A stretch of 64,000 nt of DNA from Dictyophora rubrovolvata (taxonomy: Eukaryota; Basidiomycota; Agaricomycetes; Phallales; Phallaceae): the NCBI GenBank assembly GCA_029959195.1, contig CP114123.1, positions 1,984,001 through 2,048,000 on the forward strand, written 5' to 3'. A program made the translations under genes and the position numbers. The notes beneath the pieces were generated by a model. It searched no databases. It had not been told where the DNA came from and saw only the letters and a list, made by a program, of their open reading frames with translations. Shown here one piece after another: positions 1 through 64,000 of this stretch (position 1 is its first letter; every line of letters starts with the position of its first letter).

Positions 1-810
1 GCTCATTTCATCAATCAATGTGACCAAATCCTTTGAACGACCTTCGACGAGTCTTCTGTAATCTACCAAGTCTTGTCGTGCGCTTCTAAGCTTTTCTTCG
101 AGCCGTTTGATTTTTCGAGAAGCAAGCTTAGGAATGGACGGTTCTTGCCGCGTCTTCGAAGTAGTCCCTTCTTTGGGTGCAGGTGTGGGTACGTTTTCGT
201 CTTCGGAATCTGACCAATCATCAAAGAGGAGTTCTTTAAAAATTAGAAATATGATCAGCGTGAAATTGGTGCGCTATCATAAAAAAACTGAGTATAGTAC
301 TGACGAAGGAGAGGGTCATCTTCAATGACTGGACGCAAATATTGGTCGTCAGAGAAGAAAGATTCTTGTCCCGTTAGTCCAACGACGGATTGCGGTGTTG
401 GCCTCTAACAATATGAAGATCTGAATGAAACGAGTAGTAAAACGAACATGAGACATACGTCTTTCCGGATGTAGTTTATTAAACGCACGCGATTGTGAAA
501 GTCAAGGTCTAGAGCCAAATCGTTAGCCACCCAAAAGGGAAAAACAACACGGTAAAGCCATACCTAATCTAGCACTCAATGATCTAATATCAACGCCATA
601 TTTCGTCTTATCATGCTCCAAAGCTGATCCAACCGAATTGAAAACTTCAACATCAAACAGGGATTTGCAGGATGGTCTCCCTGAATCTGACTCTATCCAA
701 TCGCTCCATGTTTCTTCATCCTCCTGTTCTTCTTCTGAAGATGAAGAATGTGAATCTGATTCCGAATAGACTGCGCTGAGAGGTGTACCCTGAATATGAA
801 ATGCACTCAT
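1..810 (-). CDS. PRMT3-type protein arginine N-methyltransferase, N-terminal part (runs off the left edge)
   Basis: Four exons on the minus strand: 564-810, 459-508, 301-404 and 1-233, joined by GT-AG introns with the frame kept at each junction. The start is MSAFHIQGTPLS at 810. An acidic Ser/Glu stretch leads into EDEETWSDWIESDSG and then CKSLFD...ALEHDKTKYGVDI, which matches the degenerate C2H2 finger of PRMT3; LDFHNRVRLINYIRKD and QYLRPVIEDDPLL follow, as in PRMT3 relatives. The last exon, KLASRKIKRLEEKLRSARQD, is a coiled coil ahead of the catalytic domain, which lies outside the window. The family dimethylates arginine in cytosolic substrates, classically ribosomal protein uS5. It diverges from the CCDC25-type gene across 104 bp. 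The assignment rests on family motifs; the SAM-binding domain cannot be seen. Confidence 0.85.
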
Positions 811-914
811 TTTCAGGTGAAGGACGGCAAAAAGATTGGAGGCGCGAAGTTTGGGGAATTTGTCAGCATTTGTCAGCAATTTGAGATCTCGCCAACTAGC
901 ACGATCGCTCAGAG
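811..914. promoter_or_regulatory. Short shared intergenic region between divergent PRMT3-type and CCDC25-type genes
   Basis: Only 104 bp separate the two inferred start codons, which point away from each other. The spacer must hold both 5' UTRs and any promoter elements. I see no TATA box in it, as is common for housekeeping pairs. Confidence 0.5.
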
Positions 915-1941
915 ATGGTTATTTTCTTCAAATCCACTGGTATTTCCTTTTCTTTTACATGTCTTAGTTAATTCATATTTTGCGTGTGTTCAAGCTGTAG
1001 ATCCTCCGGTTGTCATTTATATGGGAAGGGACAAAGAAGAAAGTACGTACTCCCACTGTCTCATGATCGGCCACCTAAAACCTTCCAACAGACGAAGACT
1101 TGATAAAATACGCTTGGTCCGTTCATTGAACTATCGGAAAAAAGATACATCTATATCCAATGTTTCGACTGGTTCAACAGGCCTCAAGATGTTTGGTTCC
1201 ACGTCGATAAGCTATCATCTGCACACGTCTATCTTCGTCTTCCGGACTCTATAAAGTCTTGGCAAGAGATTCCGCAGCCTTTACTTGTAGATTGTGCGCA
1301 GTTGGTTAAGGCGAATTCTATCGAGGGGAATAAGAAGGATAACATCACTGTTGTTTATACGCCGGCGAGTAATTTGAAGGTATTCATTTGCGTTGGTTTC
1401 CGAAAAAGAAGCCTTTTTAAGAAATATACTTGTAGAAAACGGGTGATATGGCCACGGGTCAAGTATCCTTTCATGTTCATAATGATGTCAGTATACAGTT
1501 TTCTGAAAATCTGCCGTGGACTCGATTTGAGGTTTTTGTTCCTGACCCTATAGGTTAAACGAGGTGAGACTCTATTCCCTAACAATTTAGCCCTGATTGA
1601 ATCCGATACTGTCTAGTTCATATTCCCAAACGAGAAAACGTCATCGTCAACCGGTTAAATAAGACAAAGGTCGAAAAGGAAGTTGATCATGAACAAGAAC
1701 AGGTAGATCGCCTTAAAGCGGAGGCTACGGCTCGACGGGTTGAGGCACAAGCTAGAGTAAATTTTGCAGCCACGTTCTGTCTCTTTCCAACTCATTTTTT
1801 TTGTAGCGTAAGGCAGAAATGGAACTAGCGAAAACCAGAGAAGCGGAGAAAGCTGCACGATCATACGACAGTCTTTTCAGCGGCGAGTATGAATACAATG
1901 AGGACAAGACTGCCAAAGAACTCGAGGAAGATTTCATGTAA
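915..1941 (+). CDS. CCDC25/Jlp2-type protein (NFACT-R / DUF814 domain)
   Basis: Eight exons (915-939, 995-1042, 1092-1116, 1181-1379, 1436-1486, 1554-1563, 1617-1756, 1807-1941) give 210 aa, close to the 208 aa of human CCDC25. Diagnostic segments are VVIYMGRDKEENEDLIKYAW, DVWFHVDKLSSAHVYLRL, DCAQLVKANSIEGNKKDNIT and VVYTPASNLKKTGDMATGQV, followed by VKRVHIPKRENVIVNRLNKT and a charged coiled-coil tail ending DSLFSGEYEYNEDKTAKELE. The NFACT-R domain binds nucleic acid or ribosome-associated substrates; human CCDC25 is known as a DNA sensor and yeast Jlp2 is its relative. Exon 6 is only 10 nt (GTTAAACGAG), and using donor gtcagt for exon 5 is what keeps the conserved VKR reading. The gene looks intact. 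Confidence 0.93.
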
Positions 1942-2686
1942 ATTAGACACGTATATCAAATATTTTGAAAATATCTCTATTTTCTTTTTGGGATTTACAT
2001 GATTGTAACCTTTTAACCACGAACAAAAACCTACTTATCGAAGTTCATGTTTCGAGGTAAGGTACCCCTGACAAACGCAGGAAGTGAACGTTCTTCTTGC
2101 TCCCATAAAATGAGGACGACGCGTAAAAAAACGCGAGCGACGCCCAGAGTGTCAGGGAGCAGCTCAGATAATATATCGACATAGAAAGAAAAGAAGGGTA
2201 TATTGAAAAGAGTCTACGAAGAAATTAGTCGTTTGTTAAAGCGGAGAAGGATGCACGCACATTTTACATGGACGCTACAAACTTTGAAAACTCAAAAATT
2301 GTCACCCGCGTGTGAATCCTTCTCTCGCGAAAAATCAGAAATGTCAAGAGTAGGACGAAAAATAAGCAGGTCGTAGGATAAAAGTACTTTTTTCTCGCTC
2401 TGTAAATGAACGCTCCGTCATAAGGGATGTCAAACCGACATAGACGGACCGCTAAAGTGAATGGAGCTGTGATATATTTTCATAAAAAAACTCGAGAAAC
2501 ATAATGTGAAAAAGGTATATTCTGTAATAGAATTGCAATGAGGCAAGAGGATATATCGATGGCACTTGAGGAGACTTACGACTACATGGATGAGAGAGGA
2601 TGGGGAAAAAAATAGCCGCCCAAGCCTGAATGTATTTAACGGAACCAAATGTATTACGTAATTGTTTTTGATCAGTCTCCCGGAAC
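1942..2686. other. Intergenic, no gene supported
   Basis: The sequence is AT-rich. Open stretches on the minus strand around 2430-2826 have no intron signals or recognisable motifs, and I treat them as chance. No inverted-repeat ends or simple repeat stand out. Confidence 0.4.
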
Positions 2687-3400
2687 ATGCCGAAGAAGAA
2701 AAACGACCGCGTTGTCGTCCAATTCAGAGACTCCGGACATAAGTACATCAGACACAGTAGCAAACCTAGGCGCGGATACAAAAAAGACACAATGCTCACG
2801 AGCTCCTTAATGACTGAAGAATTCATTCAAGGTGACCCGGAAGCTGGCCACGCAATGGGCACTACCGCGTCCCGCTGAGGATGATATTATTCACCAGGTA
2901 TTTGTGTTGTGGTGTGTGTTCAATGTGCTGAATCCTTTGCTATCTATTACTCTAGCTTATTACATGTAGATACTCTCAATGGAAGGGACGAAACACCGAG
3001 GGTTCTGGACCATTTCAGGTCTACGCTTGCCTGATGTTTTCTTTCTAGTGTCGTCATCCAGTGATCCTTCATTAATCGACGAATACGAGGACTATCATCT
3101 CCGGTTGTAGCTGCTTTACTCCAAACAAGGTCTCCACCTTGACAAAAAGCGGCTAATTTGTCTCAAATATACTAATGTCGATCAAACGAAGTCTGAAGCG
3201 ACATTCTTTGGATATTATATTTCACGTGGAATAGATACGCTCCAACAAGCTGAGACAGAAAATCAAACAGGAGGCCCAGAGTTATGCGGAAGAATTGTCT
3301 CAGCATCAATCGCGACATTGTCCAAGCAGATATCTTCAACACAAGAGGTCAGGGCGCGTTGGTAAGTCTAGGCGATGCTATAATTGTTATAATTGTCACA
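2687..3400 (+). CDS. Possible decayed or unresolved multi-exon gene
   Basis: The segment starting MPKKKNDRVVVQFRDSGHKY at 2687 is basic and codon-like. In another frame it continues as KVTRKLATQWALPRPAEDDI up to a plausible donor near 2898, with an acceptor near 2970 leading to ILSMEGTKHRGFWTISGLRL. A further open stretch near 3120-3340 reads DKKRLICLKYTNVDQTKSEA. The parts need at least one frame change or an unseen intron to join, and a stop lies between the last two. I recognise no family. It may be a degraded host gene. Confidence 0.25.
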
Positions 3401-3884
3401 TTCATAATAATAACTCGAATGATTCGGACATCGGCTCAGCCTCCCGTTCGAAAGGTTTCACGACTGAAGTTTGCAGTTCGCCATTATCTGGGTTCCTCGC
3501 AGTACCACCGCTTCCATTGAACACCATCTCGTTTCCTCGCACGGACGGTTGTAACACGGGAATCCAAATGAAGATTGACGTTGCCTGAAAGGGGATAGAG
3601 TCGGAAGTTTTCGATTCGCGGACTAAGTATACGTCCGTCGGTCATATTGGGATTTGGCATATGACAGAAGAATAGCAGAGCAGCAAATTTTAGCTTCAGT
3701 TGTATTGTCTAAGCTGTCGCGAAACAGGCTTCTGACTTGTTTCGAGGCGAGTCGTCACACGTATGGCAATTGGAAACCTTAAGCCTATTCAGAATTTGAC
3801 CCTTCTAGTTCACCAGCGGCTGGAATAAGACCCCTGTCATGTGGTGTCTGTAAGCCACCGGGCGTTATTACACAGCCACGAGAC

Positions 3885-3892
3885 TATAAAAG
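3885..3892 (+). promoter_or_regulatory. TATA-like box of the first soluble-family gene
   Basis: TATAAAAG sits 88 bp upstream of the ATG at 3980, a normal fungal distance allowing for a short 5' UTR. Confidence 0.5.
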
Positions 3893-3979
3893 TGCTTCGT
3901 CATCGCGTCATCCGTAAGGTTTCGCTTAACGTCTCACCTCACGTTCGTACTTACCTCCTGTCCCACGTCGGTAATTGCA

Positions 3980-4791
3980 ATGTCCATAGCCCAAATTGAT
4001 CAATCTCTACAAGCGGCTTTTGCACTTGCAAAATACCCAAGTCCTACAACAAGTTCTCAAGTCCAACAAGATTTAAAGTCCCTTCTGAACGCTTTGGTGT
4101 GTTGTTGAGCTTAGGAACCACTCTATTTGTCTCTAATAGATTGACATTTAAGGAGACTTCAACAACCACGGCAATTAAAGATCTGCCTATCAATGTCACG
4201 GCATCTGATATCAAGGTAAGTACGAAGCATCTAGAAGCAAAGTACGACTAATCCTGCATTTGCCGTAGAGTATCGTTCCAGCAATCGTTGCATACGAGAC
4301 ATCTTTCGTTAAGGCTACTTCTTGCCTTACGGTAAAGAACTCGACCACTTTGATCGAACGTCTCATTGATGATCTTTTCTTACGTAGAATCTTTATCCTC
4401 CACTCTCCTCTCTAGATGGCGTTTCCATACTTCCCGTCATCCAAAGCATACACACGACCCTCGTGAAGCTTCTCGGCGAGTGCCGTTCCAGGCTTCCTGC
4501 CGCTGAAGTGGCTCTTCCAGGATACGGCAAATTCTTTCTAACCAACCTACAGAGCATCATAAATGTATTTATTCTGTATTCAACTTGCATGCTAATTTCT
4601 GAGCACAGTGACAGCCTTATTACGAATCTCTAATTGCTACAGCACCAGTATGTTTTCTGTGAAGATTCATAAAGCATCGAAGTAATTATAATATTTTTGA
4701 TTAGCCTACTATTCCACAATCCGTTATTAAGCAAATGCAGTCTGCCGCCGATGCAGCGCTTCAAGATGCGGTGGCTGGTCTTCCTCTTTGA
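3980..4791 (+). CDS. Unrecognised ~180-aa soluble protein family, copy A
   Basis: Six exons (3980-4096, 4153-4215, 4269-4331, 4388-4564, 4615-4647, 4705-4791) give 179 aa with every splice junction in frame. No signal peptide or membrane segment is seen; the protein looks all-helical and amphipathic. Copies B (13912) and C (28713) share the same six exons with almost identical exon lengths, the block PGYGKFF in exon 4, P-Y-[YH] opening exon 5, and the C-terminus AVAGLP[LIV]. The first intron uses donor gtgtgt where B and C have gtatgt. I do not recognise the family; HsbA-like surface-binding proteins are a similar size but normally carry a signal peptide, so I do not assign it there. It sits 1.1 kb upstream of DUF6533 copy 1. 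Confidence 0.8.
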
Positions 4792-5908
4792 TTTCTGTTA
4801 CCATCTTTTACTGTCCCCTACCAAATTCTCCATAATAGAAATTACTGAAGCACTTTTATATAGTGTTGTATCTCGGTCCGAGCGAGGCTTTTGAGATTGG
4901 AATTCCCTTAACTGCAATATAATGATAAATGTCCGAGTCAGGCCACCAGGCTGGCAGGATTGGGGCTAGTTGTGAGATAGCAAGCGAGTTGCCTCGCGAG
5001 GCCACAGTTAGTCCTCACCCTTTTTTTGAAAGTTGATTTTTGAATCTTTTTTACCCTAACCCCTAGACTGTCGTGATGTTGGGCTACCGCCGCTATCAGA
5101 CAGGTTTAATATTGAAAGATGATTGCCATGGCACCCTTTTTAGTTCTATATTACAGAACTTTGGATCTCCATGGAAGTGCAACAGTGATTGCTTGAAGTA
5201 TCACGAATGTTACCCTCAGTAGAGATTTAACTTCAGTACGTCAAATTCAGTGATATAAGTGAGTAGCGCCCGCACCCGTGAAGTCTTTGGAACAACCATC
5301 TAGTGTCCAACTCAATATATATGTCTTTTTTACCGATAGACATAAAGCTTTTCTTGAACAACAAGTACGGAGCTGAGATACTTTTCTATATCATATTAAT
5401 AGCATTGACAACGACAGCTTCGTAGAAAATCAGCCACGCACGCCACATCATATCAAATGCGCTGAAGGCTCAGGAAGTCAACGACATTAGCACAAGCGAG
5501 TTACGTTCACCCTAAAAACCTCAGTTGTGATGGGATCATAGGCTCGCCGACGAAACAGCGTTGAGTCCCAGCCTTTGGGCGTTGATGGACCGCCACATTG
5601 AGACTATCATGATTCATCCAGTTCTAATGAGCTCACACGACCCGCTATTGGACACTGCGAGTCTTTTGAAAACACCAACTGAGATGAAGAAGGACGTTCG
5701 GAAGATGAATGCAAATCATTCCTGCGGATATTTTGATTTATCAAGGAAACGACATTTTGCCATCATGCGGTGATTGATGAAGGCCACTTGGACATCCGGC
5801 TTTGCCTTGGTTCAGTTTTCATTTAAATTGTAGACATTCATACCCGTTACCACAGCCCAAGCTATTAAGCTTAATTACCTTCGCACCTTTGCACTTCAGT
5901 CTTCGAAG
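4792..5908. other. Intergenic region; its end carries the DUF6533-family promoter block
   Basis: No gene is supported. A small open stretch at 5561-5773 has no homologue in the window. From about 5774 the sequence (gattgatgaaggcc, then ccggctttgccttggttcag) matches the upstream blocks of the other DUF6533 copies at about 41.6, 58.9, 24.1 and 17.2 kb, so it is probably the conserved promoter/5' UTR. Confidence 0.5.
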
Positions 5909-7641
5909 ATGAACAACAATGCTACTAATGCTACCTCTATTAATAGTAGCACAGTCGCTTTGGAATTGATCCAAGCGTTATATTTAAAGTAGGTACCCAC
6001 CTCATTGAAGATTCGGTGCTTGTTTAACTGGAGTCATTAGTTACGTAGGAATCCTTATCTCTATTAGCGCGTTAGGTGCATTATTTAAGGTCTGATAAAC
6101 TATGGGACAGCTCAATGCTGAAAATAACCTACCAGCACTCTTCATCTACACTACAGTCTTAGCTATGCCACAGGAAATGGCATACATATGGTTATCACCC
6201 AAATGGTTCAGTATTCCAAACTTGTTTTACATTTTGGCAAGATACGGAAGTTTAATTGGTCAAGCACTTGTCGTCTGGTTATCTTTTGTGCCAGTAAGCA
6301 AGAATATTTTGACGAGTTTGCAAACAGTATTAACCATTTCTTTCCTGTAAGCCTGGGAGGTAAGATATCTTACATAATTATGAAGATTGAGAAATTGACA
6401 AAGTGCAAAAGGTTGTGCAATGACCTGGCCAATTTACAGAGTGCTGCGTTCATTTCGGCGTATACTGGTCTTCAAGGTTGGCGCAGTATGTCACGTGTAA
6501 TTTGTAAACACTTCTGAACACTAGTCTAGGCTTGTTGATTACTCGAGCGTACTCATTGTGCCAAGGTAACAAGGTCATAGCGGGGGCTTTGGTCTTTTTT
6601 TATGTGGGAGGACTTGCTTTAAACATTTATAGTAACAATTCTCACTGTAATAAGACGACGCAGTACAATTCTCACATTTCATTTAGTTTCAGTAACACCT
6701 GGCGGATGCGTTCAAAGGTCAGCAATAAATTCTCAAGTATGCTAAATTTTGTCCTTAACTGTTTCTAGCTTCACCAGTATGTTCAATTAATCAATCCCAG
6801 TTGATCAATTCGATGGGTCTCTTAATGTGATAATTTTTGCAAAAGACATCCAAGTGGGCTTGGCCCAAAAAGTTTGTGTAATTGTAACCGATCTGCTTGT
6901 GTTTTGCACTTGCATCTGGAAGGTCTGGGGTACTTGGAAGTTGAAGCGCGAGACTGGCATCCGAGGTAACAATGACCTTGTTTCGGTGCTACTCAGACAA
7001 AGTAGGTTTTAATCACATCCTTGACGAAGTCGTGTCTTACATAAATATAATAACGAATTAGCCGTGTCAAGGTTTTGGTGAGCCTAAACAATAGAGAATT
7101 CTTTTTTGACAACTAATTCTGGCATTCCGGAAAGCTTCGTGGTTGTGTTTACCATTACTGGTACAGTTGTTGGTCAAGTGAGAACAACGCAATTCATTTT
7201 GTCTTCCTGGTTAGCTGACTTCTGATTTTTTTCTTCTACAGTTTGTCGATTCCGTTAGCACACTTTTTTTTGGATGAAATACTAAGTTATAATTCATTCT
7301 ACACCAGACTGTAGAGTCTGTTACAAGCAGTCTCCAACATAGGTATGATCATTTTCGTCTCCGTCCCAGTGTCATATTGTTTATCTTTAATTTCAAGTTT
7401 TTCGACCATTTTGATTGTCAATTTTACTTTGGATCTTCGTCAACAAAATTTCGCAGCAATTCGAGCTACCAATATATCATTACCAACTATTCAAATTCAA
7501 AGTATTGTGAATTATATCCACCAATCCATCCTTGAGGGAATGGGTGATCATGAAATACCGATACATACGAGTCAGATGGGGGATGAGGATGATGTCTCGG
7601 GACCTCTGGACGTCCAGATTCAATGCGAAGAGCCGGCTTAG
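5909..7641 (+). CDS. DUF6533-type seven-helix membrane protein, copy 1
   Basis: Fourteen exons are inferred by alignment to the four paralogues. The N-terminus MNNNATNATSINSSTVALEL carries Asn-Xaa-Ser/Thr sites. Exons 2-3 give the DUF6533 hallmark pattern, a helix followed by PQEMAYIWLSPKWFSIPNLF and ARYGSLIGQ. Exon 6 gives GLLITRAYSLCQGNKVIAG, the family's R-x-Y-[AS]-L motif. Exon 9 gives TDLLVFCTCIWKVWGTWKLK and the last exon a final helix plus an acidic cytoplasmic tail ending QCEEPA. Exons 4 (CCTGGGAG), 8 (CTTCACCA), 10 (16 nt) and 12 are micro-exons, and the frame is open only if they are kept. It is the most divergent of the five and uses variant donors (gtgcat after exon 2, gttagc after exon 12). 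DUF6533 proteins are fungal receptor-like membrane proteins of unknown ligand. Confidence 0.8.
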
Positions 7642-8781
7642 GGTCATGTTTAGTTTTTGCGATAAAATCGTTGATTTTCTCTGCCAATTTGTTTATCATT
7701 GTAAAGAATGAAAAAATCTCTTCCTCTTGAAAGAACGCGATGTCTGACCATTAGATGCAGAGTGTTTGTGTCCTGCTTTACGCCGAAGAAATAAACTCAA
7801 GTATTTAACATTATGCTACTTGACGAACATTTACTCGACCTTGGAATCAAATATGACTGGGATTGCCTTACATATGCTGTGTCGAAAATCCTAACGACTT
7901 TGATGAGCCCGTAAATTACGCATGGCTGATTGATGCAGACACGCTTCGGTTTGGGTAGCTGGCTGCACGGGCAGCCACCCGCTACAGGCTAGTCGGTTGA
8001 GACATTTATAAAGAGCTAGATAATCAACTAATCACACTCGTGCGGCGCGGTTGTCGAATCTCTGCTTGCCAGTGGTTATGGAGGGTTATGGACAAGAAAA
8101 GAATCAAAAGATCAGCATCGCCATTATATGCAAAAATCGATATCAGCTTATTTGCGATTATAAACCTTATAATGTTAATGAGCGGAAAGGCGGTAATTAA
8201 CTGGATTAGTGATTCGCGACTGCGATAAACCGGCAGTCGAAAAAAAATTTATCATCAACCAGATCAGTGTACTTTTTTCTAAATCTAAATAAGAAAATGT
8301 TCCAATGTTCTTTCAACTTTTTCCATATTTAGGCTCACGAGAGTCATAACATAGTCCTTGAAATATAATATTGATATTGAATGTATATAGCCCATGAAAA
8401 ATGCTAGTTACTCTGAATCACCTGAGCAAAATCCAACCAAGCTACGTTCAGGTAACCAGAAGTCTGAAGAGGCTTTTGAAACGAGGGACTAAAACACAAA
8501 CTAGTATGGCGGAAACGAACATCACTTTAATTTCTGGAAACCGGTGTCCCCCTTTTTCACTATGCTATGTCCACGACTAACGAATCACTGATTTACGTTT
8601 GATCCGGATAGTTGTTCACAATGGCGTTCAATGAATTTTCTCCCTTTGTTCATGCCTCTTCATCTCAATTATCCCTTTCAAGTCCTCCGCCACAATCCCT
8701 TTCTTGACCAGGGACGATCAAACTACAATGACAATGACAACTTAACCATACGTTCATATTTTTACTAAAATTTATAATAAG
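7642..8781. other. Intergenic, no gene supported
   Basis: The first ~150 bp resemble the 3' flanks of the other DUF6533 copies. A TATA-like string (tttataaagag near 8009) precedes a 62-codon open stretch at 8040-8228, but that stretch has no motif, introns or paralogue. The remainder is AT-rich with no repeat I can define. Confidence 0.4.
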
Positions 8782-11125
8782 CTAACTTTGCCCTACAACT
8801 TGATAATTTCCCTCCGACGCCTGCCACTGAAATACCTCCTCTCCCGACTTTCTAGTTCTTTTGTGCTCCCTCTCTTGCACCCGACCCATATACAAATCGA
8901 AATGACACGATCTCTCGTGGTCCTCTCGAACGTGATCAGTCCTCCACACCTCATGTCGGAAATCGCACCCGTCAATATTACACTTTACCACCAACTTCGG
9001 CAATTTCGGCAACAACACAGCGTCCGCTACGTCCAGATGTCGCGAAGAAACAAGGCTCTCCTCGTATTGAGCGTGCGTCGAGAGATGACGGTACCGCTTA
9101 CGCCTATCTCGCCCGCCTATGAATGTGTTACAAATTCCCCTGTTAGAGGGGAATTCGTACCGACAACAGAATCCTGCTTTATTTCCGTACTTTGTGGGTA
9201 CGAAAAACAAGTCGACAGGGACCTCGTCGTCGTCCGCCTGTGGAGAGCCAGATGAACCTGGTGGTGGGCTTGACGGAGGCGGTTCAGGTATGTACTTTTG
9301 TGAAGACACCTTGCGACGACGAGCAGGTGTTGGAGGTATCATGACCTCGTCTTCGTCTTCATGCTTGCGTTTAATTGGAGTCGTCTCTGGAAGTGCTCTC
9401 CCTGATTGATTAAGGATTGTTGCGATTCAGACGTTGTATATGCTGGGAGGAGATTCGTACCATCTTTCGAGCTCCCCGGAACTAAAGGAGCTTGATAGCT
9501 TCCGCTTGTCCAGGGGTTCTGGCCATAGCCAGTGTTCATGTCTACAATGGCGAATCAGATCGTTGTTCCTGTGACGATGAGGACTTTTCAAACTCACTGT
9601 TTATATTAGCTCTCGGATTCTGCCCTTGCGGAAAAATCTAAACAAAACAGAATTACATAACAAGTTTGTAAACGAAAAAAAGAAAAGAAAATGACTCCAT
9701 AATCCTCAGGACGAAGCGTAATGCCGTAAGACCTTTCCAGATATTCAACCTCGGTCGGTTTCCATTCCTTCTGCTGCGATTGATAGTTAGGCTGGCTGAG
9801 GAGAGCATCGGGTATGAGCGGCACTTGGTTTTGCACTTGCGCCTGCGCTTGTGCTTGAGCGTGTATTGCGGTATATTCCGAGTACTGATTTTCACTTAAT
9901 CATCGTGGTCCAAAATAGGAAAATTAATAATGAACATACCATTTGTGATCGACTTGCTGGGTGTGCCGTTGGGATATCAGTAGCACCTGTCTGGCTCCAC
10001 TGCTGACGATATGTCTCAATAAAGTGGGGAGGGGGATTATGATCAATAACATACCAAATTGGGCTGATATACCGCTTGCTCACCCGGCTGTGCTCCAGGC
10101 GTGTACGCCCCATTCATCCCTGGGTTCCCCGCAGTTCCGGCCTGAAAGAAAATCTCGTTCAGCAACACGAAAGACATCGAGTGGTTATAAATATACATAC
10201 CTGCCTTTTTACAGCTGCATCAAGCAGCAATACACCAATCTAAAACAAAGCGTGTTAAGAAACGAAAAATCAAATTGAAAAGTAATATATGGCACATACA
10301 TTTTCACGTGCGTGGGGTGGAAGGGATTCGTAGAAAGCCTGAAGTTGTTCAGCAGTAGAAATATTGGCGTTGCTTGACAGTTGGACTGGAACCGGGGGTC
10401 TGAGAGGAGATGTAAAAGACTGTGTTGAACGTTAAAATGCGTGTGTTGTAAACAAAAAATCATGTACACATACTTGTTGGTATGAACTAGGGATGTTCTG
10501 GAAATTCGTGTTCGCCATTGCAACGCCAGCGCTTTCGGCGAATTGGAATGAACTATTCCTTTGGTTAGCTGGTATATTATGCATGTGATCATCCTGCTCG
10601 TTTGGATACGCGTAGGGGACCTGAGACATCGAACACGTTCGTTTAAACTAACAAAAATCATTGGAACACAGACACGCACATGTGGCTCTTGTTGTTTAGC
10701 ACTCTTTTCAAGTTCTCCAAACGGGACATGACCCCATTCCTGGGGATACCGCGCTAATTCACGTGGATCGGTAGGTTCAGGGGCAGTATTACGCTAAAAA
10801 AAACGCTTCAGCTTAAACACCATATTCGCGTCGTGTCTTGCTGAAAACAAATTAAAGTCACCTTTTCTGCCGTTCCACCGGCCTGTAACCTTTGCGCGAC
10901 ACCACTCACGCAAGTCGCACTCGCGTTTTCAGAATCGGAAAACATGGTTTGACGAATGAAGGTTTTGAACAATTGGTCGTAGACAAGATCATCCCCGGTA
11001 AGCATCGGACGCGCGACAGCGTGTGCTTGGGGCTTATTACGAAAGACGCGTCAATAAAAGATGGCATTGTAGTGTGAAACTTTAAATCGTACCTGAACGG
11101 CGAAAGTACCATGATCAACTTGCAT
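8782..11125 (-). CDS. Q/P-rich zinc-finger protein, probable transcriptional regulator
   Basis: Twelve exons from MQVDHGTFAVQ (start at 11125) to a TAG at 8782. The N-terminal half holds MLTGDDLVYDQLFKTFIRQT, a low-complexity Q/N/P middle (AQAQAQAQVQNQVPLIPD) and EWKPTEVEYLERSYGITLRP. A basic stretch TPIKRKHEDEDEV then PTPARRRK looks like a nuclear localisation signal. The C-terminus has Cys/His clusters: FCCRYEFPSNRGIC...RYRHLSTH and KCNIDGCDFRHEVW...HVREDHERSCH, both fitting C2H2-type fingers. Joining STGYGQNP...SSKDG to RALPETTPIK requires a 61-nt intron starting gtacga near 9461, which restores the frame. It looks intact. No orthologue is known to me; nuclear DNA binding is inferred. Confidence 0.75.
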
Positions 11126-11677
11126 GATTAAGATTCGAGAAGTGACAGTTGATTACGCGAGGCGAGAGAAGTGCTGTAGAAGACTGGTTGAAGAAGTCGG
11201 CTTAGGAATGTTTAATATTGAGGAAAGTGTTGGGTGACTCAGTCCGCTGGTGGGTATATATATGGCCGAGATAAATGTCCATTGCTTCTTTGTTTGGACC
11301 AAAGAAATGTGTTATTGCCCAAGATAGGCTTGCGGGCTCGAAGTTTTCCGCCACGACTATTATTGCATTCCATTTCCAAGCGCACCCATAACCATTATGT
11401 TGCATCTCCCCAGCGGTTGACATTTCTACCACTCGGATTAGAATTTGCGTCTTAAATATTCTTATCTAGAGGCGATGGCGTCGACTAGTATACCAAAAAG
11501 ATGATTAGTCATCAACATATTGGTGCTATCGGGCCAGCAACAGCTGGAAAGTCACCCGAGCCAAGACCCATGGCTTGCGAAGCTAATTGTCTTTAATTTG
11601 AGACTTCGAGTTGAGGTCGTTTATGTGGCATAACTCGAGGAAAAGCGTTGGTGCAGGTGGAATGCTCGAAGTGTTGG

Positions 11678-12111
11678 CTAAGCGTAGCACAAAGAATCGG
11701 TTGGATCTAGAGCAACGTCATCCGAACTGGTGTTTTTCCATTGAATGAAGATATGATGCTTCAAGACTGTTGGAGAGGATGAGGAGGCGTTTGCTGTTGC
11801 TGATGCTGACCAACGCCTCTTCGTTAAATGAACCCCGACAATGACCGTACGACCCGCGCGCGGACGATGGTTCTGCATAGAGATATCCTTGTATTACACC
11901 GTGGCAGCAATCCTTATGTTTGTTAAAAAGGACATCGAAATCCGCCCATGTTCGGTGTCGTTAAACTCTGATGGCCATTGAAGTTGTCAAACACCACGCA
12001 GACCTTGAGTTGACCAGATGATATGATATGGAAGTCGATTCGGATGGTGTCATCAGCTATTCCGTGATTTTTTCGTTCTTCTTGCATGTAACAAGATCTG
12101 GATTTGAGCAT
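11678..12111 (-). CDS. Doubtful small reading frames on the minus strand
   Basis: Two adjacent open stretches read MQNHRPRAGRTVIVGVHLTK (11678-11878) and KSRSCYMQEERKNHGIADDT (11923-12111). They have host-like codon use but no recognised domain, and I could not find splice sites joining them convincingly. They may be chance or the remains of a gene. Confidence 0.2.
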
Positions 12112-13590
12112 TGGATCTTTTTCAGAAACCCGGCTGGCTGTTTAAAGCATCACGGTGCCGGTAATAGTACGGTAGTTGTGATTCTTGTGACGCGCGACAT
12201 GCTCCGAACCGCGAAGTCGGAGTTTTGAAATTTTTACCACTTCTTTCCTGGTCCCGTCAAGGCCTCGCCTCGTTGTTGTTCGACGATATTTGGTAAATGG
12301 AACATTGGGGTAACAGCGGATCTCTAAGAAGTTCTCTTCGTACTTTGGTTAATACAAGATGAGTTCGGAAGTCGAGTAACAAGCCGTCGCTTGCGGCGCA
12401 GTAAAGCTGGAACTCACAAGCTTCGACGACAGTTCTGAGTTCTCAGGCAATGTCTATCGCCGTTATCAAAAGCTTATCTCAGAAACAAAAGCAGTGATAT
12501 CCTTGCTTTCACCTCATCCGACTTATTGACAGACCCAATCCCTCATCTTTAGTTACTTGCATAGGTGCCAATGCTCTCAGGATTATGTACCAAAGTATAT
12601 CTTATCGGTATATGCTTTCCTATCGTAATCGCGTAATTTGCCGCAAGTCCGTTTCCGCTCTTATCGCTGCCTGGCTGTCAAGTATTCAACCAGATTGTTC
12701 CATTCGTACCTTGGCTTTGCGCTTTATGCCTGGTCCTAGAGAAAAAATTTCGTCCCGCTTTCGATTATTTATCCTTGCATTCCGCTGCTGCACGCCCCAA
12801 TGGCTTACGCGATATGGCAACTTCAGCCCCTGTACCTTAGTAGGCCGCGATCTCAGCTGGTGCCTTTTTCTATTTTACTCCCTCATGCATAAAGCTTTAT
12901 TCACTGGTATCCTGTCACACTACTTCTGGTACGTCCAAGACCTTGTGAGAAATCCTGTACCTTAGTAACATATTCTTTAGTCGCATGGTTCATCTGTTTA
13001 TGTGAATGGAATATGCGCATTTCAACATGAATGGTTCGTTCTGCCGTTAATTTATGGACATGTCGGATATCTGCTGTCAACATTCACGTTGACGTCGCTT
13101 GCGGACGAACGACATGGCTGAAAGTTGCAAAGCAAAAAAAAATCCGGTGAGGTGCTCTTATTATTATTCTAACTATAACGACTAACATTCATGACTAGTA
13201 AGGTTCGAGAACATTTTCATCATCTCTCGTGCAGCCTTTTGTCATCAAGTCATCAATACAACAAGCCTCTACTCGTAACGCATGGTTTTGAATCTTGGTT
13301 CGTCATTCCGCGCGCTTGTCCAGAGTTCTTCCTAACTTCATTATCATGAGACCCACCCATCGTTCCCCCAGCCTGAGAATCTGCTCGAATGAAAACCAGC
13401 TTTGTCCCCAACTAGGAAAAGGTTATAAGTCGTCTTTTCACTAGAAGTTTACTACAAAGAAGCTGTCTATATATAGCTTGGCTAATGCCCGAAATATCCA
13501 ACGACGGACATCGGATGGAGTGGCCCCATATGACGTTTACGAATGGTTCTTGATTGTGGGCTTATCTTCTAACCACATTTGGGTCCCACT
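12112..13590. other. Intergenic, no gene supported
   Basis: A 126-codon open stretch at 12585-12965 is rich in Cys, Arg, Phe and Ser, lacks paralogues or intron signals, and is probably fortuitous. Nothing else is defined here. Confidence 0.4.
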
Positions 13591-13599
13591 GGCGCAAGA

Positions 13600-13790
13600 G
13601 TAGGAAACCAGTATATAATATGTCAAGTTGATTTCACGATAATATATCTATGGTGAAGCTGTCAAAAGATTTCAATTGTTCAGGGTGAGCCATCGCAAAT
13701 TAAATCCGACCAGAACTGAATTGGTCAGAATGGGACTTCTCTCACGTGGTTATGAAAGATGGTCGAGAAGTCTTGGGGCGTCCTTACATT
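13600..13790 (+). repeat. Duplicated leader of soluble-family copies B and C
   Basis: The stretch with gttcagggtgagcc followed by caaattaaa...gacc resembles 28440-28600 upstream of copy C. It contains cag|gtgagc-like junctions and could be a non-coding leader or an extra upstream exon. Copy A lacks it. Confidence 0.5.
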
Positions 13791-13911
13791 GTGATTTCAC
13801 AGGGCAATATTATGAAGTCACGAGGCATCGTCCAACATCTGTACAAAAGATGCTTTCTCCTAGCTACAGAATCAACCCAGGTCACCCCTTACTCACTTGT
13901 CTTTATACACA

Positions 13912-14726
13912 ATGACCGATTTTATAGCTGATTTCAAAGCGGTCCTAGAGGCATCCTGGGCGACCCTCCCACAGGAAGGCACTTATACAACTGCTCAAGC
14001 CAAACAGGATTTGGCAGATCTTCTGAAGGACATGGTATGTTGTTATCGCTACAGATAAAGCTTAAACCATTAGATTGTCATTTAACAAGGTCGCTATTGA
14101 CGTAGCACTTAAGGCTACGCCTATCAACCTGACGGGAGCTGAAATCGAGGTAAACACAGCGTTTATAGTACTGCAGTTAATTTACGCATTTCCGTAGAAA
14201 ATCAAGCCCGAAATTATCGCCTATTGCAAAACTCATCTTAAGACTGCTTATACTCTCAAGGTAAATCGATTTGACAAATTTTAGAGCATCTCCGTCATGA
14301 CCCCTCGATTTGTAGAATCTTTCTTCCCCGTTCTCCCCTCTGGATGGCATTTCAGTTCTCACGACTCTCCAAACAATACACGCGCAATTTGTAGAGCTTA
14401 TGGGTCAATGTGCTCTCAGACTTCCTCAAACTGAAATTGATCTCCCCGGATACGGCAAATTCTTTGTATACGTTTTACAAACCGTTACTAAAGTATACTA
14501 TTCCATTGAATCCATTGAATTTGCATGACAATTACTGAATACGGTAACAGCCCTACCATCAACACCTTGCCAAAGCAGTACCGGTATGTTTTTCCCATGA
14601 ATACGCAAGTGTTTCAAAAATATCTAACATTTTGAACAGTCCACCATCCCACAATCTGTTATCCAGGAAATTGAGTCTGCCGCCGATGCGGCCGTTCTAA
14701 ACGCGGTGGCTGGTCTTCCTATCTGA
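13912..14726 (+). CDS. Unrecognised ~180-aa soluble protein family, copy B
   Basis: Exons are 13912-14034, 14090-14149, 14198-14260, 14316-14492, 14551-14583 and 14640-14726, giving 180 aa with all junctions in frame. It starts MTDFIADFKAVLEASW and ends AADAAVLNAVAGLPI. Copies B and C share the MTDFIA start and resemble each other more than either resembles A. The protein is soluble and helical, with no export signal. It appears intact; function unknown. Confidence 0.8.
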
Positions 14727-14979
14727 GCTGTACTATTATCTTCTGATCTGTACTATTATTTTCGTTCACTGTCACGTTTTTCAACGAATAAATATCGCGC
14801 CACGCTTCTTGTTCCCGATGCTAGTTTCTCAAGTGGATAGTTGCGTGGAAAGTAAAAGGCAATATTGACTCAGCAGTCAAAGCTGCAGGAACTTAAACAC
14901 GCACTACACAAGGGAAAGGGTATTGGTACATATTCAATCACAGGCGCCCTTGTACATGGTATTGTCTTACCTTGAGAAT

Positions 14980-15215
14980 GCATTGTCTTAATCCATTGTT
15001 GATAAATCGTTCAACATTAACAACAAAACAGGTCCACTCTCGATAGCGGGGGAGGCTAACGAGGAATCCTCATGTAAAGTTCCCGCCCGAAGAGGGACAA
15101 TTTCCATAACGCAACGACTTGAACCACCTCCATATTTATCAATGCATAAAGAGGAGCTGGGAAGTTTATATGAGTGGTCACTATAAAACCTCTCGTTCGA
15201 TAAATAACAAAACAC
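14980..15215 (+). pseudogene. Orphan exon copy related to the decayed gene at 26.5-27.6 kb
   Basis: After an acceptor-like aacaaaacag near 15032 the plus strand reads ANEESSCKVPARRGTISITQ then RLEPPPYLSMHKEELG, matching ANEKSSSGVPARRRRAISIT and RLEPPPHLSTRSL at about 26.83-26.96 kb. No further exons of that gene follow, so this is a fragment. Confidence 0.55.
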
Positions 15216-15363
15216 GAGTAATAGGGTGGGGAGTAAGAGTTATGAATAACAAAGTTTCATATCTATGTCCGTTTAGCGATATAAATATGTGGTAGGGTTT
15301 AGAATCCGTCCTTTCCTAACATCAAAATTTGTGCTCATTGTATGCCAAAACTGAGCGCTGATC

Positions 15364-17098
15364 TTAAGTCGACTCTTCATGTCCAATTTCAACATCAGGA
15401 GATCCCGTCGAGGGATCGTCCTCACCCTCAGCCCTTGCATTTATCGGTATTTCATGATCGCCCATTTCCACAAGGATTGATTGATGTATATAACTTGCCA
15501 CGCTTGAAATTTGAATAGTCGGTAATGTTATGTTTGCGGCTTGAATTGCTGCGGAATTTCGTTGACGAAGATCCAAAGTAAAATCGGCAATTAAAATGGT
15601 CGAGATACTTGAAATTAAAGATCAGACAATGACATTGGAACAAGGACGGAAATGACCATACCTATGTTGAAGATCGCCCAAGATATCTATTGCAATCTGA
15701 TGTATGTATTAGCATGAATGTGACGTTCAGTGCACTTAGACTACTATGACTTAGCACTTCATTTAAAAGAGTGTACTTACGTTATTCTCAACCTGCATTT
15801 AGATGTCAGTTGCTAAGAAGATACAATCAGGTTTTGCATTGTTCTTACTTGATCAATAATTATAAAAGTGATGGTAATAACAATCACGAAGCTTTAAGTG
15901 AAGGCCAAAATGAGTCATGAAAATTTAGGATTCTTCGTTCTTCAGACTCACCAAAACCTCAGCATAGCTAATTCATTATAATGTAAACACAACTTCGCCA
16001 AGGATGTAATTAAAACATACTTTGTTCGAGTAGCACTGAAACAAGGTCATTGTCACTTCTAATGCCTGTTTCACGCTTTAACTTCCATGTATCCCAGACC
16101 TTCCATAAACAAACGCAAAAGACAACCAGATCAGTTGCGATAGTACAGACATCTTCGGCCAAGACCACTTCTTCGATAAAATCATAACACATTTAGGCCC
16201 ATTCATAACCAGCAATATTTATTCAGACCTACCAGGAACTCTAGCGAAAGAATTGAGGACAAGATTTAATGTGACTTGAATATTTATAATTCCAGACCTT
16301 TGGACACATCCGCTAGATGTTATTGCTTCTGAATAAAAGATGAGGAGTCCAGTGCATGTTCTCGCTGCAATGGGAATCCTTACCATAAAGGAATAAAATA
16401 AGCCCTCCCCCAAAAAGAGCGGCCAAAACCCCAGCTATAACCTTGTTCCCTTGACACAATGAATATGCTCGAGTGATCAACAAGCCTAAACAAATAATCT
16501 CAAGGGCATTCACACAAATCACATACCACACCAACCTTGAACACCAATATACGTTAAAAGGAACGCAGTATTCCCTACATCATTGATTGTATTATTGCAC
16601 GAGCTTTTGTATTTTCTAAATTTCCTAATCTTCATGATAATTATAATATCTTACCTTCCTAGCTGCAAGGAAGAAATGGTTAACACTGCTTGCAGACTCT
16701 TCAGAATACTGCTTACTGGAAAAAGGTCTGACCGGAAAGCAAGTGCTTGTTCAATAAAACCTGCATATCTTGTAAAAGCGTAAAGCAAATTGGGAATACT
16801 GAAAGGTTTTGGTGAAAACCACATATATATCATCTCCTGTGGTATAGCCAGTACTATAGTATAAGCAAGGAGTGCTGGCGTATTAATTGCAACATTCAAC
16901 TGTTCATTTAGTTGATTAGATATCGGATAATGTACCTGTGGTGGCAGAATCACCAAGCGTCACGACATAGCTAACCCCTGCTGGTCAAATAAATATCAAA
17001 TATTTCAAGACGGAAACCCACTCAAGATATGCTGCTTGAATCAGTTCTGAAGTGAACGCACTGCTGATAGAGGTAGCATTGGCAGTACTATTATTCAT
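15364..17098 (-). CDS. DUF6533-type seven-helix membrane protein, copy 2
   Basis: Fourteen-exon structure as in copies 1 and 3-5, start at 17098 (MNNSTANATSISSAFTSELI). It keeps the domain signatures IPQEMIYMWFSPKPFSIPNL, LLITRAYSLCQGNKVIAG, the TDLVVFCVCLWKVWDTWKLK helix/loop, and a tail ending PDVEIGHEEST. Micro-exon 4 is CTAGGAAG and micro-exon 8 AGTTCCTG; both are required to keep the frame. No break was found. A 130-bp MITE sits about 120 bp upstream of its start codon inside the conserved promoter block, a feature none of the other copies has. Confidence 0.8.
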
Positions 17099-17218
17099 TT
17101 TGAAAGGCTGAAGTGCAGTGGTGCAAAGGTGAATTGACCCAGTAGCTTGAGTTGTGAGGTCAATAAACCGGACGAACCTATGCTTTTAAGGGAAACCGAA
17201 CCAAGGCAAAGGCGGAAT

Positions 17219-17348
17219 TGTCGCAAAAATCCTAACGCCCTTTTTTTGTTAAGCGAACTGATTAACTTGGCTCTAACAAACATTATAAACCATATATTAT
17301 TCGCTTAATCGCCTAACGAAAAAAAAAAGCGTTAGGATTTTTGCGACA
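17219..17348. mobile_element. 130-bp MITE with perfect 20-bp terminal inverted repeats
   Basis: The left end TGTCGCAAAAATCCTAACGC (17219-17238) is the exact reverse complement of the right end at 17329-17348. The interior continues as an imperfect hairpin (aagcgaa against ttcgctt) and is AT-rich with no coding. It interrupts the conserved upstream block of DUF6533 copy 2, between sequence matching ...ccaaggcaaagccgga and ...catcaatca in the other copies. I could not define a clean target-site duplication. The element is non-autonomous and its transposase superfamily is unknown. Confidence 0.88.
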
Positions 17349-17639
17349 TGGTGTCAAAGTTACCTTCATCAATCATGGCATGACTGTAAGACATTGTTGC
17401 CCTAACAGATCAACAGTACGTTCATCTCAAGCTTCTGCACTCGGCTCAGTCAAGGTTGTAATTTTTGCTAGTATTTAAATATATGAAACTTGTAAATTAA
17501 ACTCTTAGTGGTCCGAGAAGATTCAAATACTTTGTCACACAAGTACTGACTGGATTGATTAATTTAACTTTTTGGGAGCTTCATAGGAATCATAGCCTCT
17601 TTAACGAATTTCAAGGACTCACAATGTACTTCAGCCCCC

Positions 17640-18150
17640 TTCACGATGGATGATGATGGTGGTGGTGATGTTGAAAGAAACACTGAGGTGCTTCGGCCAG
17701 AAGACTGACCGGCGCCCCAGGACAAGTACTGTCAGCACAACGCGCTAAGTAATTTAAGTCCCAATCTACCGTGATCGTATCGCAAACTCCTGGCCGACAC
17801 CAATTCAGGTGGTCCATCAACATCTAAATCATAGAGTATTCAGCTCAGCTCAGTTTCGCGCAAAGCTTACGAAACAACGATGGAGATAGTTTCCAAGGAA
17901 GAATGAATCGCTTATGACGTTGATGTCATCAATTTTGTGAGCCTTCAAGTGCCGACATAACATGGTCAATTTCTCCAATAGGTTTCCATCATTGTTATTT
18001 CGAGAGAAATGATATGATCGAAGCCTTTTTACCTGTTGTTTAGAAATACCACGTATATCTGGATCCAAAAGACGTTACATGTCTGCCGAAATTCGTCCCA
18101 CGGAAGGTCATGTACGTGCTAACTACTACCTTTACTCCCACAAATGCTAT
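17640..18150 (-). pseudogene. Decayed gene X fragment upstream of DUF6533 copy 2
   Basis: This block recurs in the same orientation upstream of copies 3, 4 and 5. Recognisable pieces are ISKQQVKRLRSYHFSRNNND and a segment beginning near TLEDDSICG. Frames are broken here, and the parts survive only as conserved nucleotide sequence. I do not recognise the parent gene. Confidence 0.45.
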
Positions 18151-18159
18151 CGTCTTCCA

Positions 18160-20700
18160 AGGTACCGATGTCCGCGCTAATCGAGATAATGGTCACGCGG
18201 TCACGTGGCACATGTCACATGTCACCGTCAAATAACCGCGACCAAACCAGCGCAAACCAACGCCCTGGCAGTCATTTGAGCTTTTCTACCTCCTTGTCTT
18301 GCAATCTGGGAGATTTGGAAGGGTTCAGTTGGCTGGATTATGGAAAGCTTGATCGAGGGCATGGGGCAGGTAGGAGCGGTGGGATCCACGCTCCCAGTCA
18401 AAGGCTGTATTTGAGTTGGCCAAACCACAAGAAGAGTATGGTAAGTCTCATTGTAATTTCTAAAAAATTCTGAAGAGGGTATTTAGGTCGAAATTTCCCG
18501 AAGCGCGTTCGCTTTCAGCAGGATTTTCAATGGTCCCGGTCTCACGTCACCGCGTCACCTATTGACTGCCACCTACTAAAAATCACGATACAAGCACCCC
18601 TACAGGTTCAATATCTCACATATTCAACTCAAACACGGACTCAGACTCGGAACGCTCACAACGTTTTGTATCGCCAATGCAAGGATTTGATCATGAACAA
18701 TCAATGACGTTTAGACTTCCGGTGGTGTCGATCTGGGGAAATCAGAAGCAACAGCAGCAGCCACACCGGGCCCAATCCTGGTATTAGCAACATCGATAAT
18801 ATGTATTAGCCATCAATAACAGAAACGACCCCATGGATAAACCCGGCGCGACGGAGGTCCGCATCAGGTGCAGATGGTTCAGTATCATGGGAGGGTTGGA
18901 TGATGGGGGGGAATGTGGTGGGTTACGGCATTTTTCTACCACTTTGTCAGTAACGTACGCCCGCGCCTACAACCAAGGTTAAGTCTTCAGACGATGCTTC
19001 AAGGGCACCCGTCGCATCCACAATCGAGAGTATCCAGCTTTCAGGAGAACGCCTGCTTAGAATGACTCTTCCACATCTCGAACCCGGGCACCGTCACATT
19101 CAGGGCAGTAGCCGTAGCCAGCTTCGCCCTCTCATCCATCGCTCGCACTCCCGCCTTCGTCAACCAGTGACGTTTTCCGCAATTTTGTCTTCAAATGTAG
19201 TGACTAAGGTTTCTCTACCATCAGTTATTTGCAGCAGATCCTTGAGTCCCCGACACAGCGCCTCCCAAAAGAATACCCGCTCCTGCTTGCTGGAGCCGAT
19301 ATCATGGCCGTCTTTTCCAAGTTTACCCCATGCAGAGCTCTCCTACTGACTTGCTTCGCTGCCTTGTGTTTATTTAGGGCTGTAAGTTTTGTAGTAAGTA
19401 ATGTTGAAATGTATCGTACCATGCTGCACATTGCAATACCATACATTCTCATGATACATTTGACAATTAAGGGTCCGCTACCTCATATCTGGGTTGTAAG
19501 TCCCTGTTCATCGCATTTGTCTTTATCTCGTGACTAAACTCACACCTCGCATAGTCCTTCTTCGCCATCCTCATGGTTCCTTCCTTCAAACCCATCCTTC
19601 ACAGGCATTCTTGAATTCTTCTACTTCACTCACGTCCCTCCTCGTCCCATTGATCCTCGTCTTCGCCACTCTCCACTTCCTCCGTTTCCAATGCTGGTCC
19701 TGGGTTACTTTGGCGGTCAGGGGCTTGGAACGTATCTACCATTTCGCCAAACTCCTCTGGGTCAACGGAATTGTCAGCAACATCCGTACCGCTCCCATGA
19801 CTCTCCGATACATCGACTTCACCCGCAGCGAACAAATCGTTCCCGGTCCCGGTTGATTTGTATCCACTTCAATTTCTCCCGCCGCGTCAAATACATGGAA
19901 GACGTTCTCGCACGACAAAGATAAAGACAAATCGACCAAGAACAAAGATTTATTACGGCATATCAATTCTGAAGATACCTCATCAAATGACAAGTCTAAC
20001 ATTAATACCAACATACGCAGTACATCCTGCTCTCCGACACAACCTTCTGCATCATCGTCAGCTGCGCTACCCAAATCTTCAAGACTAAAACCTCCCAAAA
20101 AGACTGCAAAGCCCAACTCATACGCACCCCGTTAGCAGCTCTTCGCCACCGTCTTCTCCACCTATTCTTCCCTTGTCGCCCCAGCCCATTTCACCGCCAG
20201 TCCCTCTTCCTCTTCCGCCAACGACTAACAACCTTGTTGACTGGAGCGCAGAGAGACATAGAGCGAGATATGAGCAATGCCATGGGGTTTAAGTCCCTGC
20301 GTTGAATGTGAGTTTTTCTTTTCAAAATTGGACACAAGTCTTACACTAACCGACGCACTAACACACTTAGAAAACCGCAATTTGTGACATCCTTGCAGAC
20401 AGTAAGAGTATTAATATCATTTGTTCTGTTAATCTTCAACTAATAATCGCACCTTGCAGCTGCAGCTGCTTATCTTACCTCGCACATCTTCTGAACGAGA
20501 TCCAATGGGTTGTAGAGGACATGTTTCGCGGAAAGGACCACTTCCTCGTCATCATGAGTATCTCATTCCGACTTTACAAGATATAAGAGACGTTACCATT
20601 AGACTAATCCTTGCTCGTGGAGCTCTACCTATCCTGTCCGATTTAACGTGAGTTCATACACCAATCTATTTGGCCCTTTAAAATCGGTTTTCAATAGACC
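18160..20700 (+). pseudogene. Decayed multi-exon host gene(s), plus strand
   Basis: Several stretches look strongly coding but need frame changes to join: SNTDSDSERSQRFVSPMQGF near 18.64 kb; MAVFSKFTPCRALLLTCFAA (19303) with two good GT-AG introns leading to GPLPHIW and SFFAILMVPSF; KDKDKSTKNKDLLRHINSED and ALPKSSRLKPPKKTAKPNSY (19.9-20.1 kb); PPILPLSPQPISPPVPLPLP then LVDWSAERHRARYEQC (20.15-20.29 kb); and LLNEIQWVVEDMFRGKDHFL (20.48 kb). Splice-like junctions lie between the last pieces. The pattern suggests one or two degraded genes. An acidic minus-strand reading at 19.6-20.1 kb is its shadow or an alternative. Confidence 0.35.
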
Positions 20701-20819
20701 AAAGCGGGTTTCCCACACAGGCGATTACACCTTTTGTGTGTGACATAAATATGACGAACCGTATTCACGCTCTGTTGCTGGGGCTTGCACTGGCCGACTT
20801 TTCTGTCTTGGGTGTGTTT

Positions 20820-21347
20820 TTAATTGCCAGAGAACGTATGACACAGTGAATTCAACGCTTGCGTTGCATTTTCGAGATTGACGCATCCAGAACGCACGTG
20901 GGATTGCGACTTTGTGACAGGAGGAAGTTGTTCGTGCTCAAGCAAAACCGTTGATGTACGTTGAAGACTTAACCATATTTCACGAAAAGTTAGAGGCTGA
21001 CGCTGTGTAGCAGGACATATTTCGACATCTGGCCAAACATCAGAGTAAAAAGCGAGGAACGACGATGGGTTCCGGGAATTTCGCCTGCGTGAACGGAGTT
21101 GAATGCCCGCAGTGTCGTTGCACGCACTAAATGAATCCAATCTTCTGTGGTGATACTCGTCATCTTCAGTGGAGTCTTCTCGCCCAGTGAAAACCCAATG
21201 GTGTCGATGAAACACCTGCATCCTTATAGGGCGGATGGAGCAACCGGCCACGATAACTCGAGCAGCAAGTGCTCTGAATAACGGCGCGGACAGTGTGAAT
21301 AGGGAGAAATTATCCAGAAACTTAGAAAGAAGGTTTGATTTTTGCAC
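20820..21347 (-). CDS. Hypothetical open reading frame, 175 codons
   Basis: A continuous frame with segments such as PATQRQPLTFREIWLSLQRT and SGCVNLENATQALNSLCHTF. It has no membrane helix, domain or copy elsewhere in the window. It could be a single exon of an unknown gene or fortuitous; the divergent neighbour at 21375-21602 (plus; NRWRKDDLEARAYKECSALK) is similarly unsupported. Confidence 0.25.
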   Translation of the reverse strand: MQKSNLLSKFLDNFSLFTLSAPLFRALAARVIVAGCSIRPIRMQVFHRHHWVFTGREDSTEDDEYHHRRLDSFSACNDTAGIQLRSRRRNSRNPSSFLAFYSDVWPDVEICPATQRQPLTFREIWLSLQRTSTVLLEHEQLPPVTKSQSHVRSGCVNLENATQALNSLCHTFSGN

Positions 21348-21599
21348 TTTATTTATGTATTTGATGTTTATTGATTGCTAACAGACCTTACTGCCTTGGT
21401 CTCCATTGCTGACCTCCATCGTTTGCACGTCCCTCACCTTCCCAAGTCTTTTTCGCAAGCGCTGATGTCATTTTTCACTTGTCTCAGTAATCGTTGGAGG
21501 AAGGATGACTTAGAGGCTCGTGCCTACAAAGAATGCAGCGCTCTTAAGAGCGAGGGTGTGGACGTTGTCTTTAGCAATCCGGAAGTATATTATACCCAC

Positions 21600-21830
21600 T
21601 GATACGAGGTGAAAATTCTGTGCCGAAAACGAACTATTGAAATACTTACCTTCCGCTGACAGCAACTCTTCAGAATTCTGACTGCTTCGAGTCATGTAGA
21701 CGCGGACGAACTCAGAGGGTTGCTGTGAGAAGTTTGATGACGTGGTGAGGACTCATAGAAAGGTTAGACTTTGTTGAGCCCGGTGAGTTTCACGCTTTTT
21801 ACGTACGGTGTTAGGTGTGAGCCCTAGTGA
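21600..21830 (-). pseudogene. Solo fragment of gene X (first conserved block)
   Basis: This matches the sequence at 25000-25180 (minus) and, reversed, 58030-58190 (plus): the KLTGLNKV start, a variable Ser-rich middle, and the donor after SAEG followed by a block reading ttcaatagttcgtttt. Here it stands alone, without the other gene X blocks. Confidence 0.5.
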
Positions 21831-22201
21831 ATACATGAAAAGAGACAAGAAGCGAAATATAGGTGGCCGAGTCACAGAATATCAAAGTAAAGTACCGGAA
21901 ATTGGGGGCGTTGTTTGCCGCGCAAGGGATATCCATCTATTGAATCTGGACTTTCGTCAAACATGCATTGTGTTTTCGTGGATAAAAATAAAATAACGGA
22001 AAGAAACATGAGACAACAAAAAGTGAAAGAAGTAAATAGAATGGTGAAATAATAGAGAAGTCGAAATAGGCTATAGGTTTCATATTTGGTTTTGACTCTG
22101 TTGCGCATGTCCGTATAGTGTTATAAATATCTCGTATGGTCTAGAATTCCTACAGTTATCAAGTCTTGCGCCAATTGTTATGCCAAAACTAAGCGCCGAT
22201 C

Positions 22202-23936
22202 CTAAGTCGACTCTTCAAGTCCAATTTCGATGTCCGGAGATCCCGTCGAGGGATCGTCATCACCCTCGGCCCTTGCATGAATTGGTATTTCATGATCACC
22301 CATTTCCACAAGGATTGATTGGTGTATATAATTCGCCACACTTGAAATTTGAATAGTTGGTAATGTAATGTTTGTAGCTTGAACTACCGTGGAATTTCGT
22401 TGACGAAGATCCAAAGTAAAATCGGCAATTAAAATAACCGAAATACTTGAAATTGTAGATAAACAATGGCATTGAGAAGAAGACAGAAATGTCCATACCT
22501 ATGTTGAACATCACCCAAGATACCCGCTGCAGTCTGATACAACGTGAAATTTGAAGTTCAGGACACTTAGATTATGACTTGGTACTTCATTTAAGAGAAC
22601 ATACTTACGTTATTTTTAAACTGCATTTAGAAGTCAGCTGTTAAGATATGATCAGGTTTTGCATTTTTCTTACTTGCTCAATGATTGAAATAACGATGGT
22701 AGTAATAATCGCAAAGCTTTGAAGGCAAAAATGAGTTATGAAAATTTAAGATTCATCGTTGTTCGGACTCACCAAAACCTCAACATGGCTAATTCATTAT
22801 AATGTAAACACAACTTCACCAAGGATGTAATTGAAACATACATTGTTTGAGTAGCACTGAAACAAGGTCATTGTCACTGCTAATGCCTATTTCACGCTTT
22901 AACCTCCATGTACCCCAGACCTTCCATAAGCAAACACAAAAGACAACCAGATCTGTTACGATAGTACAGACGTTTGCGGCCAAGGCCACCAAGGGTTCTT
23001 CGATCAAATCGTATGACATTTAGGCCTATTTGAACCAGCAATGTCATCTATTCGGACCTACCAGAAAAACTAGCAATAAAATGAGGACTAGGTTTAACAT
23101 AACTTAAATATTTGTTCCAGACCTTTGATAACATCCGGGAGATATTATTACTCCTGAAAAAAAGATGAGGAGTCCACCGTGTGTTCTCGCTGCAATGGGA
23201 ATTCTTACCAGAAAGGAATAAAGCGAGCGCTCCACTAAGAAAGAAAGCCAAAACCCCAGCTATAACCTTGTTCCCTTGACACAACGAGTATGCTCGAGCG
23301 ACCAACAGGCCTAAACAAATAATAATCTCCAAGGCATTCACACAAATCACATACTACACCAACCTTGAAGGCCAAGATATGTCAAAGTGAACGCAGCGTT
23401 CGCCACATTGGACACGTTATCACACAAGCTTTTGTACTCAATTTCCTAAATCTTCATGATAATTATATTATCTTACCTTCCAGACTGCAAGGAAGAAATG
23501 GTTAACACTGCTTGTAGACCCTTTAGAATACTTATGCTTACTGTCGAAAAAAAGCCTAACCAGAAATTAAGTGCCTGTGCAATAATACTTCCATATCTTG
23601 TAAAAGCATAAAGAAAATTTGGAATGCTGAAAGGTTTTGGTGATAACCACAGATATACCATCTCCTGTGGTATAGCCAGAGCCATAGTATAAACAGAGAG
23701 TGCTGCCAGGCACATTTAATTACTTTCAACATTCAACTGTTCATTTAGTTTATTAGGTATCCGATAACATACCTATGTTGGCAGACTCAATAAGCGTCTC
23801 CACATAGCTAACGCCATTCAAATAAATATCAAATATTCAAGATGGAAACTCACTCAAAATATACTGCTTGAATCACTTCTGAAGCGATCGCACTACTCAG
23901 GCTGGTAGAGGTAGCATTGGCAGTACTATTATTCAT
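22202..23936 (-). CDS. DUF6533-type seven-helix membrane protein, copy 3
   Basis: Start at 23936 (MNNSTANATSTSLSSAIASE), stop TAG at 22202. It carries IPQEMVYLWLSPKPFSIPNF, LLVARAYSLCQGNKVIAG, TDLVVFCVCLWKVWGTWRLK and a tail ending PDIEIGLEEST. Micro-exons are TCTGGAAG and TTTTTCTG. Intron 4 has lost 4 nt near its 3' end relative to the paralogues, and the frame holds only if the acceptor is the downstream acaaaag; that choice also works in the other four copies and is the one I adopt. With it the gene is open throughout. Confidence 0.75.
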
Positions 23937-24369
23937 TTTCAAAAGCTGAAATGCGGTGGTGGAAAGGTGAATTGATCCAGTAGCTTGAGTCGTGAGGCCA
24001 AGTATGAGACGGACAAACTTATGCATTTAAGGAAAACTGAACCAAGGCAAAACCGGATGTCCAAGGTCGGATCACCGCATGACTCGGACTGTACTAGTAA
24101 CGCACCGTTGCCCTAACAGTAATCAAATCAGTCATACATTAATCCCCCGGAAATCATGCACTCAACTCAGTTAAGGTTGTGATTTTCGCTAGTATTTAAA
24201 TATATGGACTTAAGCTATGAGTAGTGTCACATCCCTAGTTCAGGAGGATTCAAATGCTGTGTTGAACAAGTATCGATTGGACTGATAAATTTATCTCTTG
24301 GGAGCTTCATAGCCTCTTATGAATTTCAAGGACTAGTGTACTTCAGCGGATCGCGCGGCCTCCTTCATG

Positions 24370-25180
24370 ATGGATGATGACGATTATGGTGATATTGAAA
24401 GAAAACCTGAGGTGCTTCGGTCAGAAGACGTCTTTTGACCGGCACCTCAGGATACCGTACAGCGTGCTATGTAATATAAGTCCCATTCTCCGTGACCGTA
24501 TCGCAAACTCCAACAGGTTATCCCAGGCCCAAGTCATATTATTCACCATTCTAAGCCCGTGATCCATTAACATCTAAATCATAGAGGATTCAGCTCAGCT
24601 CAGTTTCGCCAAGCTTAGGAAACAACAATGATGAAGATAGTTGCGAAGGAAGATTCGCTTGCTTAAAATGTTGATGTCATCAATTTTGTGAGCCGACAAG
24701 TACCGACATAACATGGTTAAGTTATCCAACAGGCCGTCATTGTTATTTCGAGAGAAATGATATGATTCCAGCCCTTTACTTTTTGTTTAGAAATATCATG
24801 TATATCTGGAACAAAAGTACATCCAAAAGACGTTACATGTCTGCCGAAGATCGTCCCACGGAAGGTCGTGTGCGTGCTAACTGCTATCTTCACCCCACAA
24901 ATGCTATTGTTTTCCAAGGTACTGATAATCACCCAAACTAATATCCGTTTCAGTACCTGTCACAAAGCCACTAGTAATACAACGTGAAAGTAAGATTCTG
25001 TGCCCAAAACGAACTATTGAAGTACTTACCTTCCGCCGACAAAAACTCTTCAGAATGCTCACTACTTTGAGCCAAAGAGACGCGGACGAACTCTGGATTT
25101 CTGTGAGAAGTTGGATGACGTGGCGGAGGACTTATAGAAAGGTTAGACTTGGTTAAGCCCGGTGAGTTTCATGCTGCTTT
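24370..25180 (-). pseudogene. Decayed gene X upstream of DUF6533 copy 3
   Basis: In minus-strand order the block contains KLTGLNQ followed by a stop (about 25170), an exon-like STLENNSICGVKIAVSTHTT (about 24.92 kb) continuing FRGTIFGRHVTSFGCTF, and DISKQKVKGWNHIISLEITM. The same order is present upstream of copy 5. No intact frame remains; parent function unknown. Confidence 0.5.
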
Positions 25181-25697
25181 TATGTACGGTGCCGGGTATA
25201 GAGTGAGCTCTAGTCGATACATGGATATCGACACGGAAAAAGTCGTAAAACAACCAGAGCAAAAGTACTGTATCCCGCCCATAATCATGTCCGTGACACT
25301 TCGATTCGACAGTTCCATCACAGGTCTCGTATCGACCAATACTTGTAATGGATAGCTATCGATAGTGCTAAGCATTTCTCCATGCTCGATAGTATCCTTC
25401 TTTTTGCGATCCTCCTAAAAAGAGGATGTGTCGCAAAGTCGATGCGAGGGTTCCATCTCTTTACTTCCTTCAAAATATCGAAGTCTGTAGGCCAATACTG
25501 AACCAAAAGATGGGGGTTCTGAACAGGAAATGATCGTTTCCGCTGAATATGTAAATCAGTAGATAGCCAACGAGAACGAGGGTGTCTACTTACAAAACTG
25601 GGGTAACAATCCAACCCGGCGATATAATGGAATAAATTGCCTGATAAAAGGAAGTGGGAAATTGGTGGTGTTGTTCGCGGCGCCAGGGATATCCATC

Positions 25698-26307
25698 TAC
25701 TGGATCTGGATCTTGACGGACCCTTTAATCCTCAGTGATTTTTGGGATGCGCAAAGCTAGAATGCCGTCTTGCAACGTTGCGTTGATCTTAGAGGCATCG
25801 ATGGCACGAGGAAGCCAAACTGTGTGTGTGAAGTGTGATGAGCTGACCAAGTCTCGTTCGGATATAATTACCGTAGGCGCAGAAGAGTCTGGTTTGGTGA
25901 CTGAATTAAGAATGTTAGGCATCGAAATGGGGTAACGGTGTGAAATAGTAAACATACCTTCATTAGAAGTGGGGGTATCTCCATTTCCATTAGCGGAAGC
26001 AGCCGTCTTCTCTTCAGTGGCAGTGGCGGCGGCGCCATTTCCATCGTTTTTATAAGCCCTAACCAGAACCGTCCCTTCAATAGTCAAACTGCGCCCATTA
26101 TCCCCAGCCCTAGCCTTGAGATTCTCTTTTTTTTAACACCTGGAACTTAGGCTTCGACAATATAACCATTGTCGTGCTCTGACAGGTCTATGATTGGACA
26201 AAATAGTCGAACGGTGCGAAGTGGCGGTACATTGTGGGAAATGAGTACGGCGATCTAGTCGAACGGTCTACGTTGTCGAGTGTGAAGAAGGGGTGGGAGA
26301 GAGACAT
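25698..26307 (-). pseudogene. Hsp20 (alpha-crystallin) pseudogene
   Basis: Homologous to the intact Hsp20 at 37739-38381. It begins MSLSHPFFTLDNVDRSTRSP at 26307, meets an in-frame TAG after YFVQS, has a second TAA near the EVPG segment, and a TAA replaces DQGS after IPKITED. The second half (SSHFTHTVWLPRAIDASKIN) and the intron are well kept, so decay is recent. Its promoter remnant (26400-26480), with acaatggtttgtgg and gaaacgtctagca, mirrors that of the intact gene. Confidence 0.88.
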
Positions 26308-26554
26308 TGCTCTGAGATGAAGTATACTAGATCGAAAGCTAGAGTGGTAGTTGTCACTATTTGTGATTTGAGTTGGACTGAGACGTTCAGACGGAAGGTT
26401 TATTTACTCACTAACAATGGTTTGTGGAGATTATCGTAGAGCCCCGGTGAAGAAACGTCTAGCACATTACAGCAGTTACGTGATGACACACGACTCAATT
26501 ATGGGATCATGCTGCCACAAAAACTGAAGGGGTTCCAGTAGACGAGACGAGGCG

Positions 26555-27650
26555 TTGAGTGTGACATGTGACATTTTACCTCGGTTGCACGGCCAGGCTC
26601 CCCTTGAAGCGAAGCTCTCCTTTTCCACTTATTCAGAAACAGTTACAGCGAGTCTCGCGAAAGCTTCAGAGAATACAAGTCCCCGGTCCTCGTCTTCGTA
26701 CTTAGAGGTTCAACATAAAACTGTGACGTCGCGACAAACGAGAGTGGAGAGCCAAGGTCGGACCGTGATGCCGGTGTCCACATCATTGTCCCAATTCATT
26801 GTTGATAGTTCGTTCAACATTACAAAATAGGATCACTCTCGCTAGCGGAAAGGGCTAACGAGAAATCCTCAAGTGGGGTTCCCGCCCGAAGGCGCCGGGC
26901 AATTTCTATAACGCAACGGCTTGAACCACCTCCACATTTATCAACGCGTTCCCTTAAGCCAAAATACAAACCACCTCCGGTTGAAACAAAGGAAGAATCT
27001 CCCTCTTCTGATGACGAGGGAGCCAAGCGAAGCACTGAACAAAGGAGGAGCCAGGGAATGCGCTTCCGGTCTGGCTGCTGAAACGTTGAAGATGCCGATT
27101 CTGAATATGACTCTGACGACCTTTATGTATCTGGGTCCGAGGAAGAAGGCGATGCTTTTGCTAAGCTCGAGAACAATGTTTCTGTGGTACTGGTAAGTAA
27201 AATCCCTCCACCGTTTTATTGCTATATTTCACCCCGAAGCAGCAGATTACCCCACATCCTGAATCAGAACTACAACGTGCACCCGGGCCCACGCCGCACA
27301 ACAGTAACGTGTTTTCAAATATTTCCGGTTGAGTTATGCCTTACCCATACCCATACGTTACATTCGACGTATGCCATGAGGCGCCGAAAAAATATCCATG
27401 TACGGTGCAGGCGGTCTTCGACAACGTCGACCATTTTAAACGCTACCCCGAAGATCCGCAACTTCCAAGGTTGAGGCCTTGAAGGTCGAGTTTGGGTTTT
27501 TCCATGTCCGCACCTCTACGGTTCGCAGATTGCCTACGCCCGCGGTGCTGCTAGTGAAACCAACTTCACGAAACCACAGACCTTCAACCGAGGACTTACT
27601 CGTGATCCATGTGCACATGAAGTGATTTTGGAAAGCTTTCTCAAAAGACA
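26555..27650 (+). pseudogene. Decayed acidic/Ser-rich multi-exon gene of unknown family
   Basis: Exons can be followed on the plus strand: SETVTASLAKASENTSPRSS to a donor near 26783; ANEKSSSGVPARRRRAISIT, PPVETKEESPSSDDEGAKRS, an in-frame TGA, then DADSEYDSDDLYVSGSEEEG to a donor at 27192; PYPYPYVTFDVCHEAPKKYP and CTVQAVFDNVDHFKRYPEDP; then, in a shifted frame, KVEALKVEFGFFHVRTSTVR and PSTEDLLVIHVHMK. At least one stop and one frame change break it. The parent gene is not recognised. A fragment recurs at 15.0-15.2 kb. Confidence 0.5.
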
Positions 27651-28712
27651 CGTCTGTAAAAAAAGCCATCTACTAAAACCTTTTGTTTCTCAGCACAGTT
27701 TTGCAAAGGCTACATATCTATGTGCTGGATCTATTGTATGTCACCCTCGGGCCGACGAAGTTTCTACTTGAAAAAGAGCTGTCGCTTCCGTTTATATCAG
27801 TATCAATAAAACGGACGAAACGGATCTTGAAGTAATATATATGTTTCGGGTACTTATGTTTGCATTTCAGAGGGACATATACTGACGAGCAGACAAATCA
27901 AACATAGTGCTTAGAAGACGAATTTGAAATGTCCGACATTGACCGCGTGAATTCGCTGACTCAATAAATGCAACTGAAGGCTGGTTAAAAAGACATTGAT
28001 AAGTCAATGTGCTGTCATTATTATTTTAATTGTAGCAACTTACAATACATAGTACTTCGATCACCACTTCCGCTTTTAATTCCCCCACACAATAACTCAT
28101 GAGTCATTGTGTTGGACCTCCTACATTGTTCGCATCTATCTGAACCCTTCCAGCACTCGCCGAGTCGACTCCCATATAAAATCGTCTTATAGTTTCTTAC
28201 GCGGTAAACCTGGTTTGAGAATTCATGCGAACAACAGATACCGACATGACTTTTCAAATGGGAAAGAATGGGCAGTCGTTTCTTTTGAAGAAGTCTTCCA
28301 ATGTCCCCCACGACGAAGATCGGATTACGTGACGTGATTTTATTTTTACCGGTGGGTTTCAATCGCTGGTTCACATCTTTATCCAGATTTGGCATGTGAC
28401 GCAAAGCAAACTAGTGTACTCTATGTCAGCCAATATTAATTTCACGGTGGAACTGTCAGAGTTTTCAATTATTTCAGGGTGAGCCGTCTCAAATTAAACC
28501 GACTAGAACCATTTCTAGTTTACTGGACCGATTGGGATAATTTCTCATACGTAATTGTTCAATATTTGGAAGCCACTGTGCTTCCTTCCTTGTGTTTTAA
28601 ATTCACAGGACAGGACCCCAAAAGGTCACAAGACATTATTCAAGTTTCGTATAAAAGATGCTTCCCTGAACATTCCTTGTCTATCATTCGTGAAAACTTA
28701 TCTCAAGCCTCA

Positions 28713-29534
28713 ATGACCGATTTTATTGCTGAATTCCAGACATCTTTGGAATCGTCCTGGACAACTGCCCCGCGTTCAGGCGATATTGAAAATGATCACG
28801 TCAAAGAAGATTTGGAAACTCTTTCAAAGGACCTGGTATGTCGACCAAGTTTGTTCCAGACTGTCTACTTTATAAGAGCGCCAATTCAATCAGGCCGCTA
28901 TGGACCTGGCACTTAAGAATACACCCATCAATCTGACGAAGGAGGAAATCCATGTAAGCCACGGCCTATCGATATTTTAGTGGTACGATTCATTTGTCCA
29001 TGTAGAAAGTCAAAGAAGAGGTTCATGCATATACAATCTCTTATGTTAAGGCCTCTTCCACTTTCAAGGTAAGTTTATTTGTCAAACTCTCAAGCATCTC
29101 ATTTGTTGTCCTATTATATATTAGAATCTGCCTTCTCCGATTTCTCCTGAAGAAGGCCTTGCCATTCTCCCCATTCTTCAAACCATACAAAAACAGTTTG
29201 TAGAGATTATGGGTGATTGCGCTGCCAGACTTCCTCAGACTGAAATCGACACCCCCGGATACGGCAAATTCTTTTTATACGTTCTGCGAAACAGTATTGA
29301 TGTATGTAATTGTATTCCAATTAACCTGCATAACAGTTACTGAAACACAACTTCGACAGCCCTATTATGACTCCCTTGCTAGGGTAGCACCAGTATGTCC
29401 CCTGCGTAAAGATAAAACATTCGAATAATTCTCACTTTTTCCGTCAGTCGACTATTCCACAATCCCTTGTCCAGGAAATGAAGTCTGAAGCAGATGCAGC
29501 CCTTCAGAATGCGGTCGCTGGTCTTCCCGTCTGA
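28713..29534 (+). CDS. Unrecognised ~180-aa soluble protein family, copy C
   Basis: Exons are 28713-28835, 28894-28953, 29006-29068, 29125-29301, 29360-29392 and 29448-29534, giving 180 aa. It starts MTDFIAEFQTSLESSWTTAP, holds TPGYGKFFLYVLRNSIDPYY and ends DAALQNAVAGLPV. All junctions are in frame and the gene is intact. The leader at 28440-28600 resembles that of copy B. No transmembrane or secretion signal is seen. Confidence 0.8.
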
Positions 29535-30758
29535 TCTCTAATATGTACCATCCTTGTTTATAAGAATTCAAATTAAATAAATATGTATCTTTGAAGATGT
29601 GAATACCATACAGCGGTAATTAGTAATCAAAATTGCCAACATATTTACATCTAACGTTATATATACCCAGCTTAATGCGGCCTAGCCCACTGGTTAATAC
29701 CTAGTTTAGCATTATTGTGATTATCGTGATTTTGATTCAGTACTCACCACATTGAGATTCCAAATATACGTCTTTTTACCTCAAACTAATGTCTACGCGA
29801 TAACACGACGGGCCAGCTGACAGTACGTCGTACGACCGAAATGATAAATTCGAGTAGCCACAAATTGTCAAAGCATGGCCATTTTTGAAACAAAACTCTG
29901 ATGTACTCCGAGTAACTGACAGTGATAAAAATAATAACAAAAACATTGAGCAAATCAACTGGTGGACGGTGGACGCGCGCTTACCTTGAACCCGGACACA
30001 GCCGGAACTTGGCCGGAGCCAAGTAGCTCTTGCCACGTTGCTCTTCGTACACCCTCTACGATGACCGAAAAGGGCATCTAATTTTTTAGAAAAAGAGCGA
30101 CGAAGAAATGGTTACCCGTCTGTCTATAAAAACTTTACAACGATGGTATCTAGATGTTGAGACGTTGACGGATGGATGTGCGTAAGTGGATGACGGAGAT
30201 GGAGATGACGACGTGTAAAGTCTATCAAGTAAGATCTATCTGACCTAATCAGTTGATCGTTTTCAAGAAGATATATTTGTACGTATTCTAAATGAATCAT
30301 ATTAGTATTATTTATAATTTCTAGCACTGCAATGGCAACACCGCAAAAGCTCGTTCAGTCCATGTAGCTACGATGTACCATGCTGTGCAAAGAATCGCTT
30401 TTCCTGCTTTGGTCACTGAGTTCGCATTACTTGCGCATGTCACCTACTTTGCTTCCTTTCGTCTCCACTGATAATTATCCCCGGCCCTCAAACGCACTGA
30501 ACGTTTTTCAAGTACTTACGGCTGAAACTTCCAACTTTGCGCCATGTCCAGCCTTTACCACAACAGTTTAACGTCGCTAGATCCTATCTATACTAATGCG
30601 AGAAGGTTGAATACGTCAATAATTACTCCTTGACACGGTATCGATTGTGAATGAAGTTCCGGTAAGCTCCACAGCTAAGAGAAACTATCTCCAACATCGG
30701 CGCCGTTGACGTAAATACCCGCCCTGGGAGCGAGAGAGACTGCACCCTCGATAAGTCT
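29535..30758. other. Intergenic, no gene supported
   Basis: Short open stretches on both strands (29776-30036, 30124-30327, 30380-30571) have no motif or paralogue. A TATA-like string at about 29658 has no gene to serve. No repeat structure was seen. Confidence 0.35.
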
Positions 30759-31870
30759 TCACAAAGCCGCGACCGGTGTTGAATCAGGGTTATAGCCCAA
30801 GCTTGGAGCGTTGACATCCGGGGATACTGTGGCTGGAGGCGTACCACCTATGTCGGTGCGATCGGAACTGTATGGAAGGTGGAGAGCGCCGGAATGGACA
30901 GAGTCGGTGATATTAACCTCGTTTTGGGAAAGAGCAAGTTGGATAGTGAGAGTTTGATATGTAGGAGGGACGAGTATTTCAACAGTATTGCCGGTGGTTG
31001 GACTTGGAGATGTCGTCGAGATACTTGCCCCATGATTTGTAAGTGCTGCCCGAGACTGGTTACTAGTTCTGTCGTTGATTTGAGGACCCGGGGCTGCACT
31101 TGTGTTGATTACAGGAATGTTCTGAGTATCGATATCATGCCAAAAGTACTCGGGAAGAATATCAGCGATATCAACTGTGGACTCGGGGTACGATGGAAGA
31201 AAGTTTCCGGGGTAAGGTGGGAGAGATTCGAGTTCAATAGATCTTTGTGTCCGTGACTAAAAAAATTGCATGGAAGAATATGAGGAATACCTGGTGTCTC
31301 CTGTTGCAATCACTGGAGAACGGGTTCGTCGTCGAGCGTAATCTATCCATACGCTGGTATATCTTCTACACCATGAGACCAAGGAAATAGAAAGATATAA
31401 AGACAATGACATTGCCACTGGGAGGAGAGGACGAGGAGGACGAGGAGGAATCAGCACTCGTGCTCCACATAATTTAAGGGAGAAAAGGGAAAGGAAGATC
31501 AAAGAAGATGATGCCCAGTGCTCACCCAGTGCAGCGACCACGGTGACACCCACACATATACCATTGCAAGTTGGCGTCATGTCATTTGTGCTTGAGGTGG
31601 CACTATGGTTAGTCTGGTCAACCACGAGACGTGGAGATCCGTACGCAAAAGCGTTTCTGATTATCGCGGCAAGATTGGGGGTGGCGTTGGCCCTGACAGC
31701 GCGCAAGTCTTGAGCTGTACTACTTTCAATTGAAGAAATCGAAGAGTTCAGTTCTAAAGCGTCGAGTTAGCCGCGGTCCGTCCTCTGAAAAGACATCACA
31801 TACCGACATCATTGAACATGGTGGAGGGCTTGGATACGCCGCTCAAGTTGTTTTTCAACACTGTTGCCAT
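30759..31870 (-). CDS. M family single-pass membrane protein, copy M1
   Basis: Four exons on the minus strand from MATVLKNNLSGVSKPSTMFN (31870). A Thr/Asn-rich ectodomain of about 80 aa (TNDMTPTCNGICVGVTVVAA) runs into a helix completed by the next exon, VAMSLSLYLSISLVSWC, then a basic stop-transfer RRRTRSPV. The tail carries the family motif ELESLPPYPGNFLPSYPEST and many Thr/Asn/Pro. There is no signal peptide; N-out/C-in topology follows the positive-inside rule. Its stop (TGA at 30759) falls in the GALG segment that continues about 25 residues in M4 and M5. Function unknown. Confidence 0.65.
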
Positions 31871-32849
31871 TTTTTATGGTTATAGCTGGCGAAAGGACAG
31901 CGTAGTGTTGGAAGGTAGGGGGTGTCGGTCCTTGTGAGATACCATTCTGCCTTCGCATTCTGTGGGTATGAACAGCGATACTGATGGTTGTCACCGAAAA
32001 CAGCAAGCCAAGCAGTGAGAGCCGAGAATTTTAACCCCCTCAGCGCTCTGATGTGTAGTGGCATGAACATCCTCATGTTTTTCTCCAGCCAATGAGCAGT
32101 TCCGCCATAAATGACACCTATGCGTTAGGGGTCTGTGGAAGAATGCCTATTCGTTGGTTTATACAATCTCATTGAATATGCCAGACAGATCACATTGATC
32201 CAGGTCCAAACATTGGACCCTAGATAGCGTATCGTCATCCTTCTTTTCGGACTAAATCTCTTGGGAAATTGAGAGATAAACGTAGCATTGATTGTACAGT
32301 GCCAAAGACGCGAATCGTTCAGGCTATCCAAAGATGATTTCACTCATGGCAGTTGGTACAACAGCATCAAAAAATTATTTAGTATGTAACTTGTCTTTGC
32401 TAGTACGTACAAATTTATGACAGGTACAGAAGCAGCACACCCGACAAAGAAAAAGAGATAATGACTGACTATTGGACGGAAGAGGTGAGTTCGAAGCTAA
32501 TCATGACACCGGTACCGACGGGACTCTTAATATCTACATGTACAGCCTCAAGTACAGGTATCATGTCGATATGCAAATATGTGCTAGAGAAATTTAAATC
32601 TAATTATCTGGGTGTATAAATTATTTTCCGAGTTGTAATGAGCTCCCCGGTCGTGACGAGTTTGAGGCCTTTTGTTTGTTCGAAAATGGAACAAACAAAA
32701 TTTTGAAGCGGTACGTTCTCTGTGTTAATATCTAAGCAGACAGCTGCAAGGGAAAGATACTAGCGAGCATTAATCAAGTGATTTATTTTTTGATATTATA
32801 ATCTCGTATGAAAATCTAGCCTTGTGTCTGTACTAATTATAGCTTTTGT

Positions 32850-34061
32850 CTAGATCTCTGAAATCCCCGATGCACGTGTCTCAAAAATATGGGAAAATCC
32901 GCCCTCTAAGATTAATCCCAAACTTCCTTCTGGCCATGGTGTCGAAGTTGAGCTTGAGGCCGGATGTGAACTCAGGTCACTGACGAATCCGTCAACCAAA
33001 AAGCAGACCCGAACGCTGTCACTTGAATTGTCCATACTTGGAGATGCTGTGGGTGTTTCGAGCTGCGCTTCACCTATGTCGGCGTCTGACGGATTATATT
33101 GCAGGGAAAGAGTGGTGATATTAGCGACGTCGTCGATTTCTATTTCATCCTCGATGGGGGGTAATTGAATAGGTGTAATCAATGGTGTAGGAGGTATGGG
33201 TATTTCACAAGAATCGGAGGACGGATTTGAAGAAATTGTGGCCATGTGTGCCACAAAGTCCATGCGGGCCGTGGCTGTCGTATTAGGTCGATCGTTGGTT
33301 TGATTATCGATTTGAATGAGATTGGAACTCATATTTATTGCAGAAATGTCTTGAAGAATGGTAGACTCGGAGTGAGATGGAAGAATGTTTTCGCGGTAAG
33401 GAAAAAGAGGCAGAACTTCCATAGATCTTGATATCCGTGATTTAAGAAAGACCGAACGAGGTGGAAAGTCAAGGACTCGCCTTCTGAAGTTTATTGTTGG
33501 GATCAATGGTGAACCGGTTTGTCGTTGTCTATTATTGTTCCACCATCTATTCACAATTCCTCTACACCGCAAAAATAGCGAAAGAAAAAGGCTGATTGAC
33601 ACGCAGAATAGTACTGTGGGAAGGGATTAAACGGTCGGTCCTTCATCGATGGCAGAAGAAAAAAAGAGTGAAATTTCAAAAGTCATAGCTTACCAAGTGA
33701 GGTAACAACAGCGATGCGCACGTACGCATGGTTGCAAATCTGCATCGCATTTGTTGAGGTTGCCTTGTAACTGACACCATGAGCAGCTAAAGAATGAGGA
33801 CCTCGGGGCGAAACACGAGTGACAAGAACGCTCGCATTCATTTGGACATGGGTCGTGTCGAAGGTGGCAAGATAGTGTTTTTCGGCCATTTTGCAATCCT
33901 GAACAGTCTCTGTGGTTCTTTGGACTTGAAAAATATGCGGTGAATATAGCCCTACGTTGGATTAGCTTCTATGGTTTCATGACATGACATGACAAACCAA
34001 CGACATTGCCAGATGTAACGAGATGTTTGGAGTTGGGGCAGTTTTGGAAAATCGGTGCCAT
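32850..34061 (-). CDS. M family single-pass membrane protein, copy M2
   Basis: The start MAPIFQNCPNSKHLVTSGNV is at 34061; exon 2 encodes the ectodomain ending CNHAYVRIAVVTSL, and exon 3 the helix VLFCVSISLFLSLFLRCRG and the long tail. An 80-nt GT-AG intron splits the helix. The tail holds PPIEDEIEIDD, the M-family acidic motif also seen as PPVHDEIDIND in M4. A third intron found in M1 and M5 would here have donor GCGAGT (GC-AG type), but reading straight through is also open. The copy looks intact, about 360 aa. A TATAAAA lies just upstream. Confidence 0.7.
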
Positions 34062-34455
34062 TTTTCGCCCTAGTAATATCAAGCGACAAACTAGGCTGAA
34101 GAGGTGAAATCTGTATAGAAGAAACGTTTCAGGTTTTATAGGCGATTAAAAGCGAAAAATGAATACAATCCGGTGCTTTTGCGTAACATTATGTGCACAT
34201 TCTCATGGTCGTTTGAGTTAAGGTTTCACCTGACCCCCGGGTCACGAAGGAGTGCTTAATGTACAACAATAAAAGATATCTTGAGCGCAAAATTTACGTG
34301 GCTCCTGTGCAGACCATCCGAGTTAGGAAGTCAGCCAGAAGTAGACAGCGGTCACCTTGGATATTGATGGCTAACGAACCCTTTCCTCCATCACCGGCTG
34401 ATGCACCTTACCGCATTCAAACATGAGAACGGTGGTCTATTATTTTTTGTGATAA

Positions 34456-34630
34456 AGTCTGGACTTTGTAACTGAAGTCTGGATTGATCCTTAAAGCCTA
34501 GGTTTGGTATTTGAAGTCTAGGTTCAGTATTTAAAGTCTAGATTTCGTATTTGAATTCTAGATTTGGATTCAGAGTCTGGATTTAATGCTTAGCATCTGG
34601 ATTGGCTTAGAGCCTGGACTGTGATCTGAA
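34456..34630. repeat. Degenerate ~20-bp minisatellite
   Basis: About nine units of roughly 18-21 bp with consensus close to GTCTAGRTTYGGTATTTGAA, e.g. gcctaggtttggtatttgaa, gtctaggttcagtatttaaa, gtctagatttcgtatttgaa. The units are diverged and show no co-terminal coding. It lies between M2 and an orphan heat-shock promoter. Confidence 0.8.
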
Positions 34631-34693
34631 AGGTGCTTCCACGGTCTGGAATTATTTCCGCGAAGATAAATGGGTGAGGCAGCCGGCGGAATC

Positions 34694-34710
34694 TTCCGAA
34701 AGTTCTGGAA
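34694..34710 (+). promoter_or_regulatory. Orphan heat-shock element
   Basis: GAAagTTCtgGAA (34698-34710) is a perfect three-unit HSE, preceded by TTC. The flanks (cggaatcttccgaaagttct..., then tcacgcgtcacg) resemble the promoter of the intact Hsp20 at 37.4 kb, but no Hsp20 exon follows. It is probably a promoter left by a duplicated, lost copy. Confidence 0.55.
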
Positions 34711-34939
34711 CGTCATCAGTGCGCACGCGTCACGCGTCACGCCACATGCCCTTAGTTCAGAGACTCATTCTCGTAGACTCAATTTTAGCCTGCGCTCAAT
34801 GTCCGCTCGACCTCAGTTGGAGCATGTCCGTGGATTTGATTGAAGGAATTATGTTCCTTAAAAGTATGCTTTTTATGGACTCTTTTCGATACGAGCAGAA
34901 AACTGGGACAAATGTACAACTGAAGACGGACGTCGTATA

Positions 34940-35760
34940 ACAACAAATCAAGGAACTCAACTCTATAGTGCTCTGACAAGATGATCTATGTCCTCCATGG
35001 ATGCGAACTTAAATCCAGCGCAGCCCAAGCACTTTACCGAAACCTAGCTTCGACACATTTAGGCGCATTTTTTTTCCGCTCGCAAACCAAGTGAATGCAA
35101 TGATCCGCATCATCTTTTCCCCAGTCGTTTTCCAGCTCGCGTGCACTCCAAAAAACCGGAGCTGCGTCAATTCATCGTGGCTGCAGCTAGGGATCACAAC
35201 TCAACGCGGTGCTGAAAGACAACGAGAAACATATAAGGCAGGCTCAACGAATTCATTACTGCTTTGTCCAGATTTCAGAACACAGTCAGATACTCACTAT
35301 ACGGTGAGACATACCTTTCTGCCGAGCAACTTGGATTCGTGGACATCCTTAAATAACATCGCACTGTACGATGGATCGTTTGAGTTCGATCCCCACTATC
35401 GAAGGGCAACCTACTCCAACAACGAAACCCAAGACGTCACATTCTAGCTTTGTACAGTTCATCGTTGACCAAAACAATGTCGGGATCTATTTCTTATGTC
35501 GGAACAGAGGAAGGTCATGAAAAATTTACCCTGGGTCTTCTCGCATTTCTGAGTCGCGGAACAGCTGCCATGCTGTGGAGCAATGGGTTTATGCACTCCA
35601 AAAGATGCATATGTGAAAGAGTATTCAGACGGTGCTGGGTGATATTCCCATTGGGCCATACGATACCAGAATGCTTTGCTTCCCTACGTGCCTCGCGCAA
35701 GGTAGAGTTTCGATGTCGTCTTGTTCCAGTGTTCATGACGCAGCCATGATAGCTCTATCT
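34940..35760 (+). other. Unresolved region with coding-like fragments
   Basis: Fragments on the plus strand such as AVLKDNEKHIRQAQRIHYCF (about 35.2 kb) and SHSSFVQFIVDQNNVGIYFL (about 35.45 kb) look coding but lie in different frames with stops between. They may be a degraded gene; nothing is recognised. Confidence 0.2.
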
Positions 35761-36277
35761 GACTCGTAATTCTTCTATCCCATAGCCTCCTTTGCCATAT
35801 GTGCCATAGTTAAGGTGTGCGCCAAGACGAATTTGCACAGCTCACACAGACCCGAAGGAATATTACTATTAAATAGGGAGCACGGCTTTGGAGGACGTTC
35901 GTAATAACTATACGAGGAGAGATTGTTGGCGCATAATAGTAATAAATTATTAATGGTCAGCCGTTCAATCTGACTTTGTTTCTTCCAAAAACTGAGTGGA
36001 CAAGATACCCGACGGACAAGTCAAAGATATAATGCAAATTCACGCTGAGCGGAGTTTATTTTTAGATAAACACACAACAGACAAATGCGAAAACAGAGCA
36101 AAACTATTAACAGACTCCGATTCTATCTAATACGCCAGGCAACAAGTGTGGATGTGTGAAAAGATTGTCATCTCAACTAATTCTCCGTCATAAATTCATT
36201 TAAGATTGCAGCTGAAGCCGTCACCGACATGTACAAAAAGAGTCCGCCTTCAACAAACTTCCGATCAGCGGTTAAAT

Positions 36278-37008
36278 TTACTCTTGAATTCCGTTTAAAT
36301 AGCCCGGAGGGCTGTCGCATACTTGCGGTTCAATATCGTTTGAGCTATATTGATAGGAACGAGAAGGTAGCCGAACCTTTGGGATCGAAGGCGCAGGAGG
36401 GTTGGGCGTTTCACCAGTATTTGAAGATGTGTTTAAAATATTAGATTGGTTGTTGGCTTGATTCTTGATTTCAGTACTTAAACCACAGCATATGGAACCT
36501 AGGAAACCTAGGAAACTAAGCACTGCGAAGGCCGCCACTATCACAAAACGATGAGGAATTAGTAGTCTATCGTTGGCAGCAGAGAAAAAAGAGGGAATTG
36601 TCAGAGGAGATGTTCCTTGTGGCTTACCTACTGCGAGGATGATAACCATAATGATTTCCCCTGCCTTGTCTGTCGGGGACTCCGAGGCGGAGTACCCGCG
36701 AGCAGCTAAGGAAGATAGACCTGTGGGAGAAATATCAAGGAAATGCTCGTTCTCTAGGACATGATTGGGGGTGGCAAAGACCGTTGTGTTAGAAACGGAA
36801 ACAAGGAGTTTGTCTGCATTGCCGAAATCCTGAGCGGTTTCTAGATCTGTGGCTCTCCGATCCCAAAGAATGGGTGGCGAGAATAGTTGGCCTGCGTTGA
36901 AGTGCGTTTAGTTTAAAGTAACTCGATGAAAAGATATGACAAACCAATGGCATCGCTGGATGTAATGACGGGTTCGGGGTTGTGATTGTCTTGGAAAACT
37001 GGTGCCAT
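36278..37008 (-). CDS. M family single-pass membrane protein, copy M3 (short tail)
   Basis: Three exons from MAPVFQDNHNPEPVITSSDA (37008). The ectodomain ends near ESPTDKAGE; the helix IIMVIILAVVAAFAVLSFLG spans the second intron, as in M2. The cytoplasmic tail is only about 85 aa, ending SPPGYLNGIQE, and includes a PPGY that fits a PPxY WW-domain ligand. All junctions are in frame and the copy is intact. It is divergently arranged with the Hsp20 gene, sharing about 730 bp of upstream sequence. Function unknown; MAP[VI][FL]Q at the N-terminus is the family hallmark. Confidence 0.75.
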
Positions 37009-37413
37009 GGTCTACACTAGTAAGCTTAACAGTTACACCTGTCCCGGTCTACTTAAATAGGCACTGATATCATAGGGGACCGAGGGGGTAATAGGATAAC
37101 GTCGAGGCGGCACCACGGTTCTGCCGCATAGGGGAACAAGTGCTAAAAACATTCGCTTTTGAAGAGTATACGAATGGATAAATTTCAGATATTTAGACTT
37201 TGGAGCAGAATACCGTCAGTAAAACCTATGGGGTTTGATAGGATCAAGACCTAACATGACAGCGGCGGAGTTTTGTCTTTTGCGTATTCAAATTTTGGGT
37301 CTGCGTCGTTATCTGCGTAGGTGAATAAACATTGCACCTGAAACGACGTAAAATTCGTCAAGGTTCAATCTATTGCACTGTGCGTTCGTTGGTCACTTGA
37401 GTGGAATCATCTC

Positions 37414-37426
37414 GAAAGTTCTAGAA
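37414..37426 (+). promoter_or_regulatory. Heat-shock element upstream of Hsp20
   Basis: GAAagTTCtaGAA is a perfect alternating three-unit heat-shock factor site, about 310 bp upstream of the Hsp20 start codon. A TATA box (gtatatata, 37650-37658) lies about 80 bp before the ATG. The arrangement predicts HSF-driven induction. Confidence 0.8.
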
Positions 37427-37738
37427 AGTAACGCGTTACGCACCGTGACTGTCACGAAATGCTGCACATTGCAAAACTAAAACACTCGTCTCATCTAGTG
37501 AAAACCCTTCAAGAAATTTTGTGGCTCAAGAATATGCCAGAATGATTGTGTAACATCGGTCATCCCATCACGGCCGACTGTAACTGCCGGAACTTGCTAG
37601 ACGTTTCTTCGGGGCTCTACAATATTCTCCACAAACCATTGTCAGTGAGTATATATACCCAATCCAACTCAAATCACAAAAAGTAACTCTTACGATCAAC
37701 CTCGACAACTGCCACTCTAGTACACTCGTCTCACAACA

Positions 37739-38381
37739 ATGTCTCTCTCCCGAACATTCTTCAACGAATTCCGCCCCTTCTTCAGACTCTTCGACGACGT
37801 AGCCCGTTCAACTCGATCACCATATTCATCTCCAACCATGTTTCGCCATTTCGCGCCATTTGACGACTTTGTTCAATCCCGCCACCTAACCCTAGACTTG
37901 TCAGAGCACGACAACGATTATATTGTCGAAGCTGAAGTTCCAGGTGTTAAAAAAGAGAATCTTGAGGTTAGAGTTGGGGATAATGGGCGTAGTTTGACTA
38001 TTGAAGGGAAGGTTCTGGCTAAAGCGTATAAAAACAACGGAAATGGCGCCGCCGCCACCACCACTGAAGGGAAGACGGCTGCTTCCGCTAATGGAAATGG
38101 AGATGTACCCACTGCTAGTGAAGGTATGTTTACTATCTCGCATTGCTATCCTATTTAAAATGCCTAACATTCTTAATTTAGTCACCAAATCAGATTCTGC
38201 GCCGACCGTAATCACATCCGAACGAGATTTGGTCAGCTCATCACACTTCACACGCACAGTCTGGCTTCCTCGTTCCGTCGATGCCTCCAAGGTCAACGCA
38301 ACATTGCAGGACGGCATTCTAACTTTGCGCATCCCCAAAATCGCTGAGGATCAGGGGTCCGTCAAGGTCCAGATTCAGTAG
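37739..38381 (+). CDS. Small heat-shock protein, Hsp20/alpha-crystallin family
   Basis: Two exons (37739-38123, 38182-38381), 194 aa. The N-terminal arm is MSLSRTFFNEFRPFFRLFDD; the alpha-crystallin domain runs from LDLSEHDNDYIVEAEVPGVK through LEVRVGDNGRSLTIEG to SSSHFTRTVWLPRSVDASKV and ATLQDGILTLRIPK. An inserted loop of about 45 residues, rich in Ala, Asn, Gly and Thr (AYKNNGNGAAATTTEGKTAA), sits between the two conserved halves, and the intron falls in it. It is a cytosolic ATP-independent holdase. An HSE and TATA box precede it. It is the only intact Hsp20 here; the others are pseudogenes or fragments. Confidence 0.92.
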
Positions 38382-38619
38382 ATCCCTGGCGGTGGCGAAC
38401 AACGCCACCAATTTCCGGTACTTTAACTTTTGGGTATTCTGTGACTTGGTGGCTACTTTTCGTCCGATTCATCATTTTTCGCATTCATATCCATGTATTG
38501 ATAAGTGGACTGACTATCTTGTATAATGTTCTTCTTCACTTCTTTTGACTGTACGTCGTTCTTGATTTCCAAGCATGCTTTATTATTTCGAGACTACAAT
38601 TAATTATAGTATACATGTA

Positions 38620-39130
38620 TTGAAATAGTGTTTTAATCGACATAATTTCAAAAAAAAATAGAGCTTAACAGATAACTGATTATAAGCATTATTAGACGAA
38701 ACTGGTCACGCGTTGGCATGTATGTTAGAAAAAGGAATGAACTCTTCAGTGCATACTATGTCAAACGAATAGATGTAGTTGGCAGATGCAAGACGTACAA
38801 GTTCCCACATACTGCGATGGATGGCAATGAAGGACACGTTCTCCAAGCCATTGCTGACGGACTCAGAATCCGTTTGTATTGCGTCCAGAATTTGCATAAC
38901 TGTTGAGTTATGAGCATATGCGTGGTTGGCTTAGACTGTATCAACCAAGATGACCGGATCATCGTTAAAGTCAAGCGCGAGTGTGGAGGGTTTACTGCTG
39001 ATAAAGGAAAGTGTAATCTAAATACGGTTACTAGGTAAAGGAACGCATCTGAGGCGACGACGTACCAGATTGGTGTTTTAAAGACCATACTTAATTCGCA
39101 ATTCGATATTAGCGAGAGTGACGTTCTTGA
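38620..39130 (-). pseudogene. Decayed reading frame 3' of Hsp20, part of a duplicated block
   Basis: The minus strand reads LANIELRIKYG, then STLALDFNDDPVILVDTV, a TAA, then NSTVMQILDAIQTDSESVSN and HRSMWELVRLASANYIYSFD. Related pieces occur at 45134-45325 (LANIELRINYGLPTLI, STLALDFNNNTAISVDAANH), 47.59-47.73, 52.27-52.42 and 63.7-64.0 kb. The parent gene is not recognised. Confidence 0.5.
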
Positions 39131-39599
39131 ATCATTGATTTCACGGCTAGCGGATCATCAAGGCTACTGCATAGAAAAACTCGCAAATCTATGTAACGCA
39201 GTTATAATGTAAAAGTCGGAAGACTTTTACACAAGAACTTCAGATAAAACGAGGATCAGACAACAATGAGTGTAGTAACCTTCGTAGAATTAGAAGCTAA
39301 AGAATAAAATATCTACATCTCGAGTATTTATAAGAAAAAGAAAGATTATCTAATAAGAAATAAAAGGAAACTTATGGAAAGAAACTATTAATAAAGACAA
39401 AGAATAAATGAAAGTAAGACAAGCTGACTACGTCTGTAGTCTCCGACTCGGGAAACTCGGATAAGAGTCCAGACTCTTACATATAACTTATCAGCCGTCA
39501 ACGTGTCAACGCGTCAACATTCATCGATGCCGGTGAGGTACTCATTATGTTCGGTGCTAATTTAGAAGTTTCAGAACGAAAATGGCATCATAATTTTCG

Positions 39600-40290
39600 C
39601 AAACTGAAATACCAATACACATACCTATTATAATAGCAGAACCAAGATCACTCGCCTTATTTACTGGAACTCGCAAGAAATAATACGCTGGGTTTGCTTG
39701 CGTTACGTCAATTATCCCGATTTGAGTCTCTCGTGCCGTCCCGACAGGATTTCCCGCAAGCTAGTAGAGTAAACCGGTGCACACGCATAGCTGACAAGAC
39801 TTCCTCTCCGTCAGAAAGTAATCCAGTGCAAATGCAGTGGGTGGAATCTCCTCGAATGTCACGCATGTCACAACCAACAACCTCGCTCTGCGGTCTTAAC
39901 ATCTTAGATTTAAATCGAATTACACATCTTAACAAACAGATCATGTTTGTCGCCCAAATACTCTTCAACAAATCTCACCTTTTATTCAGACCTTTCGGTG
40001 ATGCGGCAGCCCGTTGAGCTCAATCACAAATCGTCGTAACAACGGACATATCCTCGAGGCTGAAGTTAAAAAAGGGAATGGGAACAGCGCTGGAGAGGTG
40101 GGTGCAGACATGGAAATGCATCCGCTTCTACTAAAGGTATGCCCACTATCTCGAGTTGTCACTCTATTTTGAGATGCTTAACGTTTTGTTTTAACCACTA
40201 AGCATCAGCGGCGTGGATTCTGCGAACTCCAAAGTCCAAATTGAGTCCAATTTGTTTTTGCCTATAGAAAAATTCCACGGACCATCAGCT
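39600..40290 (+). repeat. Mosaic of duplicated pieces including an Hsp20 remnant
   Basis: 39.60-39.78 kb matches 57.86-58.03 kb (aatacgctgggtttgcttgc shared). 40.02-40.20 kb keeps a heavily decayed Hsp20 middle (atcctcgaggctgaagtt, then aatgggaacagcgctgga) plus its intron, similar to the piece at 51.43 kb. Confidence 0.5.
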
Positions 40291-40419
40291 GTGAAGCACG
40301 ACAACTTCGTCTGTCTTCTATAACGACCGAGAGGGACATATCACCTGAACTTTTCGAAGGCGTAATTGATTACCCGACGCTCGATTCAGCAACAGCGCCC
40401 GACGTCAGAATATCAACAG

Positions 40420-40910
40420 CTATGATCATGCGTTCACGGATAATGGGAATGGAGATGACTGCGTATTCAATCTATGTTGGGCTAAAACTGACGTATCATC
40501 CTCAGAAGTTTAGATGTACGGTATTAATTTATCTTACCGCTGTAACATAATTGACATCTGCCAGCACCGCTTGAACGGCACGCCACAAAGAACTGAGTCA
40601 GCACAGCTATTATACATCATTCTACGCAGAAGTTGATCACTTTTCCCGCGTGGCCAGAACTTCGTAAACACCGTCGATATCATTGATGTTCTTTTTGGCG
40701 TGATATTGATACTCTTCCTTCCTGACACAAACGGAAGTCTCTCGATATCGTATTGCTATCCAATGAGATGACGTTTAAATTTGGCATGTTATTTATGTTT
40801 ACATTTTGCGAAATAAACTACTTAGTCACATAACTATGCTGGTGAGTCGCAACATCCATACGTATCCATCTCTCTTGACTAATTATCGACCGTAGATTGG
40901 TCTGCTCAAT
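40420..40910. repeat. Block R, copy 1 (M-gene 3' flank without an M gene)
   Basis: It shares gatgatcat/aatgggaatggagatga, tttagatgtacggtatta, atcattgatgttcttttt and the terminal attatcgaccgtagattggt with 48.34-49.13, 45.39-45.88 and 53.38-53.76 kb. At the latter sites with M4 and M5 the block ends at the M stop codon; here the M gene itself is absent. Confidence 0.6.
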
Positions 40911-40959
40911 AGAAGGTGTATCTCTCTGATGGCCTTCAAAGAATTCAGACACCAAAGAA

Positions 40960-41350
40960 TTCCCGAAGCCCTTCTGGGACCTTCCGTGGAACATTCGAAG
41001 TCTTTTGGATATGTTTCTTTGTTCCTAATAAACATGTTATTTCTAAACAACAAGTAAACGGCTGCGATTATATTATTTCTCTCGAGATAATAATGGTGGA
41101 AACGTACTGGAAAATTGACCATGTTATATCGGTAATACTTGACGTCTCACAAAATCGACGACATCGGCGTAAGCGAGCCATTCTTCCTTGAAATTATCCC
41201 CGTGGCTGTTGTTTCATGAGCTTTCCGGTGAAACAGAGCTGAGTTCTGAGTCCTCTGTATGATTGAGATGGTGATGGACAGCCTGGATTGGTGAACAATA
41301 CGGCTTGTGACCGGGATCATCATAATTATCATCCATCATTAAGAAGGCCA
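40960..41350 (+). pseudogene. Decayed gene X upstream of DUF6533 copy 4
   Basis: It reads TFRGTFEVFWICFFVPNKHV, then ISKQQVNGCDYIISLEIIM, matching the pieces at 24.8 and 18.0 kb, followed by a stretch (41.14-41.34 kb) nearly identical to 58.56-58.76 kb. No intact frame. Confidence 0.5.
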
Positions 41351-41749
41351 CGCGATCCGCTGAAGCACATTGTGAGTCCTTGAAATTGCTATGAAGCTCC
41401 TAACAAGTCAAATTTATTAATCCAATCGAGACTTGTTTTACACAGCATTTGAATCCTCCTGAACTAGGACTGTGACACTACTCAGAGTGTGAGTTCATAT
41501 ATTTAAATACTGGCGAAAATTACAACCTCAACTGAGCCGGAAGCTTCATGAGATGAACGTACTGTTGATTTAGTTATTGTTAGGGCAGCGATGTCTTACG
41601 GTCATGTGACAGTGATTGATGAGGGCAACTCGAACATCCGGCTTTGCCTTGGTTCAGTTTTCGTTAAATGAATAGGTTCGTCCATCTCATACTTGACCTC
41701 ACAACTCAGGCTACTGAGTTAATTCACCTTTGCATTTTATCTTTTGAAA

Positions 41750-43555
41750 ATGAACAATAGTACCGCCAATGTTACCTCTATCAGTAGTGCGGTCACTTCA
41801 GAATTGATTCAAACAGTATATTTAAAGTGGGTTTCCATCTTGAATATTTGATATTTATTTGACCAGAGGGGGTTAGCTATATCTTGACACTTTTTGATTA
41901 TGTCACCGTAGGTACGTTACCCGATATCTAATAAACTAAATGAGCAGTTGAATGTTGAAAGTACATATTAATACGCCAGCACTCTTTGTTTATACTACGG
42001 TTCTGGCTATACCACAGGAGATGGTATATATGTGGTTATCACCAAAACCTTTCGGCATTCAAAATTTACTTTATGCTTTTACAAGATATGCAGGCATTAT
42101 TCAACAAGCACTTTATCTCTGGTTAAACATTTTGCCAGTAAGCAGAAGTATTCTAAAGAGTCTGCAAGCAGTGTTAACCGTTTTTTCCTTGCAGCCAGGA
42201 AGGTAAGATATTATTATTATTAAGATTAGGAAATTCAGAAAGTACAAAAGCTTGTGCAATAATATAGCTAATGCACAGAATGCTGCATTCTTTTTGACGT
42301 ATATTGGTGTTCAAGGTTGGTGTAGTATGTGATTTGTGTGAATACCCCTGAGATTATTTGTTTAGGCCTGTTGGTCACTCGAGCATACTCATTGTGTCAA
42401 GGGAACAGGGTTATAGCTGGGGTTTTGGCTTTCTTTTTTGGGGGAGGGGTTATTTTAATCCTTTATGGTAAGAATTCCCATTGCAGCGAGAACGCGCGGT
42501 GAACTCCTCATCTTCTTTCAGGAATAATAACATCTGGCGGATGTGTTCAAAAGTCTGGAATTATCAATATTCAATTTATGCTAAATCTTGTTCTCAATTT
42601 TTTTGCTAGTGTTCCTGGTAGGTCTGAATAAATATTGCTGGTTACAAATGGGCCTAAATGTGTTATGAATTTATCGTAGAAGTGGTCTTGGCCGAAGATG
42701 TCTGTACTATTGCAACTGATCTGGTTGTCTTTTGTGTTTGCTTATGGAAGGTCTGGGATGCATGGAAGTCAAAGCGTGAAACTGGTATTCAAAGAGACAG
42801 TGATCTTGTTTCAGTGCTACTCAAACAAAGTATGTTTCAATTACATACATCCTTGGCGAAGTTGTGTTTACATTGGATTAGTTATGCTGAGGTTTTGGTG
42901 TGTCTGAACAACGAAGAATCCTTTTTCATGACTCATTTCGGCCTTCAAAGCTTCGTGATTATTATTTCCATCACTTTTATAATTATTGCTCAAGTAAGAA
43001 TAATGAAAAACCTGATTGTATCTTCTTAGCAACTGACTTCTGAATGCAGGTTGAGAATAACGTAAGTACACTCTTTTAAATGAAGTGCTAAGTCATAGTA
43101 GTCTAAGTGCACTGAGCTTCAAATTCATACTACATCAGATCGAAATAGACACCTTGGGCGATCTTCAACATAGGTATGGCTATTTCTGTCCTTATCTCAA
43201 TGTTATTGTTTGATCTTTAATCTCAAGTATTTCGGTTATTTTAATTGCCGATTTTACTTTGGATCTTCGTCAACGAAATTTCACATTAATTCAAGCCGCA
43301 AACATAACATTACCAACTATTCAAATTTCAAGCATGGCGAGTTATATACTATCCTTGTTGAAATGGGCGATCATGAAATACCGATACACACAAGGACCGA
43401 GGGTGATGACGATCTCTCAGCGGGATCTCCGGATGTTGAAATTGGACGTGAAGAGTCGACTTAGGATCGGCGTTCAGTTTTGGAATCCGATGAGCACAAA
43501 ACTCAGTGTCAGGACTCGGAGTGGACGGATTCTAGGCCTTACTATATATTTATAA
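41750..43555 (+). CDS. DUF6533-type seven-helix membrane protein, copy 4 (C-terminus frameshifted)
   Basis: Start MNNSTANVTSISSAVTSELI at 41750. It keeps all signatures (IPQEMVYMWLSPKPFGIQNL, LLVTRAYSLCQGNRVIAG, TDLVVFCVCLWKVWDAWKSK) and micro-exons CCAGGAAG and TGTTCCTG. In the last exon a 7-nt deletion relative to copies 1-3 and 5 (at about 43.35 kb, after ASYI) changes the tail from HQSILVEMGDHEIP... to LSLLKWAIMKYRYTQG..., stopping at 43555 instead of 43464. All seven helices precede the change, so the protein may still fold with an altered, now basic, cytoplasmic tail. Confidence 0.75.
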
Positions 43556-43899
43556 CACTATACGGACGTAAATATGAAACCTTGTTATTTACAATTCTTA
43601 TATCGCCCGCCTTAGAAAAGTGGCTCGTGTTGTGTTTTACTATGTTATTTATGAAAGGGGAGGTTTTATAGCTACCAATATAAACTTCCGGGCTCTTCTT
43701 TTATGCACCTGCAGCTCATTCTGTCTTCAAACACTCGCTATCATGTCCTGATATATTATATCAAATAGGATTTAAAATTGCTACAAGAATAAAAGAAGTC
43801 AAGAAGGAAATTGTTCAATTACAAGCACTATGAGTACTTTCGTACATATATAGCATAGCACATGCACATGCGCACGCAAATCTGAATCCGAATCCAATT

Positions 43900-44960
43900 T
43901 TAGAGTAAAACTGATCCAATCAATGCAGCTCTTAGCAACGAAGCAAGTGTAACACTCACTCCGTAAGAAGACGCAGAACTTGATCTAGAAGAACCGGAAC
44001 CGGAAGAACCTGATCCTGCTCCAGCCGATCCCGAAGACGATCCCGAACCAGAACTGCTAGCACCGGGAGAACCAGAAGCATTAGTAGCTTCATCAGTTTG
44101 GAATATCTTGATGGAGTTGATTTTGAAATACGCATTATCTTATCCTGATAGAGGACCGATTACGAAGTCGTTGTAACATACGCCCTGGCATGTCTCCTTG
44201 AATACTTGTGGATTGCCCGCGCATTGTAAAAAAAGAAAGAATTATTTAAGGGTATGGTAATCCAACGTTATCGAAAACTTACAAGTCCCCGCATAGTGTG
44301 ATGTCGATAATGAGCTCTTGAGGACCGAAGAATTCGTCAAGGTTGCATCCGGAATTGGTATAGTTAACGAGCTGCCATGAGATGAAGGTAAGTATGGACT
44401 ACACAAAGGCCAACGAACGAAAGAACGTACCGGTTTGGTGTGCTTGATTAACGTTCTCGATTGTGTCGATTTCTCCACCGGTGGGCTAAGTGGCCGACTG
44501 ACTCCACCACGCGGGTCGGCAGATCAGAAAAAAAACTCCCATGGTCATTAAAGATCCATCCAAATGGCGCATACAATATATCAGCAGTCCAAACACTTCC
44601 CCTTCCATATAATTGCAATTGCGACGTCGAAATGCGGACAGCATTTCGTTTATCATTGAACGGGACTTGAGTCACATTATCTACTTTTATAAGCGCTATT
44701 GACGAATGTGAGATTGCTTGATATTCCGACATCGCGCGATACGAAGATGGCGTCGCCGTTGGTTGGGGTTAAGAATGTTATTGTTCTGGAGTATTGAAGG
44801 ATAACTGACGCGGAGGATGTACAGTTGTTATAATACACCCAATCTTCAAAGAATGATGGTCCTCGGAACATTGTTACGAGTTTGTATGGTCCTTGGGCTT
44901 GAACGAGGGGTGTCCACGTTAACGACACCAACGGAAAGACAATGGGATGATACTCTCTGG
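43900..44960 (-). pseudogene. GPI-type GH16 beta-glucanase pseudogene, copy 1
   Basis: Reading leftward: a hydrophobic leader ending LTWTPLVQAQG, then PYKLVTMFRGPSFFEDW, VDNVTQVPFNDKRNAVRIST, SVWTADILYAPFG, PAWWSQSAT followed by a TAG where PAFWSQGPNWP is typical, and GGEIDTIENVNQ, the GH16 catalytic E-x-D-x-x-E. After introns come NYTNSGCNLDEFFGPQELII, TCQGVCYNDFVIGP and a Ser/Gly-rich linker with a hydrophobic end (LASLLRAALIGSVLL) fitting a GPI signal. Several breaks, including the TAG and another near PLSG, mark it as a pseudogene. The family cleaves cell-wall beta-1,3(4)-glucan. It is tail-to-tail with DUF6533 copy 4. Confidence 0.8.
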
Positions 44961-45133
44961 GTACTGGAAGGGAAGACAGGGCTATAGAAAAGAACGAAGG
45001 AAAATGATGAGTAAGCGCTTTTCTTTGTCATTTGTCACGCTTTTCCTCTTCCTGTCTGTTTCCTTCATGTGTACGCGAAGCCAACGGTTGCCGGCGTACC
45101 GCACTGCATATCTTCTCCCATTTAACATCATAC

Positions 45134-45325
45134 TCATGAGTGGTTGGCTGCATCAACGGAGATGGCCGTATTATTGTTAAAATCAAGCGCGAGTGTGGAG
45201 GGTGCCAAAGGTGTGGTCAAAATACGGTTAGGCAAAGGAATGCACCTGAGGCGACGGATTAGCGTTGGAAGACCATAGTTAATTCGCAATTCAATATTGG
45301 CGAGAGTTGATGTTTCCGAACACAT
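45134..45325 (-). pseudogene. Fragment of the decayed LANIELRI reading frame
   Basis: An open stretch LANIELRINYGLPTLIRRLR and STLALDFNNNTAISVDAANH, homologous to the block 3' of Hsp20 at 38.9-39.1 kb. It abuts the upstream end of the GH16 pseudogene. Confidence 0.45.
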
Positions 45326-45389
45326 GACGTGTCAACGCGTCAACATTCATGATTCAAATATTCAATATTCATCAATGAGCGCTTACCTT

Positions 45390-45880
45390 CGTGCACCATG
45401 ATCATACGTTCACCGATAATGGGAACGGAGATGGCGGCGTATCCAATCTACGAGGTGAATTTATGTCCGGTGCTGGTTTAAAGTTTAGATGTGCGGCTAA
45501 ATATGCTTTACCACCTGAACCGGGGCCAGTGTCGTCTGCTGGCACTGACCGTAACCGGTGGAAGGACTGGATCAACACAGCATGCGCAACATCATATTAT
45601 GCATTCACTTTTCACATACCTCAAAGTTCAAAATGCCCTTTTTTGACGCGCCAAGGTACTACCACGGCTTTTCAAACCTGTGAATGCCTTCTTAAGAAAA
45701 AAAAATGTTTGTATTGCTATCCAATGCTGAGATTTTGTTTAAATTTGATATGTTATTCGTGTTTACATTTTGCGAAATAAATTACTTAGTCACATAACTA
45801 TACTAGTAAGTCCCAACATTTATACTATCTATCTTCTGAATCCTTGATTAATTATCGACCAAGTTAGTCTGCAGCACGAT
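45390..45880. repeat. Block R, copy 2
   Basis: Homologous to 40.42-40.91 kb; ends with ttgattaattatcgaccaag. A 129-codon plus-strand frame (45391-45780) crosses it but is not conserved in the other copies, so I do not call it a gene. Confidence 0.55.
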
Positions 45881-46463
45881 CATATATATGTCAGAGATAA
45901 GGAGAGAAGTAAATTTGGATCCGGTAGCGTATTAGTTAATGAACGTACAAAACATCACTAATTTATAGGCACCTTCCTATGCCATATGATTGCGCCACAT
46001 TATGTTAATTCTTAGACTGGTACCATCATCGCTGGCGGGGTAAAAAGCGCATACCTCTTCTGAAGTTTAAAACCAGTCACGGTGTCTTACTACCGCTTAC
46101 AGCCGTTCCTATACTTGTCAATGTGACTAGCGACATTATCGTTCGATTTCTCACGATATACCTTTGAAGGTATCTTGAGAATCTCCGGAACCTCAGTCGG
46201 TGCCAAAACTATTGTTAGAAATCAGCGATCCCGCACGGGAATAGAACTTATTCAGTAGACTCTGTGTCTGACTGGCCCTGCTAATTCGTTTGGCTTTGGT
46301 CCTTTGGCAAAAAGTGCGATGTCAATTCGGCATCAAAGTAACATAAAAAGCGGCGTCCATTTATCGTTTTTGTACCGTCTTAAACCACTTGCGCTCTTTT
46401 TACACAATAAGAGCTCCACACTTTCTCTCAGTTAATCATTGAACATTTCCTGCTCATTGGCCC

Positions 46464-47036
46464 ATGGACTCCTCAGATACAACACTGGTTCGTAATCTAG
46501 ACACTCCCTACATCAAAACATTGAATCAGACAACATAGAATCATTTAGTTCTCAAGAAAGATGATTTTACCAACGTTGACTCTCTTGGGCCATGGATTTC
46601 CGAATCTAGATGGGGACCAATGGGCATCTTTACATGTGGATTCCCCCATTGCTACCCTGCTCATGGAACTTTTGACCGAAACGACCTGGCACTGCATATC
46701 AAGGCGATACATTTAAAAATGTTCAACCCGAACTCGAACAAGAAGTATGTCTGCCTATGGTTAGTGTCAAGCATAATGAGTTTTACTACACTGTACCTAC
46801 CTTTTCTCTTTCGAGTAGCGGAACAGAGTTTACTGAACGTAAAGAAGGTAATCGCCACGCCACCAATAAATTATTAGGTTTACGTTTCAAGTGCAGATGC
46901 TGGTACGTCCGTTACTTGGACTGCGTGAGCGTTTTTGCTGAAGAGGTACGCTAGTCCTAAACGTTTTGCCAGGAAGGATGCACTAAAAGCGCATGAACGG
47001 GCGGTCCATAATCTGTCAACAAAGACCACTGCTTAA
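46464..47036 (+). CDS. Small C2H2-type zinc-finger protein
   Basis: Four exons (46464-46487, 46539-46744, 46819-46902, 46973-47036) give 125 aa with every junction in frame. The protein starts MDSSDTTLNHLVLKKDDFTN and has a finger FTCGFPHCYPAHGTF...LALHIKAIHLK (C-x4-C...H-x4-H) and a second Cys/His cluster created by splicing, FKCRCWKDALKAHERAVHN, close to a C-terminus TKTTA. It resembles small fungal C2H2 proteins of unknown target; nucleic-acid binding is inferred. No paralogue in the window. It appears intact. Confidence 0.75.
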
Positions 47037-47449
47037 ACGAGATGTCTGTATGCTCACTAGTATGCCAATATATCAATAAAGTCTCCTCAAATCGAGAAAG
47101 TATCTTGAAGACACGTACGTCGTGGACAACAAGCAGCTAGGCCTGCCTAGGCATCATCACCTGGAGTTTCAACGGAACTTATAATAATAAAGTTTATCGT
47201 TAAAAATTTAGAAAAACCATGCAGAGTCTCTACGTAGCAATGATTCAATCTTCATCGAGAATCAGGTCGGAAAAAAGAGAAGTAGGCTAAAAGAAAACCA
47301 GTCTTTTCTTCATGTGGTTACGTGCGTCGTGTGAGCGCGGGCGCTTTAACCAAATTTGAGATACCATCTACCAAAGACGCAGATCACCTAGAAGGAGTGC
47401 GTTGCACACACACTTTGAGTAGTGTGGGACTCGTCTGACGGCACTTATT

Positions 47450-47770
47450 TTAGTTTTAAGGCGAGCGTAAGTGCAGTGCCAGAACGCGCGTTGGCATGTT
47501 TTGTTGAAGAGTGCGATATTGCCTGCGCTGCCATTCGCTAGTCAGAAGAATTAATGCATTCAAGAACGTCGGCTCCCACCGATATCGAATCGCCAGTTTA
47601 GTATGGTCCTCAAACACCAATCCGGTACGTCGTCGCGTTCCTTTACCTAACCGTATTTAGAAATGTCACCTCGACAGCTTCCTCATATACCCTCCACCAC
47701 TTGCGCTTGACTTTAATGATGATCTTGCCAATCTCGCTTGATACCGCTTATTATTCCGTTTTGGTGAGAG
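47450..47770 (+). repeat. Fragment of the Hsp20 3' block
   Basis: gccagaacgcgcgttggcat and the later caaacaccaatccggtacgt match 38.7 and 39.0 kb, 63.76 kb and 51.77 kb. The orientation of the LANIELRI piece is opposite to that at 38.9 kb. No gene. Confidence 0.45.
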
Positions 47771-48339
47771 TGACATCACACTATGTGCAATTTCTTGTAT
47801 GTCTTGCCATATTAAGCTGCGGTGGAACAAGAGCGAAAGTTGTCAAGACGAAAGACGAAAACAAGTGAACGTTGCTAGGTGTTTTGAAGATGTAACATGA
47901 TCCGCTCGCAAGCGCAGATGATTGTGTACACGGTTGTCCCATACGTTTTCTCGCTGCTGAAGGTCTTCTTTCTTTAACTAAGTGCAGATCCAGATCTACG
48001 CATCGGTGGAAAGGTGAGAAGAGCATCTAGGCTTTCATTTCCAAGACGGATGCTCTTACTGCATACGTGAATACCTGCCCATTACATTTTGTATGATTCA
48101 CCTTCTATCCAGAACCATCTTCAACTCGGTACATCAGAAGAGATAATCCGTTTGTGACATGAATTGTACCTTGGGTTCAACAGTAGGGCTTGTGGTAAGA
48201 TTCGCGGTAGGGCTTTCAAGTTGGCCCATGGCCAAAGCGCGTAAAGAGAAAACCGGGGCTAAAGGCCGGCTAGTTAGATAAAAACCCTGTATAATAAGAA
48301 GCTATTGTTATAATGAAACATAAATAAGCTTCTCCTAGG

Positions 48340-49122
48340 GTGTAAGTGGCATCAGCGGTGTGGATTCTGCCTATAGAGGAATTCCACGGACCATCAGCTG
48401 TGAAGTTTTGAAGCACGTTAACTTCTTGTGTCAGCTTCTTGGCGCTTCAGCCTGCGCGGCAAATTCTCCTGTGGACACGTATGGACTGATCTTGCCTTCT
48501 GTCCAGCGTCTGTCTACAAGGACATCCTGCAGCAACAGCATCGACGTTAAAATATCAACATGAACGCCCGGGGAAGATGACGATGAAGATGATGCGTTCA
48601 TGGATGGATATGGGAATGGGGATGACCGCTTATTCTATGCATGTTGTGTTACAACTGACGTATCATCCTCAGAAGTTTAGATGTACGGTATTAGTTGATC
48701 TTACCGCTGTAACGTTGTCATCTGCCAGCTTGATTGGCATGCCACGAAGAACTGAGCCAACGCAGCTATCATACATCATTCCACGCAGAAGTTAATCACT
48801 TTTCCCGCGCGGCTGGGACTTCAAAGTACCATATTTTTGGTGTGTCAATGCGCTACCATCGCTGTGTCAACCAAACGCCTGACTGCGCATTAATGCCGGA
48901 GCGTTAAACCCGTAAACACCGTCGATATCATTGATGTTCTTTTTGGTGTGATATAAGCGTGCTCTTCCTTCCTGACACAAATGGAAGTCCCTCGATACCG
49001 CATCGCTATCGAATGAGATGACGTTTAAATTTGGCAGCTTACATTTTGTGAAATAAACTACTGAGTTATATAACTATGTTGGTAGGTCGCAACATCCGTA
49101 CGTACGTATCTATCTTTCTTGA
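48340..49122. repeat. Block R, copy 3, adjoining M4
   Basis: It contains ttccacggaccatcagctgt (also at 40.27 kb), tttagatgtacggtattagt, and the terminal gactaattatcaactgtagg that runs into the M4 stop. It is the longest of the four copies. Confidence 0.6.
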
Positions 49123-50239
49123 CTAATTATCAACTGTAGGTTGGTCTGCAGCACGCTCTAGAACCGAGGGACTATCTTCGATATCGGCACCATGAACGCA
49201 AATGCTCGTCCCGGAGGTGAGAGAGGCTCCACCTTTAAATATTATTCCCAACGCTCCAACTGGTGTTGAATCTGAATTATTGTTGTAATCCAAGCTTGAG
49301 CTGCTGACGTCCAGAGGTACTGTGGGCATTGATATTTCATCCAAATCAGCGTTGTCCGAGTCCGAGCGGTGTTGAAGCAAGAGAACGCTAGAAGGGACGA
49401 GATCGTTAATATCAATCTCATCGTGGACTGGAGGGAGTTGGATGGTTGAAATTCGAGGTGTAAGAGGTATGGGTATCTCAAGGGTACTATCGATATTGGA
49501 TGAATTTGGAGATGTTGAGATATGCGCCACGGTGTTTGTGAGTGTCACATGAGAGTGGTTACTGATTCTCTCATCAGAGGTTTGCGGACCGAGAGTGGGA
49601 GCTACATTGATTATGGGAAGGTCTTGCATAATATCGTTAGGCCAAAAGTCCCATGGAAGAATATCGACAATATCGATGGTGGACCCTGGGTACGATGGAA
49701 GAAAGTTTCCGGGGTAAGGTGGAAGAGATTCGAGTTCAATAGATCTTGTGGTGTCTACTGTTGCAATCACCGGAGAATGGGTCCGTCGTCGAATATTATT
49801 TATCCTTCCGCTGATATTTATCCTACACCATGGGATAAAGGAAATAAAAAGATATATAGACAAGAGTATTCCAACTGAATGGGAGTGACGAGGAATTAGT
49901 CTTAGTGCTTCATCGTTGGAGAAGAGATGGGAAGAGGAAAAGTGCTCACTCAGTGCAGCGAAGACAGTGACGCCTGCACATATGCCCTCGCAAACTGGCG
50001 TCATGTCATTTGTGCTCGCGATCGTGTTGTGGCTAGCCTGGCCAGAGACAAAGAAATTGGATGGCTGGGGAGCAATAACTTTCCCGTTCATCTCGGTGAG
50101 ACCGGGTGTGGCACTGGCATTGACAGTGTGAAATCCCTGAACTGTGCTGTCTGTTATTCGGGAAGTGTCTAGTTGTCAAGCGTTGAGCCAGTCGTGGTCC
50201 GTCCCTAAAACGATGTCACGTACCGACATCGTTGAACAT
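49123..50239 (-). CDS. M family single-pass membrane protein, copy M4
   Basis: A long open frame ends at 49123. The family start ATGGCACC is changed to ATCACC here (about 50.29 kb), so translation probably begins at MFNDV (50239). The ectodomain ends TNDMTPVCEGICAGVTVFAA; the helix is IGILLSIYLFISFIPW once a 75-nt GT-AG intron (gtgagc...ttcag) is removed. That intron is also free of stops and divisible by three. The third intron of M1 and M5 is exactly absent (ATVDTTRSIELESL is continuous). The tail has LPPYPGNFLPSYPGSTIDIV, IQLPPVHDEIDIND and a final GALGIIFKGG. Confidence 0.7.
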
Positions 50240-50967
50240 GGTAGAGGATTTGAACTTGGAACTCAAATTGTTTTCCAAGACCGGTGATTATTAAAAAATA
50301 GAGTGCGAAATTGAAGGACTGGAATTGAGTCTGAGGATTGAACATTTTGTCCGTGGTTTTGTAGTTTGAAAGGACAAGCGATACAGGGATTAGACCAAAT
50401 ATCCAGGAGAGGGTAGATCAGCGCCTATATATATATATCTTGACCATGTGCGCGCGTACGAACAAATCACGCACATTTATCAAATCGAGTCGCAGTACTC
50501 ACCCCGAGTAATTTTATTCGGTGGTGTGATTTCATCTAAGATGTTGGCACTTCCTTGACCGTTCGCATCTCCCGCGGTTCTTGTGGGAAAAATGGGAGAT
50601 TTTTAGGCATCACTTAAGCTGATCTCCGAGCCCGTCCCACAATTTGGGCATGTTGATTATAATTATTTGCCGTGGCTTCTCACGATAGCTCGCAGCAATT
50701 CACTTCAACTGCGAATTTGTGTAGATGTGGTTGAGATTAAGACTTCAGGAAAAAGGCCGGCCGTTCGTTTGCACGCTATCTTAAGTATAATTAATCTATA
50801 TTGTGGCTCGAGCATAAATGTAAATACATGATAAGACCACAGACACAGAATCACTGCATCGGCGGGCGGATAACGGAATAACTTCGACGATTATGACTAA
50901 TTAGTGTGTGGCAAGTATGGTTGTCCTATGAATTAGGTTTAGAACTTTAATAATACGATGAGACGAA
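50240..50967. other. Intergenic, no gene supported
   Basis: It contains the M4 5' flank, a short (TA)n run near 50432, and AT-rich sequence without coding features. Confidence 0.35.
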
Positions 50968-51276
50968 CTAGGCTAAGGTATCGCTGGACGTAATAAAAGG
51001 TTCGAAATTGGAATTCTTTTGGAGAACTGGTGCCATTTCCGGCATATGCGCACTAGTAATTTCTAGGAGTGAGTTTCGTATAGGAGGAACATTCCAGACT
51101 TTATCGGTGTGGGGAGGGAAGTCCTGAAGAATCCTGAAGAAACTATTATCATATTTGAAATTGGAGGGGATCACTGGTGTACCGTTTAGTGTAAAACATT
51201 CTTCGGTATAGCCAAAGCTAGCTATTCTGCGCTCAATGGTTTTTGAGAGGGTGGGAAACGTTGTCGGTTTTGGCAT
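50968..51276 (-). pseudogene. M family remnant M7: leader and first exon only
   Basis: MAPVLQKNSNFEPFITSSDT matches the first exon of M3 (MAPVFQ...PVITSSDA); at the expected splice site the sequence runs into TAG and unrelated DNA. Upstream of it the frame stays open for about 78 further codons (MPKPTTFPTLSKTIERRIAS...), a stretch partly alignable with the leader of M6. Confidence 0.6.
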
Positions 51277-51424
51277 AGGATTGAGTGCGGTTGGAGATCA
51301 TCGATCATTCGCGAAAACCCTAAACCCAGGGCGAATAAATATTTGTAAACAGGCGCTGCAAGTTTTGTGAGTCGTCTGCGTTAGTATTGAAACCGGTGCA
51401 TATGCATAGCTGATAAGAATGGGA

Positions 51425-51691
51425 ACAGCGCTGAAATGGAGATGCGACCACTGCTGATAAAGGTATGTTCATTATCTTGAGTTGCCACCCCATTTTAAGA
51501 TGCTGAACGTTTTCATTTAGCCACTAAAAATGACTCGGCCCCAACTGTAATCTCATTCGAACGAGATTTTGTTAGTTCATCACACTTCACACGCACAGTC
51601 TAGCCGCCGATGCCTCCGATGCTTCCAAGATCGGCAATGCAAGATAGTGAAGATCGGGGTGTCAAATGTCAAGGTCCAGATTCAGTAGATC
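51425..51691 (+). pseudogene. Hsp20 fragment: end of exon 1, intron and exon 2
   Basis: acactgctgataaaggtatg then an intron and ccccaactgtaatctc, fitting APTVITSERDLVSSSHFTRT of the intact gene, then a TAG in place of the WLP tryptophan. The end gtccaaggtccagattcag-type and the flank gatccctggcg match 38.37-38.39 kb. The N-terminal two thirds are missing. Confidence 0.8.
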
Positions 51692-51699
51692 CCTGGCGC

Positions 51700-53379
51700 T
51701 GCGAATGAACGCCACCAATTGCCTGTTCGTTTTAGCTTAAAGATGGGCCGATCGCAAAGTGCCGAACGTGAAAACGTATTTGACATATTTTGTTGAAGAG
51801 TGCGTGATTACCTGCACTGTCGTGTCAGATGAGCGTCAGAAGGCATGAGCTTGAATCTCTATTTACTATTTCAGATGAATTAGATAGGTGTAGTTTTAGT
51901 TGCAAGACGTACATGATATAATACTAATGATAAACTCCTCGACCCACCCCTTGCAGAAGAATTCGTTGTGTTGCATCCAGAGTCAGCATGATTGCCGAGC
52001 GCTGAGCGCTGAGCTATGATACCAATTGAACTGTTTGGCTGTACCTGGCAAGGTGGCAGGATCGCCGTTAATGCTGAGGGCGGAGGATACGTGTGGATAG
52101 AATAAGCTGGTCACTGCCTACTGATGGGCTATAACAATATAGCAGGAAGCGGCGTATGCAGCGACAAACGCGTCTGCACTGTTATCAGAAAGACTATCCG
52201 GTGCGGCAGCTTTGATCATTATTGTCTGCCGCGTATCAGCAGTTAAGCAAAATGAAACTGTAGATACGAACCTTAGTAGTGAAGATGTCGAGGTTGCGTT
52301 CCTAAATACGGTTAGGTAAAGGAACGCACATCATGAGGCGACGACGTACCATATTGGTGTGTGAGATTCATACTTAATTAACGATTTGGTATTGGTGAAA
52401 TTGGCAGTCTTGAGTTACTTTGATTTCTTGGCCAGTAAACCATCGACGCTACCGCATAGTATCGCAAATCAAATTAATAGTCATCAACCACCAACATTCA
52501 ACCATCATCGATATCGACTCCTGTATTTAGAATGATTTGCGTTATTGTAGCGAGTAGTGTGAGCTAGATCAACCAAATATGACAATATGCAGCAATTCCC
52601 TGATAATTGAATGAAGTACTCACAAATCGGAGTTAATTGTGACAATCACTTCAAGCCAATCAAGGACAAGAGAATACTAATCGGTCATCTGAGTTCTACC
52701 GTCGGCATCTTATGAAACAAACTGATTTAGCTGTCAAAACACTTACCAGAAAGTCATCACATAAACGTATAAGCGTAGCTAAGACACAATGCAGAGATAC
52801 GCATAATGTGTACCGACCTTTGCTGCCACATCCACAATGGACCACAAACGTTCAGCAGCCAACTAAAACAGAACGGTTTCCACCGGAAGCCCCAAGTACC
52901 AACGGACTGAACCAGAGCGAAATTGTCAAGACAAAAGAAAAATAACTGAACGTTGCCAGGAGTTTTTAACGATACAGGGCCGCCAGTGCAAATATATAAA
53001 TGATAAGTGCGTGAATCGTTCGCACCATGCTGTTATAGGATGTCTTTCTTGAATGAGGCGCAACTTCCAATTTACGCGTCAGTGAAAAGGTGTATGACAC
53101 TTTTACTTTCAAGATGGATATATCTTCACTCTACACGTAAAACGCTACATTTCACCGACGACGACTGGAGCTCCAAATTTCACACCAATTCTTTAAACAC
53201 TAAGTCATATGAGAACAGCGGTACGTGACAACAGTGCCAGTGCGTACCAAGTCTGTGTTTACACTTCGTATTGTTTTGGAGCGTTTATACTTAGTGTTCA
53301 GACTCCGATGAACAAAGGGAATGGTTAAATTAAAGTCACACACCCTGCGACAACGGCATTTGACATCAAGACGTCGACG
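51700..53379. other. Region of duplicated remnants, no intact gene
   Basis: 51.77-52.42 kb carries pieces of the Hsp20 3' block (tttgttgaagagtgcg; ggttaggtaaaggaacgca; gacgacgtaccatattggtg). 52.9-53.2 kb resembles 47.85-48.1 kb (ttgtcaagacaaaagaaaaa). Open stretches at 52712-52945 and 53007-53228 have no motif. Confidence 0.4.
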
Positions 53380-53794
53380 CGAATGGGCACGGTGAAGATG
53401 AGATCACGAAGGATGGGAATGGAGATGACGGCGCACTCAGTATACAAGGTAATATATCCAAATTATGTTTAATCGAATCGACTCATCATCCTGATGAGTC
53501 CCAGATGTTTGATTCATGTGATTCCGTAGATGTTTCCTCCCTGACGAGGTCTGCACTGAGCCACTTTATGGTGTATTGACATCCAATCGGAATGAAATTC
53601 ATATCTGGTTTGTTTTTGTGTTTATATATTGCAAAACAAGTTACTAAATCCCATAAATAGCAAGAAAACAAAGCAAGACCATCTAAACACGAAAGTTGTA
53701 TATAAATATGTATGTATCCTCCTTGACTAAATTTCCTCGACCAAAGATTGGTCTGGAGCGTAATACCGGAGCGTAGTTTGCTCCGAAACTGATG
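53380..53794. repeat. Block R, copy 4, adjoining M5
   Basis: gatgggaatggagatgacgg and, further on, ccttgactaaatttcctcga match the other block R copies. It ends at the M5 stop codon. Confidence 0.55.
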
Positions 53795-54974
53795 TCAAAG
53801 AGGTCCATCTTCGAGATCGGCACCAGATGAGAGAGAGACGTCACCCCCAAGCACTATTCCCAAAGCGCCGACAGGTGTTAAGTCTGCATTATTGGTATAG
53901 TCTAGGCTTAGGTTGTTGACGTCCGGGTATACTGTGAGTGTCGGTGTCTCATCCATATTGGTATTGTCTGAGCCGTGTTGAAGGAAGAGAGCGCTGGAAT
54001 GGACAAGGTCGGTGATATTAACCTCGTCTTGGACAGGAGGGAGCTGAATGGTTGAAATTCGAGGTGCAAGGGGTACAGATATCTCGAGGGTATTATCGAT
54101 ATTGGATGGATTTGGAGATGTTGAGATATGCGCCACGGTGTTTGCGAGTGTTGCAGGAGACTGGTTGATTCTTTCGTCAGCGGTTTGGGGACCGAGTGTG
54201 AGAGCCACATTCATTGTGGGAATGTCCTGCATGTCATCGTTAAGCCAAAAGTCCCGTGGAAGAATATCGACAATATCGACGGTAGACTCGGGGTATGGTG
54301 GAAGGAAGTTTCCGGGATAAGGTGGGAGGAAATCGAGTTCAACAGTCCTTTATATGCATGGCTGAGAAAAGCATACGTGATAGATGAGTCATCAAAAAAT
54401 ACCTTGTGTCTGCTGTTGCAATCACCGGAGAACGGGTTCGTCGTTGAACGTTAGCTATCCATCCGCTGATATATTTTCCACACCATGAGACCACGGAAAA
54501 AGAGAGATATATAGACAAGGATATCGCCACTGGTGGACGACGAGGAATCAGTAATAACACCTCATAATCAAAAGAAAGAGAGAGAGAGAGAGAGAAAAGA
54601 GAGGGCGCTCGGGCTCACCCAGTGCAGCGACAACAGTGACGCCCGTACATATACCATCACAAGTTGGCATCGTGTTATGTGTGTCAGACTCGGAGGTCGT
54701 GCTGTGGTTAGCCTGGCCGGCGACAAAGAGATGGGATAGCCGGGGAAAAATGTAAGTGAAAGTATTTGTGTCAGTCCCCGCAAGACTCTCGGGGGCACCG
54801 CGCTTGACGGCATGCAGGCCCTGAGTTGCACTTCTTTCAATCCGAAAAATATGGGAAGAGTTCAGTTCTCAAGCGTTGATTTAGCCGGCCCGTCCCTGAA
54901 ATGACATGACATGACGTACCGACGTTGAACGTGGTAGAGTCGGGCTTGAACTTGTTTTCCAAGACAGGTGCCAT
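53795..54974 (-). CDS. M family single-pass membrane protein, copy M5
   Basis: Start MAPVLENKFKPDSTTFNV at 54974. The ectodomain exon reads LSHLFVAGQANHSTTSESDT...CDGICTGVTVVAAL, the helix VAISLSIYLSFSVVSWC, and the tail LDFLPPYPGNFLPPYPESTV, IQLPPVQDEVNI and GALGIVLGGDVSL. A (CT)n-rich intron splits the helix and a 52-nt intron precedes the tail. The first splice is doubtful: with the family donor tcg|gtacgt the second exon is out of frame, and only the poorer donor aac|gtcggt restores it. It is probably functional if that donor is used. Confidence 0.6.
54577..54594. repeat. (AG)n microsatellite inside an M5 intron
   Basis: AG dinucleotides run for about 18 bp. On the coding (minus) strand this is a CT tract next to the 5' part of the helix-splitting intron. 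Confidence 0.8.
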
Positions 54975-55208
54975 TGTTCGTGATTGTCAAAGATAAAAGG
55001 TCAGAGTGTAGTATTGAAGGGGTGTTGCTGAGTCTGAGGAATCAGCGCTGCATTTTGTCTTTGTGTTTTTGTAGGTGTACCATTTGACGCTTGTAGTCCC
55101 GCCTGCAGTTCATGTGCACAGCTTGGTCCCGGAGCCGAATATCTGATTTCCAAATAATGACATATAAAGAAATTAATTTCTGGCTCCATTTCCAAACGAG
55201 GAAACCTG

Positions 55209-55722
55209 TGATCAATTGATTGCGCAGACATTCCCCTCCGCCTCGTTCACCGAATGACCTCGGTTCGCTTTGGTGACCGGACCCCACATACTGTGAAATC
55301 AAATGAACAATCCTTACAGATATTTAGAAGCCGTTGTAAGCTGTATAAAAATTTACTGAAACATTTTAAAGTTCCTTCAGAGTGGCTCACAATATTTCAA
55401 TTTTGAGGCCATATACCTTAACTACTGGGCTTCAAAAACCACACAGAACTGTCTGTGTCCTTGATAAAACGTGATATTGGATATCTCGCGCCTTTCTTAT
55501 GTTCTCAGTGAGAAAGTTAGTACTAGTAAAACTATATTCACACCTCATGTTTTTCATCAATTGAAATAGTCTTCAATTGAAGTGGCGATTTCCTTAAAAC
55601 CCTTAAAAATGATACCGAATTACCCTGAAGTTCGAAGCAGCGACCAGTACACGGGGTCCGGTCGCCGAAGTGAACTCAGAAACGAACGGTACGAGGAGCA
55701 TGTCTGCGCAATCAATTGATCA
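55209..55722. mobile_element. Foldback element with ~70-77-bp imperfect inverted arms
   Basis: The left arm begins TGATCAATTGATTGCGCAGA (55209) and ends gaccggacccc (55285). The right arm, read in reverse complement from 55722 to 55653, begins with the same 23 bp and ends gaccggacccc. The middle of the arms has diverged, and the interior (~370 bp) is AT-rich, non-coding, and holds a further palindrome (tcaattgaaatagtcttcaattga). Such structure is typical of non-autonomous foldback or MITE-like elements. Outer boundaries and target duplication are not clear. Confidence 0.75.
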
Positions 55723-56176
55723 CCCGTTCATGAACCGAGGTGAACCGTGAGTAATAGTCTAATTTCATATCATTCGCATGTCTTGCACACCTGGCGACTC
55801 AGTTTCGTCCCACGAACCTCGAAGCCGAGTGAAAATTCTCTCCCACCAATAGGAATTTGCGTAGTGAGACACGCCGCTGTTCTTCTTGTATCAGAACGCG
55901 ATCTAAGTGCGTTAAAACAGAGTATGTTCCTTTAATCCCATCTACGACAAGTAAATGCAAAAGCAGAAAGCAATTATTGGCTGAACCCGGTCCTGGTATT
56001 TATGGCAAAATGTGCGTATCATGCGTGAAAGACTGAGTCATCTTGACTAACTCTTAGCCATAAATTTATTCCGAGATATAATTACAATTCGCATTCATTA
56101 GGCTGAAGCTGAAAAGCAGCTACCCTCGATATCGACATCGCCAAACACTCCCCTCAGAGGTATAATAAGAGCAAAT
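55723..56176. other. 3' flank of M6, no gene supported
   Basis: A 62-codon plus-strand frame at 55747-55935 has no support. 56.03-56.12 kb resembles the flank 3' of M3 (cttagccataaatttatt against ccgtcataaattcattta). Confidence 0.35.
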
Positions 56177-57246
56177 CTACCCAAAGATCAATCCCAGACT
56201 TCCTATCGGCATTGAATACAGGTTTGAATTCGGGTCTGCATTCGCGCCTGCGATGTATCCATCGGGGCGGGTCTGGCTGCCGTCATTGGAATGATCATGA
56301 TGCAGACCTGGAGATACTTTGCAGCGTGCTTCAAGCTGCGGTTCGCTTATGTTGGCTTCTTCCGAGTCGCATTGGAGATAAAAAGGGCTGATATGAGTGT
56401 CGATGATATCAATTTCATCCTCGACAAGAGGCAATTGAATGGTGGGGATCCGGGGTGCGGGAGGTAAGCGACGTGACGGTATTTCGTGAATGTGAGGGGA
56501 TGCGTTTGGAGATGTGTCACGAGTACACACCACATAGTCTGTCAGTGTGGTATTAGATTGGTCGTTCATTCGATTGTCGATTCTCGGATTGAGATTGGGA
56601 TTCCTAATGGTTTCAGGAATAACGGTAGACTCAGAGAAAGGTGGAAGGGTGCTTTCAGTGTGAGGATGAAGACGCAGGAGTTCAATGGATCTTAAAATTC
56701 GTGATATAAAACATCGTTGGTGATCTTAAAAAGGCTAAAATCTATCTTCTTCGATCTATTGCTGCAACTACTGAAGAACCGGTTCGTCGTTGACCATTAT
56801 TGGTCCACCATCTACTATTCATAATTCTTCCGTGCTGTGAAAACAGAACGAGAAAAAGGCCGATCGAAATGCAGAGTAGCACTCCTAGTGAGATGACAAC
56901 AGCCATGCTCACGCATGTTCTGCCGCACATCTGCATTGTATTACCCGAGGTCGCCTTGTAGCTGACACGGTTTTCAGCTAGGAGACGAAGGCTTGGAGAA
57001 GAATTATGAACGAGGAAGGTCGGGTTGTCTTCGATATGATTGAGGGTGGCAAAGATTGGGGTGGCGAGAGAGTGTTTTTCAGCACTGCCGATGTCCTCAA
57101 CGATCCTTGTACCACCCAACGTATATAACTCTCCTGGGATGAGTTAGCTTTAATACATTGTGTGGTATGTGTGACAGACCAGTATTGACATTGTTGGACG
57201 TAGTAAAGGGCTTCAAACTGTGACTGCTTTGAAGGATTGGTGCCAT
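56177..57246 (-). CDS. M family single-pass membrane protein, copy M6 (probably truncated)
   Basis: Start MAPILQSSHSLKPFTTSNNV at 57246; one 45-nt intron; then RIVEDIGSAEKHSLATPIFA and VSYKATSGNTMQMCGRTCVS leading directly into the helix VVISLGVLLCISIGLFLVLF. The intron that splits this helix in M2, M3, M4 and M5 is missing. The tail intron has lost its GT donor (AAG|ATAGAT), giving an in-frame TAG after AIDRRR; the tail sequence beyond (RIPTIQLPLVEDEIDIID...GSLGLIFG, to 56177) is still open. Unless another donor is used the product ends just after the helix. Confidence 0.6.
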
Positions 57247-58029
57247 TTTCTGCACCAGTGAATTCTAGCGACAAGCTAGACTGAAGGAGCAAGTTTTGTA
57301 CAGGAAGAACATCATAGATTTTATAGATGTAAGGGGCAGAGTCCGGTGGAAGGACATGAATTTTACATGTGACGCCAGAAGCCATGTATACGGATACCGA
57401 CGTTGGCATCAGTACAAATATGGGAGATCGTGAGCGCGAGATTTGACTTGCACAGGTGGGAAATGTCACCACCTTCCGACATTTCCCATTCATGGCATCA
57501 GTATCTGGTGGACAGGCCATAATTTTCAAATTCAAGTTGTCAATGATGCGATGATCTTATATAGATTACACAGAGGTGAAACCTTTAAGATACACATGAC
57601 ATACCGCAGGAATGAGCGTTCGAGCTAGATTGAGCAGACGATCTGCGACCTTGCATCCATTGAGCTGTCGAGGACAAGTGCCGGCGGGATTCTAAAGCAT
57701 AGAATTGTTTTGGAAATCCTGCGGCATAAATATTAGCTACTGTGCTAGCAGTTCGTGATCGTTGATGTGAGCGGTATAAGAATGCTAGAGCGGTAACCGG
57801 TAAATCTCCTTTTCGGACAATTGCGTGGAATCTTCTCGAAAATTAAATGTTCGTCACGAGGTTGTCACGAACTGAAATATCAATACACATGTCCCAAGAC
57901 ACTCGCCTTGCCTACTGGAACTCCCAGAACGGAAATAATTTATGGCCATAATACGCTGGGTTTGCTTGCTTTACGTTGATAATCCTGATTTGAGTCGCCT
58001 GTGCCATTCAGACACCCAACACCATGTGA

Positions 58030-58390
58030 AACTCACTGGGCTCGACAAAGTCCGACCTTTCTACGAGCTCTCATCACACCAGGAACCCTCCTACAATACC
58101 TTCCTGCAAAGTTCGCCCACGTCGCTATGGCTCGGAGCAGCCATTGAAGAGTTATGCAAGCGGAAGCTGTAAGCATTTCAATAGTTCGTTTTGGGCACAG
58201 AATCTTATGTTCACCTTGTATCTGTTGTGGTTTTGTGGAGGGTCGTAAATCGGACACTGGTTTGGGTGATAGTATTACCAGTACCTTGGAAGACAGTAAC
58301 ACTTTGGGGGTAAAGGTAGTAATTAGCACACATACGACCGTCTTGCGCACGATAACGTTGCCCAATACCACGAAGTAAGTCGTTTCATTT
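58030..58390 (+). pseudogene. Gene X remnant upstream of DUF6533 copy 5
   Basis: VKLTGLDKVRPFYELSSHQE and ...SLWLGAAIEELCKRKL to a donor at about 58170, then, after an intron-like stretch, GLGDSITSTLEDSNTLGVKV and VISTHTTVLRTITLPNTTK. It is the best preserved copy of gene X, though its 5' end is fused to sequence duplicated at 39.6 kb. Confidence 0.45.
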
Positions 58391-59062
58391 TTTGAAGTTA
58401 TATGTAACAACTCATATGAAAAATACGATAGAAACACGGAAATACCATTCCGCTTGCTGCTATTATCCATAGTTCATTACTATCGAATCACAAACTGAGT
58501 GTATAAATATCCTAATCAGTAGAAGCCGTACGCCCCTAATGGTAGTTTGAAGTCTCACGAAATCAACGACATCAGCGCAAGCGAGCCATTCTTCCTTGAA
58601 ATTATCCCTAGTGTTGTTATTTCATAAGCTTTCCGGCAAAACGGAGTCGAGTTCTGCGTCCTCTGTATGATTGAGATGTTGATGGACAGCCCGGATCGGT
58701 GAACAATACGGCTTGTGGCCAAGGTTATCATAATCATTTGTCCATCACGAAGGAGCGTGATCCGCTGAAGCACACCGCGAGCCCTTGAAATTCGTCAAAG
58801 GGAAAGCTCCCAAAAAGTCAAATTTATCAATCCAATCGATCGCAACCTCAGCTGAGCCAGAAGCTTCATGAGATGAATGTATTGTTGATTTAGTTATTGT
58901 TAGGGCGACGATGTCTTACGGTCATGTGACAGTGATTGATGAGGGCAACTCGAACATCCGGCTTTGCCTTGGTTCAGTTTTCCTTAAATGCATAGGTTTG
59001 TCCATCTCATGCCTGACCTCACAACTCAATCGACTGGATCATTTGCATTTCAGCCTTTGAAA

Positions 59063-60776
59063 ATGAACAATAATACCACCGATGTTACCTCTATCAGTAG
59101 TGCGACGGTCACTTCAGAATTGATTCAAATAGCATATCTAAAGTGGGTTTCCATCCTGAATATTTGATATTTATTTGGCCATAGGGTGTTAGTCATGTCT
59201 CCATACTTGTTAACATTGCCACTACAGGTATGCTATCCAATATTTAATAAACTAAATGAATGTTGAAAGTGATATGTCAGCACTCTTTGCTTACACTATG
59301 GTTCTGGCTATACCACAGGAGATGGTATATATGTGGTTATCACCAAAACCTTTCAGCATTCCAAATTTGCTTTACGCTTTTACAAGATATGCAAGTTTTA
59401 TTGATCAAGCACTGACTTCCTGGTTAGGCTTTTTGCCAGTAAGCAGAAGTATTCTAAAGAGTCTGCCAAGCAGTATTAACCATTTCTTCCTTGCAGACAG
59501 GAAGGTAAGATATTATAATTATCGGAAGATTAGGAAATTCAGAAAGTACAAAAGCTTGTGCGACAATGTAGCCAATGTAGGGAATGCTGCACTCATTTTG
59601 ACATATATTGGTCTTCAAGGTTGGTGTAGTACATGATTTGTGTGAATGCCCTTGAGATTATTTGTTTAGGCTTGTTGGTCGCTCGAGCATACTCATTGTG
59701 TCAAGGGAACAAGGTTGTGGCTGGAATTTTGGCCTTCTTTTTTGGGGGAGGACTTATTTTATTGCTTTATAGTAAGAATTCCCATTGCAGCGAGAACACA
59801 CAGTGAACTCCTCATCTTTTTCAGGAGTAATAACATCTGCTGGATGTGTTCAAAGGTCTGGAATTATCAATATTCAATTTACGCTAAATCTTGTTCTCAA
59901 TTTTTTTGCTAGTGTTCCTGGTAGGTCTGAGTAAACATTGCTAGTTACGAATGGGCCTAAATGTGATATTATTTTATCGAAGAACCCCTAGTGGCCTTGG
60001 CTGGAAATGTCTGTACTCTCTCGACTGACCTGGTTGTCTTTTGCGTTTGCTTATGGAAGGTCTGGGATACATGGAAGTTAAAGCGTGAAACAGGCATTAG
60101 AAGTGACAATGACCTTGTTTCAGTGCTACTCAAACAAAGTATGTTTCAATTACATCCTTGGTGAATTTGTGTTTACATTATAATGAATTAGCTATTTCGA
60201 GGTTTTGGTGAGTCTGAACAATGAAGAATCCTTTTTCATGATTTATTTTGGTCTTCAAAGCTTCGTCATTGTTATTATCATCACTTTTCTAATTATTGAG
60301 CAAGTAAGAATAATGTAAAACTGATTGTACCTTCTACTGACTTCTAAATGCAGGTTGAGAATAGCGTAAGTACACTCATAAATGAAGTACTAAGTCATAA
60401 TAGTCTAAACTGAACTTCAAATCCATGCTACATCAGATTGCAATAGATATCTTAAGCGATATTCAACAGAGGTATGTATGGTCATTTCTGTCCTTATCCT
60501 AATGACATTATTTGATCTTTAATTTCAAGTATTTCGGCTATTTTAATTGCCGATTTTACTTTAGATCTTCGTCAACGAAATTCCGCAGCATTTCAAGCCA
60601 CAAACATAACATTACCAACCATTCAAATTTCAAGTGTGGCGAATTATATACACCAATCAATCCTTGTGGAAATGGGTGATCATGAAATGCCAATACATGC
60701 AAGGGCTGAGGGTGAGGACGATCCCTCGACGGGATCTCCGGACATCGAAACTGGACATGATGAAGAGTCGACTTAG
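59063..60776 (+). CDS. DUF6533-type seven-helix membrane protein, copy 5
   Basis: Fourteen exons: 59063-59142, 59193-59227, 59281-59438, 59497-59504, 59555-59619, 59670-59771, 59825-59855, 59913-59920, 59983-60138, 60192-60207, 60261-60303, 60354-60365, 60437-60471 and 60530-60776, 331 aa with the frame intact throughout. The N-terminus MNNNTTDVTSISSATVTSEL is glycosylatable. The DUF6533 core is IPQEMVYMWLSPKPFSIPNL...TRYASF, followed by LLVARAYSLCQGNKVVAG, TDLVVFCVCLWKVWDTWKLK and a last helix ISAILIADFTLDLRQRN. The acidic tail ends IETGHDEEST. It is the clearest model for the family. Confidence 0.85.
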
Positions 60777-61275
60777 GGTCGGCGCTCAGTTTTGGCGTAC
60801 CATGGGCACAAAACTTGGTGTCAGGAGTGGATGGATTCTAGGCCTTACCATACATTTATAACGCTATGCGGACATAGATATGAAACCTTGTTATTTATAA
60901 CTCTTACACCACCCACCCTAGAAAAGTGACTCGCGTTTTGTTTTTTACTGTGTCATTTATTGAACAAGGTACTTTAATAGCTATAAACTTCCCGGCTCCT
61001 TTTTTATACACCTGCAGCTCATTATCTTCAAACACTCGCTATCATTTCAAAAACGTCCTGATATATTATATTTAGAATTGCTATAATTGCTATAAGGATA
61101 AAAGAGTGAAAGAAATCAAGCGTAAGGAAAATGTCCGATTACAGGCACTATGAGTACTTTCGTACACGTATAGCATATGCACTTGCGCATGCAAATCCGG
61201 ATTCCGTAAGAGGACGCAGAGTTTGATCTAGAAGAACCGGAACCGGAAGAACCTGAACCTGATCTCGAACCAGAA

Positions 61276-62040
61276 CTACTGCACCGGGAGAACTAATTGG
61301 AAGATCTTGATGGTTCTAATTTCGAAATAAGCGTTGTCGTATCCTGATGGAGGACCGATTACGAAGTCGTTGTGACATACGCCTTGACATGTCTCATTGA
61401 ACACTTTGGGATTGCCTGCACTGTAAAGAAAGAAAAGAATTATTAAAAGGTGTGGTAATCCGACATGATCGAAAGCTTGCAAGTCCCCGCATAGTGTGAC
61501 GTCGAGAATGAGCTCTTGAGCACCGAAGAATTCGTCAATGTTGCATCCGGAATTGGTATAGTTGAATCGCGGCTCGCCGATCGTAATGGTATCTAGCGAA
61601 GTAACGGTGTTATCGCTAAGTGCGGGAGGTATACTTGCACGCTGTACAAAAAATAATTTAATTGACACAATGATGTACACAGCACACGCCAAGATGCCTT
61701 ACCGGGGAGAACCAGATGGAAATATAAGAATCGGCATATTCGGTGACGAACATTCCTCTGCCGTTTTCAGATTGTTGGCTGAATGCACCTGAGCTGTTAT
61801 CAGACACGGTGCAGCCTTGGTTGTTGCAGAGCAGTCGGGCGAGATGTTACCAGTGAATATGGCGGATTTGTTGAGGTTGTATCACTGCTATAAGATACAT
61901 AGGATACATAGGATAAACATAAGTATGAGGATGGACTAGGTGGCCCTACACGAAGGCCCAACAAGCGAAAGAACGTACCTAGTTGGTGTGAGAGGATGCT
62001 TGATTTAAATTGGCTTGATTGACCTGACCCCACTACGCGG
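61276..62040 (-). pseudogene. GPI-type GH16 beta-glucanase fragment, copy 2 (C-terminal half)
   Basis: Exons read NGRGMFVTEYADSYISIWFS, then ASIPPALSDNTVTSLDT and NYTNSGCNIDEFFGAQELIL, and after an intron NPKVFNETCQGVCHNDFVIG and YDNAYFEIRTIKIF. These align with the C-terminal half of the GH16 at 43.9 kb; the catalytic part is missing apart from a trace (VNQANLNQASSHTN). A frame change before the Ser/Gly linker cuts off the GPI signal, whose sequence persists to about 61.2 kb. Tail-to-tail with DUF6533 copy 5. Confidence 0.8.
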
Positions 62041-62339
62041 GCTAAACACTACCATAAATCAGAAAAAAAAACGAGTAAAACATGAGTCTATTAGATCGGA
62101 CGAACCTGCGTGTGATTTATTTGCCCCAAGTAAGACAGTGCAAGCTACGGTAGAGCAGACTATTACATATAAACCAAATCGTGTTAAGTAACATAAAACA
62201 TCTGTCCCCTTATTTGGGGTGAGGCGAGTCCTTCGGGACGGCGCTACTGCCTTGTGGTGGAAGTGAGAATAGGTGGTTAATCGTCTAACGCCTCGTGCGG
62301 ATTTGTTTTTTCTTCTTCGTTTCACGTCCAGAGGGTAGG

Positions 62340-62930
62340 GGACGTCCTGTTGCAAGTGTGCCGTGTTGTTCGTCCCGTATTATCTACAAAAGTCCAAGCA
62401 CTTTTCGTTGTTTGGACGAACCTGCATCCAAACGGCGCATGCTTTCCCTTCTCCAAACGATGGAGTACTGGTTCGTCATTGTTTTTGAAATCGTTGTTCT
62501 GCGTGTCAATCGACTTTTATTTCCCTATTTTTACGTGGCAGAAGATTTTATTGACGGATGGTGGAATGATTATACTCGACGACGGTCGGACGGACCAGTT
62601 CTCAAGTGATTGCAAACTCCACAAGGTAAATCCTTGACTATTTAGTTTTCTAGTCTCGTCAGTGTTTTCTGAAATCACGAATACCAAAAATCAAACGAAC
62701 TCCCGCCTCTTCCTCCTTACTCTGAAAACTATCTCCCAGCGTATTTTGAGTCTATCGTTCCTACCAGTAATCTGTCTCATATAGTATACTCACAGAGTCT
62801 GCGATACGCACATGAACAACGAAACCTGCGAAATACCCGTCCCTTGAGCACAGCCATCCAATTGCGTCCCGTCGAGAATGAAATCGATGCTGGTACGAAA
62901 CCAGTCTTGGCTCTTTTCTCTTCAAAGTAG
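62340..62930 (+). pseudogene. M family remnant M8, opposite orientation
   Basis: The plus strand reads VVLRVNRLLFPYFYVAEDFI and DGWWNDYTRRRSDGPVL, matching the helix and stop-transfer of M2 (RGIVNRWWNNNRQRQTGSPL), with a frame change before the donor near 62625. After an intron with the family-typical atcacgaata, ELPPLPPYSENYLPAYFES and AIQLRPVENEIDAG follow, the two tail motifs of the family. The ectodomain is missing. Confidence 0.65.
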
Positions 62931-63335
62931 CTCGAACGATTCCAAGACGATAGATGAGCCACTAGCACGTAATTGGAATATCGGTTCATCAGATTCAAAC
63001 TCCAATTCAAAATTTAAGGCCTGAGATTGATCCAACGAGCTGAAATGTCACACATGTCACATTCAACACAGGCCTTGCAAAAAAACACTCGTCTTGTCTA
63101 CTGGAAACCTTTCATTGATTGGGTCACCCGTCTCAGTCGCCCATGTCGCCACGACCTCGGACCAACTGTAACTGTCAGAACGTGCTAGACGTTTCTTCCA
63201 GGCTCTACGATACTCTCCACAAACCATTGTTAGTGAGTACATAAACCTTCGGTCTCTACGCTCGAGTCCAACTTAAATTACAAAAAGTAACTTTTGCGAC
63301 GAGCCTCCACTTGAACTACTACTCATCTCACAACA

Positions 63336-63655
63336 ACGTCTCTCTCACAAACATTCTTCAACAAGTTCCGCCCCTTCTTCACACTCTTCGACGACGTGGC
63401 CCGTTCATCTCGATCGCCATGCTCATTCCCAACAATATACCGCCACTTCGCGCCATTCGACAACTTTGTTCAATCCCGCCACCCAACCTTAGACTTGTCA
63501 GAGCACGACAATGGTTATATATATTGTTGAAGCTGAAGCTTAAAGTTCCAGGTGTCAAAAAAGAGAATCTTGAGGTTAGAGTTGGGGATAATGGGCGTAC
63601 TTTGACCATTGAAGGGAAGGTTCTGGCTAGGGCTTATAAAAACGATGGATATTGG
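63336..63655 (+). pseudogene. Hsp20 pseudogene, start codon lost and 3' end deleted
   Basis: ACG replaces the ATG (63336) ahead of SLSQTFFNKFRPFFTLFDDV-type sequence. The frame is interrupted between the HDNGY and VKKENLEVRVGDNGRTLTIE segments, and the gene stops at AYKNDG, where it is joined to sequence corresponding to 38.62 kb, 240 bp beyond the end of the intact gene. The promoter is recognisable (gctagacgtttcttccaggc; ccacaaaccattgttagtga). Confidence 0.85.
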
Positions 63656-63664
63656 AATAGTTTT

Positions 63665-64000
63665 GTTTTAAATCAACATAATTTCAGAAACAGAGTTAGA
63701 CGAAACTGGTACTCAGTACTCATTGTAGTTATAGGACGAGCCGATCGCCCAAGTGCCGTACCAGAACACGCGTTGGAGTGCAGTACTGCCTTCGCTGCCA
63801 CGTTAGAAAAGAAATGAGCTCTTCAGCGCGTACTATGTCAAATGGATAGATGTGATTGGCAGGTGCAAGACGTACAAGTTCCCACATGCTATGAATCGAT
63901 AAAGGATACGCTTTCCAAGCCATCGCTGACGGAAGAATCCGTTTGTATTGCGTCCAAAGTTGGCATAATTATTGAGCTATGAGTGGTTGATTGTATCAAC
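63665..64000. repeat. Hsp20 3' block, continuing past the right edge
   Basis: Matches 38.62-38.95 kb (tcaacataatttca; gacgaaactggt; gcaagacgtacaagttccca). The LANIELRI-type piece would follow outside the window. Confidence 0.7.

Follow-up and report, generated by a model that had tools for sequence, protein, structure and literature searches.

The window analysed here, a stretch of 64,000 nucleotides on contig CP114123.1 (contig C7) of Dictyophora rubrovolvata, holds five copies of genes encoding DUF6533, a basidiomycete-specific region of membrane proteins (PMC10949477). These are gene A (5909..7641, forward strand), gene B (15364..17098, reverse strand), gene C (22202..23936, reverse strand), gene D (41750..43464, forward strand) and gene E (59063..60776, forward strand). 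The spliced products of E and A, the two of the five genes that were scored, reached 29.5 and 30.9 bits against PF20151 (cut-off 24.1), and six-frame PF20151 matches above the cut-off fall in A, B, D and E, with none listed for C. The original prediction described a five-gene family; five copies are indeed present in the window, but the family is far bigger, as at least 144 DUF6533 matches were found in the genome (28.2 Mb, 11 contigs). Over the part common to genes A-E, dN/dS ranged from 0.39 to 0.81 (10 pairs), which is weak to moderate constraint. Two further copies lie just beyond the window end (L039, C7:2049700-2052400, and L040, C7:2056500-2059300), and by eye the 400-nt interval from exon 9 to exon 14 is identical between them, which suggests a recent duplication or conversion.

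Gene models obtained by aligning the five copies and joining exons comprise 14 exons apiece, separated by 13 short introns. The start of exon 5 in gene E is probably 59555, 12 nt farther downstream than the naive 59543 (corrected exon 5, 59555..59619, forward strand), as judged from the copies compared: the downstream AG is present in 38/40 loci and the upstream AG in 9/40. The naive acceptor was rejected, since it leaves an intron 4 of only 36-40 nt, has no AG in A and C, and puts C out of frame. With the downstream AG, intron 4 measures 48-52 nt, and the frame holds in all five genes up to the end of exon 13 and, in A, B, C and E, as far as the stop codon; in gene E, the corrected model is open from ATG to stop and encodes 331 aa. 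Compared with A, B, C and E, exon 14 of D (43228-43464) lacks 7 nt, which puts the C-terminal tail of D in another frame.

Within these models, exons 4, 8, 10 and 12 are 8, 8, 16 and 12 nt long and are flanked by AG and GT in all five window genes, in agreement with the blocks and places originally proposed. In gene E, they occupy 59497..59504, 59913..59920, 60192..60207 and 60354..60365 (forward strand), the last being a multiple of three. In the same order, they lie at 6352-6359, 6769-6776, 7062-7077 and 7242-7253 in gene A, at 16655-16662, 16233-16240, 15952-15967 and 15781-15792 in gene B, at 23477-23484, 23062-23069, 22773-22788 and 22609-22620 in gene C, and at 42195-42202, 42610-42617, 42882-42897 and 43050-43061 in gene D. 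All are internal and have canonical splice sites, and three of them fall within the 15-nt limit used for micro-exons, whereas the 16-nt exon 10 is a micro-exon only in the wide sense, which according to the MEPDB abstract extends to 51 nt. The original observation that intron lengths vary among copies by non-multiples of three was borne out by the models of A-E. Constancy of exon length held for the four micro-exons of A-E but not for exons 1, 3, 5, 7 and 9, which differ between copies by multiples of three, or for exon 14 of D.

Forty additional DUF6533 copies of the same genome were retrieved, the majority of which could be anchored through their large exons. Between anchors, we counted AG-block-GT arrangements with block lengths of 3 to 24 nt and at least 38 nt on each side, window genes included; loci lacking the required anchors were excluded, which left 36, 42, 44 and 41 of 45 for exons 4, 8, 10 and 12, respectively. 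The count ignores both the frame and the block's own sequence, dinucleotide shuffles served as the control, and the loci are related copies and hence not independent trials. An 8-nt block was found in the exon-4 gap of 29/36 loci (2.2 expected from the shuffles) and in the exon-8 gap of 23/42 (3.1 expected). In the exon-10 gap, 42/44 loci had a 16-nt block (3.7 expected). In the exon-12 gap, blocks of 9, 12 and 15 nt occurred in 23/41, 13/41 and 16/41 loci, with about 6 expected for each. The micro-exon blocks thus recur between copies beyond what the shuffles yield, and the blocks, their splice sites and the recurrence of block length across copies are direct observations. Other lengths were also enriched: 4 nt (12/36) and 5 nt (7/36) for exon 4; 6 nt (11/42), 12 nt (9/42) and 14 nt (9/42) for exon 8; 6 nt (23/44), 10 nt (11/44) and 20 nt (9/44) for exon 10; and 7 nt (11/41) for exon 12. 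On inspection, the 4-nt peak of exon 4 and the 6-nt peak of exon 10 are due to an AG inside the block.

When the best block was chosen by splice score without any frame constraint, the expected mod-3 class was obtained in 27/41 loci for exon 4, 35/45 for exon 8 and 30/44 for exon 12; for exon 12 of A and E, however, the unconstrained top pick was another block, 15 nt long and at a different place from the modelled exon. For exon 10, the expected class was picked in just 19/49 loci because the block has an internal AAG, and frame-free picking was dropped for this exon as confounded. These counts include five of 20 deeper DUF6533 loci, namely those with usable anchors (L079, L087, L091, L093 and L094), and exclude the other 15.

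The blocks vary in length in some copies. When the frame was required in scoring, which selects in-class lengths by construction, lengths ranged from 5 to 17 nt for exon 4, from 5 to 23 nt for exon 8 and from 3 to 24 nt for exon 12. Exon 4 has 5 nt instead of 8 in L043, L044 and L049 on contig C5, which form one clade in a tree of the copies whose labels were partly set by hand from the splice-score listing and from which no events were counted. In L066, exon 4 is 14 nt long, or 8 nt with a GAG acceptor. Exon 8 was scored at 14 nt in eight copies, and exon 12 at 18 nt in L045 and at 3 nt in L041 (TTT) and L042 (CTT), with complete splice sites on both sides in the latter two; this 3-nt exon 12 looks like either a one-codon exon or a skipped relic. 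Splice scoring returned no exon-4 block of the right class in L050, L054 and L056. In L050, the block is visible by eye outside the scoring margin; in L056, just 71 nt separate the anchors of exons 3 and 5, and exon 4 seems to have been lost. Two irregular loci were noted in passing: exon 3 of L055 apparently ends, by eye, at a GC donor (GCAAGT) and not at GT, and in L077 exons 3 and 6 are approximately 1.7 kb apart, with the first 150 nt shown looking repetitive.

The blocks differ in how clearly they behave as coding sequence. Counting whole codons, no in-frame stop was found in exon 4 (0/30 blocks), exon 8 (0/25) or exon 10 (0/38), and in the other two frames stops occurred in 22/38 (shifted by one position) and 2/38 blocks of exon 10, 4/30 and 1/30 of exon 4, and 0/25 and 2/25 of exon 8. 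The contrast between frames is strong for exon 10, slight for exon 4 and absent for exon 8. Third positions are more variable than the other two in exon 4 (1.47 vs 1.08 and 0.93) and exon 10 (1.31 vs 0.88 and 0.84), and exon 8 has no such excess (1.40 vs 1.52 and 1.22). Most intron sites around exon 10, past the splice signals, vary at 1.5-2.0 bits, and many sites downstream of exon 4 at 1.1-1.5 bits; exon 8 is barely less variable than its flanks. Among the 15-nt candidates for exon 12, one of six contains a stop.

Based on these comparisons, it is very probable that the blocks are coding micro-exons, inherited through the expansion of the family and spliced by recognition of short introns; our confidence is slightly lowered by the weak sequence conservation of exon 8. 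True introns around true micro-exons, as originally proposed, are the best reading, since the same block lengths recur in place in most anchored copies. According to the mechanism that we propose, these DUF6533 membrane-protein genes would be cut by 13 short introns, with the four coding blocks as micro-exons, and the cell would recognise introns, not exons, removing the flanking introns singly. Intron-wise recognition is most likely because each flanking intron has its own donor, its own acceptor and an ordinary length: in the window genes, introns measure 48-84 nt beside micro-exons (n=40) and 46-70 nt elsewhere (n=25). Removal of the first flanking intron would join the tiny block to a larger exon, after which the second intron could be removed. 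Because 8 and 16 nt are not divisible by three, skipping exon 4, 8 or 10 between fixed neighbours would shift the frame, and skipping exon 12 would preserve it. The ancestor of the subfamily would already have had this architecture and passed it on through duplications. From the DNA, we infer that the blocks are present in mRNA, that their inclusion is constitutive, and in which order the introns are spliced. Branch-site motifs, as searched, were uninformative (7/25 introns not flanking micro-exons, with 5.0 in shuffles; 21/40 flanking introns, with 9.8 in shuffles).

The micro-exons may be real and yet regulated, a frame-shifting skip serving as an off-switch of a receptor-like protein. Precedents in fungi include the microexon switch described in Trichoderma Xlr2 (PMC11121469) and a truffle NACHT family whose codon-sized microexons are described as alternatively spliced (PMC4986451). 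However, the DNA carries no sign of regulation, and inheritance together with the need to keep the frame explains the conservation equally, so we regard such a switch as unlikely.

A further possibility concerns where the micro-exons fall in the protein. The SNB1 protein (Snowball, encoded by snb1) of Coprinopsis cinerea likewise contains DUF6533, and it is described as having seven predicted helices and an N-terminus predicted outside (PMC10949477). The hydropathy profile of E contains five strong stretches (residues 28-51, 101-126, 128-158, 164-190 and 206-244, overlaps merged) and a weak one (238-257); helices 2 and 7, as well as the placement of exons 8, 10 and 12 in loops or at helix edges, were assigned by eye. 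Exon 4 of E (residues 92-94) is clear of the hydropathy stretches and lies ahead of helix 3, exon 8 (160-163) is where helices 4 and 5 meet and touches a stretch at 143-162, and exons 10 (215-220) and 12 (235-238) are at the two ends of the 206-244 stretch. Across the five genes, the loop between helices 5 and 6 carries 4-5 K/R plus 2-5 D/E, compared with 0-1 K/R in each loop that holds exon 4, 8 or 12 and 1 in each of the remaining two; the charge rule thereby gives weak support to the topology. Given the outside N-terminus predicted for SNB1, exons 4, 8 and 12 would lie in outer loops and exon 10 at the inner-face edge of helix 6. The outer-loop micro-exons differ in length from copy to copy, whereas exon 10 was found at 16 nt in 42/44 loci. 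One could then imagine the micro-exons as small interchangeable pieces of loop that adjust contacts with ligands as the receptor family expands, a skip that shifts the frame serving as an off-switch. We consider this proposal distinctly unlikely, its odds being slightly lowered because hydropathy stretches overlap exons 8, 10 and 12.

The original argument for the micro-exons was that the reading frame closes only if the blocks are kept. Under a rival reading there would be no micro-exons: each pair of introns, with the block between them, would form one long intron of approximately 113-152 nt, and alternative splice sites in or near the adjoining exons would close the frame. The frame-closure argument does not hold as it was put. 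Omission of the 12-nt exon 12 leaves the frame intact, and a spliced profile aligner written for this analysis closed the frame without exon 4 in four of the five window genes (A, C, D and E). In runs blind to the micro-exon residues, exon 4 was retained in one gene (B), exon 10 in four, and exons 8 and 12 in all five; after these residues had been taken out of the profile, the aligner retained exon 8 in 5/5 genes and exons 4, 10 and 12 in 0/5, finding other closures in every gene. In the other copies, it recovered exon 4 as 8 nt in 12/40 and exon 10 as 16 nt in 28/40. Frame closure was therefore rejected as proof, since the aligner finds other closures and the exon 3-5 interval of gene E is open without splicing. 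Nevertheless, the substitute sites required by a long intron vary by copy (exon 5 would be 73 nt in A, D and E and 82 nt in C), whereas blocks of one or few lengths recur in diverged copies, and an intron formed by such joining would have roughly double the length of the others. Taken together, these points make the long intron very improbable. Exons 4, 10 and 12 could not be proven from any single gene; on the evidence of the genomic sequence, comparison of the copies does prove them. This comparative evidence, absent from the original prediction, carries the case, which appears firmest for exon 10, then for exons 4 and 8, and least firm for exon 12; frame closure is weakest for exon 4 of E and for exon 12.

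In gene E, the interval from exon 3 to exon 5 could instead remain unspliced and be read through as coding, since a 126-aa ORF (59256..59636) spans exon 3, intron 3, exon 4, intron 4 and exon 5 in the correct frame at both ends. Such a read-through is open in just one of 40 loci, gene E itself, and of the 14/40 loci that keep the frame, 13 have a stop, which makes this reading highly improbable. Exons 9-11 of gene D are also open as a read-through. Stwintrons, nested introns in which an inner intron interrupts the donor or acceptor of an outer one, have been described in fungi. In such an arrangement the block would belong to the outer intron and would finally be removed; this is just as improbable here, with exon 12 as the least clear case, given the coding-like constraint in exons 4 and 10 and the fact that removing the 8-, 8- or 16-nt block of exons 4, 8 and 10 between fixed outer sites shifts the frame instead of closing it.

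Micro-exons inherited with the gene copies may characterize only part of the family. In most of the 15 unanchored deeper DUF6533 loci, a clear exon-4 block was not seen by eye, and we therefore take the micro-exon set to be a property of a subfamily, not of DUF6533 as a whole. The large family found here also differs from what is described for snb1, a possible ortholog, with 1-3 homologs in most Agaricomycetes (PMC10949477), a paper whose main text never uses the word "intron".

Micro-exons are already known in basidiomycetes, and what is added here is a set of four at constant positions, retained across the copies of a large gene family. The P450 genes of Phanerochaete chrysosporium, also a basidiomycete multigene family, are described as having introns of 45-55 bp and, in many members, exons down to 6 bp (PMC1184071), and CYP5141A1 has an 8-nt exon within a conserved motif (PMC12940212). 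They belong to another protein family, whereas in DUF6533 genes four positions were traced through dozens of copies in the same genome. In Phlebia radiata, exons of a few codons or of less than one codon are reported as typical of the genome, and the passage in question makes this as a general remark, without a family-wide comparison (PMC6540522). Clusters of plant microexons resemble the present case as small coding exons, often unannotated, in a conserved gene structure, but they are backed by RNA-seq (PMC8831610), whereas the DUF6533 micro-exons are known here from DNA. Literature searches on DUF6533 and on micro-exons or similarly tiny exons in basidiomycetes, including Agaricomycetes and mushrooms, gave no paper on micro-exons of DUF6533 genes among the matches listed.

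The dozens of copies in one genome form a natural series of tiny exons (5-16 nt) whose phase is known, which is useful for testing how the fungal spliceosome copes with them and for training gene finders. Gene models that leave these exons out are probably wrong, and the original prediction that standard gene finders would overlook them is in keeping with the profile aligner, which missed exon 4 in four of the five window genes. In genomes of this kind, DUF6533 gene models, and the copy counts resting on them, may be wrong.
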